Translations under genes and position numbers: made by a program | Shown here: positions 1-64,000 of the stretch, piece after piece | Layout of the letters: each line of letters starts with the position of its first letter | Position numbering within the stretch: the stretch's first letter is position 1 | Assembly: GCA_947629175.1 (NCBI GenBank) | Contig: CANRCT010000007.1 | Span: 1 to 64,000, forward strand | Reading direction: 5' to 3' | Length of the DNA stretch: 64,000 nucleotides | From: an uncultured Muribaculaceae bacterium | GTDB taxonomy: Bacteria; Bacteroidota; Bacteroidia; Bacteroidales; Muribaculaceae | Notes under the pieces: model-generated | What the model saw: only the letters and a program-made list of their open reading frames with translations | Told to the model about the DNA's origin: nothing | Database searches by the model: none

Positions 1-100
1 TCAATGTCCTCTTGTATTTGACTAAATATTAATATTTTAATAACAGTGGTAAGATTTTTATCGCACCACTACTAATTAACAATCTAAAGATTTTCTGTAA

Positions 101-364
101 ATGAAAAAAAATCTTTTAATGCCTTTGGTCGCCGCTGTGCTGTTTGTCGGCATTGGGATGGCTTGCCTTCTTCCAGGCAACGGAGAATCCATATCTTCAG
201 CATGCTTGGAGAATTTGGAAGCTCTCGCCGAAGACGAATCAGGTGAAGTCGTGAAGTGTTTCTGTCGTTCAGATGTGGACGACGCAATTTGTTCCGTAAT
301 GGGTGACAAACGTTTTTACTGTGGTGGAAATCCATGTTCATCACATTCCTCGAACTGTCTCTGA
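101..364 (+). CDS. NVEALA-family-like small Cys-rich exported peptide
   Basis: 87-aa ORF, N-terminal hydrophobic leader (MKKNLLMPLVAAVLFVGIGMA), LENLEALAEDESGE motif resembling NVEALA, Cys-rich C-terminus, directly upstream of a propeller lipoprotein. Confidence 0.75.
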   Translation: MKKNLLMPLVAAVLFVGIGMACLLPGNGESISSACLENLEALAEDESGEVVKCFCRSDVDDAICSVMGDKRFYCGGNPCSSHSSNCL

Positions 365-374
365 AAATAGTCTG

Positions 375-1532
375 ATGAAGAATATTTCGATTATTCTTAT
401 CCTATCTATCATGATACTGACCGGAGCTTGCGAAAAAGCTTCGGTCAGTAGTCATAGTCATGTCGGCGAAAAGTCCATTATGATTACGGAAATACAGTAT
501 GATAGCATTAAAATACCAGCTGATTCAACAAGCATAAGAGGCAATTTTGTGCTAATGGATACTATGCTTTTATTTGTTGATAGACTGTATTGCAAGATTT
601 TTCCTTTCTCGATTTATGATGGGAAGCCGAGTAGACCTGTAGGAGGTATGGGACAAGGGCCTGGTGAGATGGTGGGAGTAATATGCGGATCTGCTATTTC
701 ACCTGCCGATACGTTGATGTGGATACTTGACGCCTCAAACGGCGTATATGAATATTCACTTCGATCGGGAAGCATAGTTTTTCTTACACAACTGGATTTT
801 TCGTGGGATAAGGCAGACCGTAACAATTACGAGTCGACGTCAGTCTACAACACAATGCAGATGACTAGCTTCGGCGTGACGGTAGCTGATATGGGTAACG
901 GCAAAGTTTTGTATCCACTATCTCTTGTTGATCAGTTTCTTGACGAGATGAATGTCGAACGTTATAAAAAAGGTCATATCCTTGGTGTAGTCGATAAAAA
1001 CACATTGAAAGTGGAGAAAGTTATAGGATCAATGGCCTCGTACTATCAGGATACTCCTATCCCATTATTTGAGTTTTTCGACTATGCAGTGAACTATAGT
1101 GATTCCATTCTCTATGTCAGTCATGCGCCTGATTCGCTCATTTATTGTTATAAATATCCTGACTCATTGCTCTACGTAATAGGATTTGAACCCGAAGGGT
1201 TGCATCGTGATTTTACAGTTGGTTATGATTTGGGTAATAGAATATTAAGGAAAGAAATATTGCATACGAGTGTTAATACCGGGCTTTATTATGATGCGAC
1301 TGACAAGCTGTTGTTCCGTACCTCTATCACTGATTATGTCACGGGTAATGTAGTCGTTCAGATCTATTCTGACAATAATCTTATAGGTGAAGTCAATGCT
1401 CCTCCATTCTTCCATTTGCTTGGTCGGATAGATGACCGATATTATGCCGTTAGATCTAGACCAGTAGAGACGGATGACGAAGAGGTGTATTTTATTCTTT
1501 ATAGTTTCAGCCGATTGCGATTGGATAACTGA
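375..1532 (+). CDS. 6-bladed beta-propeller lipoprotein (BF3164/DUF4934-like)
   Basis: ORF 303-1532; internal ATG at 375 gives lipoprotein signal MKNISIILILSIMILTGAC; GGMGQGPGEM and propeller-like repeats; 10 nt after the NVEALA-like stop. Confidence 0.75.
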   Translation: MKNISIILILSIMILTGACEKASVSSHSHVGEKSIMITEIQYDSIKIPADSTSIRGNFVLMDTMLLFVDRLYCKIFPFSIYDGKPSRPVGGMGQGPGEMVGVICGSAISPADTLMWILDASNGVYEYSLRSGSIVFLTQLDFSWDKADRNNYESTSVYNTMQMTSFGVTVADMGNGKVLYPLSLVDQFLDEMNVERYKKGHILGVVDKNTLKVEKVIGSMASYYQDTPIPLFEFFDYAVNYSDSILYVSHAPDSLIYCYKYPDSLLYVIGFEPEGLHRDFTVGYDLGNRILRKEILHTSVNTGLYYDATDKLLFRTSITDYVTGNVVVQIYSDNNLIGEVNAPPFFHLLGRIDDRYYAVRSRPVETDDEEVYFILYSFSRLRLDN

Positions 1533-1658
1533 AATGTACTCGCTAAAAATGAGCCTTCTTCCGGATACGGCTGCGGATATGCTGCGTACGAATGGGATAA
1601 CGATTTTTGGGAAGACACCAAGAATTTCTCAAAATGTATACGGGGATGTCCGGAATAG
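1533..1658 (+). pseudogene. Possible NVEALA-like peptide remnant (C-terminal part)
   Basis: In frame with the upstream propeller and directly after its TGA (1530-1532): NVLAKNEPSSGYGCGYAAYEWDNDFWEDTKNFSKCIRGCPE*; starts with an NVEALA-like motif, lacks start codon and leader. Confidence 0.5.
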
Positions 1659-1744
1659 AGCGGAACCTCACCTAAATATATCATGTGTGATTAAAAGACG
1701 TCGTAAATGCAGATGAGTCATATAACCTGCATGAAAAACAGAAG

Positions 1745-1778
1745 GCGCTGTGCCAAATATTGAATTTTGACACAGCGC
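1745..1778. terminator. Inverted repeat / possible terminator
   Basis: gcgctgtg...cacagcgc arms with inner caaa/tttg pairing. Confidence 0.5.
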
Positions 1779-1794
1779 TATTTACAAAAAAAAC

Positions 1795-2859
1795 ATGTTA
1801 TATAATATGAGGAGAATTTCTTTTGCCGCGGCAGCTTTGGCCGCATTGATGATGTCGTGTTCGGGAGGCTGCAGGGAGGTCGTCGACGAAGCCGCAATAC
1901 CTGTCGACAGGGCCGAACTGACCGCTGTGGCACTTGATGACAGCACGATGTTTCCGACAGATCTCGTGCTTATGTCAGATTCAATCCTTGCGGTTCATGA
2001 GCGCAAGAATCAGACCGGGTTCATGACGATATACAACACCAACACTCAGCAGCCGGTGGCTGCCTTGGGCGTAATCGGAGAGGGACCCGATGACTTCGTC
2101 AACCCGAGATTATTGCATTGCCTGAATACCGAAAAGGAATTCTATATAGGCGATGCGAAAAAGATCGTACGTTTTTCAGCCGACTCGTTGTCCGCCGAAG
2201 GTTATAGCGGGAATAAAATCATGTCATTGCCGTCAGATGCAATGTTTTATAATTACATTCTGATCAATAATGATTCACAGTTGGTGTACAGCCAGACCGG
2301 CGAACACCCGATATCACGGTTCAACAAATCGACCCGGGAGCTGACCTTTACAGACTATTGGCCCGATGTCGACTGGGCAGAAGGGTCGGACTTTATAAGG
2401 GATATGGAGGTGTTCGCCAACTGCATGACGTCGGCAGGCAACGAAATCGCCATCGCGTATCACAACTGGAATGTGATCTCCATCATTGACAGCGACGGTG
2501 GCAGGCGTGCCGAAATTTATCTTCCCGAGTGGGATTACAATAGCGGGCGCATGCATATTGATACCTCTGCCGGCAATCTTGTTTTCGACAATGACGCCAG
2601 GATCTTTTTCACGAAGATAAAGTCTGACGCCGGTCATATTTATGCGTTGGACTGGGCGGCGACAAAGGAGCAGATCAGAAACGGCGAGGCCGGTTCATCC
2701 ATATACGTGTTGGACTGGGATGGCAACATCATCAGGAAAATAGTCTTCGGAAGGAGCGTGTCAAACTTCTGCATTAAGGACGGCACGATCCCTTATGTGA
2801 CAGCCATAGGCGACGATGGCGAAGTGCACGTGTTCGGCTGCAGGCTGACGGCGGAGTGA
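1795..2859 (+). CDS. 6-bladed beta-propeller (BF3164-like/TolB-like) lipoprotein
   Basis: 354-aa ORF with lipobox-like LMMSCSGGC and VAALGVIGEGPDDFVNPRL signature; start may be 1807. Confidence 0.75.
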   Translation: MLYNMRRISFAAAALAALMMSCSGGCREVVDEAAIPVDRAELTAVALDDSTMFPTDLVLMSDSILAVHERKNQTGFMTIYNTNTQQPVAALGVIGEGPDDFVNPRLLHCLNTEKEFYIGDAKKIVRFSADSLSAEGYSGNKIMSLPSDAMFYNYILINNDSQLVYSQTGEHPISRFNKSTRELTFTDYWPDVDWAEGSDFIRDMEVFANCMTSAGNEIAIAYHNWNVISIIDSDGGRRAEIYLPEWDYNSGRMHIDTSAGNLVFDNDARIFFTKIKSDAGHIYALDWAATKEQIRNGEAGSSIYVLDWDGNIIRKIVFGRSVSNFCIKDGTIPYVTAIGDDGEVHVFGCRLTAE

Positions 2860-2881
2860 TTCGTCCGAGGAATTATAAATT

Positions 2882-2934
2882 ACAGCGGGGCCGCGCCGGG
2901 TGGATTATAGTCCATCGCGGCGCGGCCTCGCTGT
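2882..2934. terminator. GC-rich bidirectional terminator hairpin
   Basis: acagcggggccgcgccg / cggcgcggcctcgctgt arms between convergent genes. Confidence 0.75.
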
Positions 2935-2950
2935 AGGGGGACGGTGCGGA

Positions 2951-4294
2951 TCAGTAGCCGGTGTAGGTATGGGGGGAGAGGCGGCGCAGCTCGGCCTTTA
3001 CCTCGGGGCTTACGGCGAGGGTGTCGATGAAGGCGGCGATGCTCTCGGCGGTCACCTTGGCGTTGGTGCGGGTGAGCTGCTTGAGGGTCTCGTAGGGATG
3101 CGGATATCCCTCGCGGCGCAGTATGGTCTGAATTCCCTCGGCCACTACCGACCACATCGAGTCGAGATCGCGGTCGATCGCCGGCTGGTTGAGGATCAGT
3201 TTCGACAGCCCCTTGAGCGTGCTCTCCACGGCGATGACAGTGTGGGCCATGGGGACGCCGACGTTGCGGAGCACCGTGGAGTCGGTCAGGTCGCGCTGCA
3301 GGCGTGATACGGGGAGCTTCGTAGAGAGATGTCCCAGGATGGCGTCGGCTATGCCGAGATTTCCTTCAGAGTTCTCGAAGTCGATTGGATTGACTTTGTG
3401 GGGCATTGCCGATGAGCCGACTTCGCCCTCCTTGATACGCTGCTTGAAGTATTCCATCGAGATATACTGCCAGATGTCGCGGTCGAGGTCGACTATGATG
3501 GTGTTGACGCGGCGCATGGCGTCGAAGAGGGCTGCCAGATTGTCGTAGTTGGAGATCTGTGTGGTCAGCTTCTCGCGCTCTATGCCGAGGCTTTCGCTAA
3601 GGAATCTGGCGCCGAAAGCCTGCCAGTCGATTGTGGGGAATGCTGTCAGATGGGCGTTGAAGTTGCCTGTGGCGCCTCCGAACTTGCCGCTGACGGGGAC
3701 GGCCTTGAGCGACTGGAGCTGTGTACGCAGACGGTAGGCGAACACGCCGATCTCCTTGCCCAGGCGTGTGGGCGACGCGGGCTGTCCGTGGGTCTTGGCG
3801 AGCATGGGTATGTCGGCCCATTCGGCGGCCATGCGGTCGAGCTCCGCCTGCAGGCGTTCCATCAGGGGCAGATAGACGTTGTGGAGAGCCTCGCGGATCG
3901 ACATCGGCACTGCCGTGTTGTTGATGTCCTGCGACGTCAGGCCGAAATGGATGAACTCCTTGTAGGCCTCAAGTCCGAGAGCGTCGAAGCGCTGCTTGAG
4001 GAAGTATTCCACGGCTTTGACGTCGTGGTTGGTGGTGCGCTCTATCTCCTTGACCACCGCTGCGTCGGCTTCGGTGAAGCCGGTGTAGATGGCGCGGAGG
4101 GCCGGAAATACCGAGTGGTCGACTCCCGCAAGCTGCGGCAGGGGTATCTCGCACAGGGCGATGAAGTATTCCACTTCCACTCTGACGCGGTAGCGTATCA
4201 GGGCGTATTCCGAGAAATAGTCGGCGAGAGGCTCGCACTTGGAGCGATAGCGTCCGTCGATAGGAGAGATTGCTGTAAGTGTGTCGAGTTGCAT
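2951..4294 (-). CDS. purB: Adenylosuccinate lyase
   Basis: MQLDTLTAISPIDGRYRSKCEPL and GSSAMPHKVNPIDFENSEGN signature; start placed at internal Met (4294). Confidence 0.95.
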   Translation of the reverse strand: MQLDTLTAISPIDGRYRSKCEPLADYFSEYALIRYRVRVEVEYFIALCEIPLPQLAGVDHSVFPALRAIYTGFTEADAAVVKEIERTTNHDVKAVEYFLKQRFDALGLEAYKEFIHFGLTSQDINNTAVPMSIREALHNVYLPLMERLQAELDRMAAEWADIPMLAKTHGQPASPTRLGKEIGVFAYRLRTQLQSLKAVPVSGKFGGATGNFNAHLTAFPTIDWQAFGARFLSESLGIEREKLTTQISNYDNLAALFDAMRRVNTIIVDLDRDIWQYISMEYFKQRIKEGEVGSSAMPHKVNPIDFENSEGNLGIADAILGHLSTKLPVSRLQRDLTDSTVLRNVGVPMAHTVIAVESTLKGLSKLILNQPAIDRDLDSMWSVVAEGIQTILRREGYPHPYETLKQLTRTNAKVTAESIAAFIDTLAVSPEVKAELRRLSPHTYTGY

Positions 4295-4322
4295 TGTTAT
4301 GATGATATGATTGATTGTTCGG

Positions 4323-4994
4323 TCAGTGTATGCGCGACACATTGCCAAGAGCTATGCGCAGTATGGCTGTGGTGTCGCTGACGATATGGTCGGCGTGGTG
4401 TTGCTCCAGTTCCTCGCGCGAGCGGAAGCCCCACGTCACTCCGCATGATTCCACGCAGGCACGGAAAGCTGTGTCCATGTCCACTCCCGAGTCGCCGACG
4501 TAAAGCACCTCGGCTTTGGGCGTAGGATGGCCCGACAGGATCTCGAACACGATCGAGGGGTCGGGCTTGGTAGGCACTCCCTCGCGGTGTCCCTCCACAG
4601 CCACCCATGGCACGTCGGGGAAGAACGTACTGATGAGTTTCGCTGTGGCCTCCTGATATTTGTTGGAAGCTACGGCCACGCTTATACCCTCTGCCGTCAG
4701 ATCGGACAGCAGCCGTTCGATGCCCGGATAGGGCCGCGTGGTGTCGGCGCAGTGCTCACCGTAAAATTCCGTGAAATGGCGGTGCATCGCCTCTATCGTC
4801 GCTTCGCTGCGCTCTTCTTCGGGGAGGGCGCGCTCTATCAGTTTGGTCACCCCGTTGCCTACCAGCATCGGGTAGACGCCGAGCGGATGGGTCTTGAATC
4901 CCATTTCGCTGAGGGCATGGTTGGTGGCCCGGGCAAGATCGCCGATGGTGTCGAGCAGCGTGCCGTCGAGGTCGAATATGACAAGTCGTTTCAT
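4323..4994 (-). CDS. HAD-family hydrolase (phosphoglycolate phosphatase-like)
   Basis: FDLDGTLLDT motif and VGDSGVDMDTA motif. Confidence 0.88.
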   Translation of the reverse strand: MKRLVIFDLDGTLLDTIGDLARATNHALSEMGFKTHPLGVYPMLVGNGVTKLIERALPEEERSEATIEAMHRHFTEFYGEHCADTTRPYPGIERLLSDLTAEGISVAVASNKYQEATAKLISTFFPDVPWVAVEGHREGVPTKPDPSIVFEILSGHPTPKAEVLYVGDSGVDMDTAFRACVESCGVTWGFRSREELEQHHADHIVSDTTAILRIALGNVSRIH

Positions 4995-5005
4995 GTTTCG
5001 GAATG

Positions 5006-6064
5006 TTATTTTATGAAATGTCCCTGACGGTAGGAATCGCCGTCAAAACCGTATATGAAGAATCGGCCATGGAGGCCGGATAATTTCCGTAGCATTTTGG
5101 ATAAGCTGTTGCCGGTGCCTCTGTCAATGACCTGCTGTTGCCCGTCGACAATCACCCATCTGAACGCCGGGGAAACTTCCATGCGGGAGTTGGGACTCAT
5201 GGCCGACAGGTCGATCTTGAGCTCCCGGGCGTCGCGCAGCTTGCGGGCTATATCCTTGCAGTTGGCCGACTGTTCATCAATATACTCCGCAGAGCCCGTA
5301 GCGCCTATGCCCTGCCGGTATAGGCCGGCAAGGCCGAGCCATCCGCCAGGGCTGTCTTTCGAGGCGGCAGCGCTGTATAATTCCAGAGCTTTTTCCCGAT
5401 CCGGCGTGATGCCGAATTTGCAGCTTTCGTATATCATTCCCAGCATCGACAGCGAATCGCCGAATCCCATGGCAGCGCTTTTCTCCAGGAGCCTGATGGC
5501 GCCTGAACCATCTCTGTCGATAGCGTGACGGCAGGCTTCGATATGGATAAGCAGAGCTTCCATGAGCCGATCGCCGGCCGCCGTCGCCGAAGCGTTATTT
5601 TCAGGCGCGGCCGTTGTCTTTTTCGGGGGAGCGGCCGCGATGCGCTGTAGAAGCCGCGAGATGGATTCGTCGAAATACTCGTCGGTGAGGAGTTTTGTCT
5701 GCTGAATCGTTTTGAGAAAATGAAGGCTTTCCGGGAGGTCGGCCGGCCACTTGTCATAGTTGGAGTCGACGGCGAGCGGTATGATCGTGCATCCGGCCTT
5801 TCTGGCCCGGTTGATCTCTATCGCCACCCAGTCACCGTCGGCGGCACAGCGCGTGAGCGAGTCCGGCGAGAGCACCAGCACGAATACCCGGCACTGGTCG
5901 ATGGCCGTATATATTTTATCGTTGAACACCCCGTCGCGAAGCGAACTGTAGTCGAAAAACACGTTGTATTTCCCGGCATTTCTGAGCGCAAGCTGAACGG
6001 TGCGGGCTACGTCGCGCCCGTCGGCCCGTCGGTAACTGATGAAGATATCGGTCGGTGAATCCAT
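5006..6064 (-). CDS. TIR domain protein with SEL1-like repeats
   Basis: N-terminal TIR (DIFISYRRADGRDVARTVQLAL...FFDYSSLRDGVFNDKIYTAI...DWVAIEINRARKAGCTIIPL) followed by SEL1-like repeats and an unassigned C-terminal region. Confidence 0.85.
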   Translation of the reverse strand: MDSPTDIFISYRRADGRDVARTVQLALRNAGKYNVFFDYSSLRDGVFNDKIYTAIDQCRVFVLVLSPDSLTRCAADGDWVAIEINRARKAGCTIIPLAVDSNYDKWPADLPESLHFLKTIQQTKLLTDEYFDESISRLLQRIAAAPPKKTTAAPENNASATAAGDRLMEALLIHIEACRHAIDRDGSGAIRLLEKSAAMGFGDSLSMLGMIYESCKFGITPDREKALELYSAAASKDSPGGWLGLAGLYRQGIGATGSAEYIDEQSANCKDIARKLRDARELKIDLSAMSPNSRMEVSPAFRWVIVDGQQQVIDRGTGNSLSKMLRKLSGLHGRFFIYGFDGDSYRQGHFIK

Positions 6065-6178
6065 TCGGCAAATATACGTATTTTTACGGTAAGTGACAGC
6101 TCAAATCCGGCACATAATGCATGGCGCCATGGCGCAGGGCTTGTTTTTCCAGTATTCTGCCATTTCGTCTGCGCAGGG

Positions 6179-8569
6179 TCAGAACGGGTAGCCTACGGAG
6201 AAGTGGAAGGTGGCGTCGCGGCCCCAGCGGGGATGGATTATGGGCCAATGCTCGCGGTCGGCTGCCGGGTCGTGGGCTTTCATGCCGAGGTCGAAGCGGA
6301 GCAGGAAGTAGGTGAAGTCCATGCGGAGACCTACGCCGTAGCTCGCCGCAAGCTGTCGCCAGAATGTCGAGAAATGGAACATGCCGCCGCGCTGGTTCTC
6401 GTAGTTGTGGATTGTCCAGATGTTGCCCATGTCGGCGAAGAGCGCTCCCTCGAATACCCAGAAGAGTTTCATGCGGTATTCAACGTTGAGGAGCAGCGAA
6501 ATGTCGCCGCACTGGTTGATGAAGTCGGTGACGGAATTGCGCGAGTCGTAGCTGCCGGGACCGAGCGTGCGCACGCCCCAGCCTCTGACGCCGTTGGCTC
6601 CTCCGGCATAGAACCGCTTCTCGAAAGGCATCACCCTTGAGTTGCCGTAGGGCACTCCTATGCCGGCGCCGACGTGGAACGCCACGCTGTGGCGGTCGGC
6701 GAAGTTGCGGGCTATGGAGTAGTCGACCTCCGCTTTGGCATATTGCGAGTACTGTATGCCGAAGAGGCGGTAGACGCCGTTGTGCTTCTTCTCGTGGGTG
6801 AGCGATGATAGGGCGTATAGAAGATTTCCGGCAACCTCACCCGAGGCGCGCAGCGAGTAGACTACCGGTTGCTGTTTGGGGCGCCGGGTTGTGGCGGAGG
6901 CTATGCGGCGGTTGGTGCGGTAGAAAGTGTAGCCCGAGCGCATGATGAAGTGATCCTCGTAGCTGTAGCGGAGCAGAGGGTTGGAAGGGGCTATCTGATT
7001 GATGAAGTCGATGGTGCTTTCCGGCAGATAGACGTAGTTGATGTCGACAAGATCGAATGTGCGCCGTTCACGTCCGGCCCGTGCGCTCCACTTGTATTTC
7101 CACGCCGCGCCGGCGATGATGCGGGTGTATTCGGGGCGCTCCTGATAGTTCATCGACAGGGCCAGCTCGGTGGTGGCCTTTATGCGGCGCTTGTATTCGT
7201 GGGAGAGGAACGGGAAGAGGAAGCGCGGGAATGTCAGGCCGGCCTCGCCGGCAAATTCGGTATAGCGGTTGTTGATCAGTCCCGACAGATTGCCCGACAG
7301 GCTTTCGTAGTTCATGCGGAATTTTGCCGTGAAGAGATTCGACGCCCGCCCTACGTCGCGGTGCTGATATGTGACACCTACGCCGAAACCGAGGTCGCCT
7401 TCGGAGTTGGTGCCTTCGAGTTCGAGCGTGGCTCCCTGCTTTTTGTTGCGTGTCAGATATACGTAGGCGTCGAGCCACTGACTTCCGTCGATCGGCGCCG
7501 ATACAGGCTGCATCTCAATATTGATGGAGCGGAGTATGCCGAGCTGTGCGAGCGCCTGATATGTGAGGTCGACCTCGCGGGTGGAATAAAGCTGTCCGGG
7601 CTGTATGAAGCATTTCTCCTCAAGGGTAGACGGCCGGATATAGCGGTCGCGGCCGTACACTACGTTTATGCCGCCATGGCTGACAGTGTCGCGCTGCCAC
7701 GATCGGTCGGAGTTGGGGGCATAGTCGGTAATGAACCATACCGACCTGACTCTGTAGGTCAGATGCGACATCGCTCCGGTGTCGGCGCCGGAGGGCGGAG
7801 GAGTTATCGTAGAGGCGCCCTGCTGCAGGGGCTGTCTCACCACCATTGTCAGGTCTACGTCGAGGGAGTTCTCGGCGGTATCGGCGATATAGGAAATATA
7901 ATCCTTGACAAATGCATAATAGCCGTGATTGCGCAGGCGCTGGGTCACCAGCGAGCGCTCTTCGTCGAGGCGGTCGCGGTCGAATGCCTCTCCCGGCTTC
8001 AGGGTCAGAAGAGCCGAGTCGGCAAGGAGTATGCGGGCAATGGCTGTGTCGGCTATGTCGTAGTCGACGCGCGATATGCGGTGACGCGGGCCGGTGTTCA
8101 CGAGGTAGCTGACATCCATGCGGCGCCGCGCGGTGTCGGCTACTGTATCTATATCCACTTTCGCCTGCATGAATCCGCGGTTGACCAGCGCGAGCCGCAG
8201 CTGCCGCCGCGATGCGTCGGTAAGATCGGGGCTGTAGATCACCGGAGGCTGTCCGAGCCGGCGCAGCCAGCGGTTGTACCATCGCGTGGAGTCGCGGCCC
8301 GACAGGCTGTAGGTTGCGAGCTGCAGCTTGAGAAATCCAAGTACCTTATGGTTCGGGGCCTGCCGCAGATAGTTGACGAGCTCGGCGCTTCTCACCTCTT
8401 CGTCGCGATGTCCGCCGATGCTGTCGGGAGTCTGCGTGATGACTATATCGGCGTTGTCGAGCAGATACTGTCCCTCCGGCACGTGTTTCACCGGGCTGCA
8501 GGCGCACGCCATCCACAGCGCTGCGAGCGCCATGACTGTTCGGGTCAGTATGCTGCGGGTCTTTGTCAC
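6179..8569 (-). CDS. BamA/TamA-family outer membrane protein (TamL-like lipoprotein)
   Basis: POTRA-like N-terminus, CSPVKHVPEGQYLLDNADI lipoprotein start, C-terminal barrel GGANGVRGWGVRTLGPG...FHFSVGYPF; GTG start at 8569 proposed because a TAnnTTTG box (8596-8603) lies downstream of the ORF ATG at 8626. Confidence 0.85.
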   Translation of the reverse strand: MTKTRSILTRTVMALAALWMACACSPVKHVPEGQYLLDNADIVITQTPDSIGGHRDEEVRSAELVNYLRQAPNHKVLGFLKLQLATYSLSGRDSTRWYNRWLRRLGQPPVIYSPDLTDASRRQLRLALVNRGFMQAKVDIDTVADTARRRMDVSYLVNTGPRHRISRVDYDIADTAIARILLADSALLTLKPGEAFDRDRLDEERSLVTQRLRNHGYYAFVKDYISYIADTAENSLDVDLTMVVRQPLQQGASTITPPPSGADTGAMSHLTYRVRSVWFITDYAPNSDRSWQRDTVSHGGINVVYGRDRYIRPSTLEEKCFIQPGQLYSTREVDLTYQALAQLGILRSINIEMQPVSAPIDGSQWLDAYVYLTRNKKQGATLELEGTNSEGDLGFGVGVTYQHRDVGRASNLFTAKFRMNYESLSGNLSGLINNRYTEFAGEAGLTFPRFLFPFLSHEYKRRIKATTELALSMNYQERPEYTRIIAGAAWKYKWSARAGRERRTFDLVDINYVYLPESTIDFINQIAPSNPLLRYSYEDHFIMRSGYTFYRTNRRIASATTRRPKQQPVVYSLRASGEVAGNLLYALSSLTHEKKHNGVYRLFGIQYSQYAKAEVDYSIARNFADRHSVAFHVGAGIGVPYGNSRVMPFEKRFYAGGANGVRGWGVRTLGPGSYDSRNSVTDFINQCGDISLLLNVEYRMKLFWVFEGALFADMGNIWTIHNYENQRGGMFHFSTFWRQLAASYGVGLRMDFTYFLLRFDLGMKAHDPAADREHWPIIHPRWGRDATFHFSVGYPF

Positions 8570-8723
8570 TGTCGGGATTTGCTTATAACGGACTGCAAAG
8601 TTAGCAAACTCAGCCCACAGGTGCAAGTGGCTTTTGACTGCTGTCAGTGCGGCAGCCTCAAATATAGGGTTCCCAGAATTGTTGGGTTAAAAATATAAGG
8701 ATCGAACAAATCTCGTAAAGTTA

Positions 8724-8754
8724 TTGTAAATGTAATATATCTGTAGTATATTTG
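8724..8754 (+). promoter_or_regulatory. Bacteroidetes-type promoter upstream of TA pair
   Basis: TTG-N20-TATATTTG. Confidence 0.6.
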
Positions 8755-8768
8755 CATAGACTAATAAT

Positions 8769-9029
8769 ATGAATATGGATGTAGCATTAAAGAAAAATCA
8801 GAGTTTTCGGTTGTCAGTCGAACTGATCGATCGGCTCAGGCTGCTTGCCAAGGGACAGAATCGCAGCCTTAACAATTATGTAGAGACTCTGCTTCTTGAA
8901 GCGGCTTATCACGAACCGAATTCGACCACACTTGCTGCTATGAAAGAAGCAGAAAGTGGAGTATTGCGTAATGAGCCGGCTCTTGATCTGAGTTCTGTTC
9001 AGGCTATGGAAAAATCCATGGGCTTATGA
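8769..9029 (+). CDS. RelB/DinJ-like antitoxin
   Basis: 86-aa RHH-like N-terminus (SFRLSVELIDRLRLLAKGQNRSLNNYVETLL); overlaps the toxin ORF by ATGA. Confidence 0.75.
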   Translation: MNMDVALKKNQSFRLSVELIDRLRLLAKGQNRSLNNYVETLLLEAAYHEPNSTTLAAMKEAESGVLRNEPALDLSSVQAMEKSMGL

Positions 9030-9298
9030 AAAAACTTAAGCCGACAGGGCAGTATAAGAAAGATTATAAGCGTTTCCGCCATAATCCGTGCAAAGTCGAA
9101 AAACTGTTTAAGATTCTTGAACTTCTGCAGAATGAATTGCCGATACCTGAAGAAAATCGGCCTCATCCGTTGACCGGCGATTATGCCGGGCATATGGAAT
9201 GTCACATTGAAAGCGATTTTCTACTGATATGGTTTGATCCGGATGCGGATGAAATCACTCTTGTCCGATTGGGTTCCCATTCAGAACTGTTCGGCTAA
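9026..9298 (+). CDS. YafQ/RelE-family mRNA interferase toxin
   Basis: KPTGQYKKDYKRF...HPLTGDYAGHMECHIESDFLLIWFDPDADEITLVRLGSHSELF signature. Confidence 0.88.
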   Translation: MKKLKPTGQYKKDYKRFRHNPCKVEKLFKILELLQNELPIPEENRPHPLTGDYAGHMECHIESDFLLIWFDPDADEITLVRLGSHSELFG

Positions 9299-9321
9299 AA
9301 GGTTATTATGATTTCACAAAT

Positions 9322-9366
9322 AAAGTGTGCTGTCTTAAATTACAATAGTTTAAGACAGCACACTTT
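9322..9366. terminator. Strong bidirectional terminator
   Basis: Perfect 18-bp inverted repeat aaagtgtgctgtcttaaa/tttaagacagcacacttt, 9-nt loop. Confidence 0.9.
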
Positions 9367-9398
9367 TATTTTAGCCTGATGTGAGGAAGACGGTACGA

Positions 9399-12218
9399 TC
9401 AGAAGCGCGGGGGACGGCCACCGCCTGGACCTCCGTGGCCGCCAGGACCGCCGGGACCGCGCATGTTGCGGTCGGCAGGCATGTTGCCTTTGCCGAAGGT
9501 GTTGAATTTGTAGCTGACGGTCAGCATGAAGTAGCGTGTCAGATCGTTGACAGACGTGTCGTCGATATAGTTAGCCGTGACGGTGCGGTTGATGTTTGAC
9601 CGCTGGTTGAGCAGGTCGTAGGCCTTGAGTGATACGGTAAGCGAGCGGCTGGGCAGGAACTGGTATGCGATCGATGCGTTCCACATCCACTGGTTCTGGT
9701 TGTAGCCTGCAGAATAGCCTGACGAACCTGAATAGCTCAGGTCGGAGTTGAGTATGATGCCGATCGGGGTCATATAGTAGGCGTTGAATGTGCCGCCATA
9801 GGTGTGGACGGTCTGGCCGTTGACACCCGGCAGGGAGTTGTGGGTGGTCTGCAGGCGGTAGTTGGGGCGCAGTTCGAGTTCGAGGTTGCTCGGACGGAAC
9901 GCTATGCCGAAGCTTTCGGCCAACATCATCGATCCGGAGCGGTTGCGCTGTCCGTTGTTGAATCCGACGTTGCGGTTGTAGTTGACGAAAAGGTGGTTGT
10001 TGATCTGCCAGAATTTGTTGCGCAGAGGCTGTGAGAATATCGACATCACTCGGGCCGACCATACTCCGTTGACATTCTCGTAGCGGGTGGTCTGCGCGCC
10101 GGTCTCGCGGTCGCGGGTGATGTTGCTGACTATGGAGTTCTGTGTCAGCGACAGGTTGGCCATGAGCATGATGGAGCGCTGATGATCCATGTTGAAGTCC
10201 TGGAAGCGTATGTTCATGTTGTGGCTGAACGACGGGTCGAGGGCCGGATTACCATAGATGATGTTCATGGGGTCAGACATGTCGGGCACGGGCTGCAGCT
10301 GTGTCAGTGATGGCTGTGACGAGCGTCCGCTGTAGTTGATATTGAGCGAGCGCGACTTGCTGAATTTATGACTGTAGCGGAGGAACGGGGCCACATTGAC
10401 CACCCAGCGGGAGTCGATGTTGCGGTCGGAATTGATCAGATCGATGCTTTTCGACATCTGCGGCACGAGCGATACGCCACCCTCGAAATTGATGCTTTTG
10501 GTCACCTGACGGAAGCCCAGGCGTATGTCCTGGTTGAAATAGTCGTTGCGGAACCGGTTGCTCAGATCCTGATTGAATATCAGCTGCGAGTAGTCCACTT
10601 CCGGATATCCTTCCGGACCGTTGCCCGGCAGCAGGGGATGATCATAGATCATGTTGTCGGAGTTGTTCCACCGGTAGTTGAGATTGTAGGCCAGCGTCAG
10701 GAAGCGTCCGTTGCGGACGTCGCCGAGCGGCTCGGTCCATGTCAGGCGGCTGCTGACGCGGTCGGTCCACGAGTGGTTGCGCGCTTCCTGGTCGTAGATG
10801 TCGATGGAGTCGTTGAACAAGTAGAACAGATTGCGCGAGTAGGTGTTCTCGTGTTCGCGCACGTTGGAGTGGTTGTATTCGGCGCTGACAGAGAAGGAGC
10901 GCCCTCTGTGCTGCCTGAAAGAGTGACTGTAGATCAGTCGTGCGCCGAATTCGAGCGAGTGGCCGTCGGCCGACGCTGTGTTGAAGCTGCGGCTGACCGG
11001 AGTGCGCAGCCTGTCGCCGGCCCGGGTCAGGGTGGAGTCGAGGCTCGACGATGAATTCATGTTGTAGGAGAATGTCGGCCGGAGTTCGAGAGTGTTGAAC
11101 GAGTCGGGCTTCCACTCCATGCGGAACATGCCGCTGACATTGTGGCCGCGGTCGCGGGCGTTGCGGGCCGATGAGGCGAACGATGTGGAGTCGGCTTCCA
11201 GATACTGGCGCTCCTGACGTCGGCGCACGTCGCGGTCGGAGTGGCTGTACATGACGTTGCCACCCACGCGGAATATCTCTTTGTTGCCTACGTTGAAGTT
11301 TATGCCGAGCACCTGCGACGTCGTCAGGCCCTGGTTCCCGCCGAAGCGGCGGAAACGGTTGCCGTTGCTGTCGGTGAACCCGAGCTGGTTGATATCATTG
11401 AAATTGCCGAGGAGCGTCACCTGATTGCCGTTCCAGAAGCGGTTGACGTTGAACTGCCCGAGATAGTGTCCCTGGGTGCCGTATCCGGCCTCCGCGGTGC
11501 CGAAATAGCCGTCCTGCATCCCTTTCTTTACCGTAAGGTTGATCACAGTCTCGTCCTCGCCGTCATCCACTCCTGTCAGTCGCGCCAGATCGCTCTTGCG
11601 GTCTACCACCTGGAGCTTCTCGATCATTTCCACAGGCAGGTTTTTGGAAGCCACCTTGGGGTCGTCGGCGAAGAATTCCTTGCCTTCGATGAGTATCTTC
11701 TTCACCTCCTTGCCGTTGGCTGTGATCTTGCCTTCGGAATCCACTTCCACGCCCGGCAGGCGCTTGAGCAGATCCTCCACCACGGCGTTGGGCTGAGTCT
11801 TATATGAACCGGCGTTGTATTCCACCGTGTCTTCTTTCACTTTTATTTCGCTTGCCACACCGATTACGGTCACTTCTTGGAGCTCAATCGCGCTCGTCTC
11901 GAGTACGATTGGCTCCAGAGTGACACTTTTTGAACCGATCTTTGTGTCTTTGTGTGCTGTGCGGTATCCGATATACAGCGCCTCCACGATATAACTGCCG
12001 TTTCTCACTCCCGTGATGGTGTAGTTGCCGTCGACATTGGTCTTTACGCCTTTTACGAAAGTCGAATCCTTGGCGGTCAGCAGCTTTACGGTGGCTGCTA
12101 CCATCGGTTCGCCGTCGGTGTCGACGATCTTGCCCCTGATGTCATAGGCGTGAGCGGCTGCGGCTCCGAGCGTGAGGGCTATCAGTGCTGCAGCGCAGCG
12201 GTGGAGGAAATGTATCAT
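9399..12218 (-). CDS. TonB-dependent receptor-like outer membrane beta-barrel protein with carboxypeptidase regulatory-like N-domain
   Basis: YDIRGKIVDTDGEPMVAATVKLL domain, plug-like region, long beta-barrel, Gly/Pro-rich C-tail. Confidence 0.88.
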   Translation of the reverse strand: MIHFLHRCAAALIALTLGAAAAHAYDIRGKIVDTDGEPMVAATVKLLTAKDSTFVKGVKTNVDGNYTITGVRNGSYIVEALYIGYRTAHKDTKIGSKSVTLEPIVLETSAIELQEVTVIGVASEIKVKEDTVEYNAGSYKTQPNAVVEDLLKRLPGVEVDSEGKITANGKEVKKILIEGKEFFADDPKVASKNLPVEMIEKLQVVDRKSDLARLTGVDDGEDETVINLTVKKGMQDGYFGTAEAGYGTQGHYLGQFNVNRFWNGNQVTLLGNFNDINQLGFTDSNGNRFRRFGGNQGLTTSQVLGINFNVGNKEIFRVGGNVMYSHSDRDVRRRQERQYLEADSTSFASSARNARDRGHNVSGMFRMEWKPDSFNTLELRPTFSYNMNSSSSLDSTLTRAGDRLRTPVSRSFNTASADGHSLEFGARLIYSHSFRQHRGRSFSVSAEYNHSNVREHENTYSRNLFYLFNDSIDIYDQEARNHSWTDRVSSRLTWTEPLGDVRNGRFLTLAYNLNYRWNNSDNMIYDHPLLPGNGPEGYPEVDYSQLIFNQDLSNRFRNDYFNQDIRLGFRQVTKSINFEGGVSLVPQMSKSIDLINSDRNIDSRWVVNVAPFLRYSHKFSKSRSLNINYSGRSSQPSLTQLQPVPDMSDPMNIIYGNPALDPSFSHNMNIRFQDFNMDHQRSIMLMANLSLTQNSIVSNITRDRETGAQTTRYENVNGVWSARVMSIFSQPLRNKFWQINNHLFVNYNRNVGFNNGQRNRSGSMMLAESFGIAFRPSNLELELRPNYRLQTTHNSLPGVNGQTVHTYGGTFNAYYMTPIGIILNSDLSYSGSSGYSAGYNQNQWMWNASIAYQFLPSRSLTVSLKAYDLLNQRSNINRTVTANYIDDTSVNDLTRYFMLTVSYKFNTFGKGNMPADRNMRGPGGPGGHGGPGGGRPPRF

Positions 12219-12338
12219 CGTTATAGCTTTTTTTCGTTAATCCGAATTAATAGACTCCCTGCCGTGGCGAAAGTTTAACGGGTTTGAAAAATATGTCAAA
12301 AAAAATAATCGTGCCGGCTGTATGCCGGTGGTGGAATA

Positions 12339-12369
12339 TTGTCGGTTACATCTATTTTAGTTAACTTTG
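12339..12369 (+). promoter_or_regulatory. aroA promoter
   Basis: TTG-N20-TAACTTTG ending 5 nt before ATG. Confidence 0.6.
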
Positions 12370-12374
12370 CCGTC

Positions 12375-13634
12375 ATGGATCTGAGAATTTTTCCGCCCGA
12401 CGAGCTGCTGCAGACAGCAGTCGGGCTTCCGCTTTCCAAAAGCATAAGCGCCCGCGCGCTCATACTTGACGCTATGGCCGGAGGCGATGCGGCGTTTGAG
12501 GTGGCCGATTGCGACGATACGGCAGCTATGCGCGGCGCTCTTGGCGATACGTCGCTCGAATATGTCACCATAGGCGCGGCAGGCACCGCCATGCGCTTTC
12601 TTACGGCGTATTTCGCCACATGCCGGGGACGTGTCGTGAAGCTCGACGGCTCTGAACGCATGCGTCACCGTCCGATCGGTGCTCTGGTGGATGCGTTGAG
12701 GAGCTGTGGCGCATCAATCGACTATCTCGGTGAGGAGGGTTATCCTCCGCTGCTGATACGCGGCGCACAGCTCGATGGAGGCGAGGTGGAGATCGACGCC
12801 ACGGTGAGCTCGCAGTTCATATCCGCTTTGCTTATGGCGGCTCCCGTCATGACCCGGGGGTTGAAGCTGACTCTCGTCGGAGAGCCAGCATCGGAGCCAT
12901 ATCTTAAAATGACGCTCGGCATGATGCGCCTGTGGGGCGCAGGGGCGGAGCGTGAGGGCGGCGTCATAACTGTAGCCTCCGGCAGCTACCACACTCCATC
13001 GGGATTTGAAGTCGAGGCCGACTGGAGCGCCGCCTCCTATTGGTATGAGATCGAGGCTCTGACCTCCGGCTGGGTGACTCTGCGCGGACTCGATGCCTCG
13101 GGCACGAGCCTGCAGGGCGATTCGCGCTGCATGGAACTTTTCACCGGCCTCGGCGTGGAAACTCAGCCCGAGGGGGAGGAGGGGGGCACCGATCTGGTGG
13201 CTTCGCCCGATGTCACTCCGCGGTTTATCGCCGACATGAGCGCCACGCCCGATCTGGTGCAGACCGTCGCCGTAAGCTGCGCTATGCTCGGAGTGCCGTT
13301 CCGGCTTACAGGAGTAGCGTCGCTCCGTATCAAGGAGACTGACCGCATAGAGGCTCTTCGACGCGAATTGCTCAAGGTGGGAGTGGTCATGGAGACGGAG
13401 GGAGACGACTGCATCTTCTGGGAGTCGGCACGGCGTCCCGTGACCGAGCTTCCGGTTTTCGACACCTACGACGACCACCGCATGGCCCTCGCTTTCGCGC
13501 CGGCGGCGATATATCTCCCCGGGGCGGTGATCCGACATGCCGAGGTGGTGTCGAAATCCTACCCCGGCTATTGGGACGATCTTCGTGCGGCCGGATTCAC
13601 AATCGAGGAGCTAACGGAGGAGGGCGCCCGATGA
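12375..13634 (+). CDS. aroA: 3-phosphoshikimate 1-carboxyvinyltransferase (EPSP synthase)
   Basis: PLSKSISARALILDAMAGG, GTAMRFLTAYFA, RIKETDRIEALRRELLKVG, YDDHRMALAFAP. Confidence 0.92.
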   Translation: MDLRIFPPDELLQTAVGLPLSKSISARALILDAMAGGDAAFEVADCDDTAAMRGALGDTSLEYVTIGAAGTAMRFLTAYFATCRGRVVKLDGSERMRHRPIGALVDALRSCGASIDYLGEEGYPPLLIRGAQLDGGEVEIDATVSSQFISALLMAAPVMTRGLKLTLVGEPASEPYLKMTLGMMRLWGAGAEREGGVITVASGSYHTPSGFEVEADWSAASYWYEIEALTSGWVTLRGLDASGTSLQGDSRCMELFTGLGVETQPEGEEGGTDLVASPDVTPRFIADMSATPDLVQTVAVSCAMLGVPFRLTGVASLRIKETDRIEALRRELLKVGVVMETEGDDCIFWESARRPVTELPVFDTYDDHRMALAFAPAAIYLPGAVIRHAEVVSKSYPGYWDDLRAAGFTIEELTEEGAR

Positions 13635-14095
13635 TCCCCGCTCTTATATTGCTGTGCGCGCTGGTGGCCGTAGGGGTAGTGTGCTATCTTCTTGAGGTGC
13701 GCCACAGGCGGAAAGCGCAAGATTCTGCCGGTCAGGATGGCGCGCCTGCGGAAGACCTGCCTGATGAAGAAGCAGGCGGGCAGTGCTGCGGCATGCATGT
13801 CACATGTGAGAAGGACTCGCTGCTGACGGCCGTGAACCCCGTGATAGAGTATTACGACGACGAGGAACTCGATGCTTACCGCGGCACGGCTCCCGACGAA
13901 TATTCCGATGAGGCTGTGGAGGAGTTCCGCAACGTGCTTCTGACCCTCCGCCCCGAAGAAATCGCCGGATGGGCGCGGAGCATTCAGCTCCGCGGGATAA
14001 GCCTCCCGTCGGCTGTGCGCGAGGAGCTCCTGATGATAGTGGCCGAAGCGCGCCAGAATAGCAGTCATACGGAATCATCTGTCAAGGCATCATGA
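13631..14095 (+). CDS. Conserved membrane-anchored protein with CCGMHxxCE motif
   Basis: N-terminal TM segment; ATGA overlaps with aroA and with the downstream permease. Confidence 0.7.
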   Translation: MIPALILLCALVAVGVVCYLLEVRHRRKAQDSAGQDGAPAEDLPDEEAGGQCCGMHVTCEKDSLLTAVNPVIEYYDDEELDAYRGTAPDEYSDEAVEEFRNVLLTLRPEEIAGWARSIQLRGISLPSAVREELLMIVAEARQNSSHTESSVKAS

Positions 14096-14922
14096 ACGAA
14101 CTATTCCAATATGCCTTTTTCAGGTATGCCCTGGCCGGACTTGCCATAATAAGCATCGCCTCGGCCATGATAGGCACATATATCGTCACACGGCGCATGG
14201 TGTCGATAAGTGGCGGAGTGACCCACGCCTGCTTCGGCGGACTCGGACTCGGCTACTACCTCGGATGGAATCCGGTGGTGACCGCGGCGCTTTTTGCCGT
14301 GGCATCCTCTCTTGGAGTGGAGCTGATGGCGGTGAAGGGGCGTGTCCGCGAGGACTCCGCCATAGCTGTAGTCTGGGCCCTAGGCATGGCGGTAGGCATA
14401 CTGTTCGTGTTCCTTACGCCGGGATATGTCCCCGAACTCAACAGTTTCCTTTTCGGCAACGTGCTGACGATATCACGCGCCGATCTGTGGGCTTTCGCCA
14501 TATTCACCGCCGTGCTCGCGCTCTTCTTCGCGCTCTTCTACCGCAAGATCGTGGCGGTGGCTTTCGACCGCGACTTCGCTTTCGTCATCGGGCTCCCGGT
14601 CACGATGATATCTACGGTCATGACTGTATTGACAGCTGTCTGCATAGTGCTGACTATCCGTCTTGTCGGGATTATGCTCCTTATGTCGATGCTCGCGCTC
14701 CCGCAGCTGACTGCCGAACTGTTTTGCCGCCGTTTCTCCCGCATGATGTGGGCTTCGGCCGCAGTGTCGCTGCTGTGCAGCACCGGTGGCCTTTTGCTTG
14801 CTACGGTGGTTGACGTGCCATGTTCGGCGCTTATCGTGCTCGTCATGGCGGGAGTCTATGTGCTTACCGCTGTGGGGTCTTATGTCATCCGCCGGCTGCG
14901 CATGCGTAAGGCGCGTTCTTGA
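14092..14922 (+). CDS. Metal ABC transporter permease (ZnuB/MntB-like)
   Basis: Multi-TM protein; SGGVTHACFGGLGLGYYLG motif. Confidence 0.88.
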   Translation: MNELFQYAFFRYALAGLAIISIASAMIGTYIVTRRMVSISGGVTHACFGGLGLGYYLGWNPVVTAALFAVASSLGVELMAVKGRVREDSAIAVVWALGMAVGILFVFLTPGYVPELNSFLFGNVLTISRADLWAFAIFTAVLALFFALFYRKIVAVAFDRDFAFVIGLPVTMISTVMTVLTAVCIVLTIRLVGIMLLMSMLALPQLTAELFCRRFSRMMWASAAVSLLCSTGGLLLATVVDVPCSALIVLVMAGVYVLTAVGSYVIRRLRMRKARS

Positions 14923-14952
14923 CTCTTTGAAAATCATATTATCTATCATTAT

Positions 14953-16221
14953 ATGAGACATTCCATTCTTAAAGCATTTTCCTTTGCTGCGATAGCTATG
15001 GCAGCCGCCGGCTGCGGAAGCGAGAAAAGCTCCGCTCCGGGGCTTATCGACATAGCCGGTGCAATTAAATCGCCCGCAGAGTTGAAAACAAGTGATCTCG
15101 GCCGAACCATCACATATATCCCGCTCGAAACGACCGACAGCTCGCTCGTGGCCAGCCGGTTCAGCCTGACATTCGCTCCAGGCAAGGTGATAGTAAGCAA
15201 CACGTCCGGTTCTTTGAACAACGACGGTTCGGTGCTGGTATTCGATCTCTCCGACGGCAGCTTCTGCAACAGTATAGGCCATGGCGGTCAGGATCCGGAA
15301 GCGTTCGCCGATGTAAGGTGCGTTTCCGACGCCGGAGAAAACGCAGTGCTGTTCAAGGGCAATGGCGGCAAATGCGTGAAATATGGCCTTGACGGGCGTT
15401 TTATAGGCATTGTGACTCCCCACAGCTCAATGGTGGATATGTTGCCGGCATTTGTCGACGACACGGTCTACGTTTATTCCGTATATGAATACTTCATGAA
15501 GCCGAAGCCTATGCTTTCGGCGGTGTATGCGGGCAAGTCGGGGGTCATGATTGATTCTGTCGTGGTCGTGCCTGAGACCCCCGGCCCGGCGTTGGAATTA
15601 AACGGCGGCATCTCGGTATTTATAAACAACAGCATGATGCGCAACAGCCTTCAGAGGGGAGGTGCGATAAAAATCGGATCTTCTCCCAGGGTCTACATGC
15701 CCGGCTATCCGCGTCTGTGGCGCGTAGCCGACGGCAAGACTCATGCCATGACCACGTTCTCCGATACGATCTATGAGGTGTCGGCAGGCGCGCAGCCACA
15801 GCCTGTGGCCGTGATATCTCTTGGCGAGAAATCATTTCCGGGATCGGCCAACGGCGTGCGGGAGATGGCCGACGACGAATGGACGCTCTCGGATCTGACA
15901 GAGACTCCTTCGGTTATGATCCTCGGCGTCAAGCGCGGCGATAGCGAGACGCCCGAGACAGGCTTCATCGGTTATTATGACAGGGGGTCGGGCGCGACCC
16001 GCATGACTGCCGCCGGCAATGGTTTCACGGATGACCTGAGCGGCTTCATGCCTTTCTATCCCGTGGCCGCTACTGTCGAAGGCGCTCTGGTAGGCATCCT
16101 CAAGCAGGAGGACATCCTCAGGTGGATCGAAAATCATCCCGACGCCGAAGTGCCCTCGGCCCTGCAGCCCGTCATCGACAGCGAGGAGGAGCCTAACCCC
16201 GTCCTCGTAATAGTAAAGTAA
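14953..16221 (+). CDS. 6-bladed beta-propeller lipoprotein
   Basis: Lipobox-like MAAAGCGS; TITYIPLETTDSSLV; paralog of next ORF. Confidence 0.75.
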   Translation: MRHSILKAFSFAAIAMAAAGCGSEKSSAPGLIDIAGAIKSPAELKTSDLGRTITYIPLETTDSSLVASRFSLTFAPGKVIVSNTSGSLNNDGSVLVFDLSDGSFCNSIGHGGQDPEAFADVRCVSDAGENAVLFKGNGGKCVKYGLDGRFIGIVTPHSSMVDMLPAFVDDTVYVYSVYEYFMKPKPMLSAVYAGKSGVMIDSVVVVPETPGPALELNGGISVFINNSMMRNSLQRGGAIKIGSSPRVYMPGYPRLWRVADGKTHAMTTFSDTIYEVSAGAQPQPVAVISLGEKSFPGSANGVREMADDEWTLSDLTETPSVMILGVKRGDSETPETGFIGYYDRGSGATRMTAAGNGFTDDLSGFMPFYPVAATVEGALVGILKQEDILRWIENHPDAEVPSALQPVIDSEEEPNPVLVIVK

Positions 16222-16241
16222 TCGCTTTATTCGGAATCGAA

Positions 16242-17549
16242 ATGAACCTGAAAAACATTATTGTCTCCCCGGTGACCGGAAAAATAGCAATCGCCCTGAT
16301 GTCGCTTGCAGTCATGTCGTGTGGCAGCAATACGAAGAGATCGGTCGGCGCCGGTGAAAATGCCGGGCAGCAGCTTCCCGCGCATATAGATGTCGCATCA
16401 GCCATCGGATCGCCATCACCTATCAATGTGAGCCAGCTTGGCAGCACATTGACATTCCTTCCTCTGGAGACCTCCGACAGTTCGCTCATAGGCGAATACG
16501 CTATATTTAGTCTTACACGCGACAAAGTGATCGTGAACAGTCAGAATGCTGGGGTGAAGGCGTTCAGTCTCGCCGACGGCAGTTATCTGAACTCTATCGG
16601 CCATCGCGGTCAGAATCCTGAAGCTTATCGTGAAACTCACTTTCTTATGGATGGGCCCGGAGATAAGCTGTTTTTCCGTGGCAATGGTGATGGAAGATGG
16701 GTTCGCTATGCGACAGATGGCCGTTTCCTCGGCAGTTTCTCACGTGAGGAACGTCTGAAAAGAATGACTCCGTTTGTCGTATGCGACACTGTTATGGTCT
16801 ATCCGATCACTAATGGAGTCACTGATCCGGATCCATATCTTTCTGTGGCATTTGTCGGCGAATCCGGAGCGATTATCGATTCCGTTGCGGTAGTGGCGCG
16901 TGCTGCCACCCGCACTGACAGCCGGAGCATCGCAGGAAACATTGAGATGGAGCAATACGATGGACTGATGCGTCATTCCATGCAAAACAGCTCCGGTTTC
17001 AGAATCGGCGATAGTCCGATGGTTTACGTGTCGAGCGTCGCACAGCTATGGCGTGTAGGCGACGGACCGATCCATGCCATGATGCCGTTTTCCGATACGA
17101 TCTATGAGGTGAGGGCTGCCAGCGAGCCCGTTCCGGTGGCCGTAATGGACTTTGGCGGCAAAGGATTTCCGGCGGCGGAAAACGGCCGGCGCGAAATGTC
17201 GGGTGACGAATATATGCTTACGGACTTTATCGAGACGGACGGCAAGATAGTGTTCGGAACAGGCAGAGGATGGCGCAGGCCTGAGACAGGCCTTATCGGC
17301 TACTATGATAAGAAGACCGGAATCACCCGGCTGACAGCGGCGGCAGATGGTTTCACGGATGATCTGGCCGGCTTCATGCCTTTTTATCCCGTAGCTGCTA
17401 CGCCTGACGGCACTCTCGTGGGAGTACTCACGCAGGAGGATATCCTCAAGTGGGTCGAGGAGCACCCCGACGCCGCAGTCCCCTCTGCCTTGCAGCCCGT
17501 CATCGACAGCGAGGAGGAGCCCAACCCCGTCCTCGTCATAGTACGGTGA
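16242..17549 (+). CDS. 6-bladed beta-propeller lipoprotein (tandem paralog)
   Basis: Extensive similarity to 14953-16221, near-identical C-terminus VPSALQPVIDSEEEPNPVLVIV. Confidence 0.75.
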   Translation: MNLKNIIVSPVTGKIAIALMSLAVMSCGSNTKRSVGAGENAGQQLPAHIDVASAIGSPSPINVSQLGSTLTFLPLETSDSSLIGEYAIFSLTRDKVIVNSQNAGVKAFSLADGSYLNSIGHRGQNPEAYRETHFLMDGPGDKLFFRGNGDGRWVRYATDGRFLGSFSREERLKRMTPFVVCDTVMVYPITNGVTDPDPYLSVAFVGESGAIIDSVAVVARAATRTDSRSIAGNIEMEQYDGLMRHSMQNSSGFRIGDSPMVYVSSVAQLWRVGDGPIHAMMPFSDTIYEVRAASEPVPVAVMDFGGKGFPAAENGRREMSGDEYMLTDFIETDGKIVFGTGRGWRRPETGLIGYYDKKTGITRLTAAADGFTDDLAGFMPFYPVAATPDGTLVGVLTQEDILKWVEEHPDAAVPSALQPVIDSEEEPNPVLVIVR

Positions 17550-17571
17550 TGAATGATGATAATATTATTGA

Positions 17572-17612
17572 AACCGGCCGCTTCGAGGGCGATCCCATCG
17601 GTGCGGCCGGTT
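17572..17612. terminator. Hairpin terminator between convergent genes
   Basis: aaccggccgc/gcggccggtt followed by ttatt. Confidence 0.75.
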
Positions 17613-17640
17613 TTATTATAGGGTGGTCTGAGACTGAAAG

Positions 17641-19218
17641 TTATTTTTCGTCGGGCCAGGGAAGTGGCTTGCCCGTGCGGCGGAGCGATGGGCGCTGGGC
17701 GTCGACAGAGCGCAGATACGTGCCGAGACGGTGTGAGAGGTCTTTCACCAGGTCGGGGCGCTCGGCGGCGAGATTGTGGCTCTCGGTGATGTCGGAGCCC
17801 ACATCGTAAAGTTCTTTCTCGCCCGTGGCATAATTGTAGATCAGCTTGTAGTTGTCAAGACGGATGGCTGTGTTGAAATTAATGCCTGGGCCTTCCACTC
17901 CCCAGTGGTTGGGGAAATTCCAGTAGAGCGGGCGGTGGGCCGAAGGATCGGAAGTGCCGTCGATGAGCGGCACGAAACTTTTGCCGTCGATTATTTTGCC
18001 GTCGGGACGGATGGAGTCGGGGCTCAGTCCGGCCATCTCCATTATCGACGGATAGAAGTCCTCGATCATCACATATCGGGGCTGAACCGAACCGGGTTCG
18101 GTGTGTCCCGGCCAGCGTACGATCATCGGCTCGCGGATGCCCCCTTCGAGAAGTGAGCACTTTCCGGAACGCAGAGGAGCGTTCTGGGTGTGTTGCGGGC
18201 CTTCGCGCCAGCCGCCGTGGGCGCCGAGGCCGCCGTTGTCGCTCATGAATATGACAATGGTGTTGTCCGCTTCGCCGGTCTTGTCGAGCCAGTCGAGGAT
18301 GTCGCCGAGGCTCTTGTCCATGCCCTCCACGAGCGAAGCGTATGCCGCCTCTTTGGGCGAATAGCCGCGGTCGATATACGACTGGTAGAAGCGTGGGTCG
18401 CGGTCGATGGGGATATGCACGGCGTAGTGGCTCATGTAGAGGAACCACGGTGTGCCGTAGTCGCGGGCGCGGTCAAGCTCTTTCAGAGCCTCCTGCGTCA
18501 GCGCTTCGGTGACGAACGTGCCGCTGCCCCAGTATTTTTCCAGCCCTTCGATGGCGAAGCGCGAGGTTGCCTTGCCGTGCTCGTCGTGGCCGTAGTTCTT
18601 TTCCGAAAGATATGTCGCCAGACCACCGTTTGGGCCGCCGGCTATGTTGACGTCGAATCCCCAGTTGTAGGGATACTCGCCCGGGGTGCGTGTGGAGCCG
18701 AGATGGAGTTTGCCGACATGGATGGTATGATAGCCTCCCTGACGAAGCTCGTCGACAAACGACGGCCCGACGTAAGTGCGGGGGACGCCGGGCACGCGCT
18801 GCACGCCGTTGATGTTCCATTCGGGCGGTACGATGGAGTCGTTGGGGCCGACGCCGTCGTTGGATTCGTCGCGGGCATATGTCCAGTTTGTCACCCTGTG
18901 GCGGGCCGCGTTGGCTCCGGTGAAGAGGCTGCATCTTGACGGTGAGCTGACGGAGCATGCATATGCCTGGGTGAATTTCATGCCCGAAGCAGCGAGGCGT
19001 TCCATGGCCGGTGTGCGGAACATGCGGTTGAAAGCCGTGCTGTCGGGGCCGAAGGGCACCGATGTGTCCTGCCAGCCCATATCGTCTACCAGAAACAGCA
19101 CGATGTTGGGCTGTCGCGGAGAGTCGGAGGGCTTGGATTCCGCAGCTGTCGCCTGGCCTGTGGCGCCCATGGCAGCCGAAGCGGAAGCCAGCATGAGAGG
19201 TGTGAGGTTGCGCATCAT
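17641..19218 (-). CDS. Sulfatase (Ser-type, exported)
   Basis: NIVLFLVDDMGWQDTSVPFG; S-S-P-S-R-C-S-L-F-T-G active-site motif; signal peptide. Confidence 0.9.
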   Translation of the reverse strand: MMRNLTPLMLASASAAMGATGQATAAESKPSDSPRQPNIVLFLVDDMGWQDTSVPFGPDSTAFNRMFRTPAMERLAASGMKFTQAYACSVSSPSRCSLFTGANAARHRVTNWTYARDESNDGVGPNDSIVPPEWNINGVQRVPGVPRTYVGPSFVDELRQGGYHTIHVGKLHLGSTRTPGEYPYNWGFDVNIAGGPNGGLATYLSEKNYGHDEHGKATSRFAIEGLEKYWGSGTFVTEALTQEALKELDRARDYGTPWFLYMSHYAVHIPIDRDPRFYQSYIDRGYSPKEAAYASLVEGMDKSLGDILDWLDKTGEADNTIVIFMSDNGGLGAHGGWREGPQHTQNAPLRSGKCSLLEGGIREPMIVRWPGHTEPGSVQPRYVMIEDFYPSIMEMAGLSPDSIRPDGKIIDGKSFVPLIDGTSDPSAHRPLYWNFPNHWGVEGPGINFNTAIRLDNYKLIYNYATGEKELYDVGSDITESHNLAAERPDLVKDLSHRLGTYLRSVDAQRPSLRRTGKPLPWPDEK

Positions 19219-19235
19219 GATTATAGTTGGTTTGA

Positions 19236-19272
19236 TTTGCAAAGATAGTGATTTTTGGCTATTTTTGTCAAA
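19236..19272. promoter_or_regulatory. Overlapping divergent promoters of the two sulfatases
   Basis: Plus: TTTG(19236-39)-N20-TATTTTTG(19260-67). Minus: TTTG(19272-69)-N21-TATCTTTG(19247-40). Confidence 0.65.
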
Positions 19273-19287
19273 ACGATTAATGAATCT

Positions 19288-20784
19288 ATGGATACTTTAA
19301 GGATTGCGGCCGGAATCATGGCCGCGGGAGCGATGGCGGCTTCGGCGGCCGACAAGAGCCCGAACATAATTTATATCATGTGTGACGACATGGGCTACGG
19401 TGATCTCGGCTGCTACGGCCAGAAATATATTTCCACGCCCAATATCGATTCTCTCGCACGGCAGGGCGTGAGATTCACGCAGGCATATGCGGGAAGTCCG
19501 GTCAGCGCGCCCTCGCGTGCGTCGCTGATGACCGGACAGCATTCCGGCCACTGCGAGGTGCGCGGCAACAAGGAGTACTGGCCCGGCACCGACACCGTCA
19601 TGTATGGCTCGAATGTCGATTTTTCCCGGGTCGGTCAGCATCCCTATGATCCTGAGCACGTGATACTGCCTGAAATCATGAAAGACCGCGGATATGCCAC
19701 CGGCATGTTCGGCAAGTGGGCCGGCGGCTACGAGGGCTCGCCGTCGACGCCCGACAAGCGGGGCATTGATGAGTTCTACGGCTACATATGCCAGTTTCAG
19801 GCCCATCTCTATTATCCCAATTTCCTCAACCGCTATCGTCCGGCCCTGGGCGATACGGCCACGGTGCGAGTGGTGATGGAAGAGAATATCAAGTATCCGA
19901 TGTATGGCGACGACTATCTGAAGCGTCCGCAGTATTCGGCCGACATGATCCACCGTGAGGCGATGGACTGGCTCGACCGTCAGACGCCCGACAAACCGTT
20001 TATGGGGATTTTCACTTACACTCTGCCTCATGCCGAACTCGTGCAGCCCAACGATTCGCTGCTTAAGGGCTACAAGAAGCAGTTCTTTATCGACAAGACG
20101 TGGGGCGGCCAGGAGGGTTCGCGATACAATGCCACGGTCAATACACACGCCCAGTTTGCGGCGATGATCAGCCGTCTCGACGCGTATGTGGGCGAGATAA
20201 TGGCCAAGCTCGACGAGAAGGGGCTTGCCGACAATACGATCGTGGTGTTCACCTCCGACAATGGCCCTCATGAGGAGGGCGGAGCCGATCCTGAATTCTT
20301 CGGACGCGACGGCAAGCTGCGCGGCCTCAAGCGTTCATGCCACGAGGGCGGTATACGCGTGCCCTTCATTGTCCGCTGGCCCGGAGTTGTCGAGCCCGGA
20401 CGCGAGAGCGACCATCAGCTTGCGTTCTACGATGTGCTTCCGACTTTCTGTGAGATAGCCGGCACTACGCCGGGCCGTTACTCGTCGGGTAAGGAAAATG
20501 AATTCGACGGCATATCTTTCCTGCCCGAACTTACAGGCCGCGGCAGGCAGCCGAAGCATGATTTCCTTTACTGGGAATTCCAGGAGACCAATCAGATCGG
20601 TGTCCGTCAGGGCGACTGGAAGCTGATCGTGAAGCGCGGCATTCCCGAGCTCTACAATCTCGCCGAGGATATCCATGAGGATCATGATGTGGCGGCGGAG
20701 CATCCCGAGATAGTGAAGCAATTGGTCGAGATCGTGCGCCGCGAGCACACTCCCAACCCCTACTTCAAAGTCACGATCCCCTGA
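19288..20784 (+). CDS. Sulfatase (Ser-type arylsulfatase)
   Basis: NIIYIMCDDMGYGDLGCYGQKYISTPNIDSLA; S-A-P-S-R-A-S-L-M-T-G motif. Confidence 0.92.
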   Translation: MDTLRIAAGIMAAGAMAASAADKSPNIIYIMCDDMGYGDLGCYGQKYISTPNIDSLARQGVRFTQAYAGSPVSAPSRASLMTGQHSGHCEVRGNKEYWPGTDTVMYGSNVDFSRVGQHPYDPEHVILPEIMKDRGYATGMFGKWAGGYEGSPSTPDKRGIDEFYGYICQFQAHLYYPNFLNRYRPALGDTATVRVVMEENIKYPMYGDDYLKRPQYSADMIHREAMDWLDRQTPDKPFMGIFTYTLPHAELVQPNDSLLKGYKKQFFIDKTWGGQEGSRYNATVNTHAQFAAMISRLDAYVGEIMAKLDEKGLADNTIVVFTSDNGPHEEGGADPEFFGRDGKLRGLKRSCHEGGIRVPFIVRWPGVVEPGRESDHQLAFYDVLPTFCEIAGTTPGRYSSGKENEFDGISFLPELTGRGRQPKHDFLYWEFQETNQIGVRQGDWKLIVKRGIPELYNLAEDIHEDHDVAAEHPEIVKQLVEIVRREHTPNPYFKVTIP

Positions 20785-21768
20785 TCAGGACTGTTTTCTG
20801 CCCTCCGCCGGCGCTACAGGCGTTTTTAATAACGCCTTAGCCAGAGCGCATCCTCCTTGGCCGGCTATGATGACGGCGAGACGGATGAGCTGCAGCCGCA
20901 GTCTGACGGATCTTCTTCCGACGGCTTCGAGCGTAGTGCGTGCAAGCCGTTCGGACAGTTCCGGCTCGCCCTCGCGGGCGTAGAGGCCGGAGAGTATCAT
21001 TGCCTTGGCGTCGATCCATATTGTCTCAGACTCTATGTCGGTGTGGCGCAACGCCCGGCGGCATGCGTAGAGCGCGCGCCCTCTTGCATCGTGGTTGTCG
21101 GCCATGCGCCGGCCGGTCACAGACTGCTCTGACGGGTGGATGATAACACGCGGCTCACCCCTCAGATAGCCGACGACGGGCTTGCGGGCGAGCAGCCGGA
21201 CGCCGAGCTCAAGATCGTTCCAGCATTCCAGCGTCTCGTCCCAGCCGCCGATTTCGCGCAGCAGGTCGGTGCGCACAGCATAGCGCTGGGTGGCCAGGGC
21301 GGCATGCAGTATGTGTCCGCGCAGCAGGTTTTCGTCGTCGACGCTCTTCAGTGTCGTCCATCCGTCATCGTCCAGGATGCTGACGTCCCACCGCAGCAGG
21401 TCGGTATCGGGATGCTGGCGCAGCCATGCGTCGACCTGGGTCAGATGGTCGGGAAGCATCTCGTCGTCGGAGTCGAAGTGAAGGGTGAAGGGGGTGTCGA
21501 CCATGGCGAGCGCGGCGTTGCGCGCCCTGGCGGCTCCGGGCCGGGGTTCGCTGACAATCTTTACGGATATGCCCTCAGGAGCCACCCGCTCTTTCCATTC
21601 CTCGATGATGCGTGGCGCGGCGTCGGTCGATCCGTTGTCGGCTATGACCACACGGAGCGGGCGGAGAGTCTGGCGCCGGATGGAGCGGAGCGTGCGCGGA
21701 AGCAGATCGGCGCGGTCGCGCACCGGCATTACTATTGTTATCAGAGGTTCGACGGTCGGCTGGTCCAT
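20785..21768 (-). CDS. Glycosyltransferase family 2
   Basis: ITIVMPVRDRADLLPRTLRSIRRQTLRPLRVVIADNGSTD...FDSDDEMLPDHL. Confidence 0.9.
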   Translation of the reverse strand: MDQPTVEPLITIVMPVRDRADLLPRTLRSIRRQTLRPLRVVIADNGSTDAAPRIIEEWKERVAPEGISVKIVSEPRPGAARARNAALAMVDTPFTLHFDSDDEMLPDHLTQVDAWLRQHPDTDLLRWDVSILDDDGWTTLKSVDDENLLRGHILHAALATQRYAVRTDLLREIGGWDETLECWNDLELGVRLLARKPVVGYLRGEPRVIIHPSEQSVTGRRMADNHDARGRALYACRRALRHTDIESETIWIDAKAMILSGLYAREGEPELSERLARTTLEAVGRRSVRLRLQLIRLAVIIAGQGGCALAKALLKTPVAPAEGRKQS

Positions 21769-21886
21769 GTTGACGGCGGTAGGTTGATGTGTATAAATGA
21801 ATAGCCATCGCAGCCATAACGCCCGGCCGGCGTAGTGGCTGCGATGGTGGTTGGTCTATGCTTTTTTATCTGTTGGCAGTCGCGGT

Positions 21887-22477
21887 TCAGTTGGCCTTGT
21901 CTACCTTGTTGTAGCGGGCGTTGAGGCCTTCGATCACCTCGTTGGTGATGTCGAGCGCCGGATTGAAATACACTCCCGAGTGGCGGTAGAGTATTGCGTC
22001 GTAGCCCTTGGTGGCGTTGTAGATCTTGATGAAGTTCTCGATCGAGTCGTTGAGCTGACGCTGCTGCTCGGCCATCTCCTGGTCGGTGGTGCTCTGCAGG
22101 CTTGCCATGTAGGCCTGTGCGTCCTGCTGCATCTTGTTGAGTTTGTTCATGTCGGCCTCGTAGCTTGCCTGCGAGAGGTAGCCGTTGGAGCGGTACTTCT
22201 GCTCTATCTGTGCGGCGAAGCGCTGTATTTCGGCGCTCTTGTTCTGCTGGGTGCTCTCAAGCTTGCTGATAGCGCGGATGGCGATATCCTTGAAGTCTTT
22301 TGCGAGGTTGTAGTGGGTGGTGATCGAGTCGGCGTCGATAAAGCGGATGTTCATCGTCGGGGCCTTGGCCTCTGCTGTCGGATCGGCGGTTGTCGCTGCT
22401 GTTCCGGCGCCCTTGTCGGCGCACGAGAAAGCTGCGAGACTCATGAAGATAGCTAACGGTAAAGCCGTTTTTTTCAT
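21887..22477 (-). CDS. OmpH/Skp-family periplasmic chaperone-like protein
   Basis: Lipobox-like SLAAFSC, coiled-coil Skp-like region; start at MKKTALPL. Confidence 0.75.
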   Translation of the reverse strand: MKKTALPLAIFMSLAAFSCADKGAGTAATTADPTAEAKAPTMNIRFIDADSITTHYNLAKDFKDIAIRAISKLESTQQNKSAEIQRFAAQIEQKYRSNGYLSQASYEADMNKLNKMQQDAQAYMASLQSTTDQEMAEQQRQLNDSIENFIKIYNATKGYDAILYRHSGVYFNPALDITNEVIEGLNARYNKVDKAN

Positions 22478-22506
22478 TTCTTGATATGAGGTTAATTTAA
22501 GATTTT

Positions 22507-22680
22507 TCACTGTGTCGGTTGCGACGGGCCGCCTGATCCGTCCTTCCGGCTGTGGTGCCGGGATGCCGCCGGACGATGGTGGTGTGATGGGAACCGGCCC
22601 CCCTTGACCGTGAGCACTCTCACGGCGAGAAGCAGCCCCGCCACTAATACCAATACCACTGTCAGGAGCACTGTTTTCAT
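22507..22680 (-). CDS. Small membrane protein with VKGGRFPS motif
   Basis: MKTVLLTVVLVLVAGLLLAVRVLTVKGGRFPSHHH; upstream TATATTTG box. Confidence 0.55.
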   Translation of the reverse strand: MKTVLLTVVLVLVAGLLLAVRVLTVKGGRFPSHHHRPAASRHHSRKDGSGGPSQPTQ

Positions 22681-22881
22681 AGGTCGGTCGCGGTTTCGCA
22701 GTGCAAATATAGGAAAGGTCTGCAAATTATTTGCAATGTGTCGATTTTATTTTGTAATTTAGTGTGCGGTTTGGCTCGAATTTTAACATTCTTTGCCAAA
22801 AAGCTACATCTCTTGACGCTCAAACAGGCGCGGGAGACTGCTGCGACATCAATTACAAACCTATAAAAGACTATCTGCGAC

Positions 22882-24342
22882 ATGACAGTGAAAGAACTCG
22901 AACCCAAAAGGGTTTTTGAAATCTTCGACCAGATCACGAAGGTGCCCCGTCCCTCGAAGAAAGAGGAGAAAATACGCCAGTATCTGCTCGATTTCGCCAA
23001 GAGCCACAATCTTGAGGCAAAGACTGATAAGGTGGGCAATGTGGTGATAAAGGCGCCGGCTACACCCGGACATGAGAATGCCCCGACAGTCATTCTGCAG
23101 GGACATATGGATATGGTGTGCGAGAGCAACGACAAGTCGTTTGACTTCGAGCATACTCCCATCACCACTGTGGTCGACGGCGACTGGGTGCGCGCCGAGG
23201 GCACTACGCTCGGAGCCGACAACGGTATCGGCGTGGCTGCCGCGCTGGCCGTGATGACCGACCCCGACGCCGTGCACGGCCCGCTTGAAGCGCTCGTCAC
23301 GGTCGACGAGGAGACCGGCATGACCGGCGCTTTCGGACTCGAAGGCGACATGATCACCGGATCGATACTCCTCAACCTCGACTCGGAGGACGACGCCGAG
23401 ATCTTCGTAGGCTGCGCCGGAGGCGTCGACACGGTGTGCACGTTCACCTATAACCGCTCGTTCGCTCCCAAGGATTTTACCTATTTCAAGATTGATATCG
23501 CCAAGGGTCAGGGCGGACACTCGGGTGGCGACATCCACCTCGGCCGCGCCAACGCCAACAAGCTTCTGGCCCGCATACTCTTCAATCTCGGCAAGAAATA
23601 TGAACTGTCGCTCGCAGAGATCGACGGCGGCAATCTGCGCAACGCCATTCCGCGCGCAGCTCATGCCGTAGTAGGCGTCCACACCTCCAAGAAAGAGGAT
23701 GTACGCGTGGCTATCAACCATTTCATCGCCGATATCGAGAACGAGTATGCCGATCTTGAGCCGACTCTCGAGATCACGATGGAAAGCGTCGACAAGCCTG
23801 ATTTCTGCATCGACTCCGACACCACTATAAAGCTTATCGAGTCGATCTACAGCGCGCCCCACGGCGTAGTGTCGATGAGCCGTGTGATGCCCGGTCTGGT
23901 AGAGACATCCACCAACCTGGCCTCCGTGAAAATGAAGGAGGGCAACGAGGTCGTTGTCACCACCTCGCAGCGCAGTTCCGTCGACTCGCGCAAGTGGGAT
24001 ATCGCCAATCAGGTGGAGGCTCTCTTCACTCTGGCCGGCGCCAAGGTGAAGCACGGCGAGGGCTATCCCGGATGGGCTCCCAACCTCGACTCGCCGATCA
24101 TGAAGATCGCCAGCGACGCTTACCGCGAACTCTACGGCGTGACGCCCGCCATCAAGGCTATCCACGCCGGTCTGGAGTGCGGCCTCTTCCTTGAGAAGTT
24201 CCCGCATCTCGACATGGTGTCGTTCGGCCCCACGCTGCAGGGTGTCCACTCTCCTTCGGAGCGGATGTATATCCCCGCCGTAGAGCGTTTCTACGGGCAG
24301 CTGAAGCTCACGCTCCAGAAGGTCGCTGACCTGAAGAAATAA
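22882..24342 (+). CDS. pepD: Aminoacyl-histidine dipeptidase
   Basis: VILQGHMDMVCESN, GTTLGADNGIGVAAALAVM, GGHSGGDIHLGRANANK. Confidence 0.93.
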   Translation: MTVKELEPKRVFEIFDQITKVPRPSKKEEKIRQYLLDFAKSHNLEAKTDKVGNVVIKAPATPGHENAPTVILQGHMDMVCESNDKSFDFEHTPITTVVDGDWVRAEGTTLGADNGIGVAAALAVMTDPDAVHGPLEALVTVDEETGMTGAFGLEGDMITGSILLNLDSEDDAEIFVGCAGGVDTVCTFTYNRSFAPKDFTYFKIDIAKGQGGHSGGDIHLGRANANKLLARILFNLGKKYELSLAEIDGGNLRNAIPRAAHAVVGVHTSKKEDVRVAINHFIADIENEYADLEPTLEITMESVDKPDFCIDSDTTIKLIESIYSAPHGVVSMSRVMPGLVETSTNLASVKMKEGNEVVVTTSQRSSVDSRKWDIANQVEALFTLAGAKVKHGEGYPGWAPNLDSPIMKIASDAYRELYGVTPAIKAIHAGLECGLFLEKFPHLDMVSFGPTLQGVHSPSERMYIPAVERFYGQLKLTLQKVADLKK

Positions 24343-24365
24343 CAGGCGCCCCAATCCCATAAAAT

Positions 24366-24402
24366 CTGCGCCCGCGGAAGCCTCTCCTTCCCGCGGGCGC
24401 AG
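24366..24402 (+). terminator. pepD terminator hairpin
   Basis: ctgcgcccgcgg/ccgcgggcgcag. Confidence 0.85.
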
Positions 24403-24411
24403 TGTTTATCA

Positions 24412-24459
24412 GCTATCGTAGCTATGGTAGCTATTTTAGCTATTGTAGCTATCTTAGCT
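24412..24459 (+). repeat. 9-nt tandem repeat array (GCTATNNTA), 5 units plus partial
   Basis: gctatcgta gctatggta gctatttta gctattgta gctatctta gct. Confidence 0.9.
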
Positions 24460-24460
24460 C

Positions 24461-24883
24461 TTAAAAAATGAGTGTGCGCGATCCGTCGCTGTTCACTCTG
24501 ATCTCCACCCGCAGGGTGTCGTCGGGCAGCAGCGGCTCTATCCGTTCGGCCCATTCGAGGAAGCAGAGCGAGCCGGAGTAGAAGTAGTCGTCGAGTCCGA
24601 GGTCGAGGGCCTCCTCCATGCTTTCTATGCGGTAGAGGTCGAAGTGGTAGATCGGGAGCGGCGTAGCCCCCTTGTACTCGTTGATGATGGCGAATGTAGG
24701 CGAGGCTGTCACGTCGTCGGCCACGCCTAATGTCCGGCACAGGGCCGATATCAGCGTGGTCTTGCCCGCGCCCATCTCTCCGTCGAAAGCCACCACCGTG
24801 GCTCCGCGCTGTCGCAGTTCGTCGGCCAGGCGCGCCGCTGCGCTGTCGAGGTCGGCGAGTGTCGGTATCTCTATTGTAGTCAT
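24461..24883 (-). CDS. tsaE: tRNA threonylcarbamoyladenosine biosynthesis ATPase TsaE
   Basis: GEMGAGKTTLISALCRTLG, SPTFAIINEY, HFDLYRI. Confidence 0.93.
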   Translation of the reverse strand: MTTIEIPTLADLDSAAARLADELRQRGATVVAFDGEMGAGKTTLISALCRTLGVADDVTASPTFAIINEYKGATPLPIYHFDLYRIESMEEALDLGLDDYFYSGSLCFLEWAERIEPLLPDDTLRVEIRVNSDGSRTLIF

Positions 24884-26451
24884 GTCGTTTTCGGTATGAG
24901 TGTCACTAAAGGCACGAGCATCTCCTCCATCGAGATGCCTCCGTGCTGAAATGTCCCGCGGTAATATTGCGCATAATGGTTGAAATTGTTGGGATAGGCG
25001 AAGAAGTCGCGTCCGGTTGCGAAGACGTATTCCTCTCCGATCCGTTTTACGGGGAGCCCGATTTCGGCCGGACGGTCGGCCACCATCACTTCACGGGCGT
25101 TGTAGTCCATGCCGCGGCCCGCTTTGTAGCGAAGGTTGGTGGTGAGCGTGCGGTCGCCGACGATGCGCTGCGGGGTGGTCACACGGATGGTGCCGTGGTC
25201 GGTGGCGAGCACCACCTTGCGGCCCGTGGCGGCCATGCGGCTGAACATTTCGAGCGTGGGGGAGTGGCGCAGCCACGACTCCGTGATCGAGAGATATGCG
25301 GCGTCAGTGGAGGCGAGCTCGCGCACCGTGCGCGATTCGGTGCGGGCGTGCGACAGCATGTCGATGAAGTTGATCACCACGGCGTTGAGCCGGCATGCCT
25401 CCTTGTCGGCCATCGAGGCGATGAACTCTTCGCACCCTTCGGAGTCGAATATCTTCGAGTAGCTGAATCTTTCGCGAAGCCCGTAGCGTTCGAGCTGCAT
25501 GGCGAGAAGCCGCTCCTCGGCCGGATTTTTCGACTCCTCCGCGTCCTCCTCCACCCACAGATCGGGCCACCGGCGCTTTATCTCCGAGGGCATCATGCCA
25601 GCGAATATGGCATTGCGGGCATATTGTGTCGAAGTGGGAAGTATAGACATCGAAAGGGTCTCGTCGCTGAAGGTGAAGAGATTGGTCAGCAGTGATTTCA
25701 GCGTCAGCCACTGGTCGAGCCTGAAATTGTCGATCACCACCAGCCACATCGGTTCCTCTTTAAGAAGAGGTATCACCCGCGCCCCGATCAGCCCCGGACT
25801 CGTCAGTTTCTCGCTGAGCAGAAGGTCGCGGTAGTTGCGGCGTATGTATTTTGCAAATACGGAGTTGGCCTCGTCGACCTGCGTGGCCAGTATCGAGGCC
25901 ATCTCGGCAGTGTCGGCCTGCAGCGTATGGGTCTGCGCGGAGAGCTCTGTCTGCCAGTAGACGAGGCGACGGTAGAGATCTTTCCAGTCGTCGAGCGACG
26001 CGCACTGCGCTATCCCTGCCGATATGGCTGCGAACTCGGAGCGGTAGCCCGATGTCGACGTGTCGGCCACCAGCCGGCGCCCGTCGAGTATCTTCTTTAT
26101 CGACAGCAGTATCTGGTTGGGGTTGACAGGCTTTATCAGGTAGTCGGCTATGCGGGAGCCGATAGCCCGCTCCATGATGTTCTCCTCCTCGCTTTTGGTG
26201 ATCATGATGACCGGCAGCTGCGGATGCTGCTGCTTGATCTGCTGGAGCGTCTGGAGGCCGGTGATGCCCGGCATATGTTCGTCGAGTATCACCAGATCGT
26301 AGTCAGAAGCTGCAAGAGCCTCGATGGCGTCGGATCCGGAGCAGACGGTGGCAAGTTCATACCCCTTGCCCTCCAGAAACATTATGTGGGGCCTGAGCAT
26401 GTCTATCTCGTCGTCGGCCCAGAGTATTCGCGGTTGGCGGTTGTTAGTCAT
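24880..26451 (-). CDS. porX: PorX-like response regulator with PglZ/alkaline-phosphatase-like domain (T9SS regulator)
   Basis: N-terminal receiver domain (ILWADDEIDML...LVILDEHMPG) fused to PglZ-like domain; start at MTNNRQPRILW. Confidence 0.88.
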   Translation of the reverse strand: MTNNRQPRILWADDEIDMLRPHIMFLEGKGYELATVCSGSDAIEALAASDYDLVILDEHMPGITGLQTLQQIKQQHPQLPVIMITKSEEENIMERAIGSRIADYLIKPVNPNQILLSIKKILDGRRLVADTSTSGYRSEFAAISAGIAQCASLDDWKDLYRRLVYWQTELSAQTHTLQADTAEMASILATQVDEANSVFAKYIRRNYRDLLLSEKLTSPGLIGARVIPLLKEEPMWLVVIDNFRLDQWLTLKSLLTNLFTFSDETLSMSILPTSTQYARNAIFAGMMPSEIKRRWPDLWVEEDAEESKNPAEERLLAMQLERYGLRERFSYSKIFDSEGCEEFIASMADKEACRLNAVVINFIDMLSHARTESRTVRELASTDAAYLSITESWLRHSPTLEMFSRMAATGRKVVLATDHGTIRVTTPQRIVGDRTLTTNLRYKAGRGMDYNAREVMVADRPAEIGLPVKRIGEEYVFATGRDFFAYPNNFNHYAQYYRGTFQHGGISMEEMLVPLVTLIPKTT

Positions 26452-26525
26452 TTGGAGCAAAATTAGTGAAATTCCCGGTAATCGGCAAATCGCGTCCATA
26501 CCGGAGGATTCCGATCTCAAAAATC

Positions 26526-26563
26526 AGCGGGGCCGCAGCGCGCTCTGCGCCGCGGCCCCGCGG
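26526..26563. terminator. GC-rich hairpin downstream of giant gene 1
   Basis: cggggccgc...gcggccccg. Confidence 0.7.
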
Positions 26564-26591
26564 GGATAAAGGGATAGGTGAAATTTTCGGT

Positions 26592-29500
26592 TTATTTTAC
26601 AAGCACCTTGGTAGAGCTTCCGTCGGGGATGACCACGATGTAGATGCCCTTGCGGAGGCCTTCGGGGCGCACCTGGCGTCCGGCAGTGTCGTAGATGCGG
26701 CTGCCGGCGGGAGCTACGATGCTGTCGCCTTCGACTCTGACGGCTTTAGGGGCCTCATCCTCTCCGATGCCGTCGATTCCGGTAATGCCCGGGTTGACCC
26801 ATACGCTCACTTCGGCAACGACGCCGGGCTTCTTGCCGTTTTCCACGAGTACGGCCATCACGAGAGTGCTCTCGGTGACGTCGAAGGGCTTGTCATACTT
26901 CGTCCATCCGTCGGGGAATGTCTTTCCGGCGTCGGTGGTGTAGTAGATCTCGTAGCCGGGGGCTGCGGCTCCGTCAGGCTCAATCTTTACGAGCACCTTA
27001 GCGGGATCGCTGTCGTCGAGGCTGAACTTCACGCGTCCGCTGACTGTCGGATCGGGCTCCGAGGGCTGTTCGGGCTGCTGGGGCTGCGCGGCAGGCACGG
27101 TGATGTAGGCGCGTGCTATTGATCCGGGTTCGCAGCCGTTCTCAATGAGGATAGCCTTGACGGTGGCGCTTTCAGTCAGGTCGAACGGAGCGGTGTAAAG
27201 AGTGGATGCGGCGGTGGGGTTGGTGCCGTCGGTGGTGTAGCGGATGGCGTAGGAACCTTCGGCGAGATCGGCTGACGGACGCAGGGCGACGCTCACCTTG
27301 CCGCCCTCAGGGGCCGGAGTGGCGGTGAACTCTATGTCGCCGCTGACGGTCACTTTCTCAAGGGTCAGATGGGTGTGGACGCTCTCGGTCATTCCGGGGG
27401 CCACAGCTTTGGCGTGGATCATGCAGCCGGTCTCCACGGCTATCGGGCTGAAGTATTCGAACCACTCCTCGTTGTCGAACGAATAGTAGATCCGTGCGTC
27501 GCGCACATTGTCGGCCGAGAAGCTTACGGCGGCCATGTCGGTGAAGCGGGCCTGAAACTCGTTTTCGGATGTCTCTGTCATTGTCAGCGCGCCCTGCACG
27601 TCAACGCTGACGGCCGGAGTGCGCACCAGATGGATCGCCGATACGGGCCAGAGCTCTACCTCGGGCTCGTCGGCCGCGCCGGCAGCCTCGCCGAGCATCA
27701 CGAAGCCTGTGATGTCGTAGGCCTCGCCGTCGGCGAAGTCAAGATCTGTGTCGGTGAGATTGCCCTGTGCATCGGTCTCCTGTATCTTCACGTCGCCGAG
27801 ATTGCCGTTCATGAGCGGGTGGCTCTGGCTGCCGTCGAGTGTCGTGATAGTGAACGGCGCTCCGGCGGCGCGGGCCGTCACGGCCTTGGCGGTCACATTG
27901 CTTACGGTGACGAGGCGCCGTGCGCTGGCGGCTGTCAGTGCGTTCACCTGGTCGGGTTTCACTGTGATCTGCTCGCTTTGTGCGATGTCGTCGGGAGCTA
28001 TGGCCTCGGGGGTGTCATAGTGGCTTGCGTCGGCCATGATGTTGCCGTTGGCGTCAGTGCTCTTCACTGCCAGCAGATGCTGCAGATAGCTTCCGGCGGG
28101 ATATTTGTCGGTATCCCATCCGCCCTCTCTGTAGACGGGGAGGAAGTGTCCCACGGGGCCTGCCACGAACAGATAGTCGCCGCCGGCGGCCACGATCTGC
28201 AGCTTGCTCGTGAAGCGGTAGGTCATTCCCTCGCGGCCTGCGCGCAGGAAGTTGAGGATGTATTGCACTTCGCTGACGGCGTTTCTGAACGTCATGCTCT
28301 TCTCTTCAGTCGGGTTGAGTCCCGGAGCGGCTGCAAACGCGCGTATGACGGCGTCGTCAGTCAGTTCGATCTCGGCTCTGGAGGCGTCGACGCGGGTGCG
28401 GCCATCCACGTTGTTGCGCGGGTCGGTGCCGTCGGCGGTGTAGTATATGGCTACGGTCTCGCCCTGCGCCGGAGTGTAATTGATCACGGCTTTGCCCTGT
28501 ACGAAGTGCTGTATGCCGTCGATCACCTGTCCGTCGCCCTCGAAGCTGATGCCCAGTTCGCCGGTCAGGCTGTTGGCGGCGGTGAAGTCTGTCGGAGCGA
28601 ATGCGTAGCCTACGGTGCCGTCAGACTTGTCGTCGCGCACCACTACGCCGCTGATGGTAAAGCCTTCGCCCTCCTTCCACATCGTGTGCCATCCCTGCGT
28701 GCGGGGGAATACATCGAATGTCAGCGCAGGCTCGTTTTTGATGTCGAGCGTGTAGGCGTAGTCGGATACGTCGGATCCGGTGCGCTTCACGCGGACATTG
28801 CGCAGCTCCACGTAGGTCATGCGCTGATCCTCGCCGAAGGCCACTTTGGAGTAGTGGCTGTCGGAGGCGGCGTCGACGTAGTTCACGTCGATCACCTCGG
28901 GCTTGAAATCATTCTGATCCGTGGCTTTGCCGGCGTACTTGAATGTGCGGGCGTAGCCGGAGGAGTTGCTGATGATGTTGCCGCTGAGCTTCATGCCGTC
29001 GTGGCCCACGAGAGCGAAGTTCTCTATGATGTCGCCCGCTTCGAGGCCGCGCATGGTGGTTCCGTCGTTGAACTGCGGGTTGCTCCAGCCGTTTTCGTTG
29101 TAGATGAGCAGGTATTTCATGGCGGGATCCGTGGCAGCGGCGTCGTTGCAGTCGCTCACGTAGAGATAATAGTCGGTGGTCTTGCGGATCACGGCCCGGC
29201 CTTTGAGGCGGTAATAGTGCTCCGAGCCGTCATATCCGGCCTCGGCGCGGCGGTCGATCTCAGCCTGCTTGAACCCGGCTATTGAGTTGACTTCATCTGC
29301 TTCATGGCGCGTGATCTTCACCTTGGCGGGCCGCAGGCTCTCCATGCCGTTGACGCGGGCGCAGACGGCCAGATATGTGGTGGCGTTCTTTTCGAGCGGC
29401 AGCTTGAACGTGCCTTTTTTACCGGTTACCGTAACACCTGTGTCGTCGGGTTTGGCCTGGTCGAGAAGTTCGGAAGAGGCCGCTGTCTTGAACAGGAAAG

Positions 29501-32500
29501 TGACGTCGTCGGCGTTGGCCGGACTTTCGACAGTGAATTCGACCTCTTCCGATATTGCGTTGACAGGAATGAATCCGTTCTCCGGCGTTCCGTCAATCAG
29601 GTTGGGCGCGTAGAGCACCGGCGTGCCGGGGCAGGCGAGCGTGGCTTCGGTGGGGAACAGGGCGAGATCGCCGTTGAGCTGGCCCACGTAGCCGGTCACC
29701 TTGTAGAGAGCGCCTTTGACAAGGGCGTTGATGTCGTCGTCGAACTTATATCCGGTCGACGAAACGTCGAGGTGGTTGTAGAGGGTCAGCTCCATGCCGT
29801 CGGCGGTGCGCACCCTGTTGGCGCTTCCGAGCCAGGTGAGCGAGCGGAGGCTTACCTTGCGGGCGAAGTCGGTCTTGACGGCGATCTCCGTGCGCAGCTC
29901 CGGCTCCTGCTTTGCAGCGTAGTCGGCCGATGTGGCGAAGGCATCCCAATCAGCGCCGTCCTGGTAGGCCAGATAGGATTCTCCGGCGGTTGGGGTGACG
30001 AGTATCTCGGGCATCAGGCCCTCGCCGTCGTTGGTGACGGTCTTCGACAGGCGTGCAATGATGCTTCCGGCGGGGATCACCAGCTCCTGTCCCTGATGCT
30101 GCGCGCCGTTGGCAAACTGCAGGTATTTGAGCCGGGTGAGTGCTGTCGTAAGTGGCGCTCCCTCTCCGCTGATCACCATTTTCAGCGTATTGCCGTCGGC
30201 GTCGATGAGATAGGTGTAGGCTGTCATGACTCCGTCGGTGGCGGCGGTGCGGGTCATGTAGCAGCCCATTATCTTCATCGGCTCGTCGATCTGCACGAGA
30301 GCGTTGGCGTCGGTCGACGTCCACTCCTCGGCCTTTATCCGCCGGGCTTCGATAAGCTCGAAGTCCATCACGGTGGTGGCGCTGGCCTGATTGTAGACGG
30401 GATCCCAGATGCGGGCGTACATGCGGCCGTCGCACTCCACGTTCATGATGAAGCCGTCGGGGGCGTCGGTCCACTGCTCAGGCTGCTGGCCGGGCCATAC
30501 CGCTCCCTCCGCTTTCACAAAAGCATACTGAAGCTGCTGGCTCCCTTCCCAGACGATCTTTTCAGGATTCACGCTGATGGAGTTGACGAAGCGGGTGACG
30601 GTGCCTTTTGTGTCGCCGAGGCTCTGGGGCATGATCGACGGAGCTGTCGGCACGGTGTGGTGCAGATGTATGCTCGTCAGTCCGCTTGCCACGAATTCGT
30701 AGGCATCCTCGTCGGGCGTGGTCACCGCGCGCAGATGCAGATAGATGTCGGCCGGACGGCGTCCGCTGCCGTCGCCGGCAACGGGGAAGAGAAGGTCGTT
30801 GATGTTGACGCTGTTCTCTCTCTGGAAGAGCAGGAGGTCTTTGCCATTGTACTGGGTCGTCGACTTCACATCTGTGTCACACGTGCGCCATTCAGTGCCG
30901 GCGTCGGGTTCCGCAGTGGTCGCCAGCTGATATTGCAGCCGCGGCTCGCCCGCTGCGCCATAGTGGTTGCCGAGAGCAAGGAGCAGCTGAGTGCCCAAAA
31001 TCACAGGCTCCGCATATGAGCTGAGCGCGTTCATCGACGACGGCTTCACTTCTTTATTCATGTGATTATAGTAGAATGATTCACTCCACTCGGTCACCAC
31101 CGGAGTCGCCGGCTTGGCCGGCTTCGCCTTGACGATATGCAGCGTCGTCACCTCGCTGGTGACAGTCCCTTCCGGCAAGTTTCCGTCGAAGTCCCTTGCG
31201 TTAGTGACAGCTCGCAGATGGAGATAACATTCTTTTCTGTCGTTGAAAAAGAATGTTTTGGCGATCATTTTAGAATTTTCAATAGAAACTGCGAAATTAT
31301 ATGTTTGCTCGAAAGAATCTCCTTCTTCAAACAATAGATATTTCGGATAGTCTTCTATAGGAGCGGTCAATTGGAGCCATGAACCATCTGTGTCAGGAGT
31401 ATCGGAGGTGGATACTTGTGCCTCTACGAAGGGCCCAGTCCCATCTGGTGTAAGAGTATAAGCTGACTGTAGATTGAGCAACAGGTGGTTGGCCTGTAGG
31501 GCGATACCATTCTCATTGTTGGCAGTCTTAAAACTGGAAGGATTGAAATCGTCTAAATAAAATTTTTGCGAAAGGTATTGGCCTTCGGTACGCAGCTTGA
31601 AATTCTCGGTATAGCCGACGACCATCGGCTTGGCCAAAGCCACGCGTCGGCATTTTACGGTAGTCACCTCGCCGAAGTTTTTGTTGCCGAACGGATCCTC
31701 GCCGCAATATGCCACGAGGTTGAGCTTGATTGAGCTGCCGGTCTCCAGCGAGGGAAGCGTTATCTTGCCGTCGGCGGGCAGCTCGGTGCCTTTCGTCTTG
31801 GGGTCGTCATCGAGGAAAGAGTAGTAGACCGTTTCAACTCCCAATGGCTTCTCGATAGTGATTTCGCCCTTTTCGGCCATTGTCTCGAACGTCGCGTCGC
31901 CGTATTCCACTTTCGGAACGGCTACGCGACGGCACGGCACCTGAAGCACATTGCCTATGCTTCCATCATCCTCAACAGCCGCTACATGCACTACCTTGTT
32001 GGCACCGATCTCTAAACCCATGATCATCATGCCAATGTCTGACACATCTGTGGAATGTTGGGCGAGATCCACAGTCTCTCCCGGGTCGGCTACTGTGTAA
32101 ACATATTTTACGCCGTATTCTTGTTTGATATTCAGAATTAACTGATCGTCGATGGTTTGCAGTTCCCCGTCGACCATCATGGGAAAAGTCTTAGAGTTTA
32201 TTATCTCATCTGACAGCGTCGGAGCCGGAGATTTGACAGCTCTGACAATGCCAAGATGACCTATGCGAAGTGTTGAATAGTCGGTGTTATCTGTAACCTT
32301 GAACTTTATTTCAGTCTGTGGAATTTTTGGCGTAAATATGAGAGATCCATCGCTAAAACTCCAGTCACCATCAACACTATTAGTTACGGAGATAAGATTA
32401 AGATTACTCTCTGTAAAGGGTTTGGATGTAGTGTTATTATAAGCGTCCCCAAATACCACTCGGTTGATGGGATATTCCGTTGTGTTGGTTGAGGTAATGA

Positions 32501-32909
32501 CGATTTCAGGTTTGATAGTGCTAGAATAGATATGAAGCCTCTTAATGTTACCTGAAGCAAAGCAATATGCACCGGCGGGTGATGAATAGGCTATTCTAGG
32601 GGAAAAAGTGATTTTATATATACTGCTATTATCTTTGAAAAATTCAAAGTAATCTACGGCTGCGCATCCCGTTTTGAGGTTTCCTGGTCCGGAAAATGAT
32701 TCAAGTGCAAAGTTACCGGAACTCATCACAGGCATATATTTGCCGTATACTTTAGCGGTATATTCCTTGGACTCAGCTCCATCTCCAATTTTGTTGAAGG
32801 TGCCTGATGTTCCGGTTGAAGTTGAAAATTTCAAGAAGATTTCTTCTTCGGCTGCCCATGACGGGAGCGAGGCCATAAGGATGGCCAATAAAAATAATAG
32901 TCTTTTCAT
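26592..32909 (-). CDS. Giant exported protein with chitobiase/beta-hexosaminidase C-terminal-like repeats and T9SS-like C-terminal tail
   Basis: Signal MKRLLFLLAILMASLPSWA; YTTDGTNPTAASTLYTAPFDLTESATVKAI repeats; C-tail GSRIYDTAGRQVRPEGLRKGIYIVVIPDGSSTKVLVK. Confidence 0.82.
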   Translation of the reverse strand: MKRLLFLLAILMASLPSWAAEEEIFLKFSTSTGTSGTFNKIGDGAESKEYTAKVYGKYMPVMSSGNFALESFSGPGNLKTGCAAVDYFEFFKDNSSIYKITFSPRIAYSSPAGAYCFASGNIKRLHIYSSTIKPEIVITSTNTTEYPINRVVFGDAYNNTTSKPFTESNLNLISVTNSVDGDWSFSDGSLIFTPKIPQTEIKFKVTDNTDYSTLRIGHLGIVRAVKSPAPTLSDEIINSKTFPMMVDGELQTIDDQLILNIKQEYGVKYVYTVADPGETVDLAQHSTDVSDIGMMIMGLEIGANKVVHVAAVEDDGSIGNVLQVPCRRVAVPKVEYGDATFETMAEKGEITIEKPLGVETVYYSFLDDDPKTKGTELPADGKITLPSLETGSSIKLNLVAYCGEDPFGNKNFGEVTTVKCRRVALAKPMVVGYTENFKLRTEGQYLSQKFYLDDFNPSSFKTANNENGIALQANHLLLNLQSAYTLTPDGTGPFVEAQVSTSDTPDTDGSWLQLTAPIEDYPKYLLFEEGDSFEQTYNFAVSIENSKMIAKTFFFNDRKECYLHLRAVTNARDFDGNLPEGTVTSEVTTLHIVKAKPAKPATPVVTEWSESFYYNHMNKEVKPSSMNALSSYAEPVILGTQLLLALGNHYGAAGEPRLQYQLATTAEPDAGTEWRTCDTDVKSTTQYNGKDLLLFQRENSVNINDLLFPVAGDGSGRRPADIYLHLRAVTTPDEDAYEFVASGLTSIHLHHTVPTAPSIMPQSLGDTKGTVTRFVNSISVNPEKIVWEGSQQLQYAFVKAEGAVWPGQQPEQWTDAPDGFIMNVECDGRMYARIWDPVYNQASATTVMDFELIEARRIKAEEWTSTDANALVQIDEPMKIMGCYMTRTAATDGVMTAYTYLIDADGNTLKMVISGEGAPLTTALTRLKYLQFANGAQHQGQELVIPAGSIIARLSKTVTNDGEGLMPEILVTPTAGESYLAYQDGADWDAFATSADYAAKQEPELRTEIAVKTDFARKVSLRSLTWLGSANRVRTADGMELTLYNHLDVSSTGYKFDDDINALVKGALYKVTGYVGQLNGDLALFPTEATLACPGTPVLYAPNLIDGTPENGFIPVNAISEEVEFTVESPANADDVTFLFKTAASSELLDQAKPDDTGVTVTGKKGTFKLPLEKNATTYLAVCARVNGMESLRPAKVKITRHEADEVNSIAGFKQAEIDRRAEAGYDGSEHYYRLKGRAVIRKTTDYYLYVSDCNDAAATDPAMKYLLIYNENGWSNPQFNDGTTMRGLEAGDIIENFALVGHDGMKLSGNIISNSSGYARTFKYAGKATDQNDFKPEVIDVNYVDAASDSHYSKVAFGEDQRMTYVELRNVRVKRTGSDVSDYAYTLDIKNEPALTFDVFPRTQGWHTMWKEGEGFTISGVVVRDDKSDGTVGYAFAPTDFTAANSLTGELGISFEGDGQVIDGIQHFVQGKAVINYTPAQGETVAIYYTADGTDPRNNVDGRTRVDASRAEIELTDDAVIRAFAAAPGLNPTEEKSMTFRNAVSEVQYILNFLRAGREGMTYRFTSKLQIVAAGGDYLFVAGPVGHFLPVYREGGWDTDKYPAGSYLQHLLAVKSTDANGNIMADASHYDTPEAIAPDDIAQSEQITVKPDQVNALTAASARRLVTVSNVTAKAVTARAAGAPFTITTLDGSQSHPLMNGNLGDVKIQETDAQGNLTDTDLDFADGEAYDITGFVMLGEAAGAADEPEVELWPVSAIHLVRTPAVSVDVQGALTMTETSENEFQARFTDMAAVSFSADNVRDARIYYSFDNEEWFEYFSPIAVETGCMIHAKAVAPGMTESVHTHLTLEKVTVSGDIEFTATPAPEGGKVSVALRPSADLAEGSYAIRYTTDGTNPTAASTLYTAPFDLTESATVKAILIENGCEPGSIARAYITVPAAQPQQPEQPSEPDPTVSGRVKFSLDDSDPAKVLVKIEPDGAAAPGYEIYYTTDAGKTFPDGWTKYDKPFDVTESTLVMAVLVENGKKPGVVAEVSVWVNPGITGIDGIGEDEAPKAVRVEGDSIVAPAGSRIYDTAGRQVRPEGLRKGIYIVVIPDGSSTKVLVK

Positions 32910-33127
32910 CCCTGTATAATTGTTAATTAATGAATAATCCTGTATAAGTGGCGAAGTAAGGATACGACGCTTTGCCACAACACATTAAATGGTGCTATGG
33001 ATCAATGCAACAAAAGTAAATCAATTATTTTACCCCCCCCATTTTTAACGCTCGTTAACACTAAATGTAATTAAATTGTAAATTTGCGTCGCGATCAGTC
33101 GACAGCCGCCGGATATGCCGCCGGCGG

Positions 33128-33302
33128 ATCATCTGGTAGGGACGCGATATATCGCGTCCGCGCCCGGATGGCCCCCGCATCCGGATGGCCCCCGCGCCCG
33201 GATGGCCACTAATATGATACCGGGGATCGCAGCGCGTTGCTGCGACCCCCGGTGGATGGTTTCGATAGGCGGACGCGATATATCGTGTCCCTACCAGATG
33301 AT
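33128..33302. repeat. REP-like element: 32-nt inverted repeats flanking a 17-nt tandem repeat and a hairpin
   Basis: atcatctggtagggacgcgatatatcgcgtcc (33128-33159) vs reverse complement at 33271-33302 (31/32); internal CCGGATGGCCCCCGCNN about 2.6 copies; hairpin 33220-33252. Confidence 0.85.
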
Positions 33303-33342
33303 TCGGACAATTCCGATGATTCTGATAATTCCGCTCCTGCTT

Positions 33343-36300
33343 TTATCTTATAAGCACTTTTACTGATCGGCCGTCGGGCGTCACCACGATGTAGATGCCC
33401 TTGCGGAGGCCTTCGGGGCGCACCTGGCGTCCGGCAGTGTCATAGATGCGGCTGCCGGCGGGAGCTACGATGCTGTCGCCCTCGACCCTGACGGCTTTCG
33501 TGGTCTCATCCTCGCCGATGCCGTCGATACCGGTGATGCCGGGGTTGACCCATACGCTCACTTCGGCAACGACGCCGGGCTTCTTGCCGTTCTCCACGAG
33601 TACGGCCATCACGAGAGTGCTCTCGGTGACGTCGAAGGGCTTGTCATACTTCGTCCATCCGTCGGGGAATGTCTTTCCGGCGTCGGTGGTGTAGTAGATC
33701 TCGTAGCCGGGGGCTGCGGCTCCGTCAGGCTCAATCTTTACGAGCACCTTAGCGGGATCGCTGTCGTCGAGGCTGAACTTCACGCGTCCGCTGACTGTCG
33801 GATCGGGCTCCGAGGGCTGTTCGGGCCTGTCGGGCTGCTGAGGCTGGTCGGGAACTTCGGCGACGGTGATATATGCGCGTCCCACGGAGCCCGGAGCCAT
33901 ATCCTCCTCTACGAGTATGGCTTTGACCATGCAGCTCTCGGTGAGGTCGAACGGGGCGGTATAGCGTGTCGACGCGAGGGTCGGCGCGGAGCCGTCGACA
34001 GTGAAATAGATCTCATATGGCACCTCCGGTCTGACCCGGTTGGCTGCGCGCAGTGTCACGGTAGTCTTCCCGCCTTCGGGAGCGGGAACGGCCGTAAACT
34101 CTATGTCGCCGCTGACGGTGGCTTTCTCGAGCGTCAGATGTGTGTGGACGCTCTCGGTCATGCCGGGAGCGACGGCTTTGGCGTGGATCATACAGCTGCT
34201 CTCCACGGCTATCGGGCGGAAGTATTCAAACCACTCCTCGTTGTCGAACGAATAGAATATGCGGGCTCCGCGCACGTTGCCGGCCGAGATGCTGACGGCG
34301 GCCACATCGCCGAAGCGGGCCATGTATTCGTTTTCGGCGGTCATGGTGAGAGTCAGTGCCTCCTGCAGACTGACGGATACGGGGGGCGTGCGCGTGAGAT
34401 GAGTGGCCGATACGGGCCAGAGCTCCACTCCGGCCTCCGGCGCTCCTTCGACGGGTTCGCCGAGCATCACGAAGCCGGTGATGTCATAGGCCTCGCCGTC
34501 GGCAAATCCAAGGTCGGTGTCGGTGAGTTCTCCCGAGGCGTCGGCCTCGCGTATGAGCACCTTGCCGAGAGTGCCGTCCATCAGCGGATGCTCATGGCTG
34601 CCGTCGAGCGGAGTGACCATGAACGGTGCTCCTGCGCCGGCCTCTGCGGCGCGGACGGTGACATTGCGTATGGTGACGAGACGCCTTGCGCTGGCCACGG
34701 TCAGCTCTTCAACCTCGTCGGGGCTGACGCTGATCCGCTCGCCGGGCGCTATCTCATCGGCCGCGATAGCGCCCGGAGTGGCGTAGCCCGTGGCCTCGGC
34801 CATCACGTTGCCGTTGGCGTCGGTGCGTTTCTCCACGAGGAGATGCTGGAGGTAGCTGCCGGCGGGATAAGCCGACTGATCCCATTCAGAATCCTTGTAG
34901 ACGGGCAGAAAATGGCCAACCGGACCGGCGAGGAAAAGATAGCGGCCGCCGGCGGCCACTATGCGAAGCTTGCTTGTGAACCGGTAGGGAATGCCCTCAC
35001 GGCCCGCGCGCAGGAAGTTGAGGATATACTGCACCTCGCTGACCGCATTGCGGAACATGCGGCTCTCTTCAGCTCCCGGGTTGAGGCCCGGAGCGGCCAC
35101 GAAAGCCCTGACCACTACGTCGGCCGTCAGCGGCACTCTGACAGGTCCGGCTCCGCTCGCCTTGAAGCGTCCCTCCACGTTGTTGCGCGGGTCGGAGCCA
35201 TCGAGAGTGTAGTAGATGGTCGGGACGAAAGTCTCTCCTTCAGCCGGCATATAGCTCAACACGGCATCCCCTTCCACGAAGTACTGCATGCCTTCGCGCT
35301 CCTCGCCCTGACCCTCGAATCCTATTGTGAGCCGGCCGCCGATGCTGTTGGCTGCCCGGAAGGCTGTCGGGGCGAAAGCGTAGCCGGGCCTGCCGTCCCT
35401 GTCGTCGCGCACCACCACTCCGTCGATGGTGAAGCTCTCGCCCTCTTTCCACATCGTGTGCCATCCCTGCGTGCGGGGGAATACGTCGAACGTCAGCGTC
35501 GGCTTGTCCTTGATGTCGAGAGTGTAGGCGTAGTCGGATTCGTCAGATCCTGTGCGTTTTACCTGCACATTGCGCAGCTCCACGTATGTCATGCGCTGAT
35601 CCTCGCCGAATCCTACGTTGCCGCAATAGCTGTCGGAGGCGGGATCCACGTAGTTGATCTCAACGGGCGTCGGCTCGAAGGCGGCGGGATCCACCTTGCG
35701 GCCGGCATATTTGTATGTGCGGGCGAAGCCGGTGGAGTTGCTTATTATATTGCCTTTGAGCTTCATCCCGTCGTGACCCACGAGGGCGAAGTCCCTGATG
35801 ACGTCGCCGGCCCGCAGGCTCCGCGTCTCGCCGCCATCGGCAAACTGCGGGTTGGTCCAGCCGTTTCCGTTGTAGATGAGCAGATATCTGTCGGCCGGCT
35901 GTTCATCGGCTTTGTCATCGGGGTCGCTGACGTAGAGATAGTAGGGCGTGGCCATGCGGATGACCGCCTCGCCGTCGAGCCGGTAGTATTTTTCCGAGCC
36001 GTCATAGCCGTCGGCCTGACGGCGTTCGCGTTCGAGCTTCTTGAAGTCGGCGATGGATCCAACCGGGTCGGCATGATAGCGCGTGATGGCAACCATCGCG
36101 GGCTTGACGCTGGTCATGTTGTTGAGCTGGCCGTAGACGGCTATGTATTTCGTCTCGCCCTCTGCAAGCTGGACGGTGAAGCTGCCGTCGGCCGAGGCAA
36201 AGAAGTCGCTCGTCTGCAGCAGACCCACCGGAGAGTCAGCCATCTTGTAGGGATAGGAGAAGCTGGCGCCTGCCGCGCCCTCGATCACTATCCTGATGCT

Positions 36301-39300
36301 GCCTGAAATCGCCCTGACCTCTATGAAGCCGTTCCCGTCGGGCTTTCCGTCAATAAGGTTGGGCGCATACAGTCGGGGCGTGCCCGGGCATTCAAGGGTG
36401 GCGGTGACAGGGAAGAGCGCAAGTTCGCCGTTGAGCTGGCCTACGTAGCCTGTCACCTTGTAGAGCTTGCCCTTGACAAGGCGCTTTGTATCGGTGTCGA
36501 ACTCGTAGCCTGTAGCCGACACGTCGAGGCGGTTGTAGAGCGTCAGCTCCATGCCGTCGTCGGTGCGCATGCGGTTCTTGGCTCCGAGCCATTCGAGCGA
36601 GCGGAGCTCCACGTGTTGGGCGAAGTCGCGGCGCACATCTATGGCGGTGCGGGGCTTGCTTGTCCATTTGTCGCCCTCCTTGTCGGCGTAGTCCTGGTCG
36701 GTGTAGTAGCCGTCGGTTCTGTCGAGGCTGCCGTTGGCTGCGGCCCTGAGATAGTTGAGATATGACTCGCCGGTGGAGGAAGTGACGAGCAGCTCGGGCC
36801 AGAGTCCGCGGTCGTCGTCGGTGACGGTCTTGGAGAGGCGTCCGGTGACTCCGCCCCGAGGTATCATGAGGTCGACGGTCTGGCCGAAGGAGAAATACCC
36901 GAGATCCTGCAGCCGGCGGCGCAATGACGCCTCCTCGCCGCTGACGACTATCTTCAGCGGGTTGCCGCTGCTGTTGACCACATATACATAGGCTGTCTTT
37001 ACGGAACCGGCCGGGGTGGCGCGGGTCATGTAGCAGCCCATCACCTTCAGCGGCTCGTCGATCTGCACGAGCGAGTTGGACTCCACGTCGGGCCATTCGC
37101 CGATACGGATTTTAGCGGCGGTGACCTTCTCGAAGTCCATTATGACGGTCTCGCCCGCCTGGTCGTAGACGGGATCATACTGCCGGGCATAAAGGCGTCC
37201 GTTGCTCTCTATTGTCACATTCTGACTGCCGTCGGCCCGCTCCCACTGCGCCGGGTCGGATCCGGGCCATGAGTTGCCTTCGGCCTCGGCGAATGCATAC
37301 TGCAGATACTGGCCGTAGCCGTTGACTGGTGTAAGTTTTGCAGTTATGGAGTTTATGAACCGGGTGAGATTAGGCCTCACATCGGCCTCATTGTTGAGCT
37401 TTATCTCAGGAGATGAGGGGCGCTTATGGGCGAGCCGGAGCGACGTCGTTTCGCTCGCCACGAAGTCGTAGTCGGTCTCGTAGGGCGTGGTCACGGCGCG
37501 AAGATGAAGATAGATCTCCGCCGGACGCTTGCCGTCGGCTCCTGAAGGAAACAGTTTGTCGTTGATGTTGGCTGCGCCATCTCTATTGCTCAGGATCAGC
37601 AGATCTTTGCAGATTTCGCCATCTGCCGTCATCCTCACTTCGTAGTCGCGGCTCTTCCATTCGCTGTCCTGCGCCGGCTGCGGATCGGTGGAGAGCAGGA
37701 ACTGTATGAACTGACCCTCGGCTGAGCCGTAATCGCTGCCGAGACGCAGGAGCAGTTCGTCGCCCTGCAATTGCAGTGATGATGCCGGCTGAGTGGGCTG
37801 CAGGTAGCGTGTGCTGACAGTCGCCTGGATGAAATTGAGATCCGACTTTTCTGTCCACTCCGTTACAGTCGGTTTGGCGGGTCTTGCGGGCTTCGCCTTG
37901 CGGATATGAAGCGCTATGGGCTCGCTCGTGGCTGTCTCCGAACTTCCGGCTATCGTCCTTACGGCCCGCAGATGGAGCCAGCACTCGTTGCGGCCGGAGC
38001 CGATGAATCCGTCGCCCGACAGATTGAGATTCTTCTCGGCGTCGAATACTATGCAGTTGGGATCACGGCTATCGGTCGTGATCCTCCGCCACGTCCCGCC
38101 GGAGCCGTCGGCCTTGTCGGAGATCTTAGTTTCAAGAAGAGCGACATCGCTGCTTCCGGCATCGGAAGCGAAAGGCGACGTAAGCTCTACGAGCAGGCGG
38201 TTGCTGCCTATGATGACGCCGTCGGAGGCGAAATCGGTCAGAAGCGGGCTAATGCTCTTTATCAGCCATTTCTCGTCAGATTGTTCAAGCTCGAAATCGG
38301 TGGTGTAGCCCTTTACAGCGGGAGCAGCCACAGAAGCGCGCACGCACCGTATGGTGGTGACTTCGCCATAATAGCTGCCGCACACTGCCACGAGCTTCAG
38401 CGTGGTCGTCTGGCCGACCGCTGCGGGAGGCAGTTTGATGATGCCGTCGGCCGGGAGGACACGGTGAGATACGTCGGTCGGCTCGAATCCGTCGAGCGTG
38501 TAGTAGACGGTCTCGATTCCCTTAGGTCGCGCTATCTTGATCTGTCCCTCCTCTTCAAGATAGCTCAACGACTGTCCCGTGGCGTCATATCCCGGGTATC
38601 CGCTCTCAACCTCCACCGTCGGGAACTCCACCCGTCGGCACACAACCGTCCGGATGAACCCGACATCCTTCTTGTCGTCTTCTATAGCGGCGACGTTGAT
38701 GGTCTTGGTCTCGCCTGCATTCAATCCTGAAACGGTGATCTTGCCGTTCTGGAGCTTCGTTGAACTGGTTGTGAGATTGGCGCCAGTTGTGGTATAGACA
38801 TAAGTTGTGCCTGATGTAGTCTCGAACTCCACATCTACACTTTCTCCGACAAAGCAAAACTCGTCATTGACAAGCATCGGATAAGTCGTGGCAGCCTGTC
38901 GTTTGAGTTTCGGAGCCGGTTTCTTCGCATCGCGCACTATTCCGATATGCCCGAGGCGAAGTATCTCCCCGTTGTTTGCAGTCGCCTTGAATTTGATGCT
39001 CGTTTGAGGAGTTGTAGGGGTGAAAACAATACAACTATTGTCATAGTCAAAACTCCATGATCCTGATATTTTACTGGTGACTTCTATCAGTCCGCGGGTT
39101 TCATCTCCGCTGTAAAATGGTTGTGAATTGGATCCTAAAGCTTTTCCAAATTTAACCTTTTTGATCGTATAATCAGTAGGGTCATCTGAAGAAATTGTTA
39201 TCTCCGGACAAAAACTCTTATAATTTGAATTGCCATATACCGCGAGGCCTAAATCTTCATGGTTCTGACACCTCAACGCATATTTATCCTTTACGCTGGA

Positions 39301-39642
39301 GTAAATGTTCGGTGAGAAACTGATAGTATAGGCCGGCTGGCTATTCAGATCGATAGTAAATTTCTCAATCTGTGGGTAATTTCCTTGCCCATACCCCGGA
39401 CCGTTAGAGGTGCTCATCCAAGGAAAAGTATATTCCTGGCAAACTGCGCTTCCGTCCCATATGTTTGTCGCCCATATCCGACTGGTGTAAACATTCTTTA
39501 CTGGGTCAGCATTTCCCTTGTTACTATAAACTCCTGATTGATTATTATAAATTGTAAAATGCAAATAGATTTCCTCTTCTTCCGCTGCCCAAAGCGGTAA
39601 AGAAGCCATAAGGGTGGCCAACAAAAACAATACTCTTTTCAT
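33343..39642 (-). CDS. Giant exported protein, tandem paralog of 26592-32909, T9SS-like C-terminal tail
   Basis: Signal MKRVLFLLATLMASLPLWA; same architecture; C-tail GKYIV-like GIYIVVTPDGRSVKVLIR. Confidence 0.82.
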   Translation of the reverse strand: MKRVLFLLATLMASLPLWAAEEEEIYLHFTIYNNQSGVYSNKGNADPVKNVYTSRIWATNIWDGSAVCQEYTFPWMSTSNGPGYGQGNYPQIEKFTIDLNSQPAYTISFSPNIYSSVKDKYALRCQNHEDLGLAVYGNSNYKSFCPEITISSDDPTDYTIKKVKFGKALGSNSQPFYSGDETRGLIEVTSKISGSWSFDYDNSCIVFTPTTPQTSIKFKATANNGEILRLGHIGIVRDAKKPAPKLKRQAATTYPMLVNDEFCFVGESVDVEFETTSGTTYVYTTTGANLTTSSTKLQNGKITVSGLNAGETKTINVAAIEDDKKDVGFIRTVVCRRVEFPTVEVESGYPGYDATGQSLSYLEEEGQIKIARPKGIETVYYTLDGFEPTDVSHRVLPADGIIKLPPAAVGQTTTLKLVAVCGSYYGEVTTIRCVRASVAAPAVKGYTTDFELEQSDEKWLIKSISPLLTDFASDGVIIGSNRLLVELTSPFASDAGSSDVALLETKISDKADGSGGTWRRITTDSRDPNCIVFDAEKNLNLSGDGFIGSGRNECWLHLRAVRTIAGSSETATSEPIALHIRKAKPARPAKPTVTEWTEKSDLNFIQATVSTRYLQPTQPASSLQLQGDELLLRLGSDYGSAEGQFIQFLLSTDPQPAQDSEWKSRDYEVRMTADGEICKDLLILSNRDGAANINDKLFPSGADGKRPAEIYLHLRAVTTPYETDYDFVASETTSLRLAHKRPSSPEIKLNNEADVRPNLTRFINSITAKLTPVNGYGQYLQYAFAEAEGNSWPGSDPAQWERADGSQNVTIESNGRLYARQYDPVYDQAGETVIMDFEKVTAAKIRIGEWPDVESNSLVQIDEPLKVMGCYMTRATPAGSVKTAYVYVVNSSGNPLKIVVSGEEASLRRRLQDLGYFSFGQTVDLMIPRGGVTGRLSKTVTDDDRGLWPELLVTSSTGESYLNYLRAAANGSLDRTDGYYTDQDYADKEGDKWTSKPRTAIDVRRDFAQHVELRSLEWLGAKNRMRTDDGMELTLYNRLDVSATGYEFDTDTKRLVKGKLYKVTGYVGQLNGELALFPVTATLECPGTPRLYAPNLIDGKPDGNGFIEVRAISGSIRIVIEGAAGASFSYPYKMADSPVGLLQTSDFFASADGSFTVQLAEGETKYIAVYGQLNNMTSVKPAMVAITRYHADPVGSIADFKKLERERRQADGYDGSEKYYRLDGEAVIRMATPYYLYVSDPDDKADEQPADRYLLIYNGNGWTNPQFADGGETRSLRAGDVIRDFALVGHDGMKLKGNIISNSTGFARTYKYAGRKVDPAAFEPTPVEINYVDPASDSYCGNVGFGEDQRMTYVELRNVQVKRTGSDESDYAYTLDIKDKPTLTFDVFPRTQGWHTMWKEGESFTIDGVVVRDDRDGRPGYAFAPTAFRAANSIGGRLTIGFEGQGEEREGMQYFVEGDAVLSYMPAEGETFVPTIYYTLDGSDPRNNVEGRFKASGAGPVRVPLTADVVVRAFVAAPGLNPGAEESRMFRNAVSEVQYILNFLRAGREGIPYRFTSKLRIVAAGGRYLFLAGPVGHFLPVYKDSEWDQSAYPAGSYLQHLLVEKRTDANGNVMAEATGYATPGAIAADEIAPGERISVSPDEVEELTVASARRLVTIRNVTVRAAEAGAGAPFMVTPLDGSHEHPLMDGTLGKVLIREADASGELTDTDLGFADGEAYDITGFVMLGEPVEGAPEAGVELWPVSATHLTRTPPVSVSLQEALTLTMTAENEYMARFGDVAAVSISAGNVRGARIFYSFDNEEWFEYFRPIAVESSCMIHAKAVAPGMTESVHTHLTLEKATVSGDIEFTAVPAPEGGKTTVTLRAANRVRPEVPYEIYFTVDGSAPTLASTRYTAPFDLTESCMVKAILVEEDMAPGSVGRAYITVAEVPDQPQQPDRPEQPSEPDPTVSGRVKFSLDDSDPAKVLVKIEPDGAAAPGYEIYYTTDAGKTFPDGWTKYDKPFDVTESTLVMAVLVENGKKPGVVAEVSVWVNPGITGIDGIGEDETTKAVRVEGDSIVAPAGSRIYDTAGRQVRPEGLRKGIYIVVTPDGRSVKVLIR

Positions 39643-39785
39643 CCCTGTAATTATTTAATAAAATGATTGATTCGACCCTATCGAAAAACCTGTATATAAT
39701 GCATCTGCCCGATATCTTGAAATATCAGGCCATTATGCAGCAAATTTATATCAAAAGTTTTTACCCGCTCTAATTTTAATTATTT

Positions 39786-40249
39786 TTAACGCCATGTATT
39801 GAAGACATCCGAATCCCATCTGATTGGATTCTCCGTAATATAAGAGTTGATCTTGTCATAAGCTCTCTGATCCCTTACGATGTGTTCATGGTATCTGCCT
39901 TGCCAACTGCACGTAGCTTTCTGGTAACAGCGGCCTTGAAATTCCCTATAATAACTGACAGCCTTGAATTGAAATGCTTATTGACTGTCGCTTCGCCATG
40001 CATTGGAGGATTTAGTGCGCCGGTATTTTGAGAAGATAGTGAACTATGGGCGGACGCGATGTATCGCGTCCCTACTATTTGCATCAAAATATGGATATGA
40101 TTGGGCATTACGATATGATTGAGAACCATTTTCCCGTCAATGACCTGCCCAAAAATGTGTCGTCTGCCGGCCGTACAGATTGTCACGAAATAAATGCCTT
40201 CATTGTAGTCGTGCCATGAAGCACGAAACGCATGCCTGTCGCTTGTCAT
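39786..40249 (-). pseudogene. Degenerate REP-associated tyrosine transposase (RAYT, Y1_Tnp)
   Basis: WHDYNEGIYFVTICTAGRRHIFGQ...HIVMPNHIHILMQI; tail WQGRYHEHIVRDQRAYDKINSYITENPIRWDSDVFNTWR in a different frame; apparent internal deletion before MPNHIH. Confidence 0.82.
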
Positions 40250-43083
40250 AATGGTTCGTTTTCTTCTTCTCCCGGCTCCGCCGCTTCGGCACGGTCGGTG
40301 GCGGCGGCTTCGGTGATGCGCAGGTATTCGTCGAGCGAGAGGCCGGCGCCGAGCAGCCGGGTGAAGTCGGGCTGCGAGATGACGATGGGACGGACGTCGG
40401 GAGTAAGCCCCGACTCGGGGGCGGCAAGAAGCATGGCGAGATAGCGCTCGGCTTCGGCGCGGTCGTTGAAGCCTCTGACGGCGAGCAGTCCGAGCGGGCC
40501 GAACTGCATCAGCTCCAGATCGAAGTCGCGCACTTCGAAGGTGGTGAAGTTATAGCTCGCAACATCGTAGAGCAGCTGATTTGGACTGACTGTGTCGACG
40601 GCAAATGCAAGAAGCAACATGTGGGGCGCCGAGTCGTCGTGATCGAACGCTACCGGAGGCACGCTGTCGGAGTCAGCGGTCAGAGCTGAATCGGCTGTCA
40701 GTCTTACCGACCAGATCATGCCGCGCACGTTGGCGCCCGTCGAGTTGATCCTGCGCCCCTTGAGGCTTTCGCGCAGCCATCCGGCGGCCAGAGGGCTGAC
40801 GTCGGCATCAGGATAGGATTCGACAAGATCCTTGAGTCGCGACTGGAATCCGGCGGCATCGCCCTGCGTGGCGTAGGTCAGCGCGTCGATGAAAAGAAAT
40901 TTGGGCAGAATCGGGCTTGTAGGCCAGTGGTCCGCGGCATACCGGGCGGCGCTGCGCACTGAGTCGTTGTCATCGGCCAGATAGGCTTCGTAGGCCTCGG
41001 CATAGAGCCGCTCCTGGCGCGAGTGCATCTCTTTGAGGTCGCGCAGATAGTCGGGATTGGCCATGGCGCTGCCGAGCGGCGTGTCGGCAAACTCGCCGGC
41101 CATCAGCAGTCGCCAGCGTTCGGCCTCCTCATTGTCGCCGGTGCGGGCTGCCATGAGGTAGAGATTGTGGTACAGCTCGGGGCGGTATACGTTGTCGGGG
41201 TACTGGCGCAGGAGCCGGTCCCAGTGGCGCCGGGCCTCGGTGTAGTCGTCGAGCTTGTCCTTCAGGATGAGTCCCATGTTGAAGAGCCCCTCCTGTATGG
41301 CTTCGTGGGCTTTATGGCGCGAAAGGCTGTCGGAGGGGATCTGTGCCAGCAGCGATGCTCGCGACAGTCCGCCGGATTCTTCGCCTGACGCTCTTGAAGC
41401 GTCAGGCGAGGGGGTGGCGGCTGTACTGTCGGAAGCCGCGAGGTCACCGATTTCCTCACCACCGGCTATGTCGGCGAATGTCGCCTTGTCGCGCCGGCGC
41501 CAGTTGTCCTCCGGCTTGCGGGTGCCCCATCTGCGGCGGAACTCCGCGCGGCCCGACTCCACGGCCTGACGGTTGTAGAAATACCACGCGCCCTCCGCCT
41601 CCTGGCGCGCAAAAGTGGCGGGAGCCGAAGCAGCGCTTCCGGCTGTGGGGATGTCGGCCGGATTGTCGGCGGCCGCTGCATCGCGGCGCTGGCGCTCCTC
41701 CTCTTCGGCGCGTGCCTTGTCGGCCTCGCGCTGCCGCTCGATGATGGCGTCGATTACGGCCAGCCGCTCGGCTTCGGGCATGTCGGCAAGGCGCAGCAGG
41801 GAGTCGTTGAGGCTGACGGTGCGGGAGTAGACGGCGAGCTCGTCGAGCACGTCGCTGCGGTCGCGTATCTGCCTGATGCCTTCGAAATCGTCGGGAAGCA
41901 GGGCCACGGCCTCGGCATAGCATGGCTGTGCATGGTCGTAGTCGGCACGCCCGAAGTAGAGCCGGCCCAAGGCGAGGCGGGCAAGAGCCATGTCGACTCC
42001 TCGCCGCTCCGATTTGTCGGCGGCAAGGGCATAGGAGTGCATGGCCATGGCTGTGTCGCCCAGAGCCATGTGGATATTTCCGGCGGCATAGTGTATCTGG
42101 TCGAGATAGCGGGCGTTGCGGTCGTAGCGTGTCATCCGGCCGAGGGCTTTGAGCTCGCCGCGGAGCTTTTCGGGCGACATGGCGTCGAGACCCACAGTCT
42201 CGCTGCGTCTGATCCGGGCATTGAATCTCATGGAGTAGGGCGACGATGCGCTTCCCTCCACCCGGCGGAACGCTTCGGCGGCTCCGCTCTTGTCGCCCGC
42301 GGCGAGCATTGCCTGACCGAGAAGATAGGTCAGCCGTGTCTTCTGATATCCGCGGGCTGTAGAGGCAGCCTGCCGCAGCGGGGCTACGGCTCCCTGCCAG
42401 TCGCGCCGTGCCAGAGCTATTCCCGCGCGGGCCAGCGAGTATTGATGGCGTAGTTCGGGGCTGACGAGATCGCTCTCCCTGACGCGTCCGAGCGTGGCCT
42501 CGGCTTCGCCGGTCCAGCCTTCGGCGAGATAGCTGCGGGCCTGCCATATGCGCGCTTCGGCCACTGTCTCCGGCAGCCATGTGAAATGGTTGGCCACATA
42601 CATGAATGTAGTGGCCGCCGGCAGGAACTCGCCGTCCATGTAGCGGGAGCGGGCCAGCAGCATCCAGGCATTGTGGAGGTAGGGATTATATTCCTCGCGC
42701 TGCATCCACCGGCGGTATTCGGGATCTGAGCGGCGTCCCGGCTGGCGTCGCGGCTTCTTCTTGATCGAACGGAGGCGTATCGCTTTCTGCGCTTTTTCAA
42801 TGGAGCGGCCGAAGTCGCCCTGCGGCTGTGGGGCTTTCGGATCGTGGCGCGCTTCTGCGGGGTGCAGAGGGAGCATGCGGGTAAAGTCGTCATCGTAATT
42901 GCGCTCCATGTCGCGGAGCGTCTGACGGTAGTGCTCCTCGCCGTTGAACATTATGTTGTAGCGCGTGATGAAGGCCTGATACTGACGGTTGGCGGCGCTG
43001 TTTTTGCGGGCCGAGCATCCGGGCGCCGACAGCAGCGCCGCGACGGCCGCGATCCAGAGTAAGAGCTTCGTCAGTCTATGCAT
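40246..43083 (-). CDS. porW: PorW/SprE-like TPR lipoprotein (T9SS/gliding)
   Basis: Lipoprotein CSARKNSAANRQYQAFITRYNIMFNGEEHYRQ, TPR-like repeats, long C-terminal region. Confidence 0.82.
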   Translation of the reverse strand: MHRLTKLLLWIAAVAALLSAPGCSARKNSAANRQYQAFITRYNIMFNGEEHYRQTLRDMERNYDDDFTRMLPLHPAEARHDPKAPQPQGDFGRSIEKAQKAIRLRSIKKKPRRQPGRRSDPEYRRWMQREEYNPYLHNAWMLLARSRYMDGEFLPAATTFMYVANHFTWLPETVAEARIWQARSYLAEGWTGEAEATLGRVRESDLVSPELRHQYSLARAGIALARRDWQGAVAPLRQAASTARGYQKTRLTYLLGQAMLAAGDKSGAAEAFRRVEGSASSPYSMRFNARIRRSETVGLDAMSPEKLRGELKALGRMTRYDRNARYLDQIHYAAGNIHMALGDTAMAMHSYALAADKSERRGVDMALARLALGRLYFGRADYDHAQPCYAEAVALLPDDFEGIRQIRDRSDVLDELAVYSRTVSLNDSLLRLADMPEAERLAVIDAIIERQREADKARAEEEERQRRDAAAADNPADIPTAGSAASAPATFARQEAEGAWYFYNRQAVESGRAEFRRRWGTRKPEDNWRRRDKATFADIAGGEEIGDLAASDSTAATPSPDASRASGEESGGLSRASLLAQIPSDSLSRHKAHEAIQEGLFNMGLILKDKLDDYTEARRHWDRLLRQYPDNVYRPELYHNLYLMAARTGDNEEAERWRLLMAGEFADTPLGSAMANPDYLRDLKEMHSRQERLYAEAYEAYLADDNDSVRSAARYAADHWPTSPILPKFLFIDALTYATQGDAAGFQSRLKDLVESYPDADVSPLAAGWLRESLKGRRINSTGANVRGMIWSVRLTADSALTADSDSVPPVAFDHDDSAPHMLLLAFAVDTVSPNQLLYDVASYNFTTFEVRDFDLELMQFGPLGLLAVRGFNDRAEAERYLAMLLAAPESGLTPDVRPIVISQPDFTRLLGAGLSLDEYLRITEAAATDRAEAAEPGEEENEPL

Positions 43084-43127
43084 GCGGCAAAGTTAGCGAA
43101 AAATCGGAAGATTGAGACCGCTGATTC

Positions 43128-43154
43128 AGCTATAATAGCTAAAATAGCTAAGAT
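43128..43154 (-). repeat. 9-nt tandem repeat array (AGCTANNAT), 3 units
   Basis: agctataat agctaaaat agctaagat; same unit as 24412-24459 in reverse complement. Confidence 0.85.
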
Positions 43155-43162
43155 ATAAAGGA

Positions 43163-43198
43163 GAGAGTGCCCGCGGTCGCAAAACCGCGGGCACTCTC
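43163..43198 (-). terminator. groL terminator
   Basis: 15-bp perfect arms gagagtgcccgcggt/accgcgggcactctc. Confidence 0.88.
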
Positions 43199-43223
43199 CT
43201 GATAAATATTTTCGGTCAGAGGC

Positions 43224-44885
<1,662 letters not shown>

Positions 44886-44917
44886 TTATGTTCGGTCATG
44901 AGGGAGGCGCGCCCCAG

Positions 44918-45193
44918 TCAGTCCTCTACGATAGCGAGGATGTCGCTCTGACGCATGATGAGGTATTTCTCGCCCTCGAATTCGATTTCGTTGCCTGAAT
45001 ATTTGCCATAGAGCACGGTGTCGCCGGCCTTGACGGTCATCTCCTCATCTTTTGTGCCGCAGCCTGCAGCGACTACGGTGCCTTTGAGGGGCTTCTCTTT
45101 GGCGGAATCGGGGATGATGATTCCGGCCATTGTCACTTCTTCAGCGGGGACGGGTTTGATCAGCACCCGGTCGGCCAATGGTTTGATGTTCAT
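44918..45193 (-). CDS. groES: 10 kDa co-chaperonin GroES
   Basis: [35 protein letters not shown]. Confidence 0.97.
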
Positions 45194-45255
45194 GATTCGG
45201 TAGAATTTGTTTATTGTTTTTGTTTATGTTTGCTTTGATGTCGCATTAGTGTCAA

Positions 45256-45271
45256 TGCATATTCCGTGCCA
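45256..45271 (-). promoter_or_regulatory. Candidate sigma-54 promoter upstream of groESL
   Basis: Minus strand TGGCACGGAATATGCA, GG-N10-GC spacing; palindrome tgcca-aaa-tggca at 45295-45307 upstream. Confidence 0.65.
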
Positions 45272-45374
45272 AAGCGCGGTCGTGTCAGTCGGTCTGCCAA
45301 AATGGCAATAGGGCGTGGAGCCGCAATGGCATCAGAGAGTGAACGCCGCTGACCGGAGTAAAGTTCACGCCGAT

Positions 45375-46130
45375 CTACCTCTTGGCGTCACGGGGCTGAC
45401 GCAGCAGGCTTTCGATGGCCAGGCCGGCCAAAGTGAATCCGAATATGGCCGTGATGTGGCAGAGGGCGCCGTTGACGGCCCGCTTGCCGTAGGTCATGGA
45501 GCCGTCGGCCTCCGGTTCGTCGCCGGCATTGGCGAGAAGCTGCGGGGAGTAGACGCAGCGGAATTTGCGGCGAGGCATCGTGGCGTCGCGCTTGAACCGC
45601 CGTCGCAGCGCGGCGGCGAGCGGGCAACCCTTGACCTGCCAGAACTCGGCCACGCTCACCTGCGTCGGATCCGACTTCAGTGCGGCTCCCATCGAGGAGA
45701 AGAGGCGTGTGGAAGGGGTGGAAGTGGCGTGGAGTATCAGGGCGGCCTTGTCGGCGAGGGAATCGATAGCGTCGATGGTGACGTCGTATGCGCCGAGGTC
45801 GAAAGCGGCGGCGTTGTCGGCCGTATATCTCTGTTTCATGACAGTCAGCCGAAGCGACGGATTGATGTCGAGAAGCCGCTCGGCGAGTATGTCGGCTTTT
45901 TGGGCGCCTACGGTCGATGTCGTGGCCATGACCTGGCGGTTGATGTTGGTGACGGCTATTTCGTCGGGGTCTACGATGGTGATGCGTCCTATGCCGGTGC
46001 GGACGAGGCTTTCGGCAGTCCAGCCGCCGACACCTCCGATACCCAGCACGATGGCTGACGCGCCGGCGAGGCGCTCCATGGCCTCGTCGCCTATGAGGCG
46101 GCGCGTGCGGTCAAAAATTCGGTCGGTCAC
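45375..46130 (-). CDS. tcdA: tRNA threonylcarbamoyladenosine dehydratase (TcdA/YgdL-like)
   Basis: GIGGVGGWTAESLVRTGIGRITIVDPDEIAVTNINRQ; GTG start overlapping the upstream stop (GTGA). Confidence 0.88.
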   Translation of the reverse strand: MTDRIFDRTRRLIGDEAMERLAGASAIVLGIGGVGGWTAESLVRTGIGRITIVDPDEIAVTNINRQVMATTSTVGAQKADILAERLLDINPSLRLTVMKQRYTADNAAAFDLGAYDVTIDAIDSLADKAALILHATSTPSTRLFSSMGAALKSDPTQVSVAEFWQVKGCPLAAALRRRFKRDATMPRRKFRCVYSPQLLANAGDEPEADGSMTYGKRAVNGALCHITAIFGFTLAGLAIESLLRQPRDAKR

Positions 46131-46480
46131 GGTTCGGGATTTGAAAGGTTGTAGCGCAGCCGGTCGATGATCGATGGCCGCTCCTGGCGGATGTGCACCG
46201 ACGTGCGGTCGGTCTCCTTGTCGAGAAACACTATGGAGCTGTGGAGCGCCACTGCCACGCAGTCGTCGAAATCTATTATGCCGTGGATGTGGCCCAGAGG
46301 AAGACTGTGGAACGGCGAGCTCTCCGGTATGCTGCCTATTATCAGGGAATCGCCGTCGATCCCTATGGCATGTTCGAGAGGCAGCTGCTCGAAGAGCAGC
46401 GCTATGTCGAGCTCCTCGGGAGATGCCGGCCGACGCTTGCAGGTCTTGTAGATCGTATCGATTACTTTCTTTGTTACCAT
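46127..46480 (-). CDS. Conserved hypothetical protein upstream of tcdA
   Basis: 117-aa ORF overlapping tcdA start by 4 nt. Confidence 0.6.
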   Translation of the reverse strand: MVTKKVIDTIYKTCKRRPASPEELDIALLFEQLPLEHAIGIDGDSLIIGSIPESSPFHSLPLGHIHGIIDFDDCVAVALHSSIVFLDKETDRTSVHIRQERPSIIDRLRYNLSNPEP

Positions 46481-46604
46481 GTTTTTTCCATCTGGTCGTG
46501 GTGGCTTTCCGGCGGTCTTGCGGGCGCCGGCGCTCTGTTTTCTGATTATAACGGAGCAGGCGCGGATATTGTTTTACGGCGTAGACCGATAGGTGACACA
46601 TAAA

Positions 46605-46643
46605 AAGCGCTCCGATCCGCGCATGAGGGAGATCGGAGCGCTT
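46605..46643 (-). terminator. Terminator after decarboxylase cluster
   Basis: aagcgctccgatc/gatcggagcgctt. Confidence 0.85.
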
Positions 46644-46664
46644 GTGATGCAGATATGTCCGCGG

Positions 46665-47822
46665 TCAGGCGAGGAATCCGAGAAGGACGCCTGCGGCGAC
46701 TGCCGAGCCGATGACGCCGGCCACGTTGGGGCCCATGGCGTGCATCAGCAGGTAGTTGGACGGATCGTATTCCAGACCGAGGTTGTTGGAGATACGGGCC
46801 GACATCGGCACTGCCGACACGCCGGCGTTGCCGATCAGCGGGTTGATCTTCTTGTTCTTCGGCAGGAAGAGGTTGAATATCTTCACGAAGAGCACGCCCG
46901 ACGACGATGCGATGATAAACGCCATGAAGCCGAGGGCGAAGATGCCGATGGTCTGTGCGGTCAGGAACTCCGATGCCTGGGTGGATGCGCCGACGGTCAT
47001 TCCGAGAAGGATGGTGACGATGTCGGTCAGGGCGTTGCTGGCGGTCTTGGCCAGACGCGTGCAGACGCCGCATTCACGCAGAAGGTTGCCGAAGAAGAGC
47101 ATGCCGAGCAGAGGAATGCCCGAAGGCACTACGAAGCAGGTGAGCAGCAGGCCCAGGATCGGGAAGATGATCTTCTCGTTCTGCGACACGGCGCGGGCCG
47201 GTTTCATCTTGATCAGACGCTCGTTTTTGGTGGTGAAGAGGCGCATCAGAGGGGGCTGGATCACCGGTACGAGGGCCATATAGGAGTAGGCCGATACTGC
47301 TATGGCGCCCATCAGGTTGGGAGCGAGTTTCGACGACAGGAATATGGCAGTGGGGCCGTCGGCGCCGCCGATGATGGCGATGGCGCCGGCCTGGTCGGGC
47401 GTGAAGCCCAGCAGCAGGGCCACCATGTAGGCGCCGAAGATGCCAAACTGGGCTGCGGCTCCGATGAGCATCAGCTTCGGGTTGGCTATCAGGGCGGAGA
47501 AGTCGGTCATGGCGCCGATGCCGAGGAATATCAGCGGGGGGTACCATCCGGCCGATACGCCGTTGTAGAGGATGTTGAGCACGGAGCCCTCCTCATAGAT
47601 GCCTACGTCGAGACCTGCGGTGGTGTTGAACGGAATGTTGCCTATCAGTATGCCGAAGCCTATCGGCACGAGGAGCATCGGCTCGAAGTCTTTCTTGATG
47701 GCAAGCCATATGAAGAAAAGACCTACGGCCAGCATGACGAAATGCTCCCATGTAGCGTTATGGAATCCTGTGAGGATCCAGAACTGATGGAGATTGTTGG
47801 CTAAGAAATCACCGAATGACAT
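46665..47822 (-). CDS. Na+-translocating decarboxylase beta subunit (OadB/MmdB)
   Basis: [20 protein letters not shown], multi-[14 protein letters not shown]. Confidence 0.93.
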
Positions 47823-47864
47823 AGCTTCTTTGTTTTATAGCTGTGGGTAATCAGGTGTTTCCTA

Positions 47865-48299
47865 TCATTCGAGGGTGATGAGCACTGCGCCTTCGAGCAC
47901 GGCTTCGCCCTGGCCTACGCTGACAGAGGCCACTTTGCCGTCGCGGCCGGCGTGGATGGCGTTCTCCATCTTCATGGCTTCGAGCATCACTACAGTATCG
48001 GCTGCCTTGACGGTGTCGCCCGGCTTGACGAGTACGGAGAGGATGGTGCCGGGGAGAGGCGCCTTCACCTGATGGCCCGAACCGGTGGCTTTCGGAGTGG
48101 CTATCACCTTGGCTCCGCTCTCGGTGCGCGGCGCTGCCGACGGACGCGGTGCGTTGACTATGTTGACCGGCTTGTCCTTGCGTTCAAGCTCCACCTTGTA
48201 GGGGATGCCGTTGACTTCAACCTGGGCTGAATTGTTGTCGATGTCGCCCACGGCTACCTTGTAGGTGTTGCCGTTGATCTTATATTTGTATTCTTTCAT
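47865..48299 (-). CDS. Biotin carboxyl carrier protein of decarboxylase
   Basis: VVMLEAMKMENAIHAGRDGKV biotinylation motif. Confidence 0.93.
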   Translation of the reverse strand: MKEYKYKINGNTYKVAVGDIDNNSAQVEVNGIPYKVELERKDKPVNIVNAPRPSAAPRTESGAKVIATPKATGSGHQVKAPLPGTILSVLVKPGDTVKAADTVVMLEAMKMENAIHAGRDGKVASVSVGQGEAVLEGAVLITLE

Positions 48300-48349
48300 T
48301 TCGTTTGATGATATGAGATGTTGTTAAGGGGTGATGGACGGGCCTCGTG

Positions 48350-49264
48350 TCAGTGGCGCGGTGCCTGACGCATGTTGTAGATTTTGGAGTTCCACGGCGA
48401 GTAGGCCTTGCGCACCTTGTTGATGGTGAGCACGGTGTTCTCGCGGTCGTGGGCGTCGAGATGCTCGTGGAGCGCCATGGCGATGGCGGCGATGGCCTCG
48501 CCCGAGTCGGAGTCGGGACGGTCTTCGCGTGAAAGCTCCTGAAGCTTCGATCCCTGCGACTTAGCTTTGTTGCCCTTCGAGTAGCGTTCGCCGATCTTGC
48601 TGATGATGTAGAAGCATACCGAGAGAAGCAGCAGGGCGGAGAACACTATGGCCATGGCCATGACGGTCATGCCGAAGCCATTCTTGTCGCGCTCGGCGAA
48701 CATCTCTACCTTGGAATTGGTGTCGCGGATCACGTTGGCCGAGCTGGGGGTCACGTGGGATCCCTCCGAACCGTCGCGCACCTCCCACTCTCCGGTGCCG
48801 TCTTCAGAGCGGGCATAGGTGGTGTTGGGCGCGAGCGATGCGGGCACCGTCACTTCGTCGATCAGGGTTTTGCCGTCGGCGTCATAAACGCCGATCCAGT
48901 TGTCCTGACCCGGGCGCAGGGTGAAATTCATGTGGAACGTGCCTTTCGTCGGCTCGCCGTCGGCCCAGAAGATCACGTGCTGGCGCTTGGGAATACGGGT
49001 GTTGACGTCGCCAAGAGGCACGGGGTATTTCTTCGGATCGGACGGGTCGTCGGTGATGAACACGCTCGATATCTCGAGCGGCGCGAAAGTGGAGTTGAAG
49101 AGCTCCACCCAGGCGCTGCGGCGGCCGTAGTCGTCGACGACGCTGCTGTCGTTGGTCACCATCACCTCATTAAGGCGCAGCCCCCTGCGGCCCTGTGCCG
49201 AGGCGTCGTTCGCCGCGAAGAGAGCCGCTGCTGCCACCAGCGCCGTTATAAAGATTTTCTTCAT
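48350..49264 (-). CDS. OadG-family subunit with N-terminal lamin-tail domain
   Basis: RLNEVMVTNDSSVVDDYGRRSAWVELFNSTFAPLEIS (LTD-like), then a single TM OadG-like segment. Confidence 0.82.
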   Translation of the reverse strand: MKKIFITALVAAAALFAANDASAQGRRGLRLNEVMVTNDSSVVDDYGRRSAWVELFNSTFAPLEISSVFITDDPSDPKKYPVPLGDVNTRIPKRQHVIFWADGEPTKGTFHMNFTLRPGQDNWIGVYDADGKTLIDEVTVPASLAPNTTYARSEDGTGEWEVRDGSEGSHVTPSSANVIRDTNSKVEMFAERDKNGFGMTVMAMAIVFSALLLLSVCFYIISKIGERYSKGNKAKSQGSKLQELSREDRPDSDSGEAIAAIAMALHEHLDAHDRENTVLTINKVRKAYSPWNSKIYNMRQAPRH

Positions 49265-49280
49265 GATGCGGACTGGTTTG

Positions 49281-50834
49281 TTAGAGAGGTATGTTGCCAT
49301 GTTTCTTGGCAGGATTGGTGAGTTTCTTGGTGGCGAGCTGCTGCAGGGCGCGGATAATGCGGAAGCGGGTGTTGCGCGGCTCGATCACGTCGTCGATATA
49401 TCCGTAGCGGGCTGCATTGTAGGGGTTGCAGAAGAGCTTGTTGTACTCGTCCTCCTTCTCCTTGAGTACGGCAGCGGGATCGGCCGACTCCTTGGCTTCC
49501 TTGGCGTAGAGCACCTCTACGGCTCCGGCGCCGCCCATCACGGCGATCTCGGCCGTGGGCCATGCGTAGTTCATGTCGCCGCGGAGCTGCTTGCAGCTCA
49601 TCACGATGTGGGATCCGCCGTAGCTCTTGCGCAGGGTCACGGTCACCTTGGGAACGGTGGCTTCTCCGTAGGCATAGAGCAGCTTGGCGCCGTGGAGTAT
49701 GACGCCGTTGTATTCCTGACCGGTGCCGGGAAGGAATCCGGGCACGTCGACGAGTGTCACCAGAGGTATGTTGAAGGCGTCGCAGAAGCGCACGAAGCGA
49801 GCTGCCTTGCGCGAGGCGTTGCTGTCGAGCACGCCTGCCAGATATTTGGGCTGGTTGGCCACGATGCCTACGCTCTGGCCGTTGAAGCGGGCGAAGCCGA
49901 TGATGATGTTCTTGGCGTAGTCGCGCTGCACTTCGAGGAATTCACCGTTGTCGATGATGGCGCCGATCACCTCATACATGTCGTAGGGACGGTTGGCCGA
50001 GTCGGGGATGATCTCGTTGAGCGAGTCCTCCAGGCGGTCGATCGGGTCGTCGCAGGGCACTACCGGCGGCTCCTCAAGGTTGTTCTGGGGTATATAGCTG
50101 AAGAGCTTGCGTATCACTTTCAGGCACTCCTCGCCGTCTTCGGCGGCAAAGTGGGCCACGCCGCTCTTGGAGGAGTGGACCTCGGCTCCGCCGAGCTGAT
50201 CCTGGGTGACATCCTCTCCCGTGACGGTCTTCACCACCTTCGGGCCGGTAAGGAACATGTAGGAGATCCCCTTGGTCATGATCGTGAAGTCGGTGAGGGC
50301 GGGGGAGTAGACGGCTCCGCCGGCGCAGGGACCGAGAATGCCGGATATCTGGGGTATGACGCCCGATGCGAGGATATTGCGCTGGAATATCTCAGAGTAG
50401 CCGGCGAGGGCGTTGATGCCCTCCTGGATGCGTGCGCCTCCGGAGTCGTTGAGGCCGATGACGGGAGCACCCATCTTCATGGCCATATCCATGATCTTGC
50501 ATATCTTGAGGGCCATGGTCTCGCTGAGAGATCCGCCGAACACGGTGAAGTCCTGGGCGAAGACGTAGACGAGACGGCCTTCGATCGTGCCGTAGCCGGT
50601 GACGACGCCGTCGCCGAGATAGCTTTTCTTTTCCTGTCCGAAGTTGTGGCAGCGGTGGCGCACAAACATGTCGATCTCCTCGAACGAGCCCTCGTCGAGG
50701 AGCTGTGCGATACGTTCGCGTGCGGTGTATTTGCCGCGCGCATGCTGTTTCTCGATGGCCTTTTCGCCGCCTCCGAGACGAGCTTCATTGCGGAGCGCTA
50801 TAAGCTCCTGCACCTTTTCAAGCTGGTTGCTCAT
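49281..50834 (-). CDS. mmdA: Acyl-CoA carboxylase/methylmalonyl-CoA decarboxylase alpha subunit
   Basis: [50 protein letters not shown]. Confidence 0.93.
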
Positions 50835-50890
50835 ATAGTAAGATTGAATTTTTTTTCGTGAGATTTCTTGTCAGAGTGGCCGGAGCCGGT

Positions 50891-51313
50891 TCACTTTTTT
50901 GCGGGATCCTCGCAGAGCTCCACGAGCGTGCCTACCGACGATTTCGGGTGGATGAAGGCGATATTGAGGCCCTCGGCTCCCTTGCGGGGCGCCTTGTCGA
51001 TGAGGCGTCCGCCCTTTTCCTCGATTTCGGCGAGTGCGTTGGCCACGCCGTCCTCCACAGCGAAAGCTATGTGCTGTATGCCGCCGCGACCGCCGTTGTT
51101 GGCGATAAACTTGGCTATGGCGCTGTCCTCGGCCGTGGGCTCAAGAAGCTCGATTTTGGTCTGTCCGACACGGAAGAAAGCTGTGCGCACTTTCTGGTCG
51201 GCCACTTCCTCGATGGCGAAGCATTTGAGGCCGAGCATATTTTCGTAGAAGGGGATTGCCTCGTCGAGGCTCGGCACGGCTATGCCGACGTGTTCGATGT
51301 GGGAAATGTCCAT
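50891..51313 (-). CDS. mce: Methylmalonyl-CoA epimerase
   Basis: HIEHVGIAVPSLDEAIPFYENMLGL; GGIQHIAFAVEDG. Confidence 0.92.
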   Translation of the reverse strand: MDISHIEHVGIAVPSLDEAIPFYENMLGLKCFAIEEVADQKVRTAFFRVGQTKIELLEPTAEDSAIAKFIANNGGRGGIQHIAFAVEDGVANALAEIEEKGGRLIDKAPRKGAEGLNIAFIHPKSSVGTLVELCEDPAKK

Positions 51314-51490
51314 TGTGGATAAAATGAAGATGTTTGTAATGATTTGTTATTCAGTGACTATACGCGCATTGCGGCATTCCGGGCCGACACTGTCGCCCGC
51401 CTGATGCCGCTTTGCACCGCAAAGATAGCAAAAATCGGCGATTTATCCTCCCCACGCCCCAAAAGAAATTGCATTGTTTCCCTCACCCCC

Positions 51491-51518
51491 GCAGGTAGTG
51501 ACGTGATACATCACGTCC
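51491..51518. repeat. Diverged REP-like palindrome
   Basis: gcaggtagtgacgtgatacatcacgtcc; gacgtgat-ac-atcacgtc. Confidence 0.65.
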
Positions 51519-51582
51519 GCCTCGCATACCATTGGTATATCGGTTGTTATCTTGCGCGGCTATTGCTCTATGCCACAAAATA

Positions 51583-51622
51583 AAACGCTGTGACAAAACA
51601 CCATTATCTTGTCACAGCGTTT
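51583..51622 (-). terminator. trpS terminator
   Basis: aaacgctgtgacaa/ttgtcacagcgttt perfect 14-bp arms. Confidence 0.85.
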
Positions 51623-51664
51623 GCTATGAGGATTTTTTCCGGGGAAAGAGTAAATCCTTTGGTA

Positions 51665-52732
51665 TCAGTAGAAGCGGCGGATGCCCATCACCTGGCGCAC
51701 TTCGGCGAGGGTGCGCGATGCGCGCTCGCGGGCTATCTCGGCTCCGCGGCGGAGTACGCGTCCGATCGTGGCGTCATCGCCCTGCAGGTCGAGGATCCGC
51801 TCGCGGATGGGGAGGGTGATGGCGAGGATGTCGTCGGCAAGCTGCTTCTTTAGATCGCCGTAGCGTATGGAGCAGTCGGCATAGGCGTCGCGGAAATGCT
51901 TTACCACTTCAGGCTTCGATGTGAGTTCAAGCAGAGTGAAGAGATTCTCCACCGGCTGGCTGACCGGCTGGTTGGGCGTTTTCGGCCCCTCGTCGGTGAC
52001 CGCGCGCATCACCTTCTTGCGCAGCGTCTTCTCGTCGTCGATGAGATAGATGCAGTTGCCCTCGCTCTTGCCCATCTTGCCGGAGCCGTCGAGCCCGGGC
52101 ACTTTCACCGGCTTGCCGCCGAAGTCGAAGTTGGTGGGCTCGGGGAAGAGATCAACGCCGTAGAAGGAGTTGAAGCGGCGCGCGAAGCGGCGGGTGAGCT
52201 CCAGGTGCTGCTCCTGATCCTTGCCTACGGGCACTTTGTGGGCTTTCTGTATGAGGATGTCGACGGCCATTAGCGTCGGGTAGGTGAGCAGGCCGGCGTT
52301 GACGCGCTTGTTGGAGTCGTTGCCTATGATCTGGCGCTCGATATTGTCATCGTCGGTCTCGTCGACCTTTATGCCGAGCTGTTTGCGGGCCTTGTCCTTG
52401 AAGGAGGCTGTACGCATGAGCTCTCCTATGCCCACATGCATGTTGAGCAGCAGATACATCTCGGAGATCTCGGGGACGTCGCTCTGCACAAACAGCGTGG
52501 ATTCTTCGGGATCGAGTCCGGCAGCGAGATATTCAGCCACGATGGAGCGCACGTTGCGGTGGAGCTGCTCGGGGTCGGGGTTGGTAGTGAGCGCGTGGAG
52601 GTCGGCCACGAAGTAGAGGCAGTCGTAGTCGCGCTGCATCCTGACGAATTTGCTGAGTGCGCCGAAGTAGTTGCCCAGGTGAAGATTTCCTGTGGCGCGG
52701 ATGCCGCTCAGCACTGTTTCTTTTCCATTCAT
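51665..52732 (-). CDS. trpS: Tryptophanyl-tRNA synthetase
   Basis: SGIRATGNLHLGNYFGAL; GKMGKSEGNCIYL. Confidence 0.95.
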   Translation of the reverse strand: MNGKETVLSGIRATGNLHLGNYFGALSKFVRMQRDYDCLYFVADLHALTTNPDPEQLHRNVRSIVAEYLAAGLDPEESTLFVQSDVPEISEMYLLLNMHVGIGELMRTASFKDKARKQLGIKVDETDDDNIERQIIGNDSNKRVNAGLLTYPTLMAVDILIQKAHKVPVGKDQEQHLELTRRFARRFNSFYGVDLFPEPTNFDFGGKPVKVPGLDGSGKMGKSEGNCIYLIDDEKTLRKKVMRAVTDEGPKTPNQPVSQPVENLFTLLELTSKPEVVKHFRDAYADCSIRYGDLKKQLADDILAITLPIRERILDLQGDDATIGRVLRRGAEIARERASRTLAEVRQVMGIRRFY

Positions 52733-52812
52733 ATTCTTTGCGGGATAGTTTCCGTAGGTTTTTATAGCGCAAAATTACTTATTTTCCACTGGATTTCAAA
52801 ACGCCGAAAAAT

Positions 52813-52857
52813 GAGCGGTGGCGACCAATGCCAGCTTTCGCTGACCTGGCCGCCACC
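52813..52857 (-). terminator. tonB terminator hairpin
   Basis: ggtggcgaccaatgccag...ctgacctggccgccacc. Confidence 0.75.
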
Positions 52858-52894
52858 GGCGGATAGTTTCAGTTTAAGTAGGTGTCGTGCCTGA

Positions 52895-53743
52895 TTACTG
52901 GTTGGCAAGCTTGAATCTGACAGGAACGGTGTACCACACGTTCACGTTGTGTCCGTTCATCTTACCGGGAATCCAGTTAGGCATCTTGCTTACCACTCTC
53001 ACGGCCTCCTTGTCGAGCTCGGGATCTTTGGAGCGCATCACGTGTACCTTGTCGACCTTGCCGTCCTTGCGGACAACGAAGCGAACATGCACAGTGCCCT
53101 CAATGCCCTGCTCCGAAGCGATGGGAGGATAGTTAAGGTTCTTGCTGAGCCATTCCTTGAGGGCCTTGGGGCCGCCGGGGAACTGAGGATCCTGCTCCAC
53201 GGCGTCAAACACATGCTCCTCTTTAGGTTCGGTCTTCTCCTCTACTACTACAACTTCCTTGTGCTCCTGGGCGTTGATGATGTCGTCGACACCACGATCC
53301 TCGTTGACGGCGCCGATAGCACGGTCATCGTCCTTGAGTTCGTCCTGCGACTTGATCTCCTCCTTCACCTCGTCGTCCTGCACGATAAGGATCTCGGCGG
53401 CCTTGGTGGTGTTGAGGAGCTCTTCCTTGATCACCTCAGGTTTCTGTTCTTCGATACGCTGGGGCTCCTCTTCCTCGGGCTCCTCCTCTACCTCCTCGGT
53501 GATCATCTCTGCCATGGCCTGCTCGATAGCGTCTTCAGGACGGGCCTCGGCCGACTTGATTACCGTATTGACAAGGAATGCGAGTGCGAAGAGTATAGCG
53601 ATCACTATGACGATCACGATCATAGCGCGGTTGTGACGGCTTACAGATCCCTTGCGGAGCTGATAAGCGCCGAAATCTTTGTTTTTGCCTTCAAAGATTA
53701 TGTCGCGCCATTCTTTTGATGAAAGATCTACATCTTTTGCCAT
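52895..53743 (-). CDS. tonB: Energy transducer TonB
   Basis: Single TM, E/P/K-rich linker, FPGGPKALKEWLSKNLNYPPIASEQGIEGTVHVRFVV. Confidence 0.92.
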   Translation of the reverse strand: MAKDVDLSSKEWRDIIFEGKNKDFGAYQLRKGSVSRHNRAMIVIVIVIAILFALAFLVNTVIKSAEARPEDAIEQAMAEMITEEVEEEPEEEEPQRIEEQKPEVIKEELLNTTKAAEILIVQDDEVKEEIKSQDELKDDDRAIGAVNEDRGVDDIINAQEHKEVVVVEEKTEPKEEHVFDAVEQDPQFPGGPKALKEWLSKNLNYPPIASEQGIEGTVHVRFVVRKDGKVDKVHVMRSKDPELDKEAVRVVSKMPNWIPGKMNGHNVNVWYTVPVRFKLANQ

Positions 53744-53779
53744 GTCTTTTCAGCTTTAGGGGTTAATATAAATCGTTCA

Positions 53780-54526
53780 TCAGTTATTGCCATGTTTACG
53801 CACGTAAGCTTCGATCATCAACGAGTCGTTGTGGTTGATGTTGTCGATCTGGTAGCGCGAAATCTGGTTGATCTGCATTTCGTCGAGCGCGCTGATCAGG
53901 CTCTCCCACGAAGCCTCGGGTGTGGCCTTGATCACTACTACCGGGCGGGTTAGAGTGGAGTCGTTGCGGATCTCCTTGGCCTTTGCCTGATAGATGGAGT
54001 CGTTCTTATCCTTGTTGGGCGAGAACTCCTTGTTGCGCCATTTCACCTTGAGGTCGTCGATTTTGGCGAGTACCTGCTTGTTGCGGTCGTGGAGAATCTT
54101 GCGTATGCCTCTCTGGGTGGAGCCTTCGTTGCCGAGGAACACTTCTCTTTCGAGGTTGGAGTCCTCAAGCACGCCGTCGTTGTTGTCGTCGACGAGCATG
54201 GGCTGTCCGGTGAAGTAATACACAATGTTCTTGGAGCGTCCGTCATCGTCTTTCTTGATGTCGCCGTTTTCCTTGCGGTCAGTCGAGACGATGAGGGTTA
54301 TAGCCTCTGATTCTTTAGCTTTGTTCATCTGCTCCTGCTCTACCTTCTCGTTGGTCGGGAGGGTGATCTGGAGGGTCTGCGACTTGATCATCGTGGTGCA
54401 GAGCATGAAGAACGTAATCAGAAGCATGTTCATGTCGACCATCGGGGTGAAGTCGACGTGGATCTGCATCTTCTTCTGGGCGCCTTTTTTCTTTTTGCCC
54501 TTGTCTGATTGTTCGATCTGTGCCAT
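53780..54526 (-). CDS. exbD: ExbD/TolR biopolymer transport protein
   Basis: IHVDFTPMVDMNMLLITFFMLCTTM. Confidence 0.9.
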   Translation of the reverse strand: MAQIEQSDKGKKKKGAQKKMQIHVDFTPMVDMNMLLITFFMLCTTMIKSQTLQITLPTNEKVEQEQMNKAKESEAITLIVSTDRKENGDIKKDDDGRSKNIVYYFTGQPMLVDDNNDGVLEDSNLEREVFLGNEGSTQRGIRKILHDRNKQVLAKIDDLKVKWRNKEFSPNKDKNDSIYQAKAKEIRNDSTLTRPVVVIKATPEASWESLISALDEMQINQISRYQIDNINHNDSLMIEAYVRKHGNN

Positions 54527-54532
54527 AATGAA

Positions 54533-55252
54533 TTAGTCTTGCTCAGTTTTTAACGCAGTCATCAAGCTGAAGCGGTTCATTTTCAGAGTCTGGAGGTTGT
54601 CGAGCACGTGGTGAACGGTCGAGTAGGGCGTGGTCTGGTCGGCTTTGACGGCAATGCCTTCGCCTTTTTTCATGGCGCTCTGCAGATTGTCGTTGCCTGA
54701 CGAATAGATGGCACGCATCCAGATCTGGAACTCGTTGGGCTTGGTAAGGTCCTTGTTGTCATCGATGGGTATGCCCACGTCGGCGCGGCTCATATCGGAG
54801 ATGACTTTGTCTTGGTCGGTCTGTGACATTCTCAGGAACGTCGGCAGGGCCTGGAACGGTACTCCAAACATGTTGATTTTGGAGAATGCGTTGGCGTCCG
54901 CCTCGGTCAGTTCCACTTTCTTGTTGGGATGGAGCTTGTTGTACTCGCTGACAGCTTTTGTCAGGATCTCCTTGCGGATGGGCTCCGAACCCCATTCGCC
55001 GTCGGCCACGTTGGGGTCGGCCTCACCGGCGATTGAGATGAACACTTTGCCTTCGGGTGAGATGAGCACCTGCGCCAGGTTGGCGGTGGGCACCTTCATC
55101 TCAGATACCGACGACGGCGTGATTACCGTGACGGGCTCTTTCTGAAGGAAAGTAGAGGTCAACATGAAGAAAGTAAGCAAAAGAACAGTCACGTCACTCA
55201 TCGCCGTCATGTCGATGAGGGTACTCTTTCTTTTAATTTTTACTTTTCCCAT
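54533..55252 (-). CDS. exbD: ExbD/TolR biopolymer transport protein
   Basis: RKSTLIDMTAMSDVTVLLLTFFMLTSTF. Confidence 0.9.
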   Translation of the reverse strand: MGKVKIKRKSTLIDMTAMSDVTVLLLTFFMLTSTFLQKEPVTVITPSSVSEMKVPTANLAQVLISPEGKVFISIAGEADPNVADGEWGSEPIRKEILTKAVSEYNKLHPNKKVELTEADANAFSKINMFGVPFQALPTFLRMSQTDQDKVISDMSRADVGIPIDDNKDLTKPNEFQIWMRAIYSSGNDNLQSAMKKGEGIAVKADQTTPYSTVHHVLDNLQTLKMNRFSLMTALKTEQD

Positions 55253-55298
55253 ATTACGATTTTAAGGTATAGTAGTTGGATTAAAATGTAACAGGGGA

Positions 55299-56129
55299 TC
55301 AGTGAGTGGCTGCAAATGTCTGCACGATAGAGAAACCGATCTCGTCGATAGCGTAGGTCAGGTTGTCGATCTTGTTGGTGTAGAAGTTGTAGGAGATAAC
55401 GGCGAATGCACCGGTTGCGATACCGAATGCGGTGTTGATAAGAGCCTCCGAGATACCGGTCGAGAGTTCGGTCGAGTCAGGAGCGCCCGACTGTGCGAGG
55501 GCCTGGAACGACTTGATCATACCGATCACAGTACCGAGCAGTCCGACAAGTGTGCCGAGAGTGGTCATTGTGGCCACGATGGGGAGGTTCTGCTGAAGAG
55601 CCGGCATTTCGAGAGCGGTGGCCTCTTCTACTTCCTTCTGGAGAGTGGCGATCTTCTGCTCTTTGGAGAGGACGGTGTTCTTGTCCATTTCCTCATAGCG
55701 AACGAGAGCGGCCGAAACGACAGCGGCTACCGAACCCTTCTGCTTCGAGCAGAGAGCCTGTGCGCCGGCGATGTCGTTCTTGGCGAGGCAAGCCTTCACG
55801 CCAGCGACAAACTTGGTGATGTTGCCTTTGCCTTTGGCGCTCGAAAGGGCGATCCAGCGCTCTACGGAGAGGACGATAACGGTGAGGAAGAGTGTCTGAA
55901 GCACCGGCACGATCACGCCGCCCATGTAGATGGTGCCCCAGATGTCGTGGGGGTGACCGTCTTCAAAGTGCGATTCGTGGCCGAACCAGAAGATGAAGAG
56001 ACACACTGCAACGATGAAGCAGGCGATGATCACCAAGAACGCATTCTTGATACCACCAACTTTGCTACCTTCTTTTTTTGCCTGAGGCTTTGCGGCCGTT
56101 GCAGGCTGGATGGGCTTTTGAGCTTCCAT
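55299..56129 (-). CDS. exbB: MotA/TolQ/ExbB proton channel protein
   Basis: LPIVATMTTLGTLVGLLGTVIGMIKSFQALA; ISEALINTAFGIATGAFAVISYNF. Confidence 0.92.
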   Translation of the reverse strand: MEAQKPIQPATAAKPQAKKEGSKVGGIKNAFLVIIACFIVAVCLFIFWFGHESHFEDGHPHDIWGTIYMGGVIVPVLQTLFLTVIVLSVERWIALSSAKGKGNITKFVAGVKACLAKNDIAGAQALCSKQKGSVAAVVSAALVRYEEMDKNTVLSKEQKIATLQKEVEEATALEMPALQQNLPIVATMTTLGTLVGLLGTVIGMIKSFQALAQSGAPDSTELSTGISEALINTAFGIATGAFAVISYNFYTNKIDNLTYAIDEIGFSIVQTFAATH

Positions 56130-56454
56130 AATTGATAATTACTAATTTGATTTTGTTAAGGTTATAGATTGTTTTGAAGTGTCGTTGTGACGGTTGGCTT
56201 CTTGTGCTCTATCCTTGGGGATTGGGAGGCATTGCCCTCTGGCCTGTCTGCTGCACCGTTTCCCGTGGTAATAGATTGGTAAGATGCCGATGGCGTTGCG
56301 CTCGGGCGTTACGCTTTTGCAAAAGTATTATTAGTTTTTCATTCACGCAAAAAAAAAATGATTTATTTTCGATTTCGGCGTGAGGTCAGTTGTAAAATGA
56401 ATGAAATAAAGATACTTTTGGCAATAATTCATTAATGTTTCAAAAAATTTTAGG

Positions 56455-56462
56455 TAACTTTG
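56455..56462 (+). promoter_or_regulatory. nqr operon promoter -7 box
   Basis: TAACTTTG 41 nt before nqrA ATG. Confidence 0.5.
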
Positions 56463-56503
56463 CGGCAAAACCAAATGCTCCGCACGGGAGATAATGTGAA
56501 ACA

Positions 56504-57841
56504 ATGATAAACACAGTGAAACTCAAACGAGGCCTTGACCTGAGGATGGAAGGCGCTGTGGAGGCCGGCGCGCCGGTACAGGCGGTCAGCCCGGACACAG
56601 TGGCTGTATGCCCCGACGATTTCCATGGCTTTCTTCCCAAACTTCAGGTGAAAGAGGACGACGCAGTGGCGCAGGGACAGCCTCTGATGCACGACAAAAA
56701 CTGCCCGGACATAAAGCTCTGTTCGCCGGTAGCGGGGACTGTGGCCGCCGTGGTGCGCGGGGAGCGCCGCAAGATACTGCGTGTGGTGGTGAAAGCAGCC
56801 GCTGCCGCCGCTCCAGAGCCTATAGTCCGCCCCGACACGCCCGAAAGGATACGTCAGGCGATGCAGCTCACGGGATTATGGGCGGAGATGCGCCAGCGTC
56901 CGTATGACATCGTGCCGGATCCGGGAAAAACACCGCGCGACATCTTTGTCACGGCATTCGATTCGGCTCCGCTCGCCCTTCCCATGGAAAACCATCCGGC
57001 AGTCAGCCAGAAGCGTCTTGATGCAGCAGTCGAGGCGATGGCCCGGCTTACTTCAGGACATATATACATATGTACCCGGCCCGGGTTTCCCCTCAAGGTG
57101 ACCTCGCCGGCACTGCATTATGTGATCGAAGGCCCTCATCCCTCCGGAAACGCCGGCATACAGGCCGCCAATATAGCTCCGGTCAACAAGGGTGAGACCA
57201 TATGGACTCTCTCGATCGTCACTCTGTGCCGTCTGGGACAGCTCATGACCGAGGGGGTGCGCGGCTTCGAGACGCTCGTGGGCCTCTGCGGATCGGAAGT
57301 GAAGCAGCCCCACGCGATCACGACTGTCGACGGCGCCGACATAGCGCAGCTTATCGACGGACAGATCAAGGATGACGGACGCCATCACCGCATCATATCG
57401 GGCAACGTGCTGACGGGAGTGAAAGTCGATGCCGACGGATATCTCCGCTTCCCCTACAGGCAGCTCACCGTCATCCCTGAAGGCGACGATGTCGACGAAT
57501 TCATGGGCTGGGCCTCGCTGAGCCCTTCGAAAATGAGTGTCAGCCGCTCCTTCCCGTTCAGCGGTCTGAAGAAACGTTTCAGCCCCGACGCCCGCCTGCT
57601 CGGCGGCCACCGGGCCATGATAATGTCGGAGACTGCTGACAAGGTCATGCCGATGGATATCCTTCCTGAATATCTGCTCAAGGCCATTATCTCGAAGGAT
57701 ATAGACCGCATGGAGGCTCTCGGCATCTATGAGGTGGCGCCGGAGGATTTCGCTCTGGCCGAATATGTCGATCCGTCGAAGACAGAGACTCAGAAGATAG
57801 TGCGCGAGGGTCTCGATTATCTCAGAAAAGAAATTGAATAA
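56504..57841 (+). CDS. nqrA: Na+-translocating NADH-quinone reductase subunit A
   Basis: VKLKRGLDLRMEGA; position in nqrABCDEF. Confidence 0.95.
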   Translation: MINTVKLKRGLDLRMEGAVEAGAPVQAVSPDTVAVCPDDFHGFLPKLQVKEDDAVAQGQPLMHDKNCPDIKLCSPVAGTVAAVVRGERRKILRVVVKAAAAAAPEPIVRPDTPERIRQAMQLTGLWAEMRQRPYDIVPDPGKTPRDIFVTAFDSAPLALPMENHPAVSQKRLDAAVEAMARLTSGHIYICTRPGFPLKVTSPALHYVIEGPHPSGNAGIQAANIAPVNKGETIWTLSIVTLCRLGQLMTEGVRGFETLVGLCGSEVKQPHAITTVDGADIAQLIDGQIKDDGRHHRIISGNVLTGVKVDADGYLRFPYRQLTVIPEGDDVDEFMGWASLSPSKMSVSRSFPFSGLKKRFSPDARLLGGHRAMIMSETADKVMPMDILPEYLLKAIISKDIDRMEALGIYEVAPEDFALAEYVDPSKTETQKIVREGLDYLRKEIE

Positions 57842-57849
57842 GAGGCATT

Positions 57850-59061
57850 ATGTCACTGATTAAAAAATATCTCGACCGCGCCCGGCCGCATTTCCAGCCC
57901 GGAGGACGGTTTCAGGCGCTGCAAAGCGTGTTTGACGGTGTGGAGACATTCCTCTACACGCCCCGCGACACTTCGCGCAGCGGAGTGCATGTCCACGACG
58001 CTCTCGACTCCAAGAGAGTGATGATAATCGTTGTGATGGCTCTGTTGCCCTGTCTGCTCTTCGGCATGTACAACTGCGGCTACCAGAACTATCTCGGCTC
58101 GGGACACGCCGAATTCCCGTTCTGGGAGCTTATGGCCTACGGCTTCCTGGCCATACTGCCGAAGATAGTGGTCACCTATGTGGTGGGTCTGGGCATAGAG
58201 TTCGTCGTGGCGCAGTGGCGCCATGAGGAGATCCAGGAGGGTTTCCTCGTCACGGGCATACTCATCCCGCTGATCTGCCCAATAGAGACGCCGCTGTGGA
58301 TGATGGCAGTGGCGACCGCCTTCTCCGTGATATTCGTCAAGGAGGTGTTCGGCGGCACGGGCTACAATATATTCAACGTGGCCCTCGTCACCCGTGCATT
58401 CCTCTTCTTCTCCTATCCGGCCAGCATGAGCGGCGACCGGGCGTTCATCTCCTCGCAGCCGATCTGCGGCCTCGGAGGCACGGTCAACTTCGCCGACGGC
58501 ATTTCCGGCGCCACTCCTCTCGGTCAGGTAGCCACCCATGCCGGAGGCCCGCTGGAGATACACAATATCGTGGGCGATCCGGTCAGCAACTGGGATGCGT
58601 TCCTCGGGCTGATCCCCGGATCGTTCGGCGAGACGTCGACTCTCTGCATATTCATCGGAGCGGCGCTGCTGCTCCTCACCGGCATCGCCAGCTGGAAAGT
58701 GATGCTGAGCGTGTTTGCCGGCGGACTGCTGATGGGACTCACTGTCCACGTGTTCCAGAATTCCGACTATCCGGCCTCGATGCTGACCCCCTGGCAGCAG
58801 ATAATCTACGGCGGTTTCGCTTTCGCGGCCGTATTCATGGCCACTGATCCGGTGACAGCCGCACGCACAGGTGTCGGCAAGTATATCTACGGTCTGCTCG
58901 TGGGTGTCATAGCCGTCATCATCCGCACCTACAACAACGGATATCCCGAGGGCGCCATGCTCGCCGTGCTGCTCATGAACGCCCTCGCTCCGCTCATCGA
59001 CTGGTGCGTGGTACAGGCCAATATCAACCGTCGTCTCAACCGTGTAAAAGCCAAGTCATGA
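57850..59061 (+). CDS. nqrB: Na+-translocating NADH-quinone reductase subunit B
   Basis: NqrB-like TM protein; DGISGATPLGQV FMN-attachment-like motif. Confidence 0.95.
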   Translation: MSLIKKYLDRARPHFQPGGRFQALQSVFDGVETFLYTPRDTSRSGVHVHDALDSKRVMIIVVMALLPCLLFGMYNCGYQNYLGSGHAEFPFWELMAYGFLAILPKIVVTYVVGLGIEFVVAQWRHEEIQEGFLVTGILIPLICPIETPLWMMAVATAFSVIFVKEVFGGTGYNIFNVALVTRAFLFFSYPASMSGDRAFISSQPICGLGGTVNFADGISGATPLGQVATHAGGPLEIHNIVGDPVSNWDAFLGLIPGSFGETSTLCIFIGAALLLLTGIASWKVMLSVFAGGLLMGLTVHVFQNSDYPASMLTPWQQIIYGGFAFAAVFMATDPVTAARTGVGKYIYGLLVGVIAVIIRTYNNGYPEGAMLAVLLMNALAPLIDWCVVQANINRRLNRVKAKS

Positions 59062-59774
59062 CCATCAATAAGCAAAGCAATCTGTATACGATAATTTATA
59101 TCGCTGTACTCGCCGTAGTGGTGGGAGCGGCTCTCGCCACGACAGCTCTGTCGCTCCACGACCGCCAGCAGCAGAACGCCGACCGCGACAAAATGCGTCA
59201 GATTCTCGCGGCGGCCCGTATAACTACCGTCTCCGACAGCATTATCGCCACGTATGACCGCGACATAGTGGAAACCTACATAGTCGATGCCGAAGGGAAC
59301 CGCGTTGAGGGCGATGCGTTTGCTGTCGATGTCGACGCGCAGACCAAGCTTCCGGCCCTACGCCGACAGCTTCCGGTGTTCGTCTGCCGGGCGTCGGACG
59401 GAGAGCTGAAATACATTCTGCCGGTATATGGCTCCGGACTGTGGGGGCCGATATGGGGATACGTGGCATTCGATGCCGACGGCTCCACTATCTACGGCGC
59501 CTACTTCGCCCACAAAGGTGAGACTCCCGGACTCGGAGCCGAGATCGAGAAGCCCGCGTTCAGCAACGAGTTCATAGGCAAGACGGTGTTCAAACAGGGC
59601 GTCTTCATGCCTGTCGCTGTAGTGAAGGCGGGGCAGAAGCCTTCGGGCGATGAAGATTACGTCGACGGCATTTCCGGTGGCACCATCACTTCAAAAGGAG
59701 TGAGCGCGATGCTCTCCGACTGCCTGACACCTTATGCAGCATTTTTGAAGAACCTCAGTCAGAAATCCAATTAA
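59058..59774 (+). CDS. nqrC: Na+-translocating NADH-quinone reductase subunit C
   Basis: VDGISGGTITSKGVSAMLSDCL; ATGA overlap with nqrB. Confidence 0.95.
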   Translation: MTINKQSNLYTIIYIAVLAVVVGAALATTALSLHDRQQQNADRDKMRQILAAARITTVSDSIIATYDRDIVETYIVDAEGNRVEGDAFAVDVDAQTKLPALRRQLPVFVCRASDGELKYILPVYGSGLWGPIWGYVAFDADGSTIYGAYFAHKGETPGLGAEIEKPAFSNEFIGKTVFKQGVFMPVAVVKAGQKPSGDEDYVDGISGGTITSKGVSAMLSDCLTPYAAFLKNLSQKSN

Positions 59775-59778
59775 AGCC

Positions 59779-60405
59779 ATGGCAGAGAAAATCGACAACA
59801 GGAGCGTCTTTTTCAACCCCTTCTCTAAAAACAACCCGGTGGTGGTGCAGGTGCTCGGCATCTGCTCCGTGCTTGCCGTCACCGTCAAGCTTGAGCCGGC
59901 TCTCGTGATGGGCATGTCGGTAATAGCGGTGCTGGCGTTTTCAAATGTCATCATATCGCTGATCCGCAATACTATTCCCACCAATATCCGTATCATCGTG
60001 CAGCTTGTGGTAGTGGCCGGCCTCGTAGTGATCGTCGACCAGCTCCTTCAGGCATATGCCTACGATGTCAGCAAGCAGCTGTCGGTGTTTATCGGACTTA
60101 TCATCACGAACTGCATTCTGATGGGGCGCCTTGAGGCGTTCGCCATGGCCAACCGTCCGTGGCCATCGCTGCTCGACGGCATAGGCAACGGCATAGGCTA
60201 CGCTCTGGTACTTGTCATAGTGGGATTCTTCCGCGAGCTGCTCGGAAGCGGTACGCTGCTCGGACTTACTGTCGTGCCGCAGAGTTTCTACGACGCGGGG
60301 TATGTCAACAACGGTCTGATGATCCTCCCTCCGATGGCCCTCATCGTGGTAGCGTGCATCATCTGGGTGCAGCGTTCGCGCAATAAAGACCTGCAGGAAC
60401 ACTGA
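59779..60405 (+). CDS. nqrD: Na+-translocating NADH-quinone reductase subunit D
   Basis: NqrD/RnfE family multi-TM, GRLEAFAMANRPWPSLLDGIGNGIGYA. Confidence 0.95.
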   Translation: MAEKIDNRSVFFNPFSKNNPVVVQVLGICSVLAVTVKLEPALVMGMSVIAVLAFSNVIISLIRNTIPTNIRIIVQLVVVAGLVVIVDQLLQAYAYDVSKQLSVFIGLIITNCILMGRLEAFAMANRPWPSLLDGIGNGIGYALVLVIVGFFRELLGSGTLLGLTVVPQSFYDAGYVNNGLMILPPMALIVVACIIWVQRSRNKDLQEH

Positions 60406-60441
60406 ACGCCAACACCATCGAAACACTACAATCACTAAGGT

Positions 60442-61059
60442 ATGGAAAATCTGAATCTGTTCATACGCTCGATTTTCGTCGACAACATGATATTCGCCTA
60501 CTTCCTGGGCATGTGCTCGTTTCTGGCGGTGTCGAAAAATGTCAAGACGGCATTCGGTCTCGGTGTGGCCGTAACGTTCATGCTCGTCATCACTCTTCCG
60601 GTCAACTGGCTGCTTCAGACTTACGTGCTGAGTCCCGGCGCCCTGTCGTGGCTCGGCGAGGAGTATGCTTCGGTCGACCTCTCGTTTCTCTCGCTGATAA
60701 TGTTTATCGCCGTCATCGCCTCCATGACGCAGCTCGTGGAGATGGCGGTGGAAAAATACAGCCCGTCGCTCTATGCCTCTCTGGGAATATTCCTGCCGCT
60801 GATCGCCGTAAACTGTGCGATACTCGGCGGCTCGCTCTTCATGCAGCAGCGGGGCTTCGGCTCATTCTGGACAGCCACATGCGCCGGAGCCGGATGGGGA
60901 CTCGGATGGCTGCTCGCCATCACGGCCGTGGCGGCCATACGCGAGCGTATAGCCAGCTACTCCAATGTGCCCGCTCCGCTCCGCGGCATAGGCATCACTT
61001 TCATAGTCACCGCCCTGATGGGTATAGCCTTCATGTCGTTCCTCGGCATTAAAATCTGA
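60442..61059 (+). CDS. nqrE: Na+-translocating NADH-quinone reductase subunit E
   Basis: LFIRSIFVDNMIFAYFLGMCSFLAVSK. Confidence 0.95.
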   Translation: MENLNLFIRSIFVDNMIFAYFLGMCSFLAVSKNVKTAFGLGVAVTFMLVITLPVNWLLQTYVLSPGALSWLGEEYASVDLSFLSLIMFIAVIASMTQLVEMAVEKYSPSLYASLGIFLPLIAVNCAILGGSLFMQQRGFGSFWTATCAGAGWGLGWLLAITAVAAIRERIASYSNVPAPLRGIGITFIVTALMGIAFMSFLGIKI

Positions 61060-61065
61060 AGTGTC

Positions 61066-62358
61066 ATGAATGTAAGTATTATAACCGCTCTTCAGCCGAC
61101 TGTGGTGGCCGGCACACTCCTTTTCCTTCTGGTAACGCTGCTGCTTGTAGTGATACTGCTTGTGGCCAAGCGGTATCTGGTGCATACCGGCAAGGTCAGC
61201 ATCGAGATCAACGGCGAGCGCCGTCTTGAGGCCGATTCGGGCAAATCGCTGCTGTCCACTATGGCCGACAACAATGTGTTTCTGCCGAGCGCCTGCGGCG
61301 GCAAAGGCAGCTGCGGACAATGCAAGGTGCAGGTGTTCGAGGGTGGCGGCGACGTGCTTCCCACCGAGGCCGTGCATTTCACCCGCAAGGAGATGAAGGA
61401 TTCCTGGCGTCTGGGATGCCAGGTGAAGGTGAAGCAGGATATGAAGATCGGCGTACCCGCTTCGGTGCTCGACATCAAGGAGTGGGAGTGCGAGGTGATA
61501 TCCAACCGCAATGTGGCCACATTCATCAAGGAGTTTATCGTGGCTCTGCCGCCGGGAGAGCATATGGATTTCCTTCCCGGATCATACGCCCAGATCAAGA
61601 TCCCGCCCTATGAGATGGACTATGACCGCGACATCGACAAGAGCCTTATCGGCGACGAATATCTGCCGGCGTGGGAGAAGTTCGGACTGTTCACGCTCAA
61701 ATGCCGCAACACCGAGACTACCGTACGCGCCTACTCCATGGCCAACTATCCGGCCGAGGGCGACCGCATAATGCTCACCGTGCGCATAGCCACGCCTCCG
61801 TTCAAGCCGAAGCCTCAGGTAGGCTTCCAGGACGTGATGCCGGGCATAGCGTCGAGCTATATCTTTACGCTCAAGCCGGGCGACAAGGTGCGCATGAGCG
61901 GCCCTTACGGCGACTTCCATCCGATTTTCGACTCGAAAAAGGAGATGATGTGGATAGGCGGAGGCGCGGGTATGGCCCCGCTGCGGGCGCAGATCATGCA
62001 CATGACGCGCACGCTGCATACCACCGACCGTGTGATGAATTACTTCTATGGAGCACGTGCGCTCAACGAGGTGTTCTATCTCCAGGACTTCCTGCAGCTT
62101 GAGAAGGATTTCCCCAACTTCCACTTCCATCTGGCTCTCGACCGGCCCGATCCGGCAGCCGATGCGGCGGGAGTGAAGTATACTCCGGGATTTGTCCATC
62201 AGGTGATCTACGATACCTATCTGAAGAATCACGAGGATCCCGAGGATATCGAATATTACATGTGCGGCCCGGGCCCGATGAGCGCGGCTGTCAACAAGAT
62301 GCTCGACTCGCTCGGAGTAGAACCCGAAAATATTCATTATGATAATTTCGGGGGATAA
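61066..62358 (+). CDS. nqrF: Na+-translocating NADH-quinone reductase subunit F
   Basis: 2Fe-2S motif CGGKGSCGQCKV, RAYSMANYP, YYMCGPGPMSAAV. Confidence 0.96.
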   Translation: MNVSIITALQPTVVAGTLLFLLVTLLLVVILLVAKRYLVHTGKVSIEINGERRLEADSGKSLLSTMADNNVFLPSACGGKGSCGQCKVQVFEGGGDVLPTEAVHFTRKEMKDSWRLGCQVKVKQDMKIGVPASVLDIKEWECEVISNRNVATFIKEFIVALPPGEHMDFLPGSYAQIKIPPYEMDYDRDIDKSLIGDEYLPAWEKFGLFTLKCRNTETTVRAYSMANYPAEGDRIMLTVRIATPPFKPKPQVGFQDVMPGIASSYIFTLKPGDKVRMSGPYGDFHPIFDSKKEMMWIGGGAGMAPLRAQIMHMTRTLHTTDRVMNYFYGARALNEVFYLQDFLQLEKDFPNFHFHLALDRPDPAADAAGVKYTPGFVHQVIYDTYLKNHEDPEDIEYYMCGPGPMSAAVNKMLDSLGVEPENIHYDNFGG

Positions 62359-62401
62359 AATCTGACAGATCAAAAGTTACATAATTCATGGTAATCAGGG
62401 G

Positions 62402-62437
62402 TGCGCGATGATGTGAATCATTGCGCATCATTTTTTT
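62402..62437 (+). terminator. nqr operon terminator
   Basis: tgcgcgatgat-gtga-atcattgcgca then T-run. Confidence 0.85.
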
Positions 62438-62470
62438 GATGGTATGGAGAGGCCGGTGCCTTAGTGGCGT

Positions 62471-63256
62471 TCAGGCAATTCTGAACAGCCGCTCGGCGTT
62501 GGCCGAGGTGGTATCCGCTATTTCTTCGGGTGACTTTCCGAGTATTTCGGCCATGCGGGCGGCTGTATGCACAAGATATGCGCTCTCGTTGCGCCTCCCG
62601 CGCATAGGCACCGGGGCGAGATATGGCGCGTCGGTCTCGAGCAGCAGGCGGTCGGCCGGTATCTCTTTTATCGCTTCGGGCAGGGTGGAGCGTTTGAATG
62701 TAAGTATGCCGTTGATGCCGAAATAATACTTACCGGCCCTCAGTATGCGCCGTGCATCCTCCGGATCGCCTCCGAAGCTGTGCATCACGGCCTGTACGGC
62801 AGGGTGTCCCTGCATCACTTCCAGTGTCTCGTCGAGCGCGTTGCGGCAGTGGATTATTACCGGCAGACAGAGTTCTTCAGCCATTGCGAGCTGAGCGTCG
62901 AATGCTTCCATCTGCTGGTCGCGCCGCGAGGAGTCCCAGTAGAGGTCGATGCCTACTTCGCCAACAGCCACATAGGCGCCCGCACGGATTTCCGACTCCA
63001 CTATTGAGAGCGCTTCGCGCCAGTCGTCGGCCACTTCGGTGGGGTGCAGACCCATCGCCATGGAGACACGCCCCGGATGGGCTGCAGCAAGCCGTTTCAT
63101 CGGCTCTATGGTGGTCAGATCCACATTCGGGAAAATCATGTGGCCAACTCCGGCGCTTACGGCCCGGTCGACGGCATCGGGACTTTCAAAGGCGCCCTCC
63201 TCCGCCAGAAATTCAGGGAGGTAGAGGTGAGTGTGGGTGTCGATCAGTCCGATCAT
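62471..63256 (-). CDS. tatD: TatD-family metal-dependent hydrolase
   Basis: MIGLIDTHTHLYLPEF, GEVGIDLYWD, LLLETDAPYLAPVPMRGRRNE; start at internal ATG overlapping the upstream stop. Confidence 0.93.
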   Translation of the reverse strand: MIGLIDTHTHLYLPEFLAEEGAFESPDAVDRAVSAGVGHMIFPNVDLTTIEPMKRLAAAHPGRVSMAMGLHPTEVADDWREALSIVESEIRAGAYVAVGEVGIDLYWDSSRRDQQMEAFDAQLAMAEELCLPVIIHCRNALDETLEVMQGHPAVQAVMHSFGGDPEDARRILRAGKYYFGINGILTFKRSTLPEAIKEIPADRLLLETDAPYLAPVPMRGRRNESAYLVHTAARMAEILGKSPEEIADTTSANAERLFRIA

Positions 63257-64000
63257 CTCGTGCGGTCGACTGTGAGCATGGCAAGATCGGTGAAGAACTT
63301 CATCGGCACGGGCTGCAGGTCGAGAGTCCGCAGCCGCGCCACGGCGTCGTCGGCATAGCGGCGTATCAGCTGCAGGCAGCGGCCGGGCAGACCGAGCCGG
63401 TCGTAGACGCCCCGCACGCGGTCGATCTTTACTTTCCGCTCCGAGGGCGACTCCATTTCCCCTGCTATGGCGCCGGTGGTATCCTCGGCGAGGGCGTTGA
63501 TGAGGAGCCATGTCTTTTTGTCGCACGCAATGTCGCCTCCTATCTGCTTGCCGAAAGTTGCGGGGTCGCCGTAGGTGTCGAGATAGTCGTCGCGCAGCTG
63601 GAATGCCAGTCCGAGGCTTTCGCCGTAGCCGTAGAATGCGTCGATCGCTCTCTTGTCGCCTCCCGCCATGATGGCGCCGAGCGCGCAGGCGCATCCGAGG
63701 AGTACCGACGTCTTCAGCCGTATCATCTCCATGTATTCGTCGACGGTCACGTCGGTGCGGCTCTCGAAGTCCATGTCGAGCTGCTGGCCTTCGTAGATCT
63801 CCATTGCCGTGCGGTTGAAGATGTCGAGCGCCGGCCGCAGCTGCCGCCCGTCGCACCCTTTCATCATCGCGATGGAGGCAAGTGTCAGCATGGCGTCGCC
63901 GGAGAGGATGGCTGTGGCTTCGTTCCACTGGCGGTGGACGGTCGGACGGCCGCGGCGCATGTCGGCGCGATCCATGACGTCGTCGTGGAGTAGCGTGAAG
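63253..64000 (-). CDS. Polyprenyl synthetase (5' end beyond window)
   Basis: LLHDDVMDRADMRRGRPTVHRQWNEATAILSGDAML; reading frame stays open to window end. Confidence 0.92.
   Translation of the reverse strand, partial: FTLLHDDVMDRADMRRGRPTVHRQWNEATAILSGDAMLTLASIAMMKGCDGRQLRPALDIFNRTAMEIYEGQQLDMDFESRTDVTVDEYMEMIRLKTSVLLGCACALGAIMAGGDKRAIDAFYGYGESLGLAFQLRDDYLDTYGDPATFGKQIGGDIACDKKTWLLINALAEDTTGAIAGEMESPSERKVKIDRVRGVYDRLGLPGRCLQLIRRYADDAVARLRTLDLQPVPMKFFTDLAMLTVDRTR

Follow-up and report, generated by a model that had tools for sequence, protein, structure and literature searches.

A leaderless 41-codon stretch between two propeller lipoprotein genes of a Muribaculaceae bacterium: a candidate remnant of an NVEALA-type peptide gene

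NVEALA-type peptides and the arrangement of the locus

The closest described system is the NVEALA family (PF14055), whose mature part extends for ~40 aa past the NVEALA motif, is rich in Cys, Tyr, Trp and Gly, begins with LAxxE and is encoded between propeller genes. In the literature searched, no paper mentions NVEALA, and the Pfam accessions led only to unrelated papers on malaria and on enzymes. The genome studied here, that of an uncultured Muribaculaceae bacterium, holds about 18 NVEALA genes, most of which precede propeller lipoproteins; some form tandem propeller–NVEALA–propeller arrays. Within this genome's NVEALA loci, an NVEALA gene is directly upstream in 17 of 21 propeller-type ORFs examined (one overlaps its propeller), a frequency that is biased upward because the loci were picked for containing NVEALA genes. 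All five other propellers of the TolB_like type that we checked have an NVEALA gene upstream.

The window, by which we mean the whole stretch of 64,000 nt that was analysed, contains the following features near its left end.

101..364, plus strand: intact NVEALA-type peptide gene, 87 aa, the upstream partner of the first propeller (PF14055, E = 2.5e-4, 21.2 bits, cut-off 27)
375..1532, plus strand: first 6-bladed beta-propeller lipoprotein, 385 aa, with its stop codon TGA at 1530-1532 (PF17170, DUF5128, 21.7 bits, just below the cut-off)
1533..1658, plus strand: open stretch of 41 codons without a start codon, followed by TAG; candidate leaderless remnant of the mature part of an NVEALA-type peptide (codon usage, composition, no homologs)
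1745..1778, no strand assigned: strong inverted repeat with 13-bp arms and an 8-nt loop, member of a terminator-like family (z = -4.2)
1795..2859, plus strand: second propeller lipoprotein, 354 aa, TolB_like (PF15869, E = 9e-14, 51.9 bits), with no intact NVEALA partner upstream

The 41-codon stretch is thus located between two propeller genes, directly adjoining that of a 6-bladed propeller lipoprotein, and at the site where the NVEALA partner of the second propeller would be expected. The gap between its end and the second propeller is 136 nt, which is inside the range observed between NVEALA genes and propellers in general (up to 309 nt). The 41-mer shares the length, composition, LAxxE start and position given above for the mature part of NVEALA peptides. 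Unlike members of the NVEALA family, it has no start codon, no leader, no profile match and no homologous mature part, and its motif is degenerate (NV..LA). We lean towards reading 1533-1658 as what is left, untranslated, of the 3′ end of an NVEALA-type gene, namely its mature part without the leader, and its former partner was probably the TolB_like propeller at 1795-2859. For that propeller, the true start may be the ATG at 1807, and no ortholog was found in 34 genomes of the genus.

The hairpin at 1745-1778, GCGCTGTGCCAAA...TTTGACACAGCGC, is one of many copies of a palindromic, terminator-like element dispersed in the genus, and one congener alone has nearly 40 matches. As for the intact peptide at 101-364, its mature part has orthologs in the congeners G028 and G013, and several genomes have conserved the pattern CYC...YCGGDPCxxHDxNC along with the propeller, which is not the case for most NVEALA mature parts.

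L097:8.2-8.4k, L122:770-1027, L123:9351-9611, L114:1142-1402 and L116:1045-1329: sites of the conserved CYC...YCGGDPCxxHDxNC mature part

Coding signal and composition of the 41-codon frame

Downstream of the TGA and in the same frame, positions 1533-1655 read NVLAKNEPSSGYGCGYAAYEWDNDFWEDTKNFSKCIRGCPE, and the TAG at 1656-1658 ends the frame. Neither ATG, GTG nor TTG is present in frame within 1533-1655, and the 5′ flank is propeller coding sequence, so independent translation of the stretch is not possible. This agrees with the original prediction, which described a peptide string reached by reading through the TGA and lacking both leader and start codon. Searches of the region for tRNAs and Rfam families gave no match.

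The main alternative to a gene remnant is a frame that is open by chance, located in the 3′ untranslated region that separates the propeller from the hairpin and rich in Cys and aromatic residues by accident; it is a possibility to be taken seriously even though we doubt it. Openness as such is unremarkable, since 41 codons are open in 25% of the intergenic frames in the loci examined. When scored by a codon model built from 22 low-GC genes of this genome's NVEALA loci, the frame had a log-odds score of 4.5, which is close to the mean of real coding pieces (5.0, sd 3.1) and was attained by 2.9% of open intergenic pieces and 5% of off-frame open pieces; it was also the best codon score among the six frames. 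The composition log-odds of NVEALA mature parts against ordinary proteins was 8.2, a value attained by none of 546 ordinary 41-residue coding pieces and by none of 6,312 overlapping intergenic pieces. True NVEALA mature parts average 6.4 on this score and the 41-mer falls at their 81st percentile, and with 3 Cys in 41 residues it resembles the Cys-rich mature parts of ~35–60 aa. The composition supports the description of the string as NVEALA-like. Composition and coding-like codon usage agree and occur in the same frame, which argues against chance, as does the position of the stretch, where a partner gene is missing and would be expected.

These numbers were computed post hoc, after the string had already been chosen in the original prediction, and they weaken when a freer choice is allowed. 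If the best window per segment is taken, ~0.4% of 6,414 open segments match the score of 8.2, mostly Cys/Arg-rich off-frame ones. For the joint codon-plus-composition score, 24 of 4,290 segments were at or above the 41-mer under the genome null, and 13 of these are true NVEALA sequences; most of the others are real proteins, again arguing against a chance frame. Under a low-GC null 85 of 4,290 segments reached the 41-mer, 19 of them NVEALA, leaving about 65 non-NVEALA segments which, with the absence of homologs, speak for chance. Taken together, the statistics are suggestive: the string is unlikely, but not impossible, as a chance product.

Relation to NVEALA peptides and to gene debris

Homology of the string to NVEALA peptides, as had been proposed, was not borne out. 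Searches of its own genome and of 34 genomes of the genus, 397 of the family and 393 of the order, about 790 in all, returned only the 41-mer itself, and all weak matches proved on inspection to be off-frame or stop-ridden, i.e. due to chance. Nothing matched in plasmids, phages, viral contigs and PDB, nor in Pfam, NCBIfam and PHROGs, and PF14055 gave no match at E ≤ 10; the intact peptide at 101-364 is itself below the cut-off of that profile. A string without NVEALA homologs is, formally, the outcome that had been named beforehand as refuting the proposal. However, among 44 intact NVEALA peptides that we collected, 16 have a mature part without any relative in that set at E < 1e-3, and because intact mature parts are so often orphans, the orphan status of the 41-mer does not refute an NVEALA origin. 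With profile match, leader and homology all absent, NVEALA membership of the 41-mer is not established.

The nearest resemblance is to the EW...KCxxxCP subgroup of NVEALA peptides (C38:11.6k in its own genome and C6:9.3k in G013), with which the 41-mer shares LAxxE[PS] near the start, C..(A/C)xEW and a C-terminal KCxxxCP. It differs from this subgroup by an identity of 22–33% and by the missing central Gly/Cys segment. In a two-sequence profile of the subgroup it was the top non-member match, but at E = 0.15 only, and a three-sequence profile run over the 397 family genomes recovered its own members and chance matches, with no bridging sequence. The best alignment of the 41-mer with an NVEALA tail was no better than those of shuffled sequences (p about 0.12).

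The reading of its start as NV-(EA)-LA is weak. Of the motif [NSDG][IVL]EA[LV]A plus xxE, the 41-mer has NV/LA and xxE alone, and on a position-specific matrix it scored 3.4 in the gapped register and 8.0 ungapped, whereas true motifs score 23–49. The part that stands is the LAxxE-like start, as LAKNEP fits the sequence that follows the motif, where E is present in 34 of 38 peptides.

The stretch might instead be what is left of a different deleted gene, for example one for a small Cys-rich or accessory protein of these operons, which we regard as unlikely. The congener G028 offers a precedent. It carries two propellers that are 64% and 63% identical to the first propeller of the window, each followed directly 3′ by a large accessory gene in truncated form, and the missing NVEALA profile match would likewise suit such an origin. 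This debris lies immediately behind the same propeller as the 41-codon stretch, but it comes from a different, large gene and has kept its 5′ end and start codon, whereas in the window the 3′ end alone is present. Moreover, no accessory gene in the loci examined resembles the 41-mer by blastp, and NVEALA mature composition fits it far better than ordinary composition, since only 1 of 67 C-terminal pieces attained its score. The G028 debris was located at L123:7781-8044 (minus strand) and at about 2300-2500 of L122; the 87-aa fragment corresponds to the N-terminal end of a protein of 661 aa in L106.

The propeller stop codon and the origin of the stretch

The peptide had been described as decayed in frame, with its tail joined to the propeller, and here the orthologs say otherwise. 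Both G028 propellers end at the same residue as the first propeller: their ends FILYSFDKLSISK and FILYSFDKLPLNN, each followed by a stop (YSFDKLSISK-stop and YSFDKLPLNN-stop), align residue by residue with FILYSFSRLRLDN and the stop in the window (YSFSRLRLDN-stop). Because both terminate at this residue, the TGA at 1530-1532 is, on these alignments, the ancestral stop of the propeller and not a decay mutation; hence the shared frame of stretch and propeller is a coincidence with a chance of 1 in 3. Other propeller ends were FYSFSLDPKP-stop in a paralog of the same genome and YSFRLK-stop in a partial homolog, the only one obtained when genome contigs were scanned with the propeller. In G028 and G013 the region is absent downstream of the orthologous propellers and no such string is present, and a DNA search of 1490-1800 across the genus gave a strong match for the hairpin only.

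The same alignments bear on two further explanations. In one, the end of the propeller would have fused in frame with an NVEALA gene at a point upstream of the motif, and the TGA would have broken the fusion later. This was hinted at by the position-specific matrix, since SRLRLDN can be read as S-D-L-x-L-A/E-N and the ungapped 8.0-bit match is SRLRLDN-stop-NVLAKNE, 25th of 348,754 windows with 18 true motifs among those ahead of it. That score relies on C-terminal residues of the propeller, and in G028 these residues and the stop are native to the propeller, so that we rejected the fusion as very improbable. Functional readthrough of the stop, by which the propeller would gain a Cys-rich extension at its C-terminus, is scarcely credible, and so is translational coupling into the region: the stretch is open and in the propeller's frame and the TGA overlaps an ATG, but neither the orthologs at 63–64% identity nor those further removed carry an extension, the extension is not conserved, UGA with A after it is not known as a leaky stop context, and the ORF of 60 codons that begins at this ATG (1534-1716; TGAAATG, 1530-1536) has non-coding codon usage (score -1.4). 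Both readthrough and the overlapping ORF were therefore rejected, and the earlier judgement that readthrough is the less likely course is in line with the ends of the orthologs.

For a leaderless remnant of an NVEALA-type gene, we envisage that an exchange or deletion cut the gene at or near its motif, by which the start codon and leader would have been lost and the mature part left immediately 3′ of the ancestral stop of the upstream propeller. The remnant would now belong to the untranslated 3′ end of the first operon, ahead of the hairpin, and would not be translated. Counting against such a remnant are the missing trace of a leader, the degenerate motif, the lack of a PF14055 match and of any homolog in the sequences searched, and the hairpin that separates the tail from the second propeller, an unusual feature in a partner pair. 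The general idea of a leaderless NVEALA-type tail made by module swapping or deletion is consistent with composition, frame and location, while homology and fusion to the propeller have fallen away.

That modules are swapped at loci of this type, as had been supposed, is in keeping with three NVEALA genes elsewhere in the genome (G000 C7:85.8k, C32:0.1k and C32:1.7k; L061 and L064). Their leader DNA is 94–98% identical and their mature DNA is 56–61% identical, i.e. at background level (median 54%, 90th percentile 61%); the genes cease to be alike at the NVEALA motif, and the propellers next to them are different. This pattern is plausibly that expected from module exchange or conversion at the motif, whereas strong selection on the leader would seem to explain the near-identity of the DNA less well. 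A leaderless leftover is plausible because these genes break at the motif and because gene debris has a precedent in G028. A bolder reading, which we put forward tentatively, is that NVEALA loci consist of exchangeable leader and mature cassettes recombining at the motif DNA, with the tail at 1533-1658 as a by-product, a mature cassette left leaderless.

If so, one conserved export leader could be joined to many mature peptides. Should this be general, NVEALA peptides would diversify by swapping of mature modules behind a shared leader, which would account for the frequent orphan mature parts and hint at strain-specific secreted peptides. The tail itself is probably a gene scar of little weight and has its value as a pointer to the shared-leader genes; shared leaders with swapped mature parts merit more attention than the remnant. 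As a minor observation, NVEALA loci in this draft assembly gather at the ends of contigs (both ends of C7, the ends of C13, C1 and C17, and the start of C32, with a further case in C78), as if repeated leaders or propellers had broken the assembly.
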